From the NCBI RefSeq assembly GCF_018320785.1, contig NC_054876.1, forward strand, positions 9,986,712 to 10,050,711: DNA of 64,000 bases. The letters run 5' to 3'. This stretch comes from Cheilinus undulatus (taxonomy: Eukaryota; Chordata; Actinopteri; Labriformes; Labridae). Shown here one piece after another: positions 1 through 64,000 of this stretch (position 1 is the first letter of the stretch; every line of letters begins with the position of its first letter). Position numbers and translations under genes: made by a program. Under the pieces are notes generated by a model. It had not been told where the DNA came from and did no database searches. It saw only the letters and a list, made by a program, of their open reading frames with translations.

Positions 1-870
1 TTTCCCTTTCTGTGATTCTTTTTTCTTTTTTTGGAAAGGAAATTAAACTGAGTCAATGTGGTAAGTTTTTTTAGATATGGGGAAGTAGAGCTACAGGCTT
101 CCTTGTAAACTTTACAGATCAACTTGTTTCTTCCAATTGCAATGTGTAATAATGTTCAAATTTACATGTAGTCTGCACAAAATTATAACCTGTAATTCAA
201 CAGAGGCTAACCATGAGCTGCTTGTGACTCACATAAGTCTTCCCAAGATAGCTGCAGGTGTACCCTCTGAAATAAACAGTCAGTGGCACATCCAGTCTGT
301 GTATGTAGCTGGTGTATCTGTGATGGCAGTAGCCTCACATGTAGCCATAGACTTTGCATACACTGTGATCAGTTCTCTGATTACTGATGGTAATATCAGA
401 CTGACTGTTAATGCAGATTAAAGGAAATGAGAAAATTGATGGTTTTGGTTTGCATCAGGCAACTGACAGCATGACATGCTTTAGGTCACAAGACTGATGT
501 TGCACATCCTGGAATGTGAGTATCACACAGCAGCTGTGATGGTAAACAAGTCATTATTCAGCCCTTGTACAATGTGCAATCTTTAGGAGTGTATTTTGGA
601 CAAAAAAAAAAATATATATAATATGAAGATTTTCCAATCCTCCATGCCGCCTTGAAATGTTACAACCTTAAGGTTTACCATCTGTTCAGCAAGCTGAATG
701 TTGTGAATGTAATATAAAAGAAAAATATGTAAAGAAACTTCTAAACTTCTAAAGGGTGCAATTTTGAAACAGAATCAAAGATAACTAGATCAGAGTTTGG
801 TCAAAGTGGCTATTGCCTCTGTGTAACTATCTCAGCAATCCCTGTAAGCTTTACGTTAGGAATACATAGC
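1..870. other. No recognisable gene; noncoding
   Basis: AT-rich sequence. A 94-codon open frame at 137-421 matches no family I recognise and has no convincing splice sites or start context. I treat it as chance or an old decayed sequence. This stretch is probably intron or upstream sequence of EURL, whose first coding exon is not in the window. Confidence 0.5.
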
Positions 871-1300
871 TATTGGCATGCTATCTGTATTGGCGGATAA
901 TGGCTTAAAAAGTGAATTATCGGTATTGGTAGATAGACATTTATAGCAAAATATAAGCTGTAAATACCGGCAAAAGTTCTTCTGTCCATATCAGCTGTAA
1001 TTATTGGCCCAACAAACAAATAAGTTGGTGGAGTTTTTGGCTTGAATAATAGACCTACATCAGCTGAAGTCTTTTTCTTTATTCCTCATCATTCCCTACA
1101 CTTTAAAGCCTGTTTTGAGGACTGAGTTTTGTTAATCTGCCCATCCTCAAACCTTAATGTGTGTATTTTAAGGATTGATTTTATGTCTTAACTACATTTA
1201 ATATCAGCACTGATATTGGTATCGCCTAAAATGAATATGTAAATTTTGGTAAATTGAATACTGGCAAAAATCCAATATCGTACTTCCCCATTCTACATAC
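871..1300. repeat. Old copy of a dispersed AT-rich MITE-like family
   Basis: The stretch shares a run of short blocks with 6161-6389, 23390-23555 and 60930-61145. In order these are a block with 'CACTTTA', then 'GTTTTRAGGACTG', then 'TATCAGNATTGG', then 'TGTAAAT..TTGAA..CCAATAT'. Terminal repeats are too decayed here to set borders. It is likely a member of the hAT-type MITE family whose best copy is at 6161-6389. Confidence 0.45.
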
Positions 1301-4300
1301 ACACTATCAGCAGTCTGTCTCTGGACAATCTCTCCATGTATTCCTTGTCAACATGTTTGTTTTGCAGTCATGAGAAGAGTTAACTGCCAGTTAAATGGCC
1401 TGATAGAGAGAGAGAGAAATTTCATCAGATTTTAGGTCTGTCTTGGATTGTATTGCAACCTCCTCTGTCTAATATAGTTCTATATATCATTTCTTTTGGG
1501 CCATAACCTCCAGTCCCCAAAATCATCACTTTTCAAAGAATGACATGAAAATGCAGAATGATTTGAATTATTTAACACTTAAAGGTCATAGACAGCATCT
1601 TTCTTTTTTATTCACTTGATATTTTGTTTAAAAAAAATGTAAAAATCCACTAATAGATGTAAAGAAGGTTGAAAGCAGTAATTTATGAAAAATAAAAAGT
1701 TAGATCGTGAAAAAGGAGATTGGAGTTCATGGTCTGATGCCTATATGTCTGTCCTGACACCTGTTTTCTATCTGAGTTATAGTTAAGGGTTTTGTTCAAA
1801 ACAAATTGAGATGTGATAAAAAAATTTTACAAAACATACCAAGGCTAAAGTCTTTTTAAAGATTTTTGAAATCTTAACCATTTTTTATGCGAGAGACCCC
1901 ACACAATGACAAACAATGCCAGATTTAAGATCTTTTACTGTGTGGTGTGCCATGAGATGACCAGCAGAGCACATATACTAGCAGATTTATTCACCAACAA
2001 CCTTGAAAGCTCGTGCAGTCAAATGTGACTTTAGAGTTTCAGTCAGGAACACTCTGGTCATATATTTTACCATATTATTGCAAAATGGATATATCGTTTA
2101 ACTAAATTTACGCCTCAAATTTATCATTGCCATGGCTGTGTTTGTTGTGCTCTCTCCTTTGGTCAGCTGGCTTCCTGATTGGCTATAATTCTGTTCCATG
2201 TAACACTCCTGCTCACATGTGCTTGTCTATCATTGGTCTCCCACTCAACAGGATTATTGATCATGAATATTAAACATGTTTGATATTTACGATCTCACAT
2301 CACAGGAAACTATCAAGATAATCTTTAGAACCAGCAGATAATCCAGTCTTTGTTAACTTTGGTCAGATAGGGGCCGTCTGACTCTAAATCCACACAGCGA
2401 TTTTGTAGTTATGCCCTGTTTAAGCCAAAGAAGAACTATTCCATCAAAGCTGCACCTTTGACTGGTACATCAAATCAAACAACCAAAACCATTTATTTTA
2501 CGTCAAGTCTTTTTAACATAGTATATACTCGATCATTAATGAAAATGGTCAAATATTGCAGCCCTATGTGAAGAAAAAAAACCCCAAAAAATACTGCTTA
2601 GTTTCTAAATTTTGCATGCAGTTTTTACTCCTTTCTGAGTCTTGTTTCGGTAATCCAGGGCCACTTTATTTCCATTTGATTGAAGCTCCCCAGATTCTAA
2701 TGGGGTTTTATCATTTGTACTTGATCTCAGGAACCACTGCCACTGTGGAATGTACCGGGTGTTTATACCTTACTTTTTTTCCATCGGATCTAAGGGTCTT
2801 TGTTTTTGTTGGTTTTCATCAAATGACAGATTAACCTTGACTCTGTCCTCACAAAAGAGCAGGAAAAAACAAGCCTCTTGCTCATCAATGTTGTTTTGTC
2901 CAGTGTCTCTTGCTGTCACGGCTGAACAATGTTAATTCACCTCCAGTGAATAGCCTGTGTGTACGTGTGTGCTCTTCTGTGTGAAGCCATGAAAGACAGT
3001 AGTGCTAAGCTGCTTAGCTGGAGTGAGGTCTTTGGCTGGTGGTGCACTGGCCTGGTTGTTGGCCAATGATTTCTCTGCTCTGCAAAGTGGTAGTCAGTGT
3101 GTTTTTGTGGTAGTCCAACGACTGGGACTGATCGGATTATTCCACTGCTGTTTGATAGACAGAAAGCTTCTGCGGCTACTAGTGAAGACATTTATTGGCT
3201 GTTCAGTAGGCATTAGTCCCACATACACAACTCACATAGCTTACATACACACTGTGGTTCCTCCATAAATCTAAATCTAATCCACGTGAAGTCTTTCTCT
3301 GGTGCTTGGGTCAATATGCAGAAGCTAAGAATAGCTCACTGCGAACACAGTTGTGTAATGAGCTAAAAACCTTCCTATGCAAAGAGGCATATAAGATGAA
3401 TTAAAGCCGGCTGTCCCACATTTGACTGAAAGGACTGCTTTCTTAGATCCTGCAGGCATAAGGCAAGCTTTCAAAAGACAAGCAAGGTAAAGACAAGAGA
3501 TTGAAATTTTACTGGGAATTAATTCAGACAAAAATTGTCTCAGAGGAAGGAAAGTTGAATCCTTGAAGAGAGTCATTCCGGTCATCAATGTTACCTATGA
3601 CCTTCAGACATCTTAAAAAAGTGGAAGTGAAGCCAAATGCACTTATGTTCTCTCAACAATACACAGTGAGAAACCTTCAATCCTTACATTCAATCTGAAA
3701 TTAGGTTTTTCATCTGAATAGCCTAAGTGTTTTTATTTGTCACGGTATATAAAGAATTGTGATGCTGTCAGTTAAGTGTCCTTAAGCTTGAAATTGTTCA
3801 CAAGCTGAAATAAAAGAAAACGTTAATTCACAATCACGCTTTTTTAAAGATTTATTTGGGGCTTTTGTGCCTTCATTTCTATAAGCCAGTAGATGGAATC
3901 AATAAAATGACATGGAAAAGGGGCCAAATGTTGGATTTCAAATCCAGGATGCCAGTTTTTAGGAAAACAGTCTGTGCTTGGGGCATACAGACACCTCTAT
4001 CACACTTTTTTGAGCACAACCATGAAAAACCACAGTTCTGCCTGCATCTTCTTATAACTTAAGGCCTTCATCATCAAAACTATTTAGTGTAAAACTACCA
4101 AGATGTAAAACAGAAATATGGCTAATGACTTATGGTTGTAGGTGTTCAGACGGTTTGGTCTGTTTGACCAAGAGCAGTGTGAATGCAAACCAAACCGTAT
4201 TCCAAAATGGACCAAGTCCCCCGGACTATTAGGTGTGAAAACGACCTTAGAAATTAAAATCAATTGAACATCTTTCGCATTCTTTACATACATGTTTCAA

Positions 4301-6160
4301 AAATGTTTAAAAATGAATTAAAAAGAACACCCCTGGTTACCTCCATTTTTGATTGTATTGTTTTTATTTGAATGCAACTTTAAAGAAAAAATCTTTCCTG
4401 GTTGGTTTAAGTAAATAACTTTAACGCTGCATGCAATCCTTGAACTGCAGCAAAGAAACTCACTTCAGCCACAGGATGTCCGTTACTAACTTTATCAGAG
4501 TTGGCTGTAGCAGCATAAAGGAAACCACACCAGGAATGTACTTGCGTGTCTCTGTGTGAATGCCTTTCAAACCACACTTCACATCAGAACTTAGCAGTTG
4601 TGATGGTGTATAGATGTTCAAATGTACTGTGGTCATGTGGGAGTAAAGACCTGTTGCTTACTATGCTCATCTGTCTGCTGAGAGAGGCCTGCTTGGTAAC
4701 AGTACCAAAGTGAGCTCTTCAATCTATACAGACAAATAGTGACTAATCCTCTCACCTCTAGCTCTAACATGTTCGACTGTCTGCTGAGAAATGTAGGCCG
4801 TGAGAAGAAGGCCATCACATAAACAAACACCTGTGAGCACTCTCTCACTCAAATCTAATCTGCTATCTTTTGCACATACATAGTTTTCATTCTATCACCC
4901 TCAGTTTTACTTTGTTTATAAAGCCGTGGCCCATTTTCTGCAGAGGTTATTTTAATTTGGGACCACTTGCTGCTTGTTAATTTCCTCTGTGCAGGCTAAA
5001 AAAGTATCTGAGTGACCTGCTTTTAACTGGATCCAGGATACATTATTTTCCTAACTTTATAGAGGAAATTCCAAGCAGCTAAGTTTTAAATATAGAGCAT
5101 GAGTGCATATTCTTGTTTTGCCTTCTTTAGGCTAGATGGTGGTGAAAATATGATTACCATCACTATCATTATTTTTAATTAAATAAGAAGACATTTCACT
5201 TGTACATAGCTGTGATAAGCAGCGTTAAAGTGCTACTTACCGCACTATCATTCATTTTAAGGAATGCTTTTTCTGTAACAAACCACAATTAAAAGAGAAT
5301 AAAGTAGTTTTATATCAAAGTCTCTGACACTCAGATGCTTGTATAAGTTTTTGGGTTCAAGATGAACTGTTTTTTTTTTGTGGGATTTGTTGTTCCTCGG
5401 TATTCCTCATTCAGAAGACTTTAAAATAGGTATTTCTGCAGACGTCTCCACCTCTCTAAACAAAATGTTCAGTGAGAGAAATGAGCTTCAGATCACCCTG
5501 TTAAGATTTTAATCCGGGCTGAAAGTGTGTCAAGCTTCCTCTTCTGTCAGTAAAAGGATTTCTACATTGTCCCAAACCAAAAAGAACTTTAAAGCAACAT
5601 TGTTTGGACGTTGTCGGTCAGCAATTTAATATGCCAGGATTCTGATGGATTGATCATAGGGGGTTCAGTGAAGTATCTTCATGTATCCTCAGAACAAATG
5701 TTAGTCAGGAGGGAATAGTGTGCTTTTTCTTGAATTAATGTTGGGCTGCAGTTAATGCTGACAATACATCTATTTCTACTAGATCCACTGATTATGACAA
5801 TTAGGGGCATTACCAATAAAGATGTTTAGAATAATAATTCAGCCAGTTCTACTATCTATTTTGTATTTTTTATTGCTTCTTTTGTGTAAGACTCCTACTA
5901 TACCAACATTTTCTCTCATGTTTGAAAACAGATCAGAGTTTGTCTAACTAGTCACCACTTCTCTGTGATTTTTTTACACAATTAATCAGCTGCATAAACT
6001 GGATACAAGCATTGACTTGACACAACAAATGTTAAACTGATGCATAGATGCATCCCCACTATGTGTCTCCCATTGTGTTTCTAAGACGTACCTGTCTGTT
6101 CATGCACAAACTAAGTCCCAGGGTGATGCTGACTGGGGAGCATCACGTGATGGTTGCCAC
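1301..6160. other. No recognisable gene; noncoding
   Basis: No exon with family resemblance and no complete transposon was seen on either strand. Open frames here (for example near 2556-2935, 3002-3268 and the minus strand at 3325-3588) are short and unlike known proteins. I looked for the missing N-terminal EURL exon, which should encode paired Cys-x-x-Cys motifs, and did not find it. Confidence 0.5.
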
Positions 6161-6389
6161 TAGGGCTGCATGATATCGGTGTGATACTGGTATGATATTG
6201 CTACCACAGATATTATTATATTAAAAAGTGAATTACCAGTTATGTCATTATTCATCATCACTCCTTGCACTTTAGAGTGGGTTTTAAGGACTGGGGTTTA
6301 AGGTTTGAACAATATTTAAAAATAGGTATCTATATCAGTATTGGCTGAAATAATTTTGTAAATATTGAATCCAGTATGATGCATCCCTA
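6161..6389. mobile_element. hAT-type MITE, 229 bp
   Basis: The ends are imperfect inverted repeats: TAGGGCTGCATGATAT on the left, and the reverse complement of the right end reads TAGGGATGCATCATAC. Flanking 8-mers GTTGCCAC (6153-6160) and ATTGCTAC (6390-6397) match at 6 of 8 positions, as expected for an aged hAT target-site duplication. No coding capacity. Confidence 0.7.
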
Positions 6390-9324
6390 ATTGCTACCAA
6401 AAAGAGATGTAAAGCCACTTTGTTAATTGCTATCTCAACTGCATAATAGACTGCCACTGAAAAGCATCACAAGCTTCACTGCTAAAATAGAAACTAGTCA
6501 GTTTTGAGGATTCATAGTAGATCCAGCTGTGATTGGGATACCTACAAGAAACCTCAGGAGGTTATGACTGATGACGTTTAGTGTATGCATTAATGCAGAA
6601 TCATCCGTGTCTGCATGATAATGCACAATAGAAATGATTGCTTTGAACAACCTCCCGATTCAGGTTAATATGTAGTTTGTTTTTTCCTACAATCATTAAG
6701 TTTCTATTTCTGTTATTATGGAAGGAAGAGATACTAATTTGTGTGAAAATCAGAGCTCATACCCATGTATAAACTAACAATTTAGCCAATTATTGATACC
6801 GAGACCAGTTATTTTGGCATAGCATCCCCATTGTGCCAACATTTCAGTTGTTGAGAAAACAATTCATTTTGTCAGACAGGTCAATCCTTCTGCCCTGTAG
6901 CATCATGTGATAATGTCGCATTTTCTAAGCCATTAAGTGGTTACGGTTAGGGCAAGGTAGTAGGGTAGGGCATACCTTGGAGCCCAAGCTAAATCCGATG
7001 GTTAGGGTTATTACAGAATGCGGCGTTATTACATAATGTGGCTTTACATGCCCTGTTAAAAAGTCTAATTTAGTTCAGTAGTTACGAGTGTTTGATGCCA
7101 GTAGTACATTGATCAAACACAGATAAACACTGGCTTTTGATTTCTGCCACATAATTATGCCTATGGCCGATGTTTGTCTGAAGTGCCAATATCTATCAAT
7201 ATGGATGTCAAACTGATGATTCAATGCACCCCTAGTGAAAACCTTAATCCTCACAGGGGTTTGCAAGCGAGGCTGCCATTTCCATCCATGTAATTAACAT
7301 TGTAGTACCTTAAAAGGTTAACAGTTTCCACAAAACTGTAGTTTTACTTGAGTTTTTTTTCTCTGTGGCTTCCCCGCTGCTTTGTTCAGTTTGTATTTCT
7401 TGTCCGTAACAAAGCACTTACATGCACCCCTTTGACTGGCAGCTCAAACATTTTTCGCTTGATGACCGGGTATTTTGCATGAAAGCACTTGAGACTGTCT
7501 GTAGTAGCTGTTGTATCTGCTGTGAGAGGCCGTCTGATTTTTGATGTCCAGTAAAACTGTCCAAAGTTTATGTTTGTTATCAGCAGGAATTTTATTGTCA
7601 TCCCTCTCAGGTCCTTTATTGCCTTGCCCTACTTTCGCTCTCTTTAATGAGAAGGTGAGATTGTTTGACATCAGGGATTGAGGTTCAACCACTGTGATGT
7701 CTTGATTATTTTTTCACACAAAGTAATTAATCAGACCATGTGGACCTTTCATTCTGCTTCTCCCTCCGTGTTTGACATGGACAGATAGATGGATAGTACA
7801 CTAATATTCATGAAGTTCTGCTCCATAAAGACAGAGAAATCTGTGCGCCTTCTAAAATTTTTAAAATATGCTTTTTGTGTATGCATAGAGACAGGGTTAA
7901 TCTATTATCCCTGCTATCTGAACGCTCCACTGGCTAATCCACTGCCCAGTAAGCAGCTTTTCCTCAGAGATCACAGCAGGTCAATCTGCCAGTTTAAGCT
8001 CGCTTTCATACTCATTTACTTTTAGTTGCTGTGGCAAGTTCAATGGGTCAGCGGTGTAGTTCTCATTAACTGATGAGTTACTTGCTTTATTTCTTATCAG
8101 CTATTTTATTTACTTATTATATGGCTTAACAACTCTGAGATCGGGTTCAAGGTAATAGATAATCAAGGCCAACCAGCAAAACATGCTTTCTTTTTTTCTC
8201 CTCTACTTTCTTTCTTCTTCTAGTGTATTTTTCTAATCATTTATTTCCCCTTTGTCTTATTTAATTTGTTTAATGCATTTCTAGATTGTAATATTATTTT
8301 ACAGCTGTTTTGTTTTGTATTTTGTTTTGTACTGTCCTGCACAATTGTTTTGGTAGATGGAAAAGGATTGAAAAAACAGACTAAAAGTTGCACAGCTGAA
8401 AAAAAAAAATAGAAGAGCATGCGGATGTGGTCTACAAAGGTAGAAAGGGGGCAACAAACACAGGAGTTTGACCTGTTAGTAAATATAAACCGCATGCTTT
8501 CTGGTATTTGCTTGTAAATTACACTGCAGGCTAGAACAAGAGGGTCCTGTAATTGCAGCACAATTAGTTTGTCTTTTTTCATACCCCAAAAACCAATTGA
8601 TTGATTGGTGCATAAGCATAATTTCAGTTGACAAAGTTTTTCTTTGGTTGACTGAAGGTCTAATGATGTATTTCTTGTGACCTTATAAGATAAAGCCTTT
8701 TATGAATTTAGAAAAATGTTTAATCAGTTAAGTCTATATCCTTTCTACAAAAAGGGATTCTATGTATTCAAATGGCAGTCGATAAAGTTCTCTTACCAAC
8801 TGGTATAAGCACTCAAGCACACGTCGATGTCCTTAATAGTATATCTTAATTATCATGAGCATGGTTTTAAAGTCGTAAAAGTATGAATAATGCAGCTATA
8901 TTCTCCAGTCAGTTTGTCATGAATACAGGATCTTTATTTTAAAGCTACACTGAAGTGTATGTTGCCATAGGTGTTAATTGTTTCGTGTGTTTTAAAATGC
9001 CCAATGCACCTGCTGCCTTGATATCAATTTCTTATTTCCTGCATTATAGTAACTGAATTCATTTAAAGAGAGACAGTTTTTTGACTAAAAGTAATGACTA
9101 GGTGCTTTCTAATTTGACTAAACTGGGCTGAAATGCTTTGAGGTTTTATAGACTAAGACTTGAACAAAGCCAGAAAGGATAAAATGGCTAAAATGTGACT
9201 AAAGTCTTGTCTGAAGAATGAGATTAAGATTGAATGTAAAACAGCAGCCAAAGTCATTACTAGTCTGTATCTTTCAGTCGCATTTCACTTGTTGACTCAT
9301 GTCTCTCTGTCTGTGTGAATGTAG
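6390..9324. other. No recognisable gene; probable EURL intron
   Basis: AT-rich noncoding sequence directly upstream of the first EURL exon found. The minus-strand frame at 8241-8582 and the frames around 7386-8025 resemble no known protein. The end of the stretch has a pyrimidine-rich tract and an AG at 9323-9324, consistent with a splice acceptor. Confidence 0.5.
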
Positions 9325-9828
9325 GCGTCTCCTCTGCCACCTTGTTGCACTCAAAGTCCCTGCGAGGCCACAGAGACTGCTTTGAGAAATGCCACCTCAT
9401 CGCCAACCAGAAGCTGTCACGTTCCAAGGTCTCCAGAAGTGCCTACGAGGGCATGAAGCTGGCCCTCAGCCAGAAACTGAACCGCATCATCCAGTATGCA
9501 CAGAACAAAGACCCCGTCTCCTCCAACGGCACCAGCAGACGGGGGGCCAAGCTGCTCTGTCTCAGCCAGCAGAGCGACTGCAAGCTGCTGCCCCAGTCAG
9601 ACGCACAGGTACCACGGTACGCCCCCCGCTGGGACACGTGCAAAGCTGCGGGGCTGCCTGATTACGCCATGGGGATGTTGGAGTGCCACACTGCGGAGGA
9701 GCTGGGGCTGCTGCAGGAGTCACAGTCTGATGTTTGGTCTAAAGATGGCAGGAAAGGTCTGCACAGCCGGAAACCATCATCAGGAGGACAGACACAGCAC
9801 AGATACCAGGGACACAGCAGAGATGAAT
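9325..9828 (+). CDS. eurl: EURL exon: conserved N-terminal-half domain
   Basis: The acceptor AG is at 9323-9324 and the donor is AAT|GTGAGA at 9829. The exon is entered with the first base of a glycine codon supplied upstream, and leaves in phase 1. The first 60 codons are the best-conserved block of the family. After that the sequence becomes serine- and glutamine-rich (linker) with a conserved VPRY motif followed by Trp. A second possible donor at 9609 (CAG|GTACCA) would shorten the exon, but the reading frame downstream still looks like EURL, so I prefer 9828. GC content is clearly higher than in the flanks. Confidence 0.85.
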
Positions 9829-12800
9829 GTGAGAACCAGTTCTTTAACCTTAGTTAATTGGTAGATGTCTGTGTTAAACTGAAGCCATAGTTGAAGTTTC
9901 ATTTCTTCTTATGTTGGAAGAACAATGTAGACAACATGATGGCGGCTTTCTCCTCTGTCTAGACATGTTCAGGGCAATATCTGATTTCTCGGAGAATTCA
10001 AAAACCTCTCAGCATTTATCTTTTAAAAGGCAGCAGACAAAACACAAGATGCATTCCTACCCAGTCTTCTTCTGTTGATATCTGCAGAGAAAAGCACACT
10101 TTCTTATAACCCTGAGCTGAGAAACAGAATGGTCTTCTTGTGTATCACCAGTACTAAAGCTTATTATGAGTGCAGTCTTCCCTAAAAGTCCCTTCTTCAG
10201 GTTCTTGAGTTTTAAATGAGATGATAGGCGTTTCACTGATACAGGTCTTAGATTAATTTGTATTCACATCTGTTCTAAAGCTCAAACACTTAATGTTCTG
10301 AGCACTTTAAACCTGCATATTTACAGGAAACTAATACAGTTTACAAGCTAAGGTATTAAAGGAATATGACAAGGATTCTGTATTTTAATTGGTAGGTACA
10401 CAACTTGTTATTAATATCAGCTGTTGTTACAGTAATCAGAGCTATGCTATAGGGACTCAGTTAATTAACATTAATATTGAGGCTGATATGATGACTGATA
10501 CCGTTTTTTTTTTTCAGGAACCATATGCATTTATTATGATGTGCAAAATGCAGCAAAAGCAAAATTGCATGACAGAAATTATGGAAAATAAACATATTAG
10601 CTCTAGCATGAATGAATGAGCTTCATTGTCATTATACAAATGGTACAATGAAATTCAGAATCAGCATATGAAATGGCACCAAGCAATACAGTAGCAGAAG
10701 GAAAACAGGAACTGATTCCATATACTCACTGTGTCAGTGGCACCCAAGCCTGAGTTTTGATTGGCTGCTACTCATATGACACCTAGCCAATCAGATTGGG
10801 TTGTATACAGGACATTATGTGAAAATAAAGCCAGAGGGGAAGACTCGCCTTGCAGTGTAGCCAGAGTAGTTCATTTTTGATTAATCAATTTCCTCCATAA
10901 CCGGCCATTATGCCAAATATCTGCCTCAGTAATCGGCCAGGCAGATAATTGGTCTACCCCTGATTAAAATTGCTCATCACTTGGTTGCACCAGCTATGTA
11001 ACTAAGTTCAAACACAACCTAGTTTGAAACAAAGTTTACAGTTTTAAGGTGTTGCACCTCTGAGATGGTTGAATGTAGGCTTGACTTACAGTTTTTAATT
11101 TTACACCTACCTACTAGTAGGTGTAAAGTCCTTCATATGATGTAATGGTCATGGGATATCATTTTGAAAGGGATAATTTAGAGAATCTCGAGGTACAGAG
11201 GGTTTTAGTTGGTGTTAGCTGTGTAGTGTCGTGATAAATAACATAATTTAAATAAATAATGAAACATTTTTGCTTCCAGTGAGTGAAGTTTATTTTAAAA
11301 TCAATCCACCAAAAGCATACCATTAAATTACTTTGTTATTTCGGTTTCACAGCCTGGATTGACTTGTTAGTTTTACACAGCAGCAAATAAAGGGTGAAGG
11401 CTTTAATTGTCAACAGTTGAATGTTTTGTCACATTTTGCGTATACTTCTGTTTGTGGATCAGTGGCTTTCAGCGCAGGTTGCTTCAGCTGTTTCAAAGAA
11501 AATTAGACATGAGATACTTCAACATAACAAAAACTCCATCAAAAAACTGCTTTTTACTGATTGGTCAAATGAACTGAAAACATAATTTTATAACAATATT
11601 TTGGTTAGTTTGAATACCACGCAGGATGCACCTTTGTTGTTAATGTATCATTGGACTAAAGTCCTGTTTTGTCGTAAACAGCTCCAGCTGTGGACATAGC
11701 GCATTTCGGTTCACATGGGCTGTCTGCTGCCTGTCTCCCTCGTTTACCAGGCTACATAATATCAGATTAAACACTAATAGAACTCGTCACTGGCCAGAGA
11801 CAAAAATTCACAAGAAGAAAAGAGGGGAAGGTTTTGCTCCTCTGCCTCACAACTCTTCCACCATCAGCAACGACAAGTGTTTTGATTGGTCAGATTTGTG
11901 CTCATTAGAGCGACACTTTGAAAAAATGGAACCAGTTAAAAAAAATATCAGCCACTGTTGTTGTGAAAACTTGCACTGATTTGTCACATGCTTGGAAAAA
12001 TATATTTCATGCTAACTATTGGCATGTTTAGTGTGCAAGAGCTTTCTTTAACTGTGTGCTTTTACATGTACTGCTGCAGTTTTGCTGAGCAGATTGCATC
12101 ATTAGGCTTTTAATTAAACTGTGGGTGGAAAGAAGTGTATGAATTGCTGCATCATGTAGATAAAATTAAGTTTATTTGTATAAGCTTTAACACATCAAAC
12201 ATGGGTCAACTGTCATAGCTTTCAAGGTAAAATACTTGAATATCGATATAATGCTTGAAAAGTGCTTCATTTCCATAATCTAGTGTAAAAATGACATCTA
12301 GAACTATGTAGCAACAATTAAAACCTTCATTTCCTTTCAGCCGAACCGTAAGTCATAAATCTGCCTGATCTCCTGTGTATACTCACAAAACATCAAAACA
12401 TCTGTACTCTAAGTGGGGAAAGCTGAAGAGCAGATGTTTTTACAACGGACACAGAGACCATGACGGAGCTGTGGCTGAGCCAGATGCTGTTTATGCTTAA
12501 TGTGATTAATTAAAACCTGTTTCTTTTCTTCCAGTGTCTAAAATGAGTGTGGATGAACTCCATCAGCTGAACACCCAGCTACTGATGCAGCTACAGAGTA
12601 AGTCCATTATTCTCTGTCTTTATTCAGTTGTGCATTGCAGTAACAGAACCCAAACTTTGACATAAAAGTTTGTATCATCAAGATTTTAAGCTGAACGTTG
12701 TTTGTTACCCCCAATCTGTAATGCTCCTGTCTAATAGATGCCCTTTATAGATTCATGTTGCCTCCAGGAGAAAGCAGAATTAGTACACTGTGTTTACACT

Positions 12801-15800
12801 TTTTATTACAAATTCAGAACAGAGGATATAAAAAAGCAGAGCTCATAAACACTCGAGGGCTTCTCTAGTCAACATCGTCTCCTCTCATGTGACAAGCTGC
12901 GTTGAATCAAGCTCTGTCTAGCGTTCACTGATGCATACCCCGCCTGTCTGTTCACTTCATTCTTCAACACTTAGACTCATTGTTTTCTACTCACAGCGAC
13001 AGATACACAACACGCATCTTCTCTTTTATTTTTTACATCTGTACATCAAGTATCCTGTAGATCCTGAGCAAGGCCATTAAAAGGACCCAATCATCATGTC
13101 ATCATGTTATTAGTTTAGGTTTCAGTGAGAGGTCAAATTAAACAAACTGTCACTTTGGCTAAATAACACCAGCTACTTCAAGTTCTCTTACCAGCTGAAG
13201 TCTTAGTCATCCTTCATGAGCTGTCAGTTCCACTAATAATCAGTGTTTTACATGGGACACATTAGGAAAATGTTGAAATGTCATACTTAGTTATAAAGGA
13301 AAAACACACATGACCAAGACATCTGTAATGTACAGTAGTGATTAATGGTTGCATGGAATTAGAAAGGGCTGCACAGTGTGGAGTTTGCATGTTCTCCCTT
13401 ATACATGTCTATCTCCCACAGTGCAGGGACACTCATACTAATGCTAATTGGTGACCGTAAATTGTCTGTAAATGTGAGCGTGAGCAATTTTTATATTCTG
13501 TTTTCAAACTATAATGAAGTAAATTCAAACTGTAGCTCATTTCAATATCTAAGGGTGCTTTCATACTTTAAGTGTTATGCTCAGTTGAAATGAGTGAAGT
13601 TCGCCTCGTTTGTGTGGTTTGTTTGCAAGGCAAGACAAGTTTATTTGTATAGCACATTTCAGCAACAAGACAATTCAAAGTGTTTCACACAGGAAATTGA
13701 ATACAATGACAACGGAAAAAAGAAACAAAAAAGAAACATTTTAAAAGAAAAATGTAAAAATCGATAAAAGCAGCAAATAAAACCCACAAAAGATAAAAAC
13801 AAAGATATTAAAGTAAAAGTTATAGTTGGAGTGAAAACAGAAAATTTTAAAGGTGATGAAGTGTTTTAGTCAAAGGCAGCATTGAACAGGTGTGTCTTCA
13901 GCCTTGATTTAAGAGAGCTCAGACTTTCAGCAGACCTGATGTTTTCTGGGATTTTGTTCCAGATATACAGAGCATAGAAACTGAACGCTGATTCTCCATG
14001 TTTAGTTCTGTCTCTGGGGACACAGAGCAGGCCTGCACCAGACAACCTGAGTGGTCTGGAAAGTTCATACTGGACTAGAAGGTCTCTGATGTATTTTGGT
14101 CTAAACCATTCAGAGCTTTATTAGCTAACAGGAGTATTTTTTTTTTTTTAAGTCTATTCTTTGAGAGACATGGAGCCAGAACAGGACTGATATGGTCCAC
14201 TCTCTTGGTCTTAGGGAGGACTTGAGCAGCAGCGTTTTGAATCAGCTGCAGCTGTCTGGTTGACTTTTTAGGCAGACCAGTAAAGATACTGTTGCAGTAG
14301 TCAACCCGACTAAAGATAAATGCATGGACAAATCTTCAAGGTCCTGCTGCAACATAGTCCTTTAATCCTAGACATATTCTTGAGGTGATAATAAGATAAC
14401 TTTGTAATTGTTGTTATGTGGTTTTTAAAATTCAGGTCTGAATCCATGACAACACCCAGATTTCTAGCCTGGTCTGAGGTTTTTAACTGTAGTGACTAGA
14501 GTTGCATGATGACTTTTAAACATTCCTCCTTGGGTCCAAAAACAACTATCTTAGGTTTTTTCTCTGTTTAACTGAAGAAAATTATGGCACATCCACTCGG
14601 TAATTTGTTCCATGCCTTTACCCAGTGCTTTTATGGGGCCATAGTCACCTAGAGACATTGAAATGTAGAGCCCTGTGTCATCTGCATAGTTATAGTAGTT
14701 TATTTTGGTGTTTTCTATGATCAGAGAAAGTGGAAGCATGTAGATGTTAAACAGAAGAGGCCCCAGGATGGAGCCTTAGGGAACCCCACATTTAGTTTTG
14801 GTCTGCTCAGATTTAAAGTTAGCTATTGACACAAAATAATCCCTGCCCTTTAAGTAGGATGCAGACCAATCAAAAACTGTGCCAGACAGTCCCACCCAGT
14901 TTTCCAGTCGGTCAAGTAATATATAGTGGTCAGCTGTGTCCAATACAACACTGAGATCCAATAACGCTAAAACTGAAGTTCTGCCATGATCAGTGTTTAA
15001 GCAAATGTCATTAAACACTTTGACCAAAGTGGTCTTGGTGCTGTGATGTGGTCTAAAACCTGACTGGAAGACAGGGCTGGACTGGCAGTCTGGCATACTG
15101 GGCATTTTCCTGGTGGGCTGACCTACTGTGGGGCCAGTATAATCTATTTCTTTTCATTTTTTGCTAAGCACTTGCCCATAGGGCAGGGGCAGTGGCCCAT
15201 TGGCTGTTTACTTTATAATGACAGTTTACTGGCCCAATCATGTGTCCTAAAGGTCCATTTATCGCCCCCCCTTCCCACTCTGCTCCAGCTTAGAAAGTGA
15301 AACTAAAGTGTCTGGAGGAAAACAAAACTATTCGCAAGAACAGTTAGATTGCGATTGGATACAGAAATAGTTGTCAAATTAGAACAAAAAACTGCTGAGA
15401 TGCACAAAACTTGTGCAGACTTTTTCATGATATTCCCCATTTTGTAACTAAAATACTGTGTTTTAAACTTTCAAACACACCATGTATTAAAATTATTAAT
15501 TGACGGAAGAATACTTCTTGCTGCTGAGATTTCAGTCTGGATTTGGTAGCCTTTTATATTTTGTTAAATCACTCTGAGTATCTGAAAAATGATGACTTGC
15601 AGACAGCAGACTTATTCATGTGAATAGCTGTTCATGTGCTGCTGACTTCCCCTTTTACTGTATGTCAATATGCTGATAAAACTGTGGGTTGATTTATTCG
15701 GTGTATAACCAGCTTTATGTGACCACTCAGAGTGATCTCCTTTGTCAGGGTTGGTGAAGAAACCCTAGGAAGCTTGAACTCACTTGCTAACCCCCAGGAG

Positions 15801-16600
15801 TGTGTACGTCATGGGTAGAGGGATGTTAAAGGCTTGACATCATTGATTAGCTCAACCTGGCGGCCTAGCAGTATCTCTGAGGTCTGACGGGGGCCTCCTG
15901 GCTGCCAGCCTCAGTAGAAAGATACTTACCTTCTGGGTCCTACAGCCTTTCCTGGGGGAGCGTGAACACAGACTCCAAACTTTTTAGAAGATTACAAGGT
16001 CCAATAAACAGCCTGGCTCTGAAAGTTTAGCTTATGCTTACTGTGTAAGGGTCCAAATGAAAGGTAAACTCAGACTGATTGGTCTTACTGAAGTAAGATT
16101 TTTATTATTAGTAGTGTTACTGGTTTGAAAGTTCAACAGCCTCTGATCTAGAGCAGAAAAATGACATTGATGAATGTGTCTTGGAGTCTTTTTCCCGAGT
16201 TCCACATCACTTAAATCCTTGATTGTAATTAGATTTTTCCTTATCTTACACAGATGCACTTTCTGTCATGTTGTCTTTGCCCTCTGCTCCTTCATTAATC
16301 TATAGTATTGATTCTCCTAATCTTGTTTGTCTCTGTAGTTTGTATGCCTTTTTATAAGTTGACCTTGTGACTGAATAAAACCGCAAATTCTCAATGTCTC
16401 TCTCCCTCTTTCTCTACATAGAGGTCTTTGAGGACCTGACCGTGGCCGTGCAGGAAAAAGACTCATTGGCGTCGGAGCTACATGTGCGTCACATCGCCAT
16501 CGAGCAGCTCTTCAAGAACTGTGCCAAACTGCCGTGGCTTCAGATCAGCAGGGCCGGAGTCAAAGCTAGCAGCAGTGGCAGCAGCGGCCCCGTGGAGTGA
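9325..16600 (+). CDS. eurl: EURL (C21orf91 homologue), 3' coding exons
   Basis: Three exons join in frame: 9325-9828, 12535-12597 and 16422-16600 (TGA at 16598-16600), giving 247 residues. This compares with about 297 for human EURL, so only the N-terminal exon or exons (about 45 residues, including the Cys-x-x-Cys motifs) are missing, upstream of the window. The first exon carries the family signature [20 protein letters not shown] and, further on, [12 protein letters not shown]. The last two exons form the conserved C-terminal coiled coil with [23 protein letters not shown] ('early undifferentiated retina and lens') is a vertebrate protein linked to neural development; its biochemical activity is poorly defined. 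On human chromosome 21 it neighbours BTG3, which is also the next conserved gene here. Splice sites are canonical and phases agree. The assignment rests on recalled family similarity; confidence is high. Confidence 0.92.
9829..12534 (+). other. EURL intron; nothing else recognised
   Basis: Bounded by GTGAGA at 9829 and CTTTTCTTCCAG ending at 12534. It contains a poly(T) run near 10505. A short block around 10880-10970 ('CTGCCTCAGTAATCGGCC') resembles the decayed hAT-like repeat seen at 57101-57450. No exon was seen. Confidence 0.6.
12535..12597 (+). CDS. eurl: EURL exon: start of C-terminal coiled coil
   Basis: A 63-bp exon with acceptor TTCTTCCAG before 12535 and donor ACAGA|GTAAGT at 12598. 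Joined to the previous exon it reads [20 protein letters not shown], a leucine-rich helix that aligns with the family's C-terminal coiled coil. Too short to stand alone; the frame continuity on both sides supports it. Confidence 0.88.
13373..13485 (+). repeat. Fragment of a common teleost dispersed repeat
   Basis: The text runs 'GTGGAGTTTGCATGTTCTCC' and later 'TAATTGGTGACCGTAAATTG'. The same order of blocks appears at 47850-48126 inside BTG3, in the same orientation. It is a well-known abundant fish repeat. Only the middle portion survives here. Confidence 0.6.
13627..15068 (-). mobile_element. L2-like LINE relic (reverse transcriptase and C-terminus)
   Basis: On the minus strand the reverse-transcriptase fingers/palm can be read from about 15068 to 14551. 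It includes [14 protein letters not shown], a GVP-stop-GSILGP site where PQGSILGP is expected, and the catalytic box [10 protein letters not shown]. The typical C-terminal portion ([20 protein letters not shown]) follows with frame breaks down to about 13880. The + strand start at 13627 (AAGGCAAGACAAGTTTATTT) is the element's 3' tail. The PQG codon has become a stop, so the copy is dead. It lies antisense in the last intron of EURL. The order of motifs and the YADD box point to the L2/CR1-like group rather than L1. Confidence 0.85.
15069..15300. repeat. Probable fragment of another dispersed repeat next to the LINE
   Basis: The sequence beginning GGGCTGGACTGGCAGTCTGG, with later GCAGGGGCAGTGGCCCATTG, has the look of a common fish hAT-like repeat end abutting the LINE. 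Borders are uncertain. Confidence 0.35.
16422..16600 (+). CDS. eurl: EURL last coding exon: coiled coil and C-terminus
   Basis: The acceptor TTTCTCTACATAG precedes 16422. Phase 1 joins to the previous exon as a lysine codon. The encoded [20 protein letters not shown] then [20 protein letters not shown] is nearly invariant in EURL proteins. The tail is serine/glycine-rich ([10 protein letters not shown]) and ends at TGA. Human EURL ends in a different short tail, so the last 15 residues are lineage-specific. Confidence 0.92.
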
Positions 16601-18535
16601 CGACCAAGAGTGAGGCGGAAGCTGACGAACACTTTAAGCTGTCTGAGGAGCCTTTATGTACACTGAGTGACTTTTACAGCACTACGGCGGTGTAAGATCT
16701 ACATTAGAGAAGCATTAAAGGCTGAGTGGACTTGGCCTCTGCTCTCCTGGTTGCAGTGATGATGCAAGGATTAACAGTGGTTTGCTGTTAAAACAAACTG
16801 CTCATATGGCCTGAATTACACCCAACTCATGGACTCAGAATAGATTTTGATAGTGGAGTTGGGCCCCAGTACAAGACGAGGATGTCTTTTCTTCATGAAA
16901 GATTTACCTTCACATAGACTGAAAACTGTGTCTGCAAAATTCTCATCAATAATATTTGTCTGGTTTTATTTTTTACTTTGGTTTAACTTTTGTCAAACGT
17001 TTCAGTCAAACAGTTTTCATTTTTAGATACTTTTGAGTTTCTTGTCATGTTAGACATGACTTTTTAATCCTGGGTTTTAGCATTGCTGAATACTTCTCTG
17101 TATGTCATCTGATGGTGTGTTACAGTATTGTATAACATAGCTTTGATGCAGATTATAGGGGCAATGGTAGTATGAGCATTTCAAGTGCATTTGTAACTAA
17201 AAATAGAAGCACATGTGCGTAAAGCCTTTGATAAGCTGCCCAATCTACCCACCTACCTATCAGACACTGCTGAAAGTAGAGTTTGATTTGTCTTTTAATG
17301 TTAAAACATTAACAAGGTTTTATTTTGTTTATCTAAGCTGCTCAAAGTGGCGTAATGAATTCAAAATTAGTTTCAGCCTTACTCTCAGATGCTCTAATTG
17401 GACAAGACAGTTTGAGCAGATATTCCTACAAATACTCAACATTTTACATTCTTAGGGCCTGTGTCCATAGCTGCAGATTTTTGCACTGAAGGCACCCACA
17501 ATCTCTCACAGATGCTTATTGTTGCTAGGTAACAAAAGTTGACTTCTGCTGTTCTCTAAAGGATCTGTAAGGTCTGTGTCAAACAGCGCCTTGTGCTTAG
17601 TAGTTGCCTTTGTTCAAGGAAATATCAAAACAGTTGTCAAGGTATCCTGTCCTGGTATTGGAAGCTGATCTTGGTTTGGAATTCGTGCCCGAGTCAGATC
17701 TAATGGTCTCTCCTCTGCCATTGCTTTTGACAAAGCTAATATCAGAAATCCTGCCCATCTTTAATAAGATTGGTCAGTGAGGGAGAAGTGACAATAGCAA
17801 GCACAGAATTGTTCAAAAAATGTAACTTTTCTCAGCTGAGACTACCATGAGCATCGTTGTTAGGTAGTGTTATTTTTTAAACATTACAACCCTTGTTGCC
17901 CTCATACTTGCGTGCATCTGTCATGTTGGAGTGGACAACTAACCCACTAGTTGTCGCCATCTTTCATGGAGCTACTTTGTTGCTGCTCCGTCCATCCCAT
18001 AGACTGAAGAAAGAACCATCTGTCCTCTGCTCAGCTGTGCTTTTGTAGTTGTCCCTGTGCCCAGTTGAGCGAATATCATTGATATTTTTAGAAACTCACT
18101 CAATATATGGAGGTATTTTTTTAAACTCAGTTAAGTTCCACCTTTTTTCAAAACGATTCTTCTTTGTCGTCTTCTGCTCTAGGGTCAGGTTTGCCGATGG
18201 TATTGCTAGGTTTGGTCCGTATCATTAAGCTTTGCGAGAATATACAAAAAAGGATGAAATGAACGCTGAGTATGAACAGAAAGGTCTATGTGTATCCGTC
18301 TCAAATGTAGAATATCAATGAACTTTTATATTATCAAAAATGTAAACCCAAGTTAGTTGCAAAAACAGCACACAGCTGACAGTAGACTTTTCTCTGCCTT
18401 CAAATATGTCGCCCCCCACGTCATTACAAAACCTTGTCTAAGGCTAGAATCTGCAACTGTGCAGCCTGATAACATAAAACAGCCATTGTAACTTTCACTC
18501 CTCTGGTATGCTCACAATCAGGAAAAGAACAGGGC

Positions 18536-18580
18536 AGACATACAGTATTATGCACAGGCTGTGCGTAATACTGCATGTCT
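18536..18580. other. 21-bp hairpin with 3-nt loop
   Basis: The arms are 18536-18556 and 18560-18580. They pair over 21 positions with one A-C mismatch and one G-U wobble if transcribed as +. The loop is GGC. It lies inside the inferred EURL 3'UTR. It could be an RNA structure or the palindromic stub of a MITE. Confidence 0.75.
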
Positions 18581-20904
18581 AATGCAGACAATACAGCATG
18601 AGCTTGTACTTATGTTTCGTGTTGATATTGTTGTCCCTTTTGTTTAAAAATTCAACATAATTGGGATAGTTCAGTTAAATACTGTCCTTTCTGCTATCTC
18701 ACAAGCTCAATCATGCTCCGATAAAGCTGCGTCTAGGAACTACTACAGAGCACACACTTCGGTATTTTCTTTTTTATTCGTCTTTTTTTTGTGACAAAAG
18801 ATGAAGGGCCATAGGGCAGTTTTCTTCCAGTAAGAGATACTTTTATGAAAAAAGAACTAATAATGGATTACTTGAACTGCAAAACCAACACATTATGTGG
18901 CTAGTTAAAACAAAGAAGCAATCCAAGTACTCTCACCAGTTACTTTGTTACCCAAACACTGTTGAGTGCAGTGACAACAAACAGCTGACACTGAGGCTGT
19001 TGCAGAGGCTACTGCAGTACATTGGTTTTGAATTGAAAATGGGAGCTAACAGCACAAAAATGGCTATGGACACAAGCCAAGTTATCAAGTTAATAAACCT
19101 GTAGCTAGATAAATCTAAACATGATTAATTATACGGATAAATCTAGGTTTCTTAAAATGACAAAACATGTTGTACTAAAGAATTTTGACTCAAAAAGAGG
19201 CATTCAAGGCTCAAACTTTTGGGACTCAAGCTAGATTTGAGTAACACGCAGGTGTTAGAATGCTGAACCAGCTTGCTGTGTCACTGATGGTGTAGAGCTT
19301 ATCTTCTTTTTTGTTAGCTTGTTAACATGTAAAATGTTGAGGGAGGGGGTCAGATAATTTTGTTCAGGTCCTGCCCGTTGGATACCATGGGAATTTCAGC
19401 TCGTATAACAAAAAAATGCTCCTTAAATTAATTGCTGGCCCTTAATTTAAATTGGAAAGTCAGCACCCATCAGTGATCTTTAGAATCACTGCCAGTAAGA
19501 TAAATGGAGGTTGGAAAGTTGGATAGTTTTAAGGCTCAACCAGCCGTGCCGGTTTTTGTTTATGGGGGTGATGACTATTTTGGGAGTGTCTATGATTTCG
19601 CACAATCAAACAGCAGTTTATCAAGCAGTCGGTGGATATATCAGCAAACGAAGCTTCTTATATTAACACGCCTGCTTAAAGGGAAAAGTGTTGTTCAGTT
19701 GAGCTTTGGCTTTATTGTAGCTTTTATTACTGGTGACTTTTACTTGACATTAAGTGTGAAATGTTTGTTTTTTTGTTGTTTAGCTTTCAAGCACAAGTCA
19801 AACATATGGCTGTAAACTAAGAGTGCTATGAAAAGAAAGTTGCATCTATAGAGAGAATCCAGCTGCCAAACCAAAGTGTGTATTTTCAGTTTGTGTATGA
19901 TCTTAAAGCATTTACCGTGGATTAAATTAAGAGAGGATGTTGCAATACCAAACAGATTTCAAATACGTGGCTTAATAAAGTACGGGTTACTTTTGTTGGA
20001 AATGATTCATTTTAAGTACATATGTTTAATTGGCTTGTTTAGTGTTTTCTGTCGTATGCTGTGTCATATTTAATCGTTGCTTTCAAGTATTGGCTGGAGA
20101 GCTACGTTAAAGTTGCAGCAATACAAGCACGATGGATTTTAGTCTACTGTGCCTCTGGAGGTCCCTGATTTTTAAACAGAAGGAGACAAAGAAAGGTTGT
20201 ATTAATAGTCATTGTTGCAGAAGTCTGCAGTTTTATTATTCAGGAACCCTATGCAAGAAAGAGAGAAATCAATCAGAAGCCTTATTGAGTAGATCTCAGA
20301 GTATTTGTCCATCTGAGTTCTCCTCAGAGGAGTCACAGAGCGAGTCGAGTATTAAATGCTGCTGAAGGACGAGGTCAAAACCAGAAAGATGTTTAGAAAA
20401 TCTCAGCTTTGTTGGTGTATCTCTCTTGTGCTCTCTTTGTAAGAGATTCAATGTATTTGACCCCTGGTAGGGTTACAAGTTAAAGGTTTTAGCTCCATTT
20501 TACACTTTTTTCTTGTTTTTATCTGTCTTCAGTGTGCTTGAATATGAGAAAATATTCACATCACCGGTCTTTCAAACCGCTCATTCATTTGATGTGTGTT
20601 TTTTATGTGTGTTTTATGAATGCTGTGTTTTTGTGTACTGTGGAAACACGCCTGGGCTTGTTGCTCAGGCTGCCTAGCTTTGGTTTTTCTTTCTTTATCA
20701 TTTACAGGAGATGTAAGCAAACCTGTTACACTTTCACCTCCTTCCTTTTAGACTTGATTCTTTGTTCATTTGTTTTCTGATGTTGAACAAAGCTGAATTT
20801 GTGTTGTGTGATTCATTTCTATTTATTCTGTGTGTTCATGGACCTAAAACAGGCTGTGTGATTTGTGCTTAAGTGACAGTTTGTATCATTTTGTAAAGTA
20901 TTTC

Positions 20905-20910
20905 AATAAA
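20905..20910 (+). promoter_or_regulatory. eurl: Candidate EURL poly(A) signal (AATAAA)
   Basis: A canonical hexamer followed by T-rich sequence, about 4.3 kb after the stop codon. It is the most convincing distal site on this strand before the Tc1 element at 21270. Confidence 0.5.
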
Positions 20911-21269
20911 ATGAAAATATTTTTACTATATTTTGTTTTATCTTCTCCATTATACCTGCTGTATAAGAGGCCCTGGTACAGCCATGTGATCATTAGGGAG
21001 GAAGATTCATAAATGTGCAGTTGTTGTATAGAATATGACCATGAAAGTGGAATTTCTTGCCCACACAGTACACAAAGAATTCCTAAACAATTCAACAGGG
21101 CAGAATGATTGGAAAAGCTTTTATTAAAAAAAAAAAAAAAGTTACAAATAAATAATCTTCCTATATTTCAACATGTCGTCATGACAAACCTTAATACTCT
21201 TTAATAGTTAGCCCTTTCTCAGTAAAAGTATCACTGGATCAGTAGTGTTCGCCTCCATTCAATCTATTC

Positions 21270-22677
21270 TGACCCCAATTTCAAAAAAGTTGGGACGCTG
21301 TGTACAATGTAAATAAAAACAATGCGATAATTATCAAATCTCATAACCCCTTTTTTTAATTCACAAACGAACATAAACAGCATATCAGATGTTGAAACAG
21401 ACATTTGTCATTTCATGAAAAGTATTAGCTCATTTTGAATTTGATTGCAGCACAGCTCAAAAAGTTGGGACAGGGCCATGTTTACCGTTGTGTTGCATCC
21501 TCTCTTATTTCAACAGACTGTAAATGTCAGGAGAGTGAGAAGACCAGTGGAGGTTTGGGAGAGGAATGTTGTCCCATTCTTGTCTGATGTAGGATTCTAG
21601 CTGCTCAACAGTCATGGGTCTGGATTTTTTATTTTATGCCAAATATTTTCTATCTGTGAAAGTTCTGGACTGCAGCACATGGACTCTTTTACAAAGCCAT
21701 GCTATACTGATGGATGCAGTATGTGGTTTAGCATTTTATTAGCGTATTTGATTAATACCGCTATCTACTTTTCAGCATTGATGGTTCCTCTCCAGATGTG
21801 AAAGCTACCCACACCACAAGCACTAATGCAACCCCATACCATCAGAGATGCAGACTTTGGAACTGTGAGCTGAAAACAAGCTGGATGGTCCCTCTTATTA
21901 TGTCTGCAAATTTCCAAAAAGAATTTTAACTTTTGAGTCATCTGACCACAGAACAGTTTTTCATTTTGCTTTAATCCAATTTAAATGAGCTTTGGCCCTG
22001 AGAGGACGGCAATGTTTCTGGATCATGTTCACATATGGCCTCTTCTTTGCACGATACAGCTTTAACGTGCATGTGTGGACGGCACAGTGAACTGTGTCCA
22101 CAGACAATGGTTTCTGAAAGTGTGTTGGAGCCCATGCAGTGATTTCCAGCACAAAGTTATGTTTTGAATGCAGTGACGCCTGGGGACAAAGATCACGAGC
22201 ATTCAATACTGACCTTTGGCCTTGTCCCTTGCACACAAAGATTTCTCCAGATTCTCTGAATCTCTTGATGATAATATGTTAAAATGGTAAATCTTCACAA
22301 TTTTAGACACTTTTTTTTCATTGAACCTCTGCCCACATTTACTTCTGAGAGACTCTGCCTCTCTAAAATGCTCCTTTTATACCAAGTAATGTTACTGAGC
22401 TGTTGTCAATTAACCGATTTTGTTGCAAAATGCTCCTACAGCTGTTTTTCATTAGTACCACTTACTTTTCCAGCCTTTTGTTGCCCTGTCCTTACTATTT
22501 TGAAATATGTTGCTGCCATCAAATGCAAAATGAGCTAATACTCTCATGAAATGGTAAAATGTCTCAGTTTCAACATCTGGTTTGTTGTTTATGTCCTATT
22601 GTGAATAAAACATGAATTTATGAGATTCGACAATCATTGAAATTCTGCTTTTGTTTTCTTTTTAAACAGCGTCCCAA
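21270..22677 (-). mobile_element. Tc1/mariner-type transposon, degenerate, antisense
   Basis: The left end reads GACCCCAATTTCAAAAAAGT, then TGGGACGCTGTGTACAATG. The right end contains the inverted match ending CAGCGTCCCAA at about 22677. Subterminal inverted repeats extend about 100-200 bp (TCAAATCTCATAA against TTATGAGATTCGACAATCA). A minus-strand frame (22236-21961) encodes transposase text SVDTVHCAVHTCTLKLYRAK and YVNMIQK, typical of fish Tc1-like transposases. Further matching sequence continues in other frames towards 21480. Frameshifts and a deletion make it inactive. The outer end of the right repeat is lost into the AGTACT-rich array. Confidence 0.85.
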
Positions 22678-22950
22678 GTACTAGTTTATTAGTACTACCA
22701 GAGGTACTAATACTAATAGTAACACTATCCATCTGTTTTCTGTTATCTGCACTGCTAGCAGTTCTTTTAGAAAAGTAATACTGTGAGTGTTTTTGGCTGC
22801 TACTAGAACTAACTGTTGTACCTGTATCACTATTTCTGGCTCTACTAGTACTAGTAAGAGCCAAAAGATTCCCTAGTATTACTGATATTAGTTCTATTAG
22901 CTCTGTGATACTAGTACTGTGACTCTTATTAAGTCATATTTTTAGTACTA
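22678..22950. repeat. Degenerate AGTACT/ACTAGT-rich array
   Basis: About 270 bp in which TAGTACTA/ACTAGTAC-like words recur at irregular 10-30 bp spacing, for example near 22678, 22695, 22850, 22905 and 22945. It starts exactly where the Tc1 terminal repeat stops. The words are themselves near-palindromic. A 76-codon Ser/Thr-rich frame on the minus strand here is a product of the repeat. Confidence 0.6.
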
Positions 22951-23389
22951 GTGCTAAGAATTAAATCATCTATGTTTAAAGCCACAAACATTTCTTCTCC
23001 CATTTTGATGCTCTGGTTCAGCTTCAGCACACTGTCTTCACCATGTCTGCATGTCTAAATGCATCGTCTGCTGCCATGTGATCGGCTGATATTTAAGTAA
23101 GTAAACAGTTTAACAGGTATACCTAATAAATTGATCATTGAGGGTACTTGGGTACCCAAGAGTAACAACTTTCCATTGCCTTATCTTCTAAGAGTGGACT
23201 GATTTGGTTTGAAGAACATTTTTTAGTCTTAAAGAGCATACAAAGTCCGAGGTTGTTGCAGTGTGGAGCAGATGGAGGTTGGATGCCCCCTTGTGGACAA
23301 AATATGATAAAACTGCCTACAGGTTTAACTACGGATGGTCCTGGTGCTGCTTAGAAAAATAAAGGGGATTTATTTCTAGGAAACATGCC

Positions 23390-23555
23390 CATATATATAC
23401 ACTTTATTTGTTCATCCTTATACTTTAAACTGTGTATTTTAAGGACTGAAGTTTTAGGTCTGAACTTTAACTTAATTTTAACAAACTTAAATATCAGCAT
23501 GGGTTTCGCAATCACTTGTAAATATCAACATATTGGCAATCAAATATACATCCCA
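23390..23555. repeat. Copy of the dispersed AT-rich MITE-like family
   Basis: It contains TTTAAGGACTGAAGTTTTAG, TAAATATCAGCATGGG and TGTAAATATCAACATATTGG in the same order as at 871-1300, 6161-6389 and 60930-61145. Confidence 0.55.
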
Positions 23556-23854
23556 GGTCAAGGCATTTATTTATGTTCTTTGTAATAATTTAATCAGTCA
23601 ATTGTAAAATTAATATGAAGGTAAAACACTCATTATAATGCATTATCAGTACTTAAAATAATTTATTGATTCACACTTAAAAAACAATGATATACCTAAC
23701 ATGCACAATGTAAAAATATCATGGATTTTTAAAGTCTGACAGCTGAGCACCAACAATTTAGTCTAGTTTAAGTCTCTGTAACAAAAACCTAAACTTACTG
23801 TTAGTCAGAGTTTTGAACTACCAAATGTCTATTTTTAGCTCGTTTTAGTCTAGT

Positions 23855-24074
23855 CAGTGGTTCTTAAATGATGCGGCATTGCCCACTGGTGTATCTTGGT
23901 ACACGTTTAGGGGTGCCGTAGGAATTTGTACAACCATACGTAGTTACTACAGCCACACAAGTAAAGGAACTGTAACACCTACTATAGAAGCTCTTTTTGT
24001 TTAGATATGACCGTGGTGTGCCTTTGAGATTTTGGCTTTAACTTGGATCTGGACAAATAAGGTAAAAACCACTG
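23855..24074. mobile_element. hAT-type MITE nested in another repeat
   Basis: The left end is CAGTGGTTCTTAAATG. The right end, read in reverse complement, is CAGTGGTTTTTACC. The surrounding TTTTAGTC-type sequence (about 23760-23854 and 24075-24125) is the same family as 49761-50241, so this MITE jumped into an older repeat. Flanks GTCTAGT and CTCTAAT agree at 5 of 7. Confidence 0.55.
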
Positions 24075-24125
24075 CTCTAATTGACAATCATTTTAATAGT
24101 TTTAGTCAACAAAATTAACCATTTG

Positions 24126-25769
24126 AAGCCTGATACCTAAAATAACAGCCAGAAATTCTCATGTTTTGGAACTGAGATGTTTAATTAACCTTCTAGCTGC
24201 ACTGTGTCACTCCGCCCAGTGGTTTACTCAAGAAATAGTTCCTAGTATTTGCCTCATGTGTTGTAATGTTACAACACACAACTTGCCCACGAGAGCATTT
24301 TGGAGTTGTTGGATTGTGTATTTGATGAGTTTGATGAGGGAAAGCCGGAAATACCATAAGACACCATAGCATTGACAGAGCAGCTCCCATCTCAGCACCG
24401 ACAATCTAAAAATAGCTTGCACCGACAACTACAGGTTATGAACCTGTTAGTAAGACTAAAGGAATTATGGCAAAGGGCAAATATGCCAAAATGTTGAAGT
24501 ATCCCTTTAAGTGTTTCTACATTACTGGAGTCAGTAAAGTTGGACTAAATCAGCCTAAAGCAAAAACTAGCCATCTTCTAAAGTGTAAAATCCAAATCTT
24601 AGGGGACGTTCATCATTGCCAATATTTTAAAGAGTGAATAAGGTAGTGTTTCCTACCTGATTTAACCTCTCCAGTCTACAGTCAGCTCACACTTCAGCAG
24701 AAACACAGTAAAGAGTCGACCCAGGCTAACTCATGAGTCGAAGTTTAATCTCCCCTCTTTTAGATCATCTTTCATTCTACACAGGGATGTGCACAGATAT
24801 TGTGGGGGGCAGGGGCTTAAGTGAGAAAAAACGCACTTCTCGCCATAAAAAATCTTTTAAAATAATGAAAATATTAGCCCACTGACTTAACCAACCACCA
24901 ATTTATTTTAATACCCTCACATTCACATTAAGTTGATGAATACTCAGCATATTTGTATAAAAATAATCTGATCACACAAAGACAATGTCTTCTTCGGTTT
25001 TCACTGGGTTTATCACAACAGTAAGCATGAACAAAATAAGCTGTCACCATGTGTTTGTTTTCTATGCTGCTAGTCTCTACTAAATATTTAGAATAACTGA
25101 CTGTAGCTGCGAGGGAGAGGGAAGAGTTTTCAAGAAAAGAAAAAAATGCACTAATAATCTGTTTATTTTTGCACAAGACAATTAATTCTTTGAATTCTTT
25201 TGCTGTAATTGAAAAAAAAGTACTTCAAAATAAACATTATTTTCCCACTAAACTGAAAAAGACAGTTTTATACATAAATAAGCATATACTTCCAAACTGC
25301 TATTAGACCAACAATAAGGCTTAGAGCATCTGCACTCCTCTACCTTTTACTTTGTTCATTTTGCTTGGGAAAAAAAAGAAGAAATACTGAAAATCACCAT
25401 AAAAATATATAAAATGGAAAAAAATGGAAATAGCATTGTGCTGCAGACATGATTAAAATGTAAATTATTTGAGTTTCTATAGCCAAGCAACAGAATACAG
25501 AATTGCCTCATATTAATGATCCATTATTCCTATTATTATTATTATTATTTCTATTGTTATTATTATCATTTCTATTGTTATTCTTATTTCTATTATCATT
25601 ATTATGCCCTCTCCAAACAAGCGCATACCAACTGATGGTGACATGATCTTAGTTTCAGTGAACCTTTCACATTTAAAGGTCTGACTGTCTGTCAGGTATT
25701 AAATATTACATATCTAGTAGAATGAATAGTTTTAGATGAGGAGCTTACAGTCAAAATGATGCAGTAGCT
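24126..25769. other. No gene; simple repeat (TTA-rich) at 25525-25600
   Basis: No recognisable exon. The stretch at 25525-25600 is an imperfect ATT/TATT microsatellite. Short overlapping frames at 24166-24428 and 24928-25176 do not resemble known proteins. Confidence 0.5.
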
Positions 25770-26566
25770 CAGTGTTACTCAACCCTACTCAACCAAAGAG
25801 CCAAATTGTTAAAAACACCTTTGCAAGAGCCACAATCTAAGTGGTGAAAAGTGGTGAAAATGGGTTGAAGTGGCAATGACAATAAGTTAAAGCGGTGAAA
25901 TGGTCAAAAAGTGGCAAAACAGTGGCAAAAAATGAGTGAAAGTTGGCAAAAAATGGGGAAAAAATGGCAAAAGTGACTAAAAATAAGTTACAGGTGGCAA
26001 AAATGGTCAAAAACAGTAAAATGTGGCAAAATATGAATAACTAAAATGGGCAAAAGGCAGCTTAAATGTACAAGAATGAGCAAAAAATGGCAAAAAGGGG
26101 GAAAATTTTAAAAAGCAAAATAAAAAGGGGAAAAAACTGGTGAAAAATGGCAAAAATTGATAACAAAAACTGAGTTACATGTGGCAAAATGTGGCAAAAA
26201 ATGAGTGAAAAGAGATTAAAATGGACAAAAGTGGCAAAAATGGGAAAAAAGTGGCATTTAATGAAAAAAGGCCGCTTAAATGGTGAGAAGGGGCAAAAAC
26301 GTGGGCTTAAAAAGCTGTAAAATTGATTAAAACTGGCAAATAAAGGGGAAAATTGCAAATAAGGGCAATGGAAATATACAGATAAATAAAGGTTTAAGCC
26401 AACTGTACAAGAGTGGGAAACAAACTCTATCAATGTAACCTGTATTGGATAATTTCTGAAGTCATGGTTTCTCTTTTTTAAGGTTTTCTGGGGGGGATAA
26501 TATTTCAAATAAAGACATAAAAGAGCCACAAATCCTCACTGAAGAGCCACAGGCTGGGTATCACTG
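25770..26566. mobile_element. hAT-like element carrying a GTGGCAAAAA array
   Basis: The left end CAGTGTTACTCAACCCT mirrors the right end, which in reverse complement reads CAGTGATACCCAGCCTG. Flanking 8-mers CAGTAGCT (25762-25769) and CAGCAGCT (26567-26574) match at 7 of 8, as expected for a hAT target-site duplication. The interior (about 25840-26370) is a degenerate tandem array of 10-13 bp units around GTGGCAAAAA. A 155-codon Phe/Pro-rich minus-strand frame here is a by-product of the stop-free array. No transposase was seen. Confidence 0.75.
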
Positions 26567-26849
26567 CAGCAGCTGTTTCAGACAGGACTACAGGTTAAAA
26601 CATTGTGTTTTCATGTTCTGGTCAATTTAGAGATTTTGGTTTATTTTGCATCCATGACTTCTTTCACTCTAAAAGAAAGAAAACCTTTCTCGTGGTCGCA
26701 GCAGGTGATCTCAAGGTGTACTGCTGAAGATCCACCCTAGATTCAGCCCTCCGTGGGCAGTCTGTGGGCTGGCAGCAGGTCGGCACAGAGAGGAGGAGGG
26801 GCGCTGTGTCTGAGAGAAGCGGAACGAGAGGAGGCGAGACCGAACGTGA

Positions 26850-27150
26850 AAAATCGAGATTTAAGATGGTGGCGCCGAACTTCTGATCAAATCAGAACGA
26901 AAGAACTTTAAAAGTAAAAAACAAGATACAAAAAAGGACATTCTGATTCTAAATTCATCCAAAGCCCTGCTCCAATCACCAACCCGGAACAATACACCCG
27001 TACAGTGGAGGAATTAACTGAAGTCGAGGCTTTTATCAACCATTACTACAACTGGCAGATCACCATGGACACGGACCAGACCAACCCCAACAAACGCAAA
27101 AAAACGGACTCTTCAACAGACACCGACCTTCAAACCACCGAAAAAGAGGT
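26850..27150 (+). mobile_element. 5' end of an L1-like LINE (ORF1 start)
   Basis: A GC-richer leader (AAGATGGTGGCGCCGAAC) precedes an ATG near 27065 opening MDTDQTNPNKRKKTDSSTDT, a charged start typical of a LINE ORF1. The frame is broken after about 30 codons, where another element begins at about 27160. The matching 3' part of such an element lies at 27690-29610. Confidence 0.55.
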
Positions 27151-27159
27151 TAGTGTACC

Positions 27160-27407
27160 GGCAAGCATCCGGTCCTAAAAAATGAAGCCAATGCGGAAGT
27201 GCAAAAAAAAATGCAATACCGCGAGTGTCCACTAGAGGCCGGCTGCAGGAACGTCCCGTCTGGACTCTTGTTAAACGGCCGGTTTTAACACACAAAATAA
27301 ACTGGTTTACAGCCTGGTTCAAAAAACCAGACATGTCTCATTAGCTAATGTCTTCATGTGCTCTCACTGATTTTTTTGTAACATGATGGTTTAGATTATA
27401 TTTAGGA
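27160..27407 (+). mobile_element. Partial copy of a nonautonomous fish element (same as 33603-34131)
   Basis: It shares AAAATGAAGCCAATGCGG, ACCGCGAGTGTCCACTAGAG, CACAAAATAAACTG and TTTACAGCCTGGTTCAAAA with 33603-33880, in the same order and orientation. The copy stops at about 27407, where the other continues. It is inserted within the L1-like LINE remains. Confidence 0.75.
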
Positions 27408-27458
27408 AAAACATCAGCACTGTCAGCCCACAGATTTTAAATTCTGATAAACTAGTAT

Positions 27459-27650
27459 ATGCTAACCGCTAAAATGTATACATTGATTCCTTACAGCCAA
27501 TTATCAGAGATAGATACATTAAAAATTACTCTAAAAGGATCTGATTCTTGTCCGTATCTTATTAAAGAGTGGACGAATAATCCTACTCAGTGGCCTGATG
27601 TTTCATTCCCTGATATCTTCTGCTACCTGGTTGAATCACCCGGTAAGAGG
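27459..27650 (+). pseudogene. Exon-like fragment of a transposon-derived protein
   Basis: An open frame with KEWTNNPTQWPDVSFPDIFC followed by YLVESPG ends at a perfect donor (CCG|GTAAGA at 27641). A possible acceptor (CCTTACAG) lies at about 27496, upstream of CCAATTATC. The motif 'PDVSFPDIFxYL' is one I associate with multicopy fish proteins of transposon origin carrying SWIM or YqaJ domains, but I am not sure. It sits inside a repeat nest. No partner exon was found, so I call it a fragment. Confidence 0.4.
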
Positions 27651-27689
27651 CAAGATCACGTTTACTGATGAATTAAACCTCACATAATT

Positions 27690-29610
27690 TCCCCAGATCA
27701 ACTACCTGTTCTCCATGCTCCCCATAGCTCCCACTGACAAATGGTTGCAGACCCTCAGTTCACCAACCACCAAATTTTACTGGAAAAACAAACGACCTAG
27801 AATCTCACTTTCAATGTTACAGAATGCAAAATCACGAGGCAGTCTAGAAGTACCAAAATTTCTGCACTACTTCCTGTCAAATCAGTTACAGTATCTATAC
27901 AAATGGAGCCAACAACACCACCTCAATAAACCATGGCTAGAAATAGAAAAAAACCTATGTAAAACCACCTCAATTACTGACCTCCCCTTTCTACCACAAT
28001 CAATAAAGAAGCTGGACTTCTACAAGAACATCACCATTTCTACAACTCTGACAGCCTGGTGGAAAAACACTTAAAATCACCAAAGCACCACTAACAGCAT
28101 GTAGATACACTCCGATATGGCACAACCCCGACTTCCAGCTCCACAACACTCCAGTCCACTTCCCATCATGGCAACAAAAGTGCATCACTCACCTCCATCA
28201 CCTGTTCCAAAGCAACCAGTTCATCTCATTCAATACACTTATCCAGGAGTACAGGATTGGGAGGGAGCAGTTTTTCCATTATCAACAATTAAAATCCATG
28301 ATTAAATCCAAAATCAACGTGATCAATAAAACCCTTCAACCATCTGAGATAATCAGTGGAATAATGTCATTCACAAGCTCAAAAATCTACAAACTCATAT
28401 CCTCATCAGACACATCAGTAACGCTCCCAACCATAAAATGGGAAGATGACCTATCACTCCCTCCCAATCCTGACTTCTGGATACAAATAACTTAAAACAT
28501 CTTCTCAATAACCAGTAACACCAATTTACAACTTGTACAACACAAAACGATCCACAGAGCACACATCACCCAAAGGGAAATGTTTAAAATGGGACTTACT
28601 AATTCAGACACCTACCCACAATGCACTTTGGGTAGCACAGACAACTATTTTCACGGCACTTGGGCCTGTCAACCAGTGCACTCACACTGGTTATCAGTCA
28701 CGGAAAAACTCTCCTCTAACTTGGGCTGCAGAATCCCAGCATCCCCATCGCTCTGCTTACTGGGAGACTTATCACAGACCACCATCCCACCCAAACACAG
28801 AAACCCACTACTCATCTCTCTGTCACCAAGAAAATAATCTTTCAAAACTGAAAATCCAAACAATCCTGCAATATCAAACACTGGACCACCTTACTAACAG
28901 AATACATCTAAATAGAGAGGATGACAGCACACAAAAAACAATATATCAGCTTTTAATGAAACTTGGAACACATTCATTACCCACTTACTATCCATCTAAA
29001 GTTTACTAAAACTAAAACTAAGCCCTGTACATGTCCACAATCCAACCTGAACCACCTTAACTCTGTAGCTTCATTGTCCATCCACTTCCTTCATTTTTGA
29101 ATTTTATTTGTATTATTTTTTTATTTTATATATTTTTTCTTCCTCTGTATCTTTGCCCCACCATTTTCTTTTCTTTTTAAAAAAATCCCTCTTTTTATTT
29201 TTATAAATTTTTTTATTATTATATGTCTTCTATCAATATCGTCATAATATTATAATAATTATTTTTATCAGTATTATTAATGATATTGTTATTATTTCAA
29301 TTTCTGATTTGTCAGTCTAGTTAGTTCACCCCCCAATTTCTTTCTTTTTTTTTTTTTTTTTTTTTTTTTTAAGGACAACTATACTTTCTTCATAGCCATC
29401 TCCTTTTCCCCATAATTTACAAGACTGGAGTAATATATAGCTACTGTATAAGCCAGGACACTTTACCACACCACGGATTATCCAACACCAAAGCCATAAT
29501 AATGTTTGTTTCTTTGTGTGGGTGTATGTTTGTTGTGTTTTCTTATTACTGTTTTGTGTATGTATTTTTTTTTTTTACTTTATCACCAATTTAAAAAAAA
29601 AAAAAAGAGC
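27690..29610 (+). mobile_element. L1-like LINE ORF2 C-terminal relic with 3' tail
   Basis: The frame opens with INYLFSMLPIAPTDKW and continues FYWKNKRPRISLSMLQNAKS, VPKFLHYFLSNQLQYLYKW and TLTAWWKNT. This is the region just after reverse transcriptase in L1/Tx1-like LINEs. It continues with stops and frameshifts (28090-29010: EYRIGREQFFHYQQLKSMI, then the part with WACQPVHSHW). An AT-rich 3' part with a long poly(T) run (about 29342-29371) follows, and an A-run at 29592-29606 may be its tail. Dead copy, sense strand. Confidence 0.8.
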
Positions 29611-30124
29611 AGACACCTACAGACATCTGAGTCCCTCCACCCAGCAGAGATTTTAAGGGTACATGAGCGGAAAGTTCTCCTTACAGTTTAAAGGGAGCGT
29701 AGTGACTCACTGATCATTGAGACCGTCAGACACATTTTCTATCCATGCCCCCCTCAAAAATTGGTAAATTGTCCCTTTAATGGACATTGCTGGGTGATAT
29801 TAAAGAGACTGAATCACTCAAGAACCAACAGAACCGTCACTGTGTGACAGTCTAATGTTCTAGGGAAGCTTTTAGGCTGGTTCTCATTTTGGATGGGAGA
29901 ATTTCCATCCATGGTTTCAGTCCTGATGTGATCATTAAACAGTTAAAAAGCATCCTAACAGGATGTAGAAAAATGCCCTCATCAGAAGTGTACTGCTAGG
30001 TCTACAGTGTTACAGTTTGAGTTTAGTATTCTAGCACTCAGAAATTAATCAATCAGATGAACTCTAATCAAACAAATAAGAAGTGGTGTCTAACTAAATA
30101 ACATCGATCTTCTCTTATTTCCAG
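29611..30124. other. No recognisable gene; upstream intron of the FIIND-CARD gene
   Basis: No exon with an LRR, NACHT or B30.2 signature was seen. It ends in a pyrimidine-rich acceptor (CTCTTATTTCCAG), so transcription of the FIIND-CARD gene must begin further upstream. Confidence 0.45.
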
Positions 30125-30168
30125 GCTCCATCATCCTTCTCACCTAAAAAGACTGGCTCTACATACAG
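30125..30168 (+). CDS. FIIND gene exon: ZU5 lead-in
   Basis: A 44-bp exon, acceptor TTATTTCCAG and donor CATACAG|GTAATC. It encodes APSSFSPKKTGSTYR in phase with the next exon, giving the family motif TYRF-x-CP across the junction. Confidence 0.8.
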
Positions 30169-33100
30169 GTAATCTTATAAAAGGCTTTGTGTCTGTTAAA
30201 CATCAAAAATTCACGAACTGATGACTTGGTGAGTTTGAAGCAAAGCTCTGCCCTGTATAAAACTGTCAGCCGGTTAGTGCTACTGTGACACAAATATGAT
30301 ATGAAATTAAATCAAATGCAGATTTGAAAGTTATCAGGTCATGTGACCAGCAGGTCATTACATATAGTTGAAGAACTTGTATATTTGAAGAATTCAAACG
30401 TTCCTCCGTCTGATGTGTCTGTGTGAAAGGGTTGCATAAATCCAGACTGTTGGTGTTACAGGTTCATGTGTCCTGGTCAGGGTGTGTTCCAGTGTGCTTC
30501 CACTGGGCTGGTGTTTACTATGGAAAAGGAGGCGGAGCTTCAGTACAAGACTGTCAAATGGGATGAGGCTCTCCTCCAGTCAGCTGGCAAGGTGGCCGCA
30601 GGGCCGCTGTTTGACATCCAGTGTCCTGAAGAAGCTGTGTGTCAGGTCCGCCTCCCACACGGCGAATCAAAGGAAGGTAGAGTAAAGGCTGTCTTTAATG
30701 ATATATCACTGAAAATGCTAAATTAACATGTTTGAATTATCCTGCAGTGATCTGTTGGCCGAGTCTCTCTGCTGTCAAAGCCCTCTCATTTTCATTTTAA
30801 GTCAGCTAACCTCAACTGATTTGATTCAGTGCATAGTGGAATCATGCCGGGAGCTTTTCAGAGTAAAAGCATTCTGTACAAACAATGAGAGTTTCTCCAA
30901 AGAAATGCTAAACCAGACTTTTACCTCTAAAATCACGAACCAGAAGTGTCCTCGTACCCTGTTTATCATTCCTGTGACATGTTGTTAACCTGCAAACAAA
31001 CTGAAAGTAAAGACATGTCACGGCCAAGACGTGTATCTCACATGTCCAGTCTGAGATGGGCGTAAGAACGCCACCCCCCAGCAGTCTCAGCCTAAAGCAG
31101 CACAACAATGTTCTGGTCCAAGTCTGACCCAACCCTAACTCTACATTTTAACATTAGGAAAGTTTTAAACCTACTCTTAAAGGTAGAGAGGGTTTTTTAA
31201 AGGGCAGATGAATCCAAAGGAGAGGGTCCTGATAACTGAAGACCCTACCTCCTATACTACTTAGAGACTGAACTGACAACAATAAGACCATCATATTGGG
31301 AGCATAGTGTTTGAGAGGGGAAATATGTGGCACTATGAGCTCTATGGGGACATTTAGATCATTGAGATTCATTTGTCTGGTTGTTTGTATCCACATGAGT
31401 CACTACTGAAATAGGAGCTACTCTTCCTGGGGTCCAGACAAACACTAAAAATCCACATGGATTACATTTAAACAGTCCCAATGAAAATAAAAGGTAATAA
31501 GCAAAACAAATGTTTGAAATAACTATTAAATACCAGCACAGTAACATTTACAACTGACACTATTACAACCAAGTTCAATCCACTGGATTTCCAATAAGGT
31601 AATCTCTCATGTTCTCAAATCCAAATTCAGTTTGAATAAAAACCAACTTGAATTGTATGTTTCCTTATAAAACAGTGAGTACGGTACCTACACAATGACA
31701 CAGCGCTGCAGAACAAAGATAACCAGGAGATTGTACAGTGATGATCATGTGGATTGTCCAGAGCTGACATCAGGAGATAAATTCTGACTCTCAGTGGTAA
31801 CATACTCTAATCAAACCGCTCTGTTCTGTCCCAGGACTGCTTGTTGATGGAGGCTTGTCTGTTGTCAACATCACTGATGATGGGATGAGCTTCTTGGAGC
31901 CGTTGGAGATCACAGACACTCATGTGGTTGTGAAAGTCTCTCACCCATCCGCCTTTGGCCTGGTCTGGGATTTTTTTAAAAGGTTTCTGGGAAATTCCCT
32001 GCCAATAAACGGAGCAGTCCTGCTGTTCGTCCGACCTCTCACCATCAGGAAAAAAGTGCTCTATGTGTTTCTGGAGCCAGAAAACGTCGATAATGACAAG
32101 GTAAAACTTAGTGTCATATCTGTGGATTTCTCTAAATCAGATCATAAGCTTTGTATTGGGGTTCGGAAGAACCTCATGCCCCTTATTAATACATTTCCTC
32201 TGACACCTTTTTTCGAACGTTTGTTTTCTTCTCTGAAGCTCACTTATCAGCAGGATGGAGCAGCTAAAGTCAAGGCCTCTTCTAAATGTCTTCTCAGCTT
32301 TGGTCAGAATTACAGCGTCCACTGTGAAGCGGAGGACTTCCAAATTCAGCCAGAGGTGAGATAATCTCATTCACTTCTAATGGTTAGAAACAGATTCACC
32401 ATGAATATAATTTGGGCTCATATTATTAACAAACTCATTAATTGTCAGGCTTAAAGATTTCTTTAAGAAATTGGACAATAACAATTTGCTTTTATCTTTC
32501 CAGCATGAACAATTCCACATAAGCTATGGACCAAATTATTTCCCATCATTTGAAGTTTTCCTCCCAACAAACCAAGAGGAAGTGACACTGACAGTCCAGG
32601 ACCAAGACAGGAGAGAAGTCTGGAGATGTGATGTGTTTCTTGAAGGTAATGTGGCTCCATCCATCTCTCTTTGGGCCCTATAGTACACCTTGTACAACGA
32701 GTCTCGGTCTGCAGCATAGATAGGCATGACTCAGTATGAAATATCTCTAATGAGAGCCCAACAGAAGGGATCTCAAGTGCACAAAGATTACCTGATGTAA
32801 TATTATTTATTTAGTGATAAAATTCTGTAATACTGAAGAAATCAAGTGTGAAACAAAGGTCTTTTCTGTCTTTTCTTTCCAGGTTCAAGAAGAGAAACTC
32901 TGCCGAATATTGTTCCAGCAGAGGACAGGCTTCCTATAGGGGACCAGGCTCCAGCAGAGGACAGAGTCCCTATAGGGGACAGAGTCTCTGCAGAAGAGAG
33001 GCTTTTTTCAGCTAGGACAGAGTTCATCAAAAGAGTGTCAGATCCTGTTCTGGACCATCTCATAGACGGACTCCTGCAGGACGGTGTTATAAATGATGAA

Positions 33101-33244
33101 CAGAGGCAGTCCTTCCGCACCAAAGCCAGAGCAGACAAAGCTGCGGATGTGATTGATTCAGTGCGAGGAAAGGGGGCTGAAGCCCTGATCGCCTCTCTTT
33201 CTGAGGCGGATCCATGGCTTTGCAGAGCGCTGAACTTAAAATAA
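30125..33244 (+). CDS. FIIND (ZU5-UPA)-CARD protein, NLRP1/CARD8-like
   Basis: Six exons join in frame: 30125-30168, 30462-30676, 31835-32100, 32251-32355, 32504-32645 and 32883-33244 (TAA), 377 residues. All junctions are GT-AG with matching phases. Residues 14-85 are ZU5 (YRFMCP, GVFQC, TGLVF, GPLFDIQCPEEAVCQVRLPH). Residues 87-257 complete ZU5 and give UPA (ITDTHVVVKVSH, GQNYSVHC, YGPNYFPSFEVFL, EEVTLTVQDQD). A 12-residue repeat linker follows, then a CARD (about 297-376, ending GAEALIASLSEADPWLCRAL). FIIND-CARD proteins such as NLRP1 and CARD8 activate caspase-1 after FIIND self-cleavage and degradation of the N-terminal part. Here the expected Phe-Ser cleavage site reads Ala-Phe-Gly (Gly128), so cleavage is doubtful. 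The first exon has an acceptor, so more exons lie upstream; whether they encode NACHT/LRR is unknown. No such gene sits between EURL and BTG3 in human. Confidence 0.9.
30462..30676 (+). CDS. FIIND gene exon: ZU5 core
   Basis: Acceptor TGTTACAG and donor GGAAG|GTAGAG. It carries MCPGQGVFQCASTGLVFTME, then VKWDEALL and GPLFDIQCPEEAVCQVRLPH. The ZU5 hallmark 'GPLFDIQCPE' is intact. Confidence 0.9.
31835..32100 (+). CDS. FIIND gene exon: end of ZU5, cleavage region, start of UPA
   Basis: Acceptor CTGTTCTGTCCCAG. The donor at 32101 (GACAAG|GTAAAA) is my choice because it skips 150 bp that do not look like UPA. It encodes LSVVNITDDGMSFLEPLEIT, then the His-containing VSHPSAFGLVWDFFKR cleavage region. 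The glycine codon replacing the expected nucleophilic serine is 31957-31959. The UPA strand INGAVLLFVRPL follows. Confidence 0.82.
32251..32355 (+). CDS. FIIND gene exon: UPA middle
   Basis: The acceptor CTCACTTATCAG lies just before 32251, after a T-rich tract. The donor is CCAGAG|GTGAGA. It encodes KASSKCLLSFGQNYSVHCEA, the UPA 'GQNYS-x-HC' motif. Reading straight through from the previous exon is also possible without a stop (see findings). Confidence 0.8.
32504..32645 (+). CDS. FIIND gene exon: UPA C-terminal part
   Basis: Acceptor TTATCTTTCCAG and donor CTTGAAG|GTAATG. It encodes ISYGPNYFPSFEVFLPTNQE and VTLTVQDQDRREVW, the last UPA strands. Confidence 0.9.
32883..33244 (+). CDS. FIIND gene last exon: repeat linker and CARD
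   Basis: Acceptor TTTTCTTTCCAG. The first part encodes two and a half 12-residue repeats (PAEDRLPIGDQA, PAEDRVPIGDRV, SAEERLF). Then comes a CARD with helices recognisable in VSDPVLDHLIDGLLQDGVIN, RTKARADKAADVIDSVRGKG and ALIASLSEADPWLCRALNLK. It ends at TAA 33242-33244; an ATAAAA just after the stop may serve as a weak poly(A) signal. Confidence 0.9.
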
Positions 33245-33299
33245 AAACAAAGAAAGATTTGAGGGGTGTGATGATGTAAACAGCTGGCTGCTTTACAAT

Positions 33300-33593
33300 G
33301 AACCCTTTCAGTGTTGGAACCTTGAAATGAGATGGATAATATGAGGATGAAATACTCCCTCCACTGCAGGGTGCTGAATTATTTGGCTAAGGGGCAACAT
33401 AAAGATAAAGAATTCACTTGGGCCTAAAACTAAACTTTGTGGTAAACCACAGGTAATAGTAGAGGTAAAGGAGTGATGACCTGTGGTGACCACAAAAGTT
33501 CACTCTAAAAGATGAGAATAAAACCAGATAAGTGTAGTGTCCCTGATGCTCACCCAGTTTCTAAGAGGTTCAACTAAAACAGCAGGAACAACA
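33300..33593 (-). mobile_element. LINE relic (L2-like), first half
   Basis: The text resembles the L2-like element of 13627-15068 (for example the 'CACCCAGTTT', 'ATCAAAG' and 'ACCAGACTGGA' blocks). It resumes at about 34141 with GGCTGCACTGAGATCTCAAA after an inserted element. Too decayed for frames; antisense to the FIIND-CARD gene and just past its 3' end. Confidence 0.6.
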
Positions 33594-33602
33594 GTATCAA
33601 AG

Positions 33603-34131
33603 CAAGCAGCAACCTCCAGTCCTAAAACATGAAGCCAATGCAGAAGTGCAAAAAATTGCTATACCGCGAGTGTCCACTAGAGGCTGGCTGCTGGAACACC
33701 GGAAGTTCCATCTCCACACATGTTAAACAGCCGGTTTTGACACACAAAATAAACTGATTTACAGCCTGGTTCAAAACACCAAACATGTCTCATTAGCTAG
33801 TGTCTTATTGTGCTCCCACTTTACGGGGAGTGAATTTTTTTGTACCACGATCGTTTGGATTATATTTAGGATGAAAGCTGATTGGCGCATCTCATTTGAT
33901 TGACAGATAGCTCAGCAGGCAGAGGCTCCGTTTCTGTCAACCGGAATGCTAGCTAGCAGGCTGACAGGAAGTCGCGCTTAGTGGGCGGGCCATTAGGTTG
34001 ATCCAAAGTTCAGTTGAGGCTGCGATTTCGATATGGAAGTGTCCACGAATGGGCTTCAAGAAGCGAGTCTGCCTGTTGTAAGCAGACGACTGACGTCACA
34101 CGGGGTTTGTCCAATTCTTTCTACAGTCTGT
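33603..34131 (+). mobile_element. Nonautonomous element, 529 bp, with 9-bp target duplication
   Basis: GTATCAAAG occurs at 33594-33602 and again at 34132-34140, exactly at the two edges of foreign sequence that splits the surrounding LINE relic. The interior begins CAAGCAGCAACCTCCAGTCC and ends CCAATTCTTTCTACAGTCT. It matches an abundant fish repeat that contains GAGGCTGCGATTTCGATATG. A partial copy lies at 27160-27407. No coding capacity. Confidence 0.8.
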
Positions 34132-34140
34132 GTATCAAAG

Positions 34141-34500
34141 GCTGCACTGAGATCTCAAAGAATTAAAACCCTCCCCTCCCTTCTATCTGTAGCTAAAAAC
34201 AAATCATTGGTCACCTTGAGGAGGGCCGTCTCAGCGCTGTGACCAGCACTATAACCAGACTGGAGTTTCTCAAAGAGGTTGACATAAGAGATTAAAGCTG
34301 TGTTAAAACCACCTTTTCTAGAACTCTGGATACAAATGAAAGGTTTAAAATTGATTAAAAATGTTTAAAATCAGAGGGGTCAAGGTTAGTTTTCTTTAAA
34401 AGAGGTTGGACCACAGTGTGTTAACAGAGAGAATTTCTCCTTAAGTCAAAGAACTGTTGATTATTAATAAAATACAGGGACCCACAGTTTGTCCAAATTT
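34141..34500 (-). mobile_element. LINE relic (L2-like), second half
   Basis: Continuation of the LINE text interrupted at 33594: CTGCACTGAGATCTCAAAG, then ATAACCAGACTGGAGTTTCT, and TTCTAGAACTCTGGATACAA. The matching order in the 15-kb copy supports the join. Confidence 0.6.
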
Positions 34501-34750
34501 ACTTTTACATTTAATCTGTTATGTCTCACAACTTGATTATCAATCTGGCTGATTGAGTGATTTGATATGTTTTTCAATAAAACATTTTTTAAAACCATAT
34601 CGTAGCCTCTGGTTGGACTTTGTCACTAGAACCGTTAAAATACTTCAAATGTTCCCATTTCTTGTTGGATGGGGGGGGGGTCTTCTGACCAATCAAGGCC
34701 CCTTTTGGTGAGTCAAGATTCAAAGGGGGTTGATTAGAGTAGTAGAAGTA

Positions 34751-35944
34751 CACTATATTGCCAAAAGTATTCGCTCACCTGCCTTGACTCGTGAACTTAA
34801 GTGACATCCCATTCTTAATCCATAGGGTTTAATAAAAAACGTCGGTCCACTCTTTGCAGCTATAACAGCTTCAACTCTTCTGGGAAGGCATTCCACAAGG
34901 TTTAGGAGTGTGTCTAGGGGAATATTTGACCATTCTTCCAGAAGCACATTTGTGAGGTCACACACTGATGTTAGACAAGAAGGCCTGGCTCTCAGTCTCA
35001 GTAAGGTTGTGGTCAGGACTCTGTGCAGGCCAGTCAAGTTCATCCACACCAGACTCTCTCATCCATGTCTTTATGGACCTTGCTTTGTGCACTGGTGCAC
35101 AGTCATGTTGGAACAGGAAGGGGCCATCCCCAAACTGTTCCCACAAAGTTGGGAGCATGGAATTGTCCTAAATCTCTTGGTATGCTGAAGCATTCAGAGT
35201 TCCTTTCACTGGAACTAAGGGACCAAGCCCACCTCCTGAAAAAAAACCCCACACCATAATCCCCCCTCCACCAAACTTTACACTTGGCACAATGCAGTCA
35301 GACAAGCACCGTTCTCCTGGCAACTCCCAAACCCAGACTCATCCATCAGATTGCCAGATGGAGAAGATTCGCCACTCCAGAGAACGTGTCTCCACTGCTC
35401 TAGAGTCCAGTGGCGGCGTGCTTTACACCACTGCATCCGACGCTTTGCATTGCACTTGGTGATGTATGGCTTGGATGCAGCTGCTCGGCCATGGAAACCC
35501 ATTCCATGAAATTCTCTAGGCACTGTTCTTTAGCTAATCTGAAGACCACATGAAGCTTGGAGGTCTGTAGTGGTTGACTCTGCAGAAAGTTGGCGACCTC
35601 TGTGCACTATATGCCTCAGCATCCGCTGACCCCGCTCCTTCATTTTACATGGCCTATCACTTTGTGGCTGAGTTGCTGTCGTTCCCAATCACTTCCACTT
35701 TGTTTTAATACCACTGACAGTTGACTGTGGAATATTTAGGAGTTAGGAAATTTCATGATGGACAGGTTGCACAGGTGGCATCCTATCACAATACCACGCT
35801 GGAATTCACTGAGCTCCTGAGAGCGAGCAATTCTTTCACTAATGTTTGTAGAAACAGTCTGCATGCCTAGGTGCTTGATTTTATACACCCGTGGCCATGG
35901 AAGTGATTGGAACACCTGATTTCAATTATTTGGATGGTATAGTG
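34751..35944 (-). mobile_element. Tc1-like transposon, 1.19 kb, inactive
   Basis: Ends CACTATATTGCCAAAAGTAT (left) and, in reverse complement, CACTATACCATCCAAATAAT (right) are flanked by TA on both sides, the Tc1/mariner target. Minus-strand transposase text is broken by frameshifts: RRMQWCKARRHWTLEQWRHV, FLFQHDCAPVHKARSIKTWM, DWPAQSPDHNL, RVEAVIAAKSGPT. The first catalytic Asp is replaced (VLWSGESS, where WSDES is usual; codon at 35371-35373). The second Asp (QHDCAP) is kept, and the final Glu region is scrambled. Clearly dead. Confidence 0.9.
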
Positions 35945-36520
35945 TATGTTCAGCTCTGAGCATTTCTACAACATGTACGAGTGAGTAAGGAGCTGCAGGT
36001 TAGAGTCGGACAGGATTAAAACAGTCCTCGTAACTTTTCAATACTCAGTATTTTGTCCTGGAGCTCGTATCACAGTGTATATGATCATTAATAACAGACA
36101 ACTCTTTAAATCGATAATAGGTTTGATAAAACAAAGCGGCATCAAATATTATTCCCAAACATGTACATGTGACAAATATGCAAAATAAAAAGAAATCAGG
36201 GAGGAGGCTAATACTTCTCACAACTCTGTAACTTGAAATAAACTGATAAAAATAACAAAGATAATCCAGATTAATGGCCATTACAGCACTCAAAGGATTA
36301 GATGTTTTTTGAACTATGACTTTGGTATGAAAACATTAAGTAAAAAGCCTTGTTTACTGTAGACTTTGTTTCTCCACAATGTGAAAGTCTTCCAGTAATA
36401 TCTCCTTAAAAAATAAACTTGGTTGATTGTCAGGTTTTACGGTGATCTTACATCACCACAAGCAACCACTGTAACAAAAAAAAAAAAAAAAACACATTCT
36501 TGACGCCATGAGTCATAACT
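35945..36520. other. No recognisable gene; A-run at 36476-36493
   Basis: AT-rich sequence. The minus-strand frame at 36045-36293 is unlike any family I know. The A-run near 36480 may be the tail of an older retroposed sequence. Confidence 0.5.
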
Positions 36521-37620
36521 TTTTTTTTTTAAGAACTTTATTTCAAGATGTACATGTACAAACAGTGCATGAATACATACGAATACAATTTTCAAAAATA
36601 ATTGTGGCACAGACAGTAAAGGACAAAGAAAAACAAGGAGTAATGAATAATAAAAATAAATAAAAAACCAGGAGGAAAATATATCAACACAAATATTTAA
36701 AAGTAAAGAAAATAAGTTAAATTCATCAATGACAAAAACTTTAAATTGGGAGCACATGTTTACAGTTCTTCTAGCTTTCTTGATTTTGGATGAAGAAATA
36801 GTTCTAATTTATAACTCAGTTTCTTTCTGAAAGGCTGCAAAGTGGGGTTTTAATTTTGAATACTTACATTTGTGAATATGGAACTTTGCAAGTAATATTA
36901 TGAGATTTATCACAAAATATTCATTAGCATGGGACTTTTGATCGTTCAAGTGGCCAAAAAGAACATTTTCCAGAAAAAATTCAAAGTCACAGGTAATATT
37001 ATCTAATATGAATCTACAAATATCTTGCCAGTGTTATGTACATTTCCAAAACAGATGAGTAACAGTCTCTGCATGAGATTCACAAAAGGTACAACTTACA
37101 TCAAGATCTTTTTTAAACTTGAAAAAGAGGGATTTAGTTGGATAACAGCGATGTATGATTTTAAAGGAGACTTCTTTAACTTTGTTGACCAAAAGAAAAA
37201 TTCTGTGGAAGGATCCATATTTTTTTCCCAGCATACATTTTTTACATGCCTAGTCCAATATGCAGTATGGGGAAGAAACAAGTTCAGATTGGAAAAGGGC
37301 TCTGATTTTATGGTTATTTCTTACTGTGTGAGAATTAAAGCAGAGTTTTCCAAGCGATGAGTCGGTCACATTTACAGAAAAAGAAGCTGGCACTGTAGTT
37401 ACAGAACACCTCTAAATAGCATACATACACCAGATTGGATGGCATTGAAGACAACAGCAAATTGTTTGTTGTTTGGGGTTACAGGTATCTGATAATGCTG
37501 CAGAAATTCTTGATAATTGTAGAGTGTACCATTCAATTTAAATAATTGATTTACATAGATAATATTATTATCAAACCAATCTTGAATAAAAGAGATTTGT
37601 TTTTATGAAGTGTGCCACAG
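36521..37620 (-). mobile_element. 3' part of an L1-like LINE, antisense
   Basis: A T10 run at 36521-36530 is the reversed poly(A) tail. The minus-strand protein text between about 37240 and 37030 reads KVKEVSFKIIHRCYPTKSLF, then DLDVSCTFCESHAETVTHLF and WKC. This is the Cys/His zinc-knuckle-like motif after reverse transcriptase in L1/Tx1-type LINEs. 5'-truncated; frames are broken towards 37600. Confidence 0.8.
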
Positions 37621-38759
37621 TTATTCCAGATAGTTAGACCAGCACTTTCCATGGAGGACTGAGTCTTCAAGGGATGGAGGTTGGGCCTCTGTTGACCTTA
37701 GGAGGCTCTGGAGGGTGCAGGTTGCTTTCACGCAGGCGTCTACATGTGGAGATGTTTCTCCATCACCTGCCAGAACATCCAAAACCTGGAAACAAGGATC
37801 CCAAATGTGCACTCTACCCCCATCAGAACCCAAGAGACATGAATTTTATATTCATATATATAAAATACATGTATGGGGTAACCTGCCATGTGATTCTGGG
37901 AGCCACAATGGCAAGAACAGCATCAAACTGTTCCTGGGACAGCCTTAAAAAGTTCCTGAACAAATTCAGCCAGCTCCTGGTGCCGGTGCAACAGTGTTCT
38001 CATCAAACAGGAAGAAACTCTCTTCTGGCTCCGCCTCTGACAAAACCGCTAATGGAGAACTTCAGAGAAAAGTAGAGAACATATGAAGTCTAAAGAGGTG
38101 CAAATACTGTATGGTAACTGTGTTAGTCAAAGAAGCACTAGATTTGAAGGTCAGGTACCTTAGCTAAGCATAGACATATATCTAAACTATTTACCTGCAA
38201 AGATCCATGGGAAAGTCGTGTTCAGCAACTCTGACTGTCTTGAAATGAACACTGCATTAGAGTCTGGATTTAGACTCCAGCTCAGCACAGTGGTTAAAGT
38301 GCCTAAAGATCTACAGTTACCTGCAGACAGAGCTCTTTTCTCTCAGCTTGTTTCATTACATCTTAGTGCTACTTTCAAACACTGACCGTTTTATCTGATT
38401 ACACAGACTGCAACAATAAGTTGACAGTGCAGGAGCTGCTTAAAATCATTTCCATCTGATCCATCTCAGTTAGCAGAAGTTCATGATGAGGTCTCTACAC
38501 GCATCAAAGTTAGCAATGGACTTCTATAAGGCTTTGTGCTTGGACAGATTCTTTTCCCTGTGTATATATAATTATGTATATATGTGTATATACACGTAGG
38601 TGTACATATAAATGTCTCCCCTATCCAATCTGTAATATATTCAACATGTACATAACAGCTGAAAATAGTATTTTTATTTTTTTATTTGTAAGTTACATTT
38701 CTATATTTCCTATTTTTTATTTATTCATTGTACTACTTGAATGCTCTTTTTACTCTCAT
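37621..38759. other. No recognisable gene; TA-rich microsatellite near 38560-38620
   Basis: The 133-codon + frame at 37674-38075 has mixed composition, no family resemblance and no clean splice context. TATATA/TGTATA-type simple sequence lies at about 38560-38620. Confidence 0.45.
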
Positions 38760-38845
38760 GTGCTTTGTTTACTCCATTCTTCCTGCTGTAAATTTGGAAT
38801 TTCCCCTTGCGGGACAAAAAAAGGAATATCTTATCTTATATGCTT
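38760..38845 (+). mobile_element. 3' tail of a fish LINE
   Basis: The text CTGCTGTAAATTTGGAATTT, then CCCCTTGCGGGACAAAAAAA, then ATCTTATCTTATA is the familiar tail of a fish LINE family ending in short TTATC repeats. Only about 85 bp survive. Confidence 0.55.
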
Positions 38846-38919
38846 TTCCTTCTCCAGCTAAGACTTGGATCAGCCCTAGTTATTCTGCTATAGGCTCAGG
38901 CCAGACACACACTAGGGGG

Positions 38920-38943
38920 TTAGGGTTAGGGTTAGGGTTAGGG
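38920..38943 (+). repeat. Interstitial telomeric repeat, (TTAGGG)4
   Basis: Four exact TTAGGG units, preceded by a degenerate CTAGGGGG and followed by a T-run. This is vertebrate telomere sequence inside a chromosome arm. Confidence 0.95.
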
Positions 38944-39536
38944 TTTTTCAAATCTGAAATGATTTTAAAAACAAGGGTGACCACAGACATCCAGACAATT
39001 TCAATCCTCTGAACGCACACAGCCAGACTGTCAGATCACTGGAGACCAGACACCTGCCGACCTGCCAGCGACCTCAGTGATCACGTGACTTCGGAAAAAA
39101 ACAAACGAACATGGATGTCTGTCGATACCCTCTTGCTGTCCCTCCACAACAAAATGCCTTGGCATGCCTTAAAGGTGCAGCAAAAATCCTAAAACAAAGG
39201 AAAGACTGAGGATGAAATCCTGGCTGAATGAAGCTACGGTTGTTTTTATGGTCGTGAGCGGTGAAAGTACCTATGATCCAGCTGGTGACGCTACCCTGGC
39301 TGCTCACTCTCACTGGTTGTTGTGGGTGCTTCGTCAGAAGCACTGCAACTTAGAATCATAAATACCAATCGTGTTTGATATTTATGACTCTTGGTCTGGG
39401 AGGCTCCAACGCAGTTTGGAGCAGTAAAACAATCATGCTGACATCACACACAAAACGATTATTCAGACAAATAGTGGTTTGTGACTAGGCTGTTGTTATA
39501 TGTTTTATGTTTTTTAAACTAAATGTATTCTATTTC

Positions 39537-40346
39537 CTAATTATTGAACTAGACAATCATTATCCCCGCTGCCACCCCACCGCCACCCCCCCCTCATTGG
39601 AGGACAAATAACTTTATTCTAGTGAAAAAATACAATAATATAGGATTTTTAAGTTAAAAACTACTTTTATTTTATTGTTTTTAAATTGTTTAACTAAACA
39701 ATTAGTCTGTTTTGTCATCTAAACCCGCCACCTCCTTCCTCATCGAGGACAAATAACTTTTTTCTAGTGAAAAAATCGAGTAATAAATGTTTTATTTTTT
39801 TTTTAACTATTTTGATTCTATTTTCTAATTATTAAACTAGACAATCATTATCTTTTATAATCTAAACCCGCCACCACCACCCTCATTTGAGGACAAATAA
39901 CTTTATTTGAGTGAGAAAATATAATGATATACATTTTTTAATTTTCAAAACTATTACAAACTATTGTATTCTATTTTTTTCATTATTAAACCAGACAATC
40001 ATGTCTTTTATAATCTAACCCCGCCGACACCACCCCCTCATCAGAGGACAAATAACCTTATTTTAGTGAAAAAAATACATGTGTATGTGTTTTCATTTTT
40101 TAAAAACTACTTTTATTCTATTTTTAACTATTGAACTAGACAATCATTATCCTTTATAATCTAAACCTGCCACTACCACCCTCATTAGAAGACAAACAAC
40201 TTTATTTTAGAGAAAAAAGTACATGAATAGCCTATATGCGTTTTTATTTTTAAAACTACTTTTACTCTAAAATTATTTACTTTTAAAAAATGTTTTAAAC
40301 TACTTTTATTCTATTGTTTTTTTACATCTAGACAATCATTATCTTT
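39537..40346. repeat. Satellite array, about 145-bp unit, five to six units
   Basis: The anchor AGGACAAATAAC recurs at 39601, 39746, 39890 and 40045, with a variant at 40189: spacings 145, 144, 155 and 144. Each unit has CTAGACAATCATTATC, an ATCTAAACCCGCCACCACC-like C-rich block, the anchor, then TTTATTTTAGTGAAAAAATA and AT-rich filler. Units have diverged by substitutions and small indels. Confidence 0.9.
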
Positions 40347-40374
40347 TTTAATCCTAAAGATAATGAGAATCCTG

Positions 40375-42487
40375 TCCTCACCTCTGCCTTTCCCTCTGCT
40401 TCTGTATCACCCTTGCCTCTCTTTCCCTCTTCTGTTGTAACACTCTCCCTGCTCTTTCTCTTTGCTTCTGCTCCTCTTAGGGCTGGACAATTAATTGCAA
40501 ATTAGATTGAATCACAATATGGCCTGCTGCAATTTTCAAATCACAAAAGGTGCAATATTTCTTTAACCTGAAATTTGTGTCAAAATATCAATTTAAGACT
40601 TTTTTTGCAGCAGAGACGTTATGCATTACATATCATCCAATCATTTGCGGTGCATTTTTAGAATAGTGTACAAAAAAAAAAATCCTATTTTCTTCATTTT
40701 TGTATTGTTTTCTTATTAAATATGAGAATTATATAATAATACAAAAGTTCATATCCAGTTTGAAAAATGAGTTGAAATCATCACAATTAGACATTTGATA
40801 TTAAAGTGTTCAACCCTAGTTTATTAATTAATATTGTGTTGGTTATAGTATGGAATGAATTATTGCTTGTTTTTTTGGAAAATACATGAGCTGAGAAACT
40901 TAAGAAATAATCATATATCAAATCGCAATATTGGGTTAAGAAATCTTAATTTTATTATTTTCCAGAAATCGTTCAGCCCTAGCTCCTCTCTCCTCCTACA
41001 CCCAACTCACTATATCTTCCTGTAATATTTTATCCATATGCTCCACTGTCCAATGCCATGTCAATTTTTTTTCTGCTGTTGCTCCCTCTTCTTTCCATCC
41101 ATCAGTATTGACTTAGTAGTCGCCCACTCTGTCTGCTTCTTGCTGTCCCTCTTCATCTGCTCCTGTATCTCCCCCTCTATTCACCTCAGCAGCCCCATTT
41201 CCTGTCTCACCTTCAACCACTCTGACTTCTTCATCCACTCACTTATTTCCTGTCCCTTTCTTTCCCTCTCCTCTTTCTTCTGAACAAAGTCTACTCCCTC
41301 TTCATTTTTCTTCCAAAGTCCCCTCTTTCTGATCTTTTCTTCTAAAGCTCCCCACAGCTTTGATGATGTTGTCTCTGCTGTGTTCCATGTACCAGAGCTT
41401 CAGTCTGGAAATGATGACCTGTCTCCCTCTCTCCTCTCTTTCCCTCTGCTCGTGTTTCTCCTCCTTCTCCCAACCCATGTCTTCCTGTAACCCTCCATCT
41501 ATAACCTCCTCTTTTCCCATCTCCTCCTTGCTCTCACTCTTTTCCATCTCCTGGCTCTCCCTTTCTGCCTGCTCCTGGCTCTACCTCTTTTCTTGCTCCT
41601 TTCTGTCCCATTTTTCCTGCATCTGTCTATCCCTCTCTATCTGCTCCTATGTCTGCTCCTCTATCCACCTTTCCTGTGTCTCCTTTATCCACTCAATCAA
41701 CTCCTCCCTCTCTCTCCCTGCTCCTGTCTCTCCTTCTGTCCCATACTATCCTGTTCCCAAATCCTTCTCCTGTCCACCCTCTCCTTGCTCTCCTCTCTTT
41801 CCCTCTGCTCCTGTTTCTCCTCCTGCTCCCAACCCTCTGTGTCTTCCTGTAACCCTCCATCTATATCCTCTTCTCTTCCCATCTCCTCCTTGCTCTCCCT
41901 CTCTGCCTGCTCCTGGCTCTCCCTCTTTTCTTGCTCCTTTCTGTCCCATTTTTCCTGCATCGGTCTGTCCCTCTCTATCTGCTCCTATGTCTGCCTCTCT
42001 AGTAACCTCTGCAGCCACCTTCCCTGTCTCCTTTATCCACTCAGTTATATCCTGTCCCTCTCTCTCTCTTCCATGGTCTTGTCTCTCCTCCTGCATCTGT
42101 CCCATATTATCCTGTTCACTCCTTTTCCTGTACATCCTTTCCTCTCTTTCCCTCTCCTTTTTGTCCCATTCTTCCCAAATCCTTCTATCCCTCTATCAGC
42201 AACTGTATGTCTCCCTCCATCCACCTTAGCAGCCCCATTTTCTGTCACCTTCAACCACTCTGACAGCTCATCCATCTTCTTCATCCACTCAATTATTTCT
42301 TGTCTCTTTCTGCTCCTGTCCTTCACTGTCCTCCTGCTCCTGTCTCTCCTTCTTCTCCCTCCTATGCCTCTCCTCTGACTCCTGTCTTAGTCCCTTCTCC
42401 TTCCTGATCTATTCTTTTAAAGCTTCCTGTTCCCTCTCCTCCCTCCTGCTCCTTCGCCTCTCTCTGTCATCTCCTGTCCTTTCATTC

Positions 42488-42515
<28 letters not shown>
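40375..42515. repeat. Polypyrimidine minisatellite, about 1.6 kb plus insertion
   Basis: The + strand is almost pure CTCC/TCTGCTCC-type sequence. Larger segments are duplicated: TCCTCTCTTTCCCTCTGCTC at 41432 recurs at 41791 (offset 359), and TTCTGTCCCATTTTTCCTGC at 41601 recurs at 41939 (offset 338). A third motif, TTCAACCACTCTGAC, occurs at about 41210 and about 42251. It ends in a pure (TC)n tract at 42489-42514. Long frames on both strands (Ser/Leu-rich on +, Glu/Arg-rich on -) are composition artefacts; the repeat offsets are not multiples of three. Confidence 0.85.
40478..40981. mobile_element. hAT-like nonautonomous element, 504 bp, perfect 8-bp TSD
   Basis: The left end TAGGGCTGGACAATTAA and the right end (reverse complement TAGGGCTGAACGATTTC) are inverted repeats. 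GCTCCTCT is found at 40470-40477 and again at 40982-40989, an exact 8-bp target duplication. No open frame. It landed in the polypyrimidine array. Confidence 0.92.
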
Positions 42516-42518
<3 letters not shown>

Positions 42519-43321
42519 ACTTTCTATCAAGCTTCCTCAGCTTCACTCTCTCCTGCGTTTGTGTTAGTTCTCCATCCTGTAGTTCCAACTCTGTTCAGTA
42601 GGTGATTTCTCAGGCTTTATTGTTCTGAAAGATAATTTCCCAATGATGTATCAGTAAAACTGCAAAACTATTTTAACAAAAACATATTTTCATAGCATAT
42701 TTGCAATCATTAGCTGAGCATGGCATACAGTTCAAGAAGGAAGATTTCAGAGACAAGAGTTCAGAGGACATTTTCAATGAAGCTACATTGAATGAAGCAC
42801 GAAGGATATCAAAGAAATTAACAGTATAAAAATATTACTAATCCTATCAAACAGAAAACGCAAAGACCCAAACGATCACAACAAACAACATCGTGTGGCC
42901 GGGAAGCTTCGAGGACCCAGAGAGAGAAAATAGCGGGTCCCATACAAGAACTTTATACTCCTACTGTCCCTTTTTCATTCCCTTCTGTTGGTCATCAGGC
43001 GAATTTATTTTATTGCTCCCGAGTTGTTAAATGTTATTTTAAGACGTATGTCGGACTACATACGATTTATTGTTGTTCAAACATGAAATAGTCTTGTTTA
43101 TTTCAGTTTCACGGTGCTCCATGATGTAAAAATTCTTCTGTGAAGACTTTGTTGTGGGCATCAGAGTGAACCGTGGACTCTTTAATGACCAGCAGGTACC
43201 GTATGTATACTCTTATCCAAACACACACTGACAAATATTATAGCTCTCGCCCCATCTTGTGGACTTAAATGGAACTACAGGAAAGGTGTGGATGATTGCA
43301 ACAGCTATTCTCAGCAAATAA
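42516..43321. other. No recognisable gene
   Basis: AT-rich sequence without exon-like text on either strand. Confidence 0.5.
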
Positions 43322-43867
43322 ACAGGTGCATCTCAAAAAATTAGAATATCATGAAAAAGTTCAATATTTTTTGTCACTCTTTTCTGAAAGTGAAACCCAT
43401 GTATTGTATCTTGTTACATAAAGAGTGAAATATTTCAAGCCTGTATTTCTTGAAATGTTGATGATTATGGCTTAAAGATAAGAAAACCCAAAAGTCAGTG
43501 TCTCAAAAAATTTGAATATGACATAAGATCAATTAAAAATGATCTTTTAAACAGAAATGTCAGGCTTCTAATAAGTATTTTCATTTCTTTGCCTTCAGTA
43601 CTCAGTTGGGCCTCCTTTTGCATGAATTACATCCATGCGGTGTGGCATGGAGGCGGTCAGCCTGTGGCACTGCTCAGGTGTAATGGAAGCCCAGGTTGCT
43701 TTGATAGCGGCCTTCAGATCATCTGCATTGTTGGGTCTGGTGTCTCTCATCTTCCTCTTGACAATACCCCATACATTCTCTATGGGGATCAGGTCAGGCC
43801 AGGTGCTGGCCAATCAAGCACAGTAACACCATGGTCACTGAACAAGCTTTTGGTACCTTTGGCAGGC
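43322..43867 (-). mobile_element. Tc1-like transposon fragment
   Basis: It starts ACAGGTGCATCTCAAAAAAT, a standard terminal repeat of a fish Tc1-like family, with its subterminal copy (GTGTCTCAAAAAATTTGAAT) at about 43500. On the minus strand 43813-43595 encodes the transposase C-terminus (WPDLIPIENVWGIVKRKMRD, AIKATWASITPEQC, HRMDVIHAKGGPT), which includes the Glu of the DDE triad in PIENVW. The 5' half of the transposase and the other terminal repeat are missing. Confidence 0.88.
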
Positions 43868-43979
43868 ATAGTCATGCCTACAGTCTCAGTTTTAATGTGA
43901 TTATTTAAGAGCTGAGTTGCAATCAGAATAAGGAGCGGTGAAATCGAGCAGCCCTGCTGTGAGTCATGAGGTCATGACA

Positions 43980-44620
43980 ATAACCAGAATGACTCACTCT
44001 CTGACGAGCACATGCTCGACCAATAACCACGCTTCTGACGTGTTTTCAACCAATGAGAACAGTGGTGGGTTGGACATGTGTTGTACAGGGCGGGCCTTCT
44101 AACTGTATCTCAAGGCTTCTTATGTTGGCTAACTTCCCCTCACCATTCATTTTACTCACATGCGGGAGGAGGAGAACAACAACTGAAAAGGTTGGTCAAC
44201 ACTGTTTCTTTGTACACCAAAATAATCTAGAATGTTCATGCTCCTAATGTATGAATCTGACACAGTGCTTTCTACCTTTGCCTCTCAATTTATAGGATAC
44301 TTCATGTGTTTGTTGGCCACATGTGGCTGTTGGCGCATTAGCCACCGAGCTAGTGCTAATGAGGTTATGTTAAATTCGAGAAACACGCTAAATGCATTTT
44401 AAAGCGGTAAGAGGGAAACTTGAAATGCATACACGGCGACCGAAGTAACTTGCATTGATGTGTCATTGGAGCACAATTAGTTCGCCCATGTTGAAGCCTT
44501 GTTAGCATTAGCATTTATAGCCTCCTAGCAGCCCGTGTTATTTTGGTGTTGCATGGATAACCGGAAATTGTGCGTCACAGCCCGCCTTTCTAGAACTGAC
44601 CGTTAACTGAAGGCAACAGA
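43980..44620 (+). promoter_or_regulatory. btg3: Candidate BTG3 promoter region
   Basis: Two CCAAT boxes 30 bp apart (44020-44024 and 44050-44054), an AP-1 type TGACTCA (43990-43996), a CRE-like TGACGTG (44036-44042) and an ETS-like CCGGAAAT near 44562 lie about 2 kb upstream of the coding start. BTG3 must have at least one noncoding first exon, because its coding exon begins with an acceptor (46210). No exact start site or first-exon donor could be chosen. Confidence 0.3.
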
Positions 44621-46210
44621 TCATAAACAAAGCGACATAATACATGAATACAACGGCGTTTTTCATTATTTATTCATATTTTCAGCCAAGAATCATTTCT
44701 GAAATGACAAATGTTTATAAGTTTTGCTTATACTGCTTATTTGGACCTGCAACGATGCTTGATAACTCAATAACAAAAGATTCCCGCTAAGATTTTTCTG
44801 CTCTTTTAGTTCAGTTGGTTCGTATTTCAACGGTCAAGTTAAGTATTTGGATATACTGAATGCAATAAAAAGTGGTTTCAGGTGACTTTAAATCGTGTAA
44901 AACTAGAGCCAGGGACCAATGATTTCACAGAATGTGAGTAAAACGTGTAGAAGGACAGCAGAAGATGAGAAATGAAGCTTTATTTGCGAGGATAACAAGA
45001 TTTCATCAAGTCCTTCAAGGCTGAGTTTACTCCTAGGATTTATTGAATGTTTTGAAAATATCCGTGTATTAATTTCTTAATATAATCCTCCTTAAATGAT
45101 GGAACTATATTTAAATATTTCTTAATATTACCATTACTGATAGCAAAACTGTCTAGGATGGAAATTCTGACTTCCATCTTGATTAGGTCTGAATGGGAAA
45201 TGGTCTTATTGCATTATTTCAATGTTGCAGTTTAATTATGCTACACTTAAGTTCTTTATCTTCTGTTTTTTTCATCTAGCCAGAGCTATTTATCTGTATT
45301 ATCTGCATGACATCAGCATTGGCAGATGTGAAAATGTCTGCCATTAACTGATATTATTAATATTTTGAGTCATTTCAATTTTTTTTATTATTGCATTAAA
45401 AGCAAAGATTATGTTTATACATGTCTCATTTAAAATGGGATTTTTATCAGGCAACTTTTCAACAAATGATTATTTAATAGTTGCACAATTTCTAGAACAT
45501 AACTTTTCTAAAGCAAAAAAATATATATATTTTGAGCTGGTATCTTGATCTTTTTTTTTTTTTTATGAATCTAGAGGTAAATTTTACACTTCTTCGTCTT
45601 AACAGATTCATTGTGACCCAGTATGAATTGGCCACAGATTGTATACATTGATCTCAGCTCCTTGATAAAAATATAAGCCATATGTGTTGTACATGTAAAG
45701 TGAGTTTCAGAACATAAGCATAATTAGTTTGGTATTTACATCATGATTATTAAACCCAGTCACTCTTTGATTTTACAACCTCTGCATCACTTGGATTTCT
45801 TGAATTTAAACAATAGCTCCTGAAAACAAACTAAAAAATGAAAAAGATGTAGCTATATTAAGAGATGACCTGTGCTAACAAAAAGGATTACTTTCATAAC
45901 TGAATTAAAATAACAAACCCTGAAACATTTACCACATGACAACTACAGGCAAACAAAAAGTTTAACGTGGCAGATGGCACACTGTAAATGCTTCATCAGT
46001 TTTTGTGTTTTCTTGATCGTGGGAAACAAAAAATGTGATTGAAATTTAAACTCAATTTATTGCCTGGCACTACTTTGTTAGCCGTATCCCTCCTGATACG
46101 ACAAAAAGCTCCTTCTCTCAGATACGCTGATGAATTTCTTTCCAATGTCAAAAATGTGATAAAATGTGATTGAACTGCTGCTCATCCCATGAATTTCCAC
46201 CTTCTTACAG
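44621..46210 (+). other. Probable first intron of BTG3; nothing recognised
   Basis: AT-rich, with a short TA run near 45521 and a T-run near 45550. It ends in the acceptor CCACCTTCTTACAG. Confidence 0.45.
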
Positions 46211-46244
46211 AGGCTGTCTGGAAGTAATGAAACATATGTGAAAT

Positions 46245-46417
46245 ATGAGGAGAGAAATAGCAGCTGTGGTGTTTTTCCTGAAGAGGCTTGTGAAAAGAGG
46301 GGAGAAGTTGGAGTCAGAGAAGGTGGAGCTGTTTGTTGAGAGGCTGGCTGTCGCTCTGCAGGAGAAGTTCAAGGGTCATTGGTACCCTGAAAACCCAAGC
46401 AAAGGACAGGCATATAG
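46245..46417 (+). CDS. btg3: BTG3 first coding exon
   Basis: The exon starts at 46211 after TTCTTACAG, with 34 bp of 5'UTR. The donor is CATATAG|GTACTG at 46418. It encodes the two N-terminal helices and most of box A, leaving an arginine codon split (phase 2). Confidence 0.93.
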
Positions 46418-48461
46418 GTACTGGACACCCCGCATTTTATGTCTTTTCACTGATGTGTACAGGTGCGGGGCCATTTACCTCAACTTGTTTCTGTGTGTTC
46501 TACAGGTGTATCCGTGTGAACCGGTTTCACAGGCAGGATCCAGAGCTTCTTCGGGCCTGCCATGAGAGCGGTGTTCAGTACAGGGACCTCGGACTGCCTC
46601 GTGAACTCACATTGTGGGTGGACCCTGGGGAGGTCTGCTGCAGGTGAGATTTCATCGCCATGTATTCTGTTGTTGTAGCAGTTAAGATGTTGTAGATTGC
46701 AGCTCTAGGATATTATAGATAACAGCATGACAGAGTTTACATTGCATAAAAAAAATCACCAAACAAAAGAGGCAGTTTTGCTGGGAAGTCTACAATGTCT
46801 TCACTGGAATTACAGAAAAAATGAGCACCTAAGATAATGATTGATGCTGGTTTCCAAAATTTGGTATTAATTTTGTATTGTAGACCTTTAACAATGTTGG
46901 ACATTTCTCACTGTTTTGGACTCTCTTTCTGTAGATATGGAGAACAGAACCCTTGCTTCTCAGTGGCCAGTTTCTCTAATGATGAGGAGGAGGACAAAGA
47001 TGTTGCAAAGAAGGTGACGAGCGCTTTGGAGAGGGTGACGTCAGACTATCACTCAGGTTCTTCATCTGATGAGGAGGGCATGCGCACCTCCCCCCTCACT
47101 GTTCCCAACAGCCGCTGTACTAAACAGGTACTTTTAAATACACTTCAGTGTTACAGAAGCTTCTAGGCAGGTTAATAAAAGAATGGCTCGCATGGGTCTC
47201 TTATGAACTTTAATGCATCGATGCTATGGTCTGTTTTTGACACTGTGTTTGCTTTTATCCCCTATATATTCTTTATATCCTTGGAATAATTGGGAGTAAT
47301 ATCCAAAGTACAGAGTAGAACAGTGATACTCAGCTGGTGGGTCAAGACCCAAAAGTGGGTTGCAGAACTGTATTCTTTGGGTTGCAGATGCATGCTTGAA
47401 TGGGAAAAGTAACCATTTATTGCAAGAAGAGATGAATTAGTTGAAAAATTGATCAAACATTTAAATTTACTGAATTTCACAGTATAACAGGGTAAAATAA
47501 AAGGTATCAATGCATGCCCAATTAGGACTTCAGGACTTTTGTCGCCATGTTTTTTTCAGACACCTAGGTGCGACCCACTTTTGGGTCCTGACCCACCAGT
47601 TGAGAACCACTGCATTAGGAGATGCACAAGCATATCAGCTCAATATTAATATAAGCTGGGGATTCACAATATAACTGGAATGATGTTGGTATCGGCAGAT
47701 GTGAACATTTCTGCTAATATTAACAGCTGATATTTTAGTTTTAAAGATCTCCCTTGAAATGCGTTAAGTGAGCCTCACACTACACGATAATTGTGCCAGT
47801 GGTTCTTAGAGATGCCTCACAGCAAGAAGGTTTCTTGTTGTACCACTCAGGGCCTTTCTGTGCAGTTTTCATGTTCTCCCCATGCGCGGGTGGGTTCTCT
47901 CCGGGTACTCCAGCTTCCTCCCACCACCAAATAAATGCTTGTTAGTATATTTGGTGACTCTAAATTGGCTGAGTGTGCCTGGTTGTCTTTCTCTTTATGC
48001 CAGCCCTGCTGTTGACTGGTGACCAGCCCAGGGTGAACCCCGCCTCTCACCCAGTGACAGCTGGGATAGGCTCTAGCCCCCTGTGACCCCAAACGACATA
48101 AGCAGTGTAGAAAATGGATTGATGGACATTTTAGAGGTTCAAATTTTTCAAGAATCTGGTTCTGTTGAGGTTGTGTTGGTGGATCCTGACTGGTCTAGAA
48201 CAAGCATTTCCTATGATGCAGTTAATGATAGCCTTTTATTAATTCTTTTATTTTTGTTTTTAGACAATGAATCCTGCAGCTCCTACATGGCATCCGAAGA
48301 AGATGGTTCCAGGGAAAGGTCACATGGTTCCCCGGCCTCAGTACACATTCAGGCCTCGCAGCAGAGCTCCTCACACTTTAAGGCACACCCTGTGGGTCCC
48401 TCCAGGCCACCATGGAGGATACTGGGACACAAACCCACATCTGGCACACTGTTACAGTTAG
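46245..48461 (+). CDS. btg3: BTG3, BTG/Tob-family anti-proliferative protein
   Basis: Four coding exons: 46245-46417, 46506-46643, 46935-47127 and 48264-48461 (TAG), 233 residues (human BTG3 is about 250). The ATG is the first in the exon that begins at 46211 and opens [18 protein letters not shown], as in BTG3. The BTG domain spans about residues 1-115. Box A includes [19 protein letters not shown] and box [21 protein letters not shown], the surface that binds CNOT7/CNOT8 deadenylases. An acidic block with [12 protein letters not shown] (about 140-151) and the C-terminal WVPPG motif distinguish BTG3 from BTG1/2/4 and Tob. BTG3 links deadenylation and cell-cycle restraint; in mammals it also binds E2F1 and is p53-responsive. 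The middle of the C-terminal region is shorter than in human. EURL upstream matches human chromosome 21 synteny. Confidence 0.95.
46506..46643 (+). CDS. btg3: BTG3 second coding exon
   Basis: Acceptor TTCTACAG and donor CTGCAG|GTGAGA. It encodes [20 protein letters not shown] through box [13 protein letters not shown], and leaves another split arginine codon. Confidence 0.94.
46935..47127 (+). CDS. btg3: BTG3 third coding exon
   Basis: Acceptor CTTTCTGTAG and donor AAACAG|GTACTT. It encodes [13 protein letters not shown] (end of the BTG domain), the acidic [12 protein letters not shown], and the BTG3-specific [15 protein letters not shown]. Confidence 0.93.
47321..47612. mobile_element. hAT-type MITE, 292 bp, in BTG3 intron
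   Basis: Long inverted ends: CAGTGATACTCAGCTGGTGG then GTCAAGACCCAAAAGTGGG on the left; CCCACTTTTGGGTCCTGACC then CACCAGTTGAGAACCACTG on the right. About 35 bp pair. Flanks GAGTAGAA and CATTAGGA agree at only 5 of 8, so the insertion is old. A shorter piece of the same family begins at about 49489. Confidence 0.85.
47850..48126 (+). repeat. Abundant teleost dispersed repeat in BTG3 intron
   Basis: Blocks TGCAGTTTTCATGTTCTCCC, TGGTGACTCTAAATTGGC, GGGTGAACCCCGCCTCTCAC and GATAGGCTCTAGCCCCCTGT, ending with a decayed GGATTGATGG tail, are the hallmark order of a very common fish repeat. The same family supplies 13373-13485. Confidence 0.75.
48264..48461 (+). CDS. btg3: BTG3 last exon
   Basis: Acceptor TTTTGTTTTTAG. 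Phase 0 reading gives [20 protein letters not shown], a basic/proline-rich middle ([18 protein letters not shown]), then [19 protein letters not shown], matching the BTG3 C-terminus. An alternative frame in the same exon reads through but has no family resemblance. Confidence 0.92.
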   Translation, partial: TMNPAAPTWHPKKMVPGKGHMVPRPQYTFRPRSRAPHTLRHTLWVPPGHHGGYWDTNPHLAHCYS

Positions 48462-49145
48462 AAATTATTGTGCTGGCTGATCACAATGGACTGAAGACAA
48501 GTTTAAGATGACTGACCAATGTTTTTAAACTGGAATTTTTATAGCTTAAATAATGTTTTTGACAGAAGTCATTTTTTTGCACTTTAGACCATTTGTTAGA
48601 GTTGAAATCTATCACTTGTATGGATTAGATATTGAAATTTTAATACTACACATGTAGACTCGATGTACTGTATTTTTCTTACCATGGGAGCAATGATGCA
48701 AGCCACCTAGTGTCCTTTGTGATGAAATGTTTTATTTATTCATAGTGTAGGATTGTCAGATGTATAGGCTTAAATTAATGGAGTTTTATTAAACACAGTT
48801 TCCAAGCATCATCATGCTTTATTTATTCTCATGGTGTTTTCTGTAACTTAACAACTGTTAATTGTAATGCTGGGGTTATGTTGTTCTTGCAGTAGTTTTA
48901 TTTTTAACTACACGTTGACATTGTTGAAGAGAAATGAGTAAAACATGCACCAATATTTGAAATATTTTGACACTGTTTTGATGTAAAATGTATATTTGAC
49001 TAAGAAATGTTTGTAGCACTACTCAAATGGTTTAATATGCATATTGTGATATTATTTAGCATAAATGTTCTGCTCACTAGAATATTTTTTAAGTTTATTC
49101 CTTGAATACTTTAAGAACTACAAATAAACTTTATTACACAGTGAC
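48462..49145 (+). other. btg3: BTG3 3'UTR
   Basis: AT-rich sequence from the stop to an AATAAA at 49123-49128, followed within about 15 bp by ACACAGTGACTGTTTTGCGT, a GT-rich downstream element. A shorter 3'UTR is possible but this end is the clearest. Confidence 0.75.
49123..49128 (+). promoter_or_regulatory. btg3: BTG3 poly(A) signal (AATAAA)
   Basis: Canonical hexamer with a GT-rich stretch 20-30 bp downstream. Confidence 0.75.
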
Positions 49146-49384
49146 TGTTTTGCGTGGCTCTAGAAATCATGTCAAATCAAACTTTTGAACTATATTCATA
49201 GTTTACATAATGGGATTTTATGTAGAATAGGGAAGAGATTGACTGATGGAGATAGTTCTAGTAACATCTATTTCTTCGACTGCTATTCCTTTATTTGGGT
49301 TTATGCTGCAGCCAAATCTAGCTTGATCTGTCATTACATTAAGTTTCCTAAAACAGATTTTATTTTGCTCAAAATTTGTTAACA

Positions 49385-50474
49385 CAGCGGTTCCCAAACT
49401 TCTTCTGTCAAGACCCCTTCTTTGGCAGATTAGAATATCTTGTACCCCCACCGCTCACATACACATCAACACAAATATCAGCGTACAGCAATGGTTCTCA
49501 AGTGGTGGGTCGGGACCCAAAAGCAAATAAGTGCTTAGAGAAAAAGAATGTGGCAAAAAAGTCCGTAAAGAACAGTAGACCCAGGTGAACATACAACCAT
49601 ACTTATTTTTTTCAATTTTCCTGGTATCAGAAGTACAGTTCAACAGTTTTATCAGGATTTCAAACTATAAATCTCCTTTTCTCATGATGATAAAGCTAGG
49701 CTTCCCACGATAACGAGGTAATTCTTTGAAAAATTATCAGACTTTACATGCTATCTTGGTTAGTGTTAATTTTGGCAGCTATTTTTTTATTTTAGTCATT
49801 ACATGAAATGCATTTTAGTTTTAGTCTAGTTTCAGTCCACGAAAACTGAAAACATTTCAGTCTAGTGTTAGTCCATAAAAAGTCCTCACATTTTAGTCAT
49901 TACTTTTTGTCCAAGCATTTATTTTCTTGCCTAAATCTGGTTCTAAGTCATGGTAGTGTGTTCTATACACGCTGAGGTCCCTGCTTTCTACAGCTGAGAG
50001 GCAGAATAGCTACAGCTGCGTTGTTTTTGACAGATTTACCCACAGTGGAGAAATATGGAGTTTGAAACTACATTACATCTTAGTCTAGTTTTAGTCATCT
50101 TGATGAAATCTACACTTAGTTTTTGTCAATTTTAGTCATCACAGATCCATTTTTGTTAGTCTTAGTCTAGTTTTTGTCATGGATAAAAAGGCTGTCAATG
50201 AACATTTTTAGTCATAGTTTTAGTCGACGAAATTAACACTGACTTGGGAAATAAAAATAAGACATACATGCATGCCTTTCTTTAACCATGCGTTTTCAAA
50301 CATGTTTTTGTCCCATCTCTTTGTTTAGTAATGTTTTGCTCCATCTTTGGTCCGGATTGCAACATTTTTCATGAAATCAACTTGAGTGGTTTAGTTGTTT
50401 TCTTAAAATTCGGTTACGATTTCTCATGAGGAGGTGGCTGTAGGTCCAGATGCCCAACCGTTTGAGAATTACTG
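49385..50474. mobile_element. Possible composite hAT-like element with nested repeats
   Basis: The left end CAGCGGTTCCCAAACTTC and the right end (reverse complement CAGTAATTCTCAAACGG) look like hAT termini. The interior holds a fragment of the 47321 MITE family at about 49489-49530 and a whole TTTTAGTC-type repeat at 49761-50241. The flanking 8-mers do not match well, so the pairing of the two ends is tentative. Confidence 0.35.
49761..50241. mobile_element. TTTTAGTC-rich MITE-like repeat, about 481 bp
   Basis: Inverted ends TAGTGTTAATTTTGGCAGCT and, in reverse complement, CAGTGTTAATTTCGTCGACT. The interior is full of TTTTAGTCTAGTTTTAGTC-like text. Both flanks contain CTTGG. The same family, split by a MITE, lies at about 23760-24125. 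Confidence 0.7.
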
Positions 50475-50819
50475 ATTTACAAAGAAAACCTTCATGCAGG
50501 GAGCATGTGAAAGGAAGATGTTTGGCTCTAACTGTACCGATAATTCTAAGGGAGAGAAACGAGGTATGGCTATTAAATAATGAAACTGTGCTTATGAGGA
50601 TAAAACCAGGGGGTTCACAGTCACACTGAGTGTTATATATTAAAGGTTGGGTATTCATGCACAACTGCTATAAGCTGAGTGACGTCTTTAGTTCACTGCT
50701 AGCTACTGACCGGTGTCTACATGCTTTTGCTAAGGTGTTGGAAAAATTATGAGCTTAAAAGTCGAGTAATGCATTAACTTGAAATTTGAACAAAACAACC
50801 GATGAATCGTTTTGTACAT

Positions 50820-51960
50820 TAACTGAGGGGTATGCAAGGCTGCCCATAAGGGGGGAGCCAGGGGAGAGTTTTCTGGGGCCCAGCCAAACTGGGGGCCCAT
50901 GGAGGTCAGCAAAATCATGGTCCACTGTAAAGTGAAGCTGTGATCATATTTGTTATTTAACCTGAATGATGACCACTCTTATCAAAGCAACAAAAAAGGA
51001 ATGCTGTTGTACAATATAGCCTTTTTTTCCCCAATGTAAACCCCTTTTCCTACAACAGAAATACCTTTTCATTTATGATCTTAGAAATGTGGATGGCCAC
51101 ACTGAACTAAATGATTAGAACAGTAATGCCAGACTTCATAGCAAGGCCATAATGTGCACAAATGTCAGAATGCATAAAAGAGCAGAAACTGAGAAAACTT
51201 TGAGAGAAAATAATAGGGTAATTGAGAAAATAGTAAAAAAAATGGCATGAGGTGGGATTAAAGGGCAAAAAGTGGCAAAAATGGGTAAAAAGTGGCAAAA
51301 AGAAGTTGCAGAAATGTGCAAAAACGAAGTGACTAAAAGTGGCTTAAATAGGTTAAAAGGAGCAGAAAAGTTGCAAAAATGGGCAATAAGTGGCGAAAAG
51401 CAAGGCGAAAACAGGCATGAAGCAGCAATGAGTGGCATAAAAAGATTCAATAGCAAGAAAAATGGGAGAAATGGCAAAATGTGTCTAAAATAGACAAAGA
51501 GTTGCAAAAAATGTTGCAGAAATGGGCAAAGGGTGGCAAAAAGGGGCAAACTGGGCAAAAAAAAGGCAAATGTGGGCAAAAAGTGGTTAAGAAAAGATAG
51601 CAAAAATGGATATAAAAGAGCAAAAGTGGGATGAAAGTGACAAAAAGGTTCAGAGAAAGTGGCAAAAAAATGAGTGGGAAGTTGCAGAATTGGGTTGAAT
51701 GTGGTGAAGAGGGCCATTAAAAGATGTGGAAAAAAATGTTAAGAGACGTTATAAAGTTGCATGTATAAATGACTCCAACTACAGAAACCAGTAATTGTTT
51801 TACACACTTTTCAGCTCCGACATGAGAGAACTGTTAGCCAGGATGCTAGCTTCAATGCTACTGATGCAGCACACATGGACTGACATTATCATTAAAGCAC
51901 AAGCACGGAGGGCCCAGTCATCGGGGTTTTCAGGGGCCCAGCCCATTCTGGGTGTATGGG
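50820..51960. repeat. Second GTGGCAAAAA array between direct repeats
   Basis: The centre (about 51240-51700) is a degenerate tandem array of GTGGCAAAAA(TGGG)-like units, same sense as at 25840-26370. It is flanked by similar blocks in direct orientation: GTTTTCTGGGGCCCAGCC at 50868 and GTTTTCAGGGGCCCAGCC at 51926. A 193-codon Phe/Pro/His-rich minus-strand frame is a by-product of the array. Confidence 0.7.
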
Positions 51961-51984
51961 GAAAACTGCATGTCACGAGCATGT

Positions 51985-52265
51985 GTGTTTGAATGGTACA
52001 AAAGATGTTTTTAAAGGCAGAAAGGATGTCCAAGATGGTGTACGTTCTGGGCACCCATCAACATCAAAACTTCATAAAACATTCAACATATTGAACAAAT
52101 CATTCAAAAAGACTCAGTATAAGAATGACAGCAGAAATTATCTTTAGTGATAAAGAGACAGTTCGGCAAATTTTGCATGAAAAATTGAACAAGACAAAAG
52201 TGTGTGCCAAAGTTGTCCCAAAAATTCTGACTCCTGATCAAAAGAAAAAATGTAAGCAAAATGAC
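51985..52265 (+). mobile_element. Mariner transposase fossil (N-terminal third)
   Basis: Three frames together give FEWYKRCF, then KGRKDVQDGVRSGHPSTSK, then DKETVRQILHEKLNKTKVCA and VVPKILTPDQKK. This is the order of the helix-turn-helix and linker of a mariner-type transposase. Two frameshifts lie near 52011 and 52105-52150. The catalytic domain is absent. Confidence 0.85.
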
Positions 52266-52880
52266 TAGAACAGACCTACACATGTCACAAGTAGAAGAAA
52301 CAGAGGAGAAAAGCCTGATTGATTTAGTATTGGAGTAATGTAGCTGGTGAACGACTTTAAACAGGATGAGTTGAAATTTAGCATTAATAGAACAGGATTT
52401 GATCCCTGCTAAACCTTTCACCCACAGCTCATCAGAGATCTCCACAACAGTTAACTCAAGCTTCTTTAATATGGAGAGATGTGGCTGCCAAAGAAAAAAG
52501 ACCAACAAGATGTGATATTGTTTTTAGAATGAAAGTTTAGTCTTTATGTCATTTAACTTATGTTGTTGAGGTAGCGAATCAAATCAATCAAAGAGAAAGC
52601 CTGAAAAAGTTCCTGATTTGATGATAATGGAAACAAAATCACCTGAGGGAAGATGTCATTTTGACTAGTTGTACAAAAACACAAAGTGATTGTTGATATA
52701 GAGACCATTAACAGGGAAGAAGCCCCTGTCTGACCATCATATGAAAACAATATCCATCATATCTGGCCTAAACGAGGGGCTCGGACATATATGAGCTTAA
52801 GTTGGTAGTTCCAGGAGACCCAGCGCACCCTTTACCTGCTCAAGAATCTTACCTGTCATTTTTTCTTACCTTTGTCTTAA
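52266..52880. other. No recognisable gene
   Basis: AT-rich sequence after the mariner fossil; short frames on the minus strand (52104-52508, 52553-52750) have no family resemblance. Confidence 0.5.
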
Positions 52881-53287
52881 CTCTTAATAAAGTGTACAAT
52901 ATGAGACAGAATCAAAAAATGTGAGTTTAAAAGGCCAAAATATGAGGGGGAAAAATATAAATCATGACTTAAAAGGTTACAATATGAGACAAAAGGCCAA
53001 AATTATGCATTGAAAAGGCCAAAATATGAAATAAAAATTCTAAATCCTGAGTTTAAGTTGCAATTGTAGGATGCAAAATTGAAATTTGGAAATGATAACA
53101 CAAACTAATTTTATCTAATTGTTTTCACTGGTGACTCTAAATTTGATGACTTAAGGATAAGGTTTAGTTTACATTTGTATACTGGAGGAAATCTGCAGAC
53201 CTCATACCGGTGGGCCAGTTATAGTTAAAATGTGATATGATCTTGCGGGCCAGATTTGGCACCCGGGCCTTAAGTTTGACACCCCTG
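52880..53287. mobile_element. hAT-like repeat end with AAAAGGCCAAAATATGA units
   Basis: The right edge GCACCCGGGCCTTAAGTTTG, then ACACCCCTG, is the well-known terminal text of a fish hAT-like family (reverse: CAGGGGTGTCAAACTTAAGG). The interior holds 4-5 loose repeats of AAAAGGCCAAAATATGA. The left terminus was not identified. Confidence 0.6.
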
Positions 53288-53394
53288 ACCTAGAGGCTCT
53301 AAGGATAAAGGTTAGGACCTACTGACACAGAGCACTGTGGAGGCTGTGGCTGCTTCTTCCCACCGCCAGAGGACGACAAGGGTCTTGCTTTAGT

Positions 53395-53572
53395 AAACAG
53401 CGTGTCACGTGACAGCCTGCGGCGCGCTCCGCTGTGCACCTGCAGAGAGGAGGAGGAGGAGGAGTGGAGTTTGGATGCTTCGGTGGAGCTGGGCTGCCGC
53501 TTCTCACTTGAATTCAGCACAAGTTATCGAAGCAAGTTTCAGAGAAGAGTAGGTGGAATATCTGGACCAGGA
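53395..53572 (+). promoter_or_regulatory. Promoter/5'UTR with perfect GTCACGTGAC palindrome
   Basis: A local rise in GC content with GCGGCGCGC at about 53420 and GAGGAGGAGGAGGAG purine runs leads into the first coding exon at 53573. GTCACGTGAC at 53404-53413 is a perfect 10-bp palindrome identical to the CLEAR consensus bound by TFEB/MITF-type bHLH-zip factors (USF also binds CACGTG). Confidence 0.5.
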
Positions 53573-53624
53573 ATGGAGCTGTGGATAGCGCGGGTCTGCT
53601 GTGTTTTTGTCAGCCTGTTTTCAG
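53573..53624 (+). CDS. First coding exon of a secreted or membrane protein
   Basis: ATG opens MELWIARVCCVFVSLFS, a 17-residue signal-peptide core, followed by a strong donor (TTTTCAG|GTAAGT) in phase 1. The upstream GC-rich leader and CLEAR-type E-box fit a promoter. A short signal-peptide exon ending in phase 1 is typical of immunoglobulin-superfamily genes. CXADR, the other neighbour of human BTG3, is a candidate, though in human it lies tail-to-tail with BTG3 while this exon reads the same way as BTG3. CHODL or another type I membrane protein is possible. No downstream exon was found in the remaining 10.4 kb, so the identity is open. Confidence 0.55.
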
Positions 53625-56600
53625 GTAAGTTTAATTGAACCAACGGCCGCTGTGTTACTTTGCTTGTCATGATTTTACACTGAAACTGCAGCGAGTAACG
53701 TTCAGTCTGTGTGGTCAGCCGAGCACAATAATGTTAGCCACTGGCACTGGCGTGGAAACTCGCTTTTTTCGACAAGTTTGAGATGTTGTTAACTGCTTTT
53801 AACGTTTTCATTACTTCAAATTAGTCTTGTTAACCCGTTCAACGCCCAACTTAATCTCATGTAAAACACTTACAGAAAATTCCCACTGGGGTGAAACTCG
53901 AACACAAGGTCAGTTGAACAGTTAGTTAGCTAGCACACCAAAACAACCGTCCGCCTGAAACCATACTAAATTTATCCAGTTACCGACTACTACAATCCCA
54001 AAGAGACCTACTGTACACTGGGATTGCTTTAAGGACAGATAAAGAAATATAAAGACGGAATAATAAACTTCAAGTGTAAGTGTTATGTTTTTTTTTATTG
54101 CAAGTATTTGTGATATTTTCTCTAAGCTTTAATTTTTCGTAATTAAGACCTAACTATGTTAATATAATAAGATGAATTTACTTCATTAAATGGTTATAAA
54201 TGTGTTGGGTGATTATACCCCCAATTAGTAATTGAATGGTGGTCGATTTTGACGACTTTTCCCTGAAGAGTGTTATGGTTTAACGAGTGACCGTGTTAAT
54301 TGGCGACTTCAGCCGAAAGCGTGCGTGCTTGACGTAATTGCAACACACGTTAGAGAGTTTATCCTTCCAACAGATATATCTGATAATTATTTTTGACAGC
54401 ATAATCAGAATTTGAATAAGGATTTTTGTTACAACACTACACGTCTTCGGTATCTGCTTTAACCAGACGAGTCTACATTGAACATGGTCACTCTTTTAAC
54501 CGTAACACCAGTATTTTTCTTCGTGTGAAGTCTGTCGCTTTATTGCCTGGTGGATAACACAATAGCTTGATCCGCTTTTTAAACCTGTAGCTGCGGGACT
54601 TCAAAGTGCTGCCCTGTTTTGTCTGCCATCTGCTGACCCCCTACCTCCCCCCCTTAAATCTCATGCAATCACATCTAACTTAACCACATGTTGACAGCTT
54701 TGTTTTGGTTAATTGCCGTATTCAAAGGTTTTAGAGTCAACAGCATTATTTGATGCAAGTTTTGACCCTGATTTTAGAAGGGGGTTTGTTGTTTGTTCAT
54801 GCTGCAGGTGGGTAGATTAAAGCGTGGGTAGAGAAACCTTTGATCAGAATAGTTATTTTTAAACCATCCTTGCTTGCGCTCATTTATAGGCAGGGATTTA
54901 AAGGTGAAATTGAGGTACTCTTATGTCTTATAACTTGGGTTATGGCAAGTCATATTTCTTTTTTTTTGTTCTTGCTTTGGGAAAGATAGGAATCAGGAAT
55001 TATGCTGCTGACAAGTCTTGATTTTGTGATGTGGAAAAGGACAGGGCTGGTAAAATATTCCAGTTTTTCTTTTTATTTGATTTTGAAACTTGTGGTTGAT
55101 TTGATCCTGTGTCATCAGGGCATTGATCAAAACATTTCCTCTGTCAATTTATTTAAAATTTCCTTAAGTTCAAGTCAGTGAGGATGATGCTGTTGGCAAT
55201 TATGAGTCTTCATTTTCCACTCTTTTGTTGATTGCATTAACTCTAATTGTAAGCACATGGGTGTGGCTGTTTAGTGTCCTGGAATCTACACTGAAACCAG
55301 CCGATCACTCCTCCACCCACTCAAAACAATAATGTGAAACTTTTTTCGAAAGGATCATCCTTTGGCTTCAGTCTGTGGCTGACATATTGAAATATTTTCT
55401 GTGGTTTTAATGGGAAGCCACAGAGGCATGGTCAGGGAAATGACATTCCAGGATACTGATTAGTGAGAAACCGCATGTAATGAAGTGGCTCTTTGTTAGG
55501 GATCATCCAGCACATCTCCTCATGCAAAAAGCTGGGGCACTGTGGCTAATATAAGGTTTACATAGTGTTTGTGTTGTTTAGCTGTCTTTTGTCCCATGAT
55601 TCACATCGTTGTGTCCACTCGTTTGGGCTCATTACCATCTTAATAGCATCATGGCCTCGTCATTTGGGCGCTGTTCCACTTCAGCAGACAAAAACAGTGT
55701 CTGCCAGACTGGAAGCATTTTTTTACATGGCGGAGAAGCACACAACAATGTGCCAACCTCTCTTAAATGGAAAAATAACAGGGAGGATCTTTCTGCTCTA
55801 TTTTCTTTGCTCTCTTTGACCATGCTGCGTGGAATATCATATCCAAAGATTTGAAGTAGACAGATAACTGTATTCCTTAATGTTAGAGTCGGTGTAGTAA
55901 GCTCAGGCCTCATATTATTAAAGTCATTTTGGTCTTTTCTCATTGTCATTATAGGTGGAGATGTTCCAATACAATTTTTTTCTTCCTGATACTGATACCA
56001 GAGCATTGAGTATCAGCTACTAAGTACCAATCCAGTACCAGCGTAAACTTTGTGGACTGGCTGTGCTGTGAAAAACTGGCTCATCGTTATTTTAGTCCTA
56101 TAGTAAACTCATTACATGGCTCAACACAGTCATATTGTACAGCCTCTCTGTGACACTTAAAGTGTTTTTTTTCTGTGGCAAATTATTGTGAGTTCTACCG
56201 GTAAAGACCAAAACAACAATGATACAGATGGCCACATAACAGCCTCTCTGTTTATCTTTCTCTCTTTCTCCCTATCGTGAGCTCTTCAAGACATTGAATA
56301 TTGGACCTACCCATGTAGGTTTAATCATTAAAGTCTCCCAAAAGTCCCCCAAGTTCCAGGCTCTTCAGAAAAGCTTCCATAAGGGCTGCAAAGGCATAGA
56401 TAGTGTCATTGGAACTTTGCAACAGTTAGCATCAAGAGAACTAAAAGTAATGAGTCATAATTTATTGTTAAGACGTTTTTTAACGTTTATTAACTAAAAC
56501 TGTGTCTAATTGGTGCATAAACAAGATGCATGTTGCATTTGAAACCTGGGTTCTCTTAAACCATATATCCACTTACAGCCTTTAAAACATATTAGCATAT

Positions 56601-57100
56601 ATCTTTGACCCCATCTGCTTTCACATCCAGAGGCTTTTTGAAAAAAGAGCAGAGAAGTTGAGGTGAGGGATGAGAAGCTGACTTGTCTCATAGCTCCTCC
56701 GTGTCCTCTTGCTCATTGTTATATTATGCAACTTTTCTGCTTTGTGTGTTTTGTCATGTCTGCTTCTTCATTTGTTGTACTAATACTTAGCAAACAGTTA
56801 GTAGCATTACCTCCACCTGGATTGGGGTGTGGATATTATGTTGAGGCCTTGTGTGTTTACCTTTTTTCTCCATTCAGGCATATCTGTTCCGTGACTGAAC
56901 AGTGATTCACAAACTGTGACGTTCAGGAGGAACACAAATACAGTTGCACCCCTGGTATTAGGAAAAATGAGAAAAATATTTCTCATCATTACATATATAA
57001 TTTCTATCCTGCATAATCTTTAGGTTTTGAAATATCTCCTTTTTTATAAGAAGAGTGCAAAAGCCCTTTGGTAGTTTCTGTTGAAATACAGTGTTTACCA
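53625..57100 (+). other. Long first intron, nothing recognised
   Basis: Unique-looking sequence with no exon-like text on either strand. Short frames at 55565-56006 and 56294-56905 resemble nothing known. Confidence 0.45.
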
Positions 57101-57450
57101 GAGGTTGACCAATTATCATTGTGGCTGACTATTGGGACCAATTTTCAGCATATGGCTGATTATCTAAATCTTCATATTATTGCATAGATCATCAGTATTA
57201 AAATGTGCACAACTCTGGCTCCATTGTGAGGCGCATCTTCCCCTATGGCTCGGTTTTCTCTCTTCACGGTCTTACCTAATTTACAGCCCACAACACTATC
57301 CGACTGGCTAAACATCATATGTGTAATATCCAATCAACATGGAAGACTGAGTACTACTGACACATACTGGTTCCAAATATTGGTTATTGGTTTTATGACA
57401 TAATGGTAATTGGTAGCAGCTCTAAAAAAGTCTTTATCAGCTGACCTTTA
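57101..57450. mobile_element. Decayed hAT-like repeat
   Basis: The left text AGAGGTTGACCAATTATC and the right text TTATCAGCTGACCTTTAG are inverted relatives of each other. The interior has repeated 'GGCTGATTAT'-like words. A fragment of the same kind lies near 10880-10970. Borders uncertain. Confidence 0.45.
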
Positions 57451-60400
57451 GTGCTAGCATTTTAAGTTTTGCTTATTGTGATGATGTTTACTTCATAATG
57501 ACGCTAAAATCTGTCAACCCTTAAGCTCATGTGAGTTTTGTAAAGCTATGCTTTAGCCATTATGGTTTTTACCTTATATTCATTTAAACAGGATTGTGCA
57601 AACTATCTGCAGGAGCCAGTTTTTGGCTCCTGTTTGTTTTCATTCCTTTGTTAAACAGCATGAAAGAACATGCTGTGAGGTTATCAATGAACCTAAAACA
57701 TGCTGACCTAAAGGTCTGAAGTCTGAGCTTTTTGCGTCCAAAGCATGAAGACTTTGTCGACTGAATTCCTTCTTGTAAGAAAACTTTGTGAATGTTTTAA
57801 ACACAGTGTTGTTTTGAAAATATTTTACTTACAGGACTCCCTTTTTAATTCCCCTGTTGGGGATTTTAAAAGGAGATAAAGAGAAAAACTGTTAATGTGG
57901 GTTTGGCGCTTACTTTCATCATTGGGATCAGATGCTGTTACTCACACCGCTTCATTCAAAGGCGGACACATGACAGTACTTCTACTTTCAGTATCGTTAA
58001 GAAGTTTACTTCAACGGAAAACACTTCACACATCAAAAATGCGCTGAAATTTACTCGCCGCTCCAGGGTTTCTGCTGAAAACTTTCTGTTTCTTCTGCCT
58101 GCCATCAAAGAGCTTTTCCAGGAAACACTGAGTCTGTCGGTTAGTTTGTCCTGCCTGGTCTGTCTGTCCCCTCCTTCTCTCTATTAGTGGATATCGCTCA
58201 ATGTTCTTTTGGCAGGGAGTCTATATTGTGTTGTAAGATCCTTTTCTACAGTGCTGTTTGACCTGCCCTAGTGCTCTCTGTACCCTCCTCCTCTCTGGCT
58301 GTGTGGGTCATCAGTAAGGCCTCTGACCTCAGGGAAACAGAAACCTGGTGAATCTCTGAGCAGGCGCACAGCACAGTTACCTGATAAGGCGACAACCAGA
58401 GGAGCTGGTTGCTTGGTTACCTTTTGAAAACAGATCCAGGGAGTGTACTTCTCTGTGTATGTGTGGCTTCCTCTGAAAATTTACCCTCCCCCTTGCCTGT
58501 ATTCAGTTATCTTTTTTTATTTTGCACAATGGCTGCTGCAGATGTATTGGGTATCTGACTACTAAAGTGGTTTTCATGAGTAAATGCTTTGCAAGGAATG
58601 ACTATTACAGCTTTGTGTGTTCCGATAAAGGACCTGTGGAGAGAGTTACAACCAGAGAGAGAGGGGTAGAGACATGGACTAAGCCATTGTCATTGGCCCC
58701 ATGCAGACAGCAATGACTTCAGGTCACAGTCACTTGTCATGACCCAGCAGTCAAACCCCTTTACCTCCCGGTGTCTGAAACATGCTGCAGCCACAGATTC
58801 ACCCCCAACCAAGCAGCCACCCACTCCGCCTGCAGCCGCTTGTCCTTGGAAATTAAAGAGGAACATGTAGAATTGGATCACACTCTGGGGACACTGCTTT
58901 TGTCCTCCACAATTTCACGACAGGGACGAGCCAGCATGAATATTCACAGCCGTAGACATTAATATTTTAGCATGCCAGTCCTGTGCCAACTCCTGTTCAC
59001 CTACGCAGGAGTGTGAAACGCTGATCCCGCCGTTACCGCGCCACATTACCAACACCTTCTTCCCTCATTTCCCCCCTCCATTTCATTTTTGAATTACTGA
59101 ATGAACAAATTGCAGCCTGTGGGAGAATTGCTGAAAATGATTAATAGTGGTGCTTGTTTCTGAGTCCTTTTAATGGCCGTTCAGCCACTCGGTATTCAGA
59201 GCTCATTCTCTTTTCACAGGTAGGAGGTAAAAATGCATGCTGGTTTGCTGCCAATGCATTCTTGTGGAGAGATAAATTGGAAAGATTATACCTGAATCCT
59301 GTCAGCCATAAAGTCAATGTTACATTGACAGATTTTTATATGCCTTCTAACTTCTATGACACTTGAGCTCCATTATTGACCCAGTCATAGAAGCAGGGGA
59401 CCTCAGGCATGCAGATTATATGCAGTGATATCCAATAAGCTTTTCTCTGGAGGGATTTGTTTAAGTGACACCAATTAGTGGTTGATCAGTTCTGAAAGGT
59501 CATTCTGTAGTGTGTATGTGCGACCTAGGGGACCATGACTTATTGCTTCAGTCTGCTGCTTGGTCAATTTGCTGTTTTTTTTTTTTTTCCAAACAACCAA
59601 CCATGACTCAGAAAACAAGGAAAGTGGGAAAAAACGCTCTCTGTAAGAAGCTAAAACCACCAAGTTTCTGTGACTTTTCTTAATACCAGATTTAGGGTTC
59701 AAGGTCTATTTGTTGGGCTTTTTTATTACTCGGAGTTGTACAGTAAAAAAGAAAGCTGCAGCTCCCTTAAATGAAACAAAAACATAGAAACATTTTCATA
59801 ATGTAATGCAGAGGATGAATCAAGGACGGATGATAAGCAGGGTGAAAAAAGTTGCATAAGTGGGCTTTGTCATTGACTACATTTAAACTTCTACATGCTG
59901 TCTTAAAAATGTACAACTTGTACTTCTCATAGAGCCACTGAACTTTATCATGTGCTTAAAATGAGTTCAATATTGCAGTTGTCTCATTCATTACCTAATG
60001 ATGGTGTAATCCATTAATTACAAATTATATGTTGAAGGCTAGATATTAACCTCCTGGTGGTCCGATATGTTTTCTCTCATGTGCAGTTAATCAGTATTGC
60101 ATCCTAGCCAGTTGAAATGATGGGAGTGCTTTTGTACTGGGTAATTAAAGTCATTTCTTACCTGTAAATGCGCCTCTGATAAGAATGTTAGAGTGGAAAG
60201 ACTTCTGGTGTGCTTTTAAAAATTAAAACGGATCTGTTTTTACCATGATAAGACTCTATGTGTTTTCAAACAGTGTTTTTCTTTGCAATTATTTGCCCCC
60301 CCAGCTCTTCTATGCAAGCAAATTTTTGACAAAATGAAAGATTATAAATATAACTAATGTGTTACTTTTTTGGTCTCTGAACCTAGTGGATGGACCTAGA

Positions 60401-60539
60401 ACAATGTAAAATAACTTGCAGAATTTTTTACACAAATGAAAACTTAATTATTCAAAATATATGCCCTCATGTATAGATACTGGAAAAATGTAGTTGGTAA
60501 TCCTGATTAATTATCATCTAAATATCAATCAAAATAGTC
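57451..60539 (+). other. Intron, no gene; possible conserved noncoding stretch at 58700-59080
   Basis: No exon recognised. The part at about 58700-59080 is more GC-rich and less repetitive than its surroundings. Short frames here (57897-58187, 58522-58716, 58771-58962, 59154-59366) have no family resemblance. Confidence 0.4.
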
Positions 60540-60905
60540 ACAATTATAACCTCTTTTTAACTTGTTTTGGACTCTTTGGTTACGGTTCGTATTAACCATC
60601 TCTTAAGTTTGCTATCAATTTCCCTCTTGCAGCCACGTTCAGGGAGGTTGGCTACCTTAAATTCCTGAATAATATTTTCAACTGTAGTCACAGGAACATC
60701 AGGCAGCTTGGAGGTAGTCTTATAACCTTTACCTTTAACATGCTGGTCTATAATTTTCTTTCTAATCTCCTGGGACAACTGTCTCCTTAGCTTTCTGTGA
60801 TCCATGTTTAGTGTGGTTCATACCATGATACCAAACAAAGATGATTCTGTTGAACCATAACTCAAAAGCAATGTCTGATTTTCATTAGTTGTCCACTTGT
60901 GTATG
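60540..60905 (-). mobile_element. Tc1-like transposon fragment (DNA-binding domain)
   Basis: On the minus strand 60805-60557 encodes LRRQLSQEIRKKIIDQHVKG, KGYKTTSKLPDVPVTTVENI and IQEFK, the first helix-turn-helix domain of a Tc1-like transposase, followed by a KLKRWLIRTVTK second-domain start. The frame opens with an MDHRKLR start. The catalytic domain and terminal repeats are missing. Confidence 0.85.
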
Positions 60906-60929
60906 TCAGCTGTGAATATCTGCTTTGTA

Positions 60930-61145
60930 CTCAATAAGTTAGTAGAGTTTTAGGCAGGAACAACTGATCTACACAAACTTTAAAGTATGTTTTAAGACCT
61001 TAATTTTTTTTGTCCATCTGCAAACTTTAAACAGTGTTTTAAGGTTTGAATCTGTGGGTCCTAACTACTTTTGTATACTGGTACTGGCTAAATTGTAAAT
61101 ATTGGCATGTCAGATATTGACAAATCCAATATTTTGTATCCCAAA
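60930..61145. repeat. Copy of the dispersed AT-rich MITE-like family
   Basis: It carries GTTTTAAGACCTTAATTTTT, CAGTGTTTTAAGGTTTGAA and TGTAAATATTGGCATG, then CAATATTTTGTATCCC, in the order seen at 871-1300, 6161-6389 and 23390-23555. Confidence 0.6.
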
Positions 61146-64000
61146 CAATGTTATTTTCTTTAATCAAGCTGCTCTTAAACATGTGACTGTTGACTCTGTG
61201 GACAGGAGTCTGTAGTGCCAGTAGTTTGTGGACACTTTACTAAAGCAGACCTCACTTCTGATGTACTTTTCTCACAAACCCCATGTGGAGGCTATTTGAT
61301 AATGCTGTTTCATAACAATCATCCTTAACTATTGCCAGCTATAGCAGCATGCAGCTGCAGAAAATTATTCAGTTTTAACACGAGACAACCCAACTCAATT
61401 GGCATATAGTAGGAATATACCAGCTGACTTCTTGCTATTTCTCTCTCTTCTGCTCTGTCTCTCGCATATGCTCATGAAGATGATCATGTCATCACCACAA
61501 AACATCTCTACAGTTACTCTTCAGCTGTACTTCATTTACTCGGGTGGCTTGCTGGAGTGTAGACTATGTGGGAAAAACTGTCCCCAGCTTTCAGTTCTTC
61601 AAGTGACCCAGATCTCATTAAGTGGGCTGATTAGAGTTAGACAAAAGATAAAAGAGAAAGATTGTCCAGCCCTAGTATCTTCAGTATGACTGTTGAAACA
61701 CTCAGAGTTTGTGTTAAACAATGACTGTGCTGAGGCAGAGACATTTCCTCTGTATCCATGTTACCTATCAGTTAAAACAAGGTCACTGCAGCTCTGGTTC
61801 TCTCCGCCCTCCTGAGTCCATCGGTCATCATCACGGCGCCACACTGTTCGACGATAAACAGCCTCAAAGCACATTCATCACTTAGCCACTTGATGCCCAG
61901 CTCTGCAGCTCCCACAATGCCCTCTGCTCCTAATGAGGAATAATGGGCTCTGTGACAAATAAGCTGTTCACTGTGATGATAATAATGGTTTTTACATACC
62001 TCATATCTCAAGTGAACATCGCCAGAATACCATTTTTCTGCAGATAAACGGCCCAGGAGCAGAGAAGGTGCAGCACAGCAGGAAGTGAAGGAGATTTGAA
62101 GGAGTTTCTTACAAAATAAGGTTCAATTATATGGAAAAATGATACTGGAATTCATTAAAAAGCTGAAAAGAAGTGTGCTTTACGCTAAAAGAGAGAGCTA
62201 TTTATCCTCAGGCTTTGAAGTTTGCTATAAAAAAAGTGTTTAATAATGTGTTAATGTTTTCACACTTTATTTTCACAGGTTTCAAATAGTAGATAGGTCT
62301 CCAGTTGGATTTAATGTCTTTGTAGATGTTACAGCATAAATCAAGTTTAGTTCTTGAACTCAGGAATGGGAAAATAATCCAAATACTTGTTGTGGCTTGT
62401 TTCAGCATATAGAGTAAAAGTTTTATATCAGGTATGAATGTAAACGTAAATATATATAGTAAATACTAACATTTAAGCTAGTCACAGTAAATTGTCTTCT
62501 ATTCATGATTTTTTTTTGTGAATCAGTCAATCAAAAATAATAAATCTAAGCTGATATATTTCAGTGCTTCAGTCAGACATTACTTGATCTAATGTGACAG
62601 GCAGAATGACGACCAGCAGGCTTAAAATAATGATTTAAAGCAATTTGACCTAGTAAATATAATGAATTTACATGTCAAGTCATGTACAGTCAATCTAAGG
62701 TTAGCGAAAACAGCCAACTGATTCTATTAACAAGCAGAATAACCATGAAATTTGTTGTATAACATTCACTTTTAATACTTAATATTACTTATTTTAAATG
62801 TTGTGGCCCACTGCCATTGAAGCTAGTGCAGGGATGTGGACCAGAATGGCTCCCTCATCGTGTCAAAATCCTGCATTTAAAGAAAACAGAGAGTAGTCCG
62901 CTAGGTAAATAAACCCTTTGGAACTCAGAAAACTCCTCAATTAGAGAACTATTTCCTTATTTAGCTAAAAATTATTTAAACAGTGTTTAACCGACTAGTC
63001 CAAAATGGAGAAAATGCTCAGAAAACAGTCAAATTCATAACAGGACCATTGTGTCAGTGGGTATAAAATGTGATGCTTTTGAGTTAGCAGCTACTCCTGC
63101 CAGCTTTCATTCCTCTTTGCCGATGAATAACATGCTTAATGTGGTTTACATATCGCTTTGGTTGAGTAGCTATACATGAGTATAACCCTCAACATCCAAC
63201 ATGCAACTTTATTTCCATTTTCTAGTTCAAAATACTGGCATGCTGCACTATTCCTACAACATGCTTAACACTTAGCTACTTATGTTTACGTCCAATGAAG
63301 TGCCGGGAGAAAATTCTGTCAGGAAGGCAGTGGCCAATAACTAAAGCTACATCGAATACTAGTTGGGGAAGACTTCATGACTGTTTTGAAAGAGCATTTG
63401 AATAAGATTTCAGGCCTGTGTTTGTAAGAAATTATAGATGATTAATTTAACCAACTAGTAAATCTTGTGCTGGTAGTTTGATACTGCACACATCCCTAAT
63501 TGCGAGATCTCCCATATTTTCAGAATTGGTTAAGTTTTAAAAATATTTTTGCATGTGTCAGGCTTTAGCAGTGTGATTTATGTCCTGGATTTTATGATTG
63601 ATTATACCATTGTGGGGCCACCAAGGCAATAAAATAAGACAACCCCATGAAAAAAATGTAGCCTGGTAATATGCTTTTTACCTAAGTGGAACGTGGCATC
63701 ATTTTTAGATCTCTTTATAATATTGAGCTTCAGTGCAAGCTGCTAACTATGAGACTTACAGAAATACATGAGGTTAGCCCAGAACTGAGTGCTTTAAAGA
63801 ACCAGCAAAGCCAAGCTGTTATTATCGGCTTGAGAAAAGTAGCTGTTAAGGATTCAGATGCAGCCATCACTGTCATTTGATTCAGATCTGTGTCCTCTGT
63901 CCAACAGACAGGGACTGAGAATGGTGTACGTTTTAAAAGTAAAGTGCCTGTATCCATGACAACACCAGTTTGCAAACCATCTGCTCCTTTTTGTCATAAT
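61146..64000 (+). other. Intron, no gene; possible conserved stretch at 61750-62060
   Basis: No exon recognised up to the window end. 61750-62060 is non-repetitive, more GC-balanced, and contains no long frame with family resemblance. Frames at 61399-61689 and 63686-63975 are unlike known proteins. Confidence 0.4.

Follow-up and report, generated by a model that had tools for sequence, protein, structure and literature searches.

Can the FIIND encoded at this locus of Cheilinus undulatus cleave itself? A first-pass annotation of the stretch of DNA analysed here (64,000 nucleotides, hereafter the window) had answered that it cannot by the usual chemistry, on the ground that a Gly stands where the nucleophilic Ser should be. 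Our analysis replaces this false claim of a lost nucleophile by a testable one, namely that the Ser is intact and that the changed residues are the P1 anchor and the partners of the Ser in the catalytic triad.

A FIIND-CARD gene on the + strand

Judged from its sequence, the window has on its + strand a FIIND (ZU5-UPA)-CARD gene of the CARD8/NLRP1-C-terminus type, with recognisable exons at 30125-33244 (Table 1). The reading frame is open over six exons, encodes 381 residues up to a TAA codon, and is interrupted by introns with AG/GT ends. In Pfam searches, query residues 1-122 match FIIND (PF13553; 139.3 bits vs a curated cut-off of 25.8, E = 7.3e-41) and residues 130-244 match UPA-FIIND (PF23679; 90.2 bits vs a curated cut-off of 27, E = 1.8e-25). 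The UPA is followed by a C-terminal CARD (PF00619; residues 289-364, 30.6 bits vs a cut-off of 23.9, E = 3.5e-7), which also matches the CARDs of caspase-1 and ICEBERG. The best solved relatives by sequence (phmmer) are rat NLRP1 (7crw, E = 4.1e-9) and CARD8 (7jkq, E = 5.1e-9). In the window, tblastn gave no further FIIND copy, the best other match having E = 0.78, and blastn of 30001-33300 returned only the self-match at E up to 1e-3.

The intron at 32101-32238 has 138 bases, a length divisible by three, and is without an in-frame stop, so that the ORF at 31801-32364 spans it; if retained, it would add 46 residues inside the UPA without a frameshift. The linker between UPA and CARD contains an 18-base tandem repeat (32923-32982; 3.3 copies, 65% matches) that reads as PAEDR(L/V)PIGD repeats.

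Table 1. Positions of the FIIND-CARD gene, its cleavage-site residues and neighbouring features in the window
Feature	Position	Strand	Basis
Probable short exon ahead of FIIND (APSSFSPKKTGSTY plus AG from the next codon)	30125..30168	+	Inferred: open, AG/GT flanks, phase fits next exon; lies beyond the homology matches
Exon, first half of ZU5 subdomain	30462..30676	+	AG/GT flanks; Pfam FIIND; NLRP1/CARD8 alignment
Conserved His of L-P-H (CARD8 His-252 equivalent)	30658-30660	+	NLRP1/CARD8 alignment
Exon with the second ZU5 half, the cleavage region and the first part of UPA	31835..32100	+	AG/GT flanks; Pfam; PDB alignments
Asn (AAC) at catalytic His position (CARD8 His-270, NLRP1 His-1186)	31867-31869	+	Alignment; Pfam probes
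Leu (TTG) at triad Glu position (CARD8 Glu-279, NLRP1 Glu-1195)	31894-31896	+	Alignment; a Glu one residue on leaves some doubt
His (CAC) at P2, as in the PIDD/Nup98 HFS motif; NLRP1/CARD8 have Ser	31942-31944	+	Alignment; PMC3210808
Pro (CCA) at P1, where self-cleaving FIINDs have Phe	31945-31947	+	Alignment; Pfam probes
Predicted nucleophile Ser (TCC), kept (CARD8 Ser-297, NLRP1 Ser-1213 equivalent)	31948-31950	+	Alignment; Ser best of 5 residues tried (Pfam)
Gly (GGC), conserved P4' Gly three residues past the nucleophile	31957-31959	+	Present in human NLRP1, CARD8 and rat NLRP1; best of 3 residues tried (Pfam)
Exon, UPA subdomain	32239..32355	+	AG/GT flanks; Pfam UPA-FIIND
Exon, end of UPA subdomain	32504..32645	+	AG/GT flanks; Pfam UPA-FIIND
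Last exon: repeat-bearing linker, CARD (about 33005-33232), TAA stop	32883..33244	+	AG acceptor, stop; Pfam CARD
EURL exon, upstream of FIIND-CARD gene	9264-9854	+	Pfam 1.6e-58
EURL exon, upstream of FIIND-CARD gene	16379-16597	+	Pfam 1.5e-25
BTG exon, downstream of FIIND-CARD gene	46242-46562		Pfam 1.3e-19
Reverse-transcriptase fragment, RVT_1	14554-14775	-	Pfam 33.5 bits vs cut-off 29.6
Sleeping Beauty-type transposase HTH	60560-60817	-	Pfam 55 bits vs cut-off 43

The gene lies between exons of EURL (C21orf91-like) and of a BTG-family gene and, as far as the window was scanned, not in an NLR cluster; BTG3 and C21orf91/EURL are presumably neighbours in human too. Pfam matches above cut-off were obtained for 5 of the 20 ORFs scanned, these being the two EURL exons, the BTG exon, the RVT_1 fragment and the Sleeping Beauty-type HTH. 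The Rfam gathering search and the tRNA scan of the window gave 0 matches, and the Tc1-type-looking region at 34600-36100 contains no inverted repeats of at least 20 bases. Long overlapping low-complexity ORFs occupy 41333-42378, Ser/Leu/Pro-rich on the + strand and Glu/Arg-rich on the - strand, and resemble an array of degenerate repeats more than they do coding sequence.

Register of the cleavage site

The phmmer alignments to NLRP1 and CARD8 are ungapped from the position of the triad His to past the cleavage site. Specifically, S-H-P-S-A-F-G of the window pairs gap-free with P-S-F/S-P-L-G of human NLRP1 (the slash marks the cut), and equally so with P-S-F/S-L-M-G of CARD8 and P-S-F/S-P-M-G of rat NLRP1. 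H-P-S (31942-31950) thereby falls on the S-F/S of NLRP1 and CARD8, and A-F-G falls on P-L-G, L-M-G or P-M-G. The ungapped BLOSUM62 scores of this register are 27 with human NLRP1 and 18 with both CARD8 and rat NLRP1, and all 12 of the other registers between -6 and +6 score negatively with each of the three references. CARD8 and NLRP1 residue numbers given throughout were obtained from the aligned reference sequences by counting back, with Phe-296 and Phe-1212 as starting points.

The first-pass annotation had placed the site three residues further on, at A-F-G-L-V-W (GCC TTT GGC CTG GTC TGG, 31951-31968), with the Gly codon at 31957-31959 standing in for the nucleophilic Ser and a His lying four residues ahead of that Phe. 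What it read there is correct to the letter, the motif does belong to an exon of a genuine FIIND gene, and a Phe-Gly pair does exist at that place. However, the +3 register scores -29, -19 and -31 with human NLRP1, CARD8 and rat NLRP1, respectively, and a Ser introduced at that Gly lowers the Pfam FIIND score (139.5 bits, a loss of 3.1; Ala gives 139.7). Because the phmmer alignment, the register scores and the Pfam probes all place the nucleophilic Ser at 31948-31950, we reject the replacement of Ser by Gly, which is very improbable and is best described as a three-residue misalignment; an alignment with mammalian FIINDs, which the annotation had itself proposed as a check, contradicts it. 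The register with this Ser as nucleophile is, on the same evidence, almost certainly the right one.

Changed residues around the retained Ser

Among the features of self-cleaving FIINDs, the window has the nucleophilic Ser and lacks the Phe at P1, the catalytic His and the triad Glu. Mutagenesis of CARD8 has shown that S297A abolished cleavage, that F296H was severely defective, that His-252 and His-270 are crucial and that E279A significantly reduced cleavage (PMC3210808), and the catalytic triad of NLRP1 is E1195-H1186-S1213 (PMC9700037). Substitutions by Pro and Asn are not among the mutants described in the available part of PMC3210808.

We scored 29 single-residue variants at 8 positions on the Pfam FIIND model, where the wild type obtains 142.6 bits and where differences express the preferences of the model. 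At the nucleophilic Ser every replacement tried scored lower (Ala 139.3, a loss of 3.3 bits; Gly 138.6; Thr 139.5; Cys 139.7), and replacing the Phe at 31954 gave 139.6 with Ser and 141.1 with Leu. At P1 the opposite is seen, as the wild-type Pro is the lowest of the 12 residues tried: Phe reaches 147.2 (a gain of 4.6 bits), followed by Leu (145.6), Met (145.0), Val (144.7), Ile (144.5), Tyr and Thr (144.2 each), Ala (143.9), Ser (143.6), His (143.5) and Lys (142.9). His and Ser at P2 are scored alike (142.6 vs 142.5). At the triad His position, His is the best of 8 residues (146.6, a gain of 4.0 bits) and the other seven, including Asn, lie between 142.0 and 142.8. A change from Leu to Glu at the triad Glu position adds only 0.9 bit and this position is therefore less telling. 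Loss of the CARD8 His-252 equivalent costs 6.7 bits. Thus, the model favours Ser at the window Ser, Gly at the window Gly and Phe or Leu at the window Pro. As to the suggestion of the first-pass annotation that the variant may be shared across fish, the preference of the model for His, Phe/Leu and Ser at the respective positions makes it less likely that the exact combination seen here is usual in the family. A search for relatives of the 88-residue exon in two collections of contigs that are not intended to include fish confirmed none, either among 20 pattern matches in viral contigs or among 289 in genome contigs. Fish FIINDs commonly carry H-L-S and then x-F-G, and the rank of Leu as the second-best P1 residue on the Pfam model would fit this.

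Comparison with known systems shows where the window protein departs from them. Human CARD8 has the same ZU5-UPA-CARD order, the nucleophilic Ser, the Gly three residues on and the L-P-H His, but differs in having SF/S where HP/S is found here, His-270 in place of Asn and Glu-279 in place of Leu. The C-terminal FIIND-CARD of human and rat NLRP1, the rat protein being the top match, shares the FIIND register, whereas the window differs by the three substitutions at P1, triad His and triad Glu and has no NACHT or LRR nearby in the ORFs scanned. The ZU5-UPA of UNC5b is, to our knowledge, not cleaved. Like the window protein, UNC5b carries a ZU5-UPA module with a P1 residue other than Phe, in its case Leu-677 (PMC3210808), but it is a membrane receptor with a death domain and no CARD.

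Predicted loss of self-cleavage and its alternatives

The self-cleavage of this protein is probably weak or absent, since two elements seem to be missing, the buried P1 Phe, which puts strain on the scissile bond, and the base needed to activate the Ser. Taken together, the aligned register and weak or absent self-cleavage make up a reading that we consider likely on balance. The conclusion of the first-pass annotation therefore remains plausible, by way of Pro, Asn and Leu, whereas its premise of a lost Ser does not hold. With the Phe anchor and the activating base lost, the protein would be expected to stay full length, and N-terminal degradation would then be unable to release UPA-CARD. Counting against lost cleavage is the retention of both the nucleophilic Ser and the structural His-252 equivalent, and the P2 His, which PIDD and Nup98 also have in their cleaving HFS motif, means that some activity is possible.

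An alternative built on these retained residues is that slow self-cleavage persists at the Pro/Ser bond, with the P2 His replacing the lost triad His in a GAIN-like H-X-S arrangement. The H-P-S of the window fits H-X-S, GAIN domains use the His of H-X-S/T as their base (PMC13062082), and the HF/S sites of PIDD and Nup98, which share the P2 His and the Ser nucleophile with the window, are cut autoproteolytically (PMC3210808); those two proteins nevertheless have a buried Phe at P1 where Pro is found here, and Pro is the poorest P1 residue of the 12 on the Pfam model. Moreover, S295A and S295Q in CARD8 and H862A and H862Q in Nup98 had little or no effect on cleavage (PMC3210808), which indicates that neither of those relatives uses P2 as its main base. 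Nor does H-X-S suffice alone, as the GAIN domain of the adhesion GPCR BAI2 has H-X-S at its site in the form of HLS and resists cleavage, a resistance tied to the missing aromatic partner of the His (PMC13062082), although GAIN and FIIND are unrelated folds from different cell compartments. We regard persistent cleavage by the P2 His as unlikely.

The same three changed functional residues could instead reflect decay: the gene may be on its way to loss, or be a piece of a larger NLR, with selection no longer acting on its FIIND. A start exon was not found, and none of the 8 ORFs scanned, out of 74 upstream + strand ORFs of at least 45 residues at about 16.5-30.46 kb, has a Pfam match to NACHT, to LRR or to the GBP GTPase domain (PF02263) that lies upstream in GBP-FIIND-CARD proteins of fish such as the zebrafish Gbp4 type; stop-to-stop ORFs of at least 200 residues are absent from 1-31000. 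The locus may accordingly be a pseudogene or may be missing its N-terminal domains. Against decay, every recognised exon is open up to the stop codon and has AG/GT splice sites, and both FIIND and UPA are matched strongly. This makes decay quite an improbable account of the locus.

A possible role for a non-releasing FIIND-CARD

If self-cleavage is indeed weak or absent, our best reading of the role, which we hold tentatively and by analogy, is that of a non-releasing FIIND-CARD that damps inflammasomes. Such a protein could act mainly by binding the UPA-CARD that paralogous FIIND proteins release, perhaps jointly with DPP9, and would not act as an inflammasome starter. The first-pass annotation had also offered a constitutive adaptor. 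That role fits poorly and we reject it in favour of a damper, because full-length NLRP1 made resistant to cleavage did not drive ASC speck formation but inhibited it (PMC11760013). The same paper describes the FL-CT and NT-CT complexes of NLRP1 and CARD8 as autoinhibitory. It also reports that DPP9 binding was lost in human NLRP1 S1213A, indicating that an uncleaved FIIND need not form a DPP9 complex, whereas cleavage-site mutations in mouse NLRP1b, rat NLRP1 and CARD8 left DPP9 binding intact (PMC11760013).

It is doubtful, though worth stating, that the protein embodies one of two departures from NLRP1 and CARD8. One would be a swapped general base, with a slow Pro/Ser cut that releases UPA-CARD on a clock unlike theirs, and the other a FIIND-CARD that does not cleave and is dedicated to restraining the UPA-CARD fragments of its paralogues. 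A non-exhaustive literature search found no self-cleavage test of any fish FIIND, and a 2025 review, in the part available, describes the structure of FIIND in fish as not identified (PMC12436146). If the window protein is a naturally non-releasing FIIND-CARD, this would mean that fish keep uncleaved members of the family as regulators, and it would separate cleavage from capture by the full-length protein in nature rather than by way of mutants.
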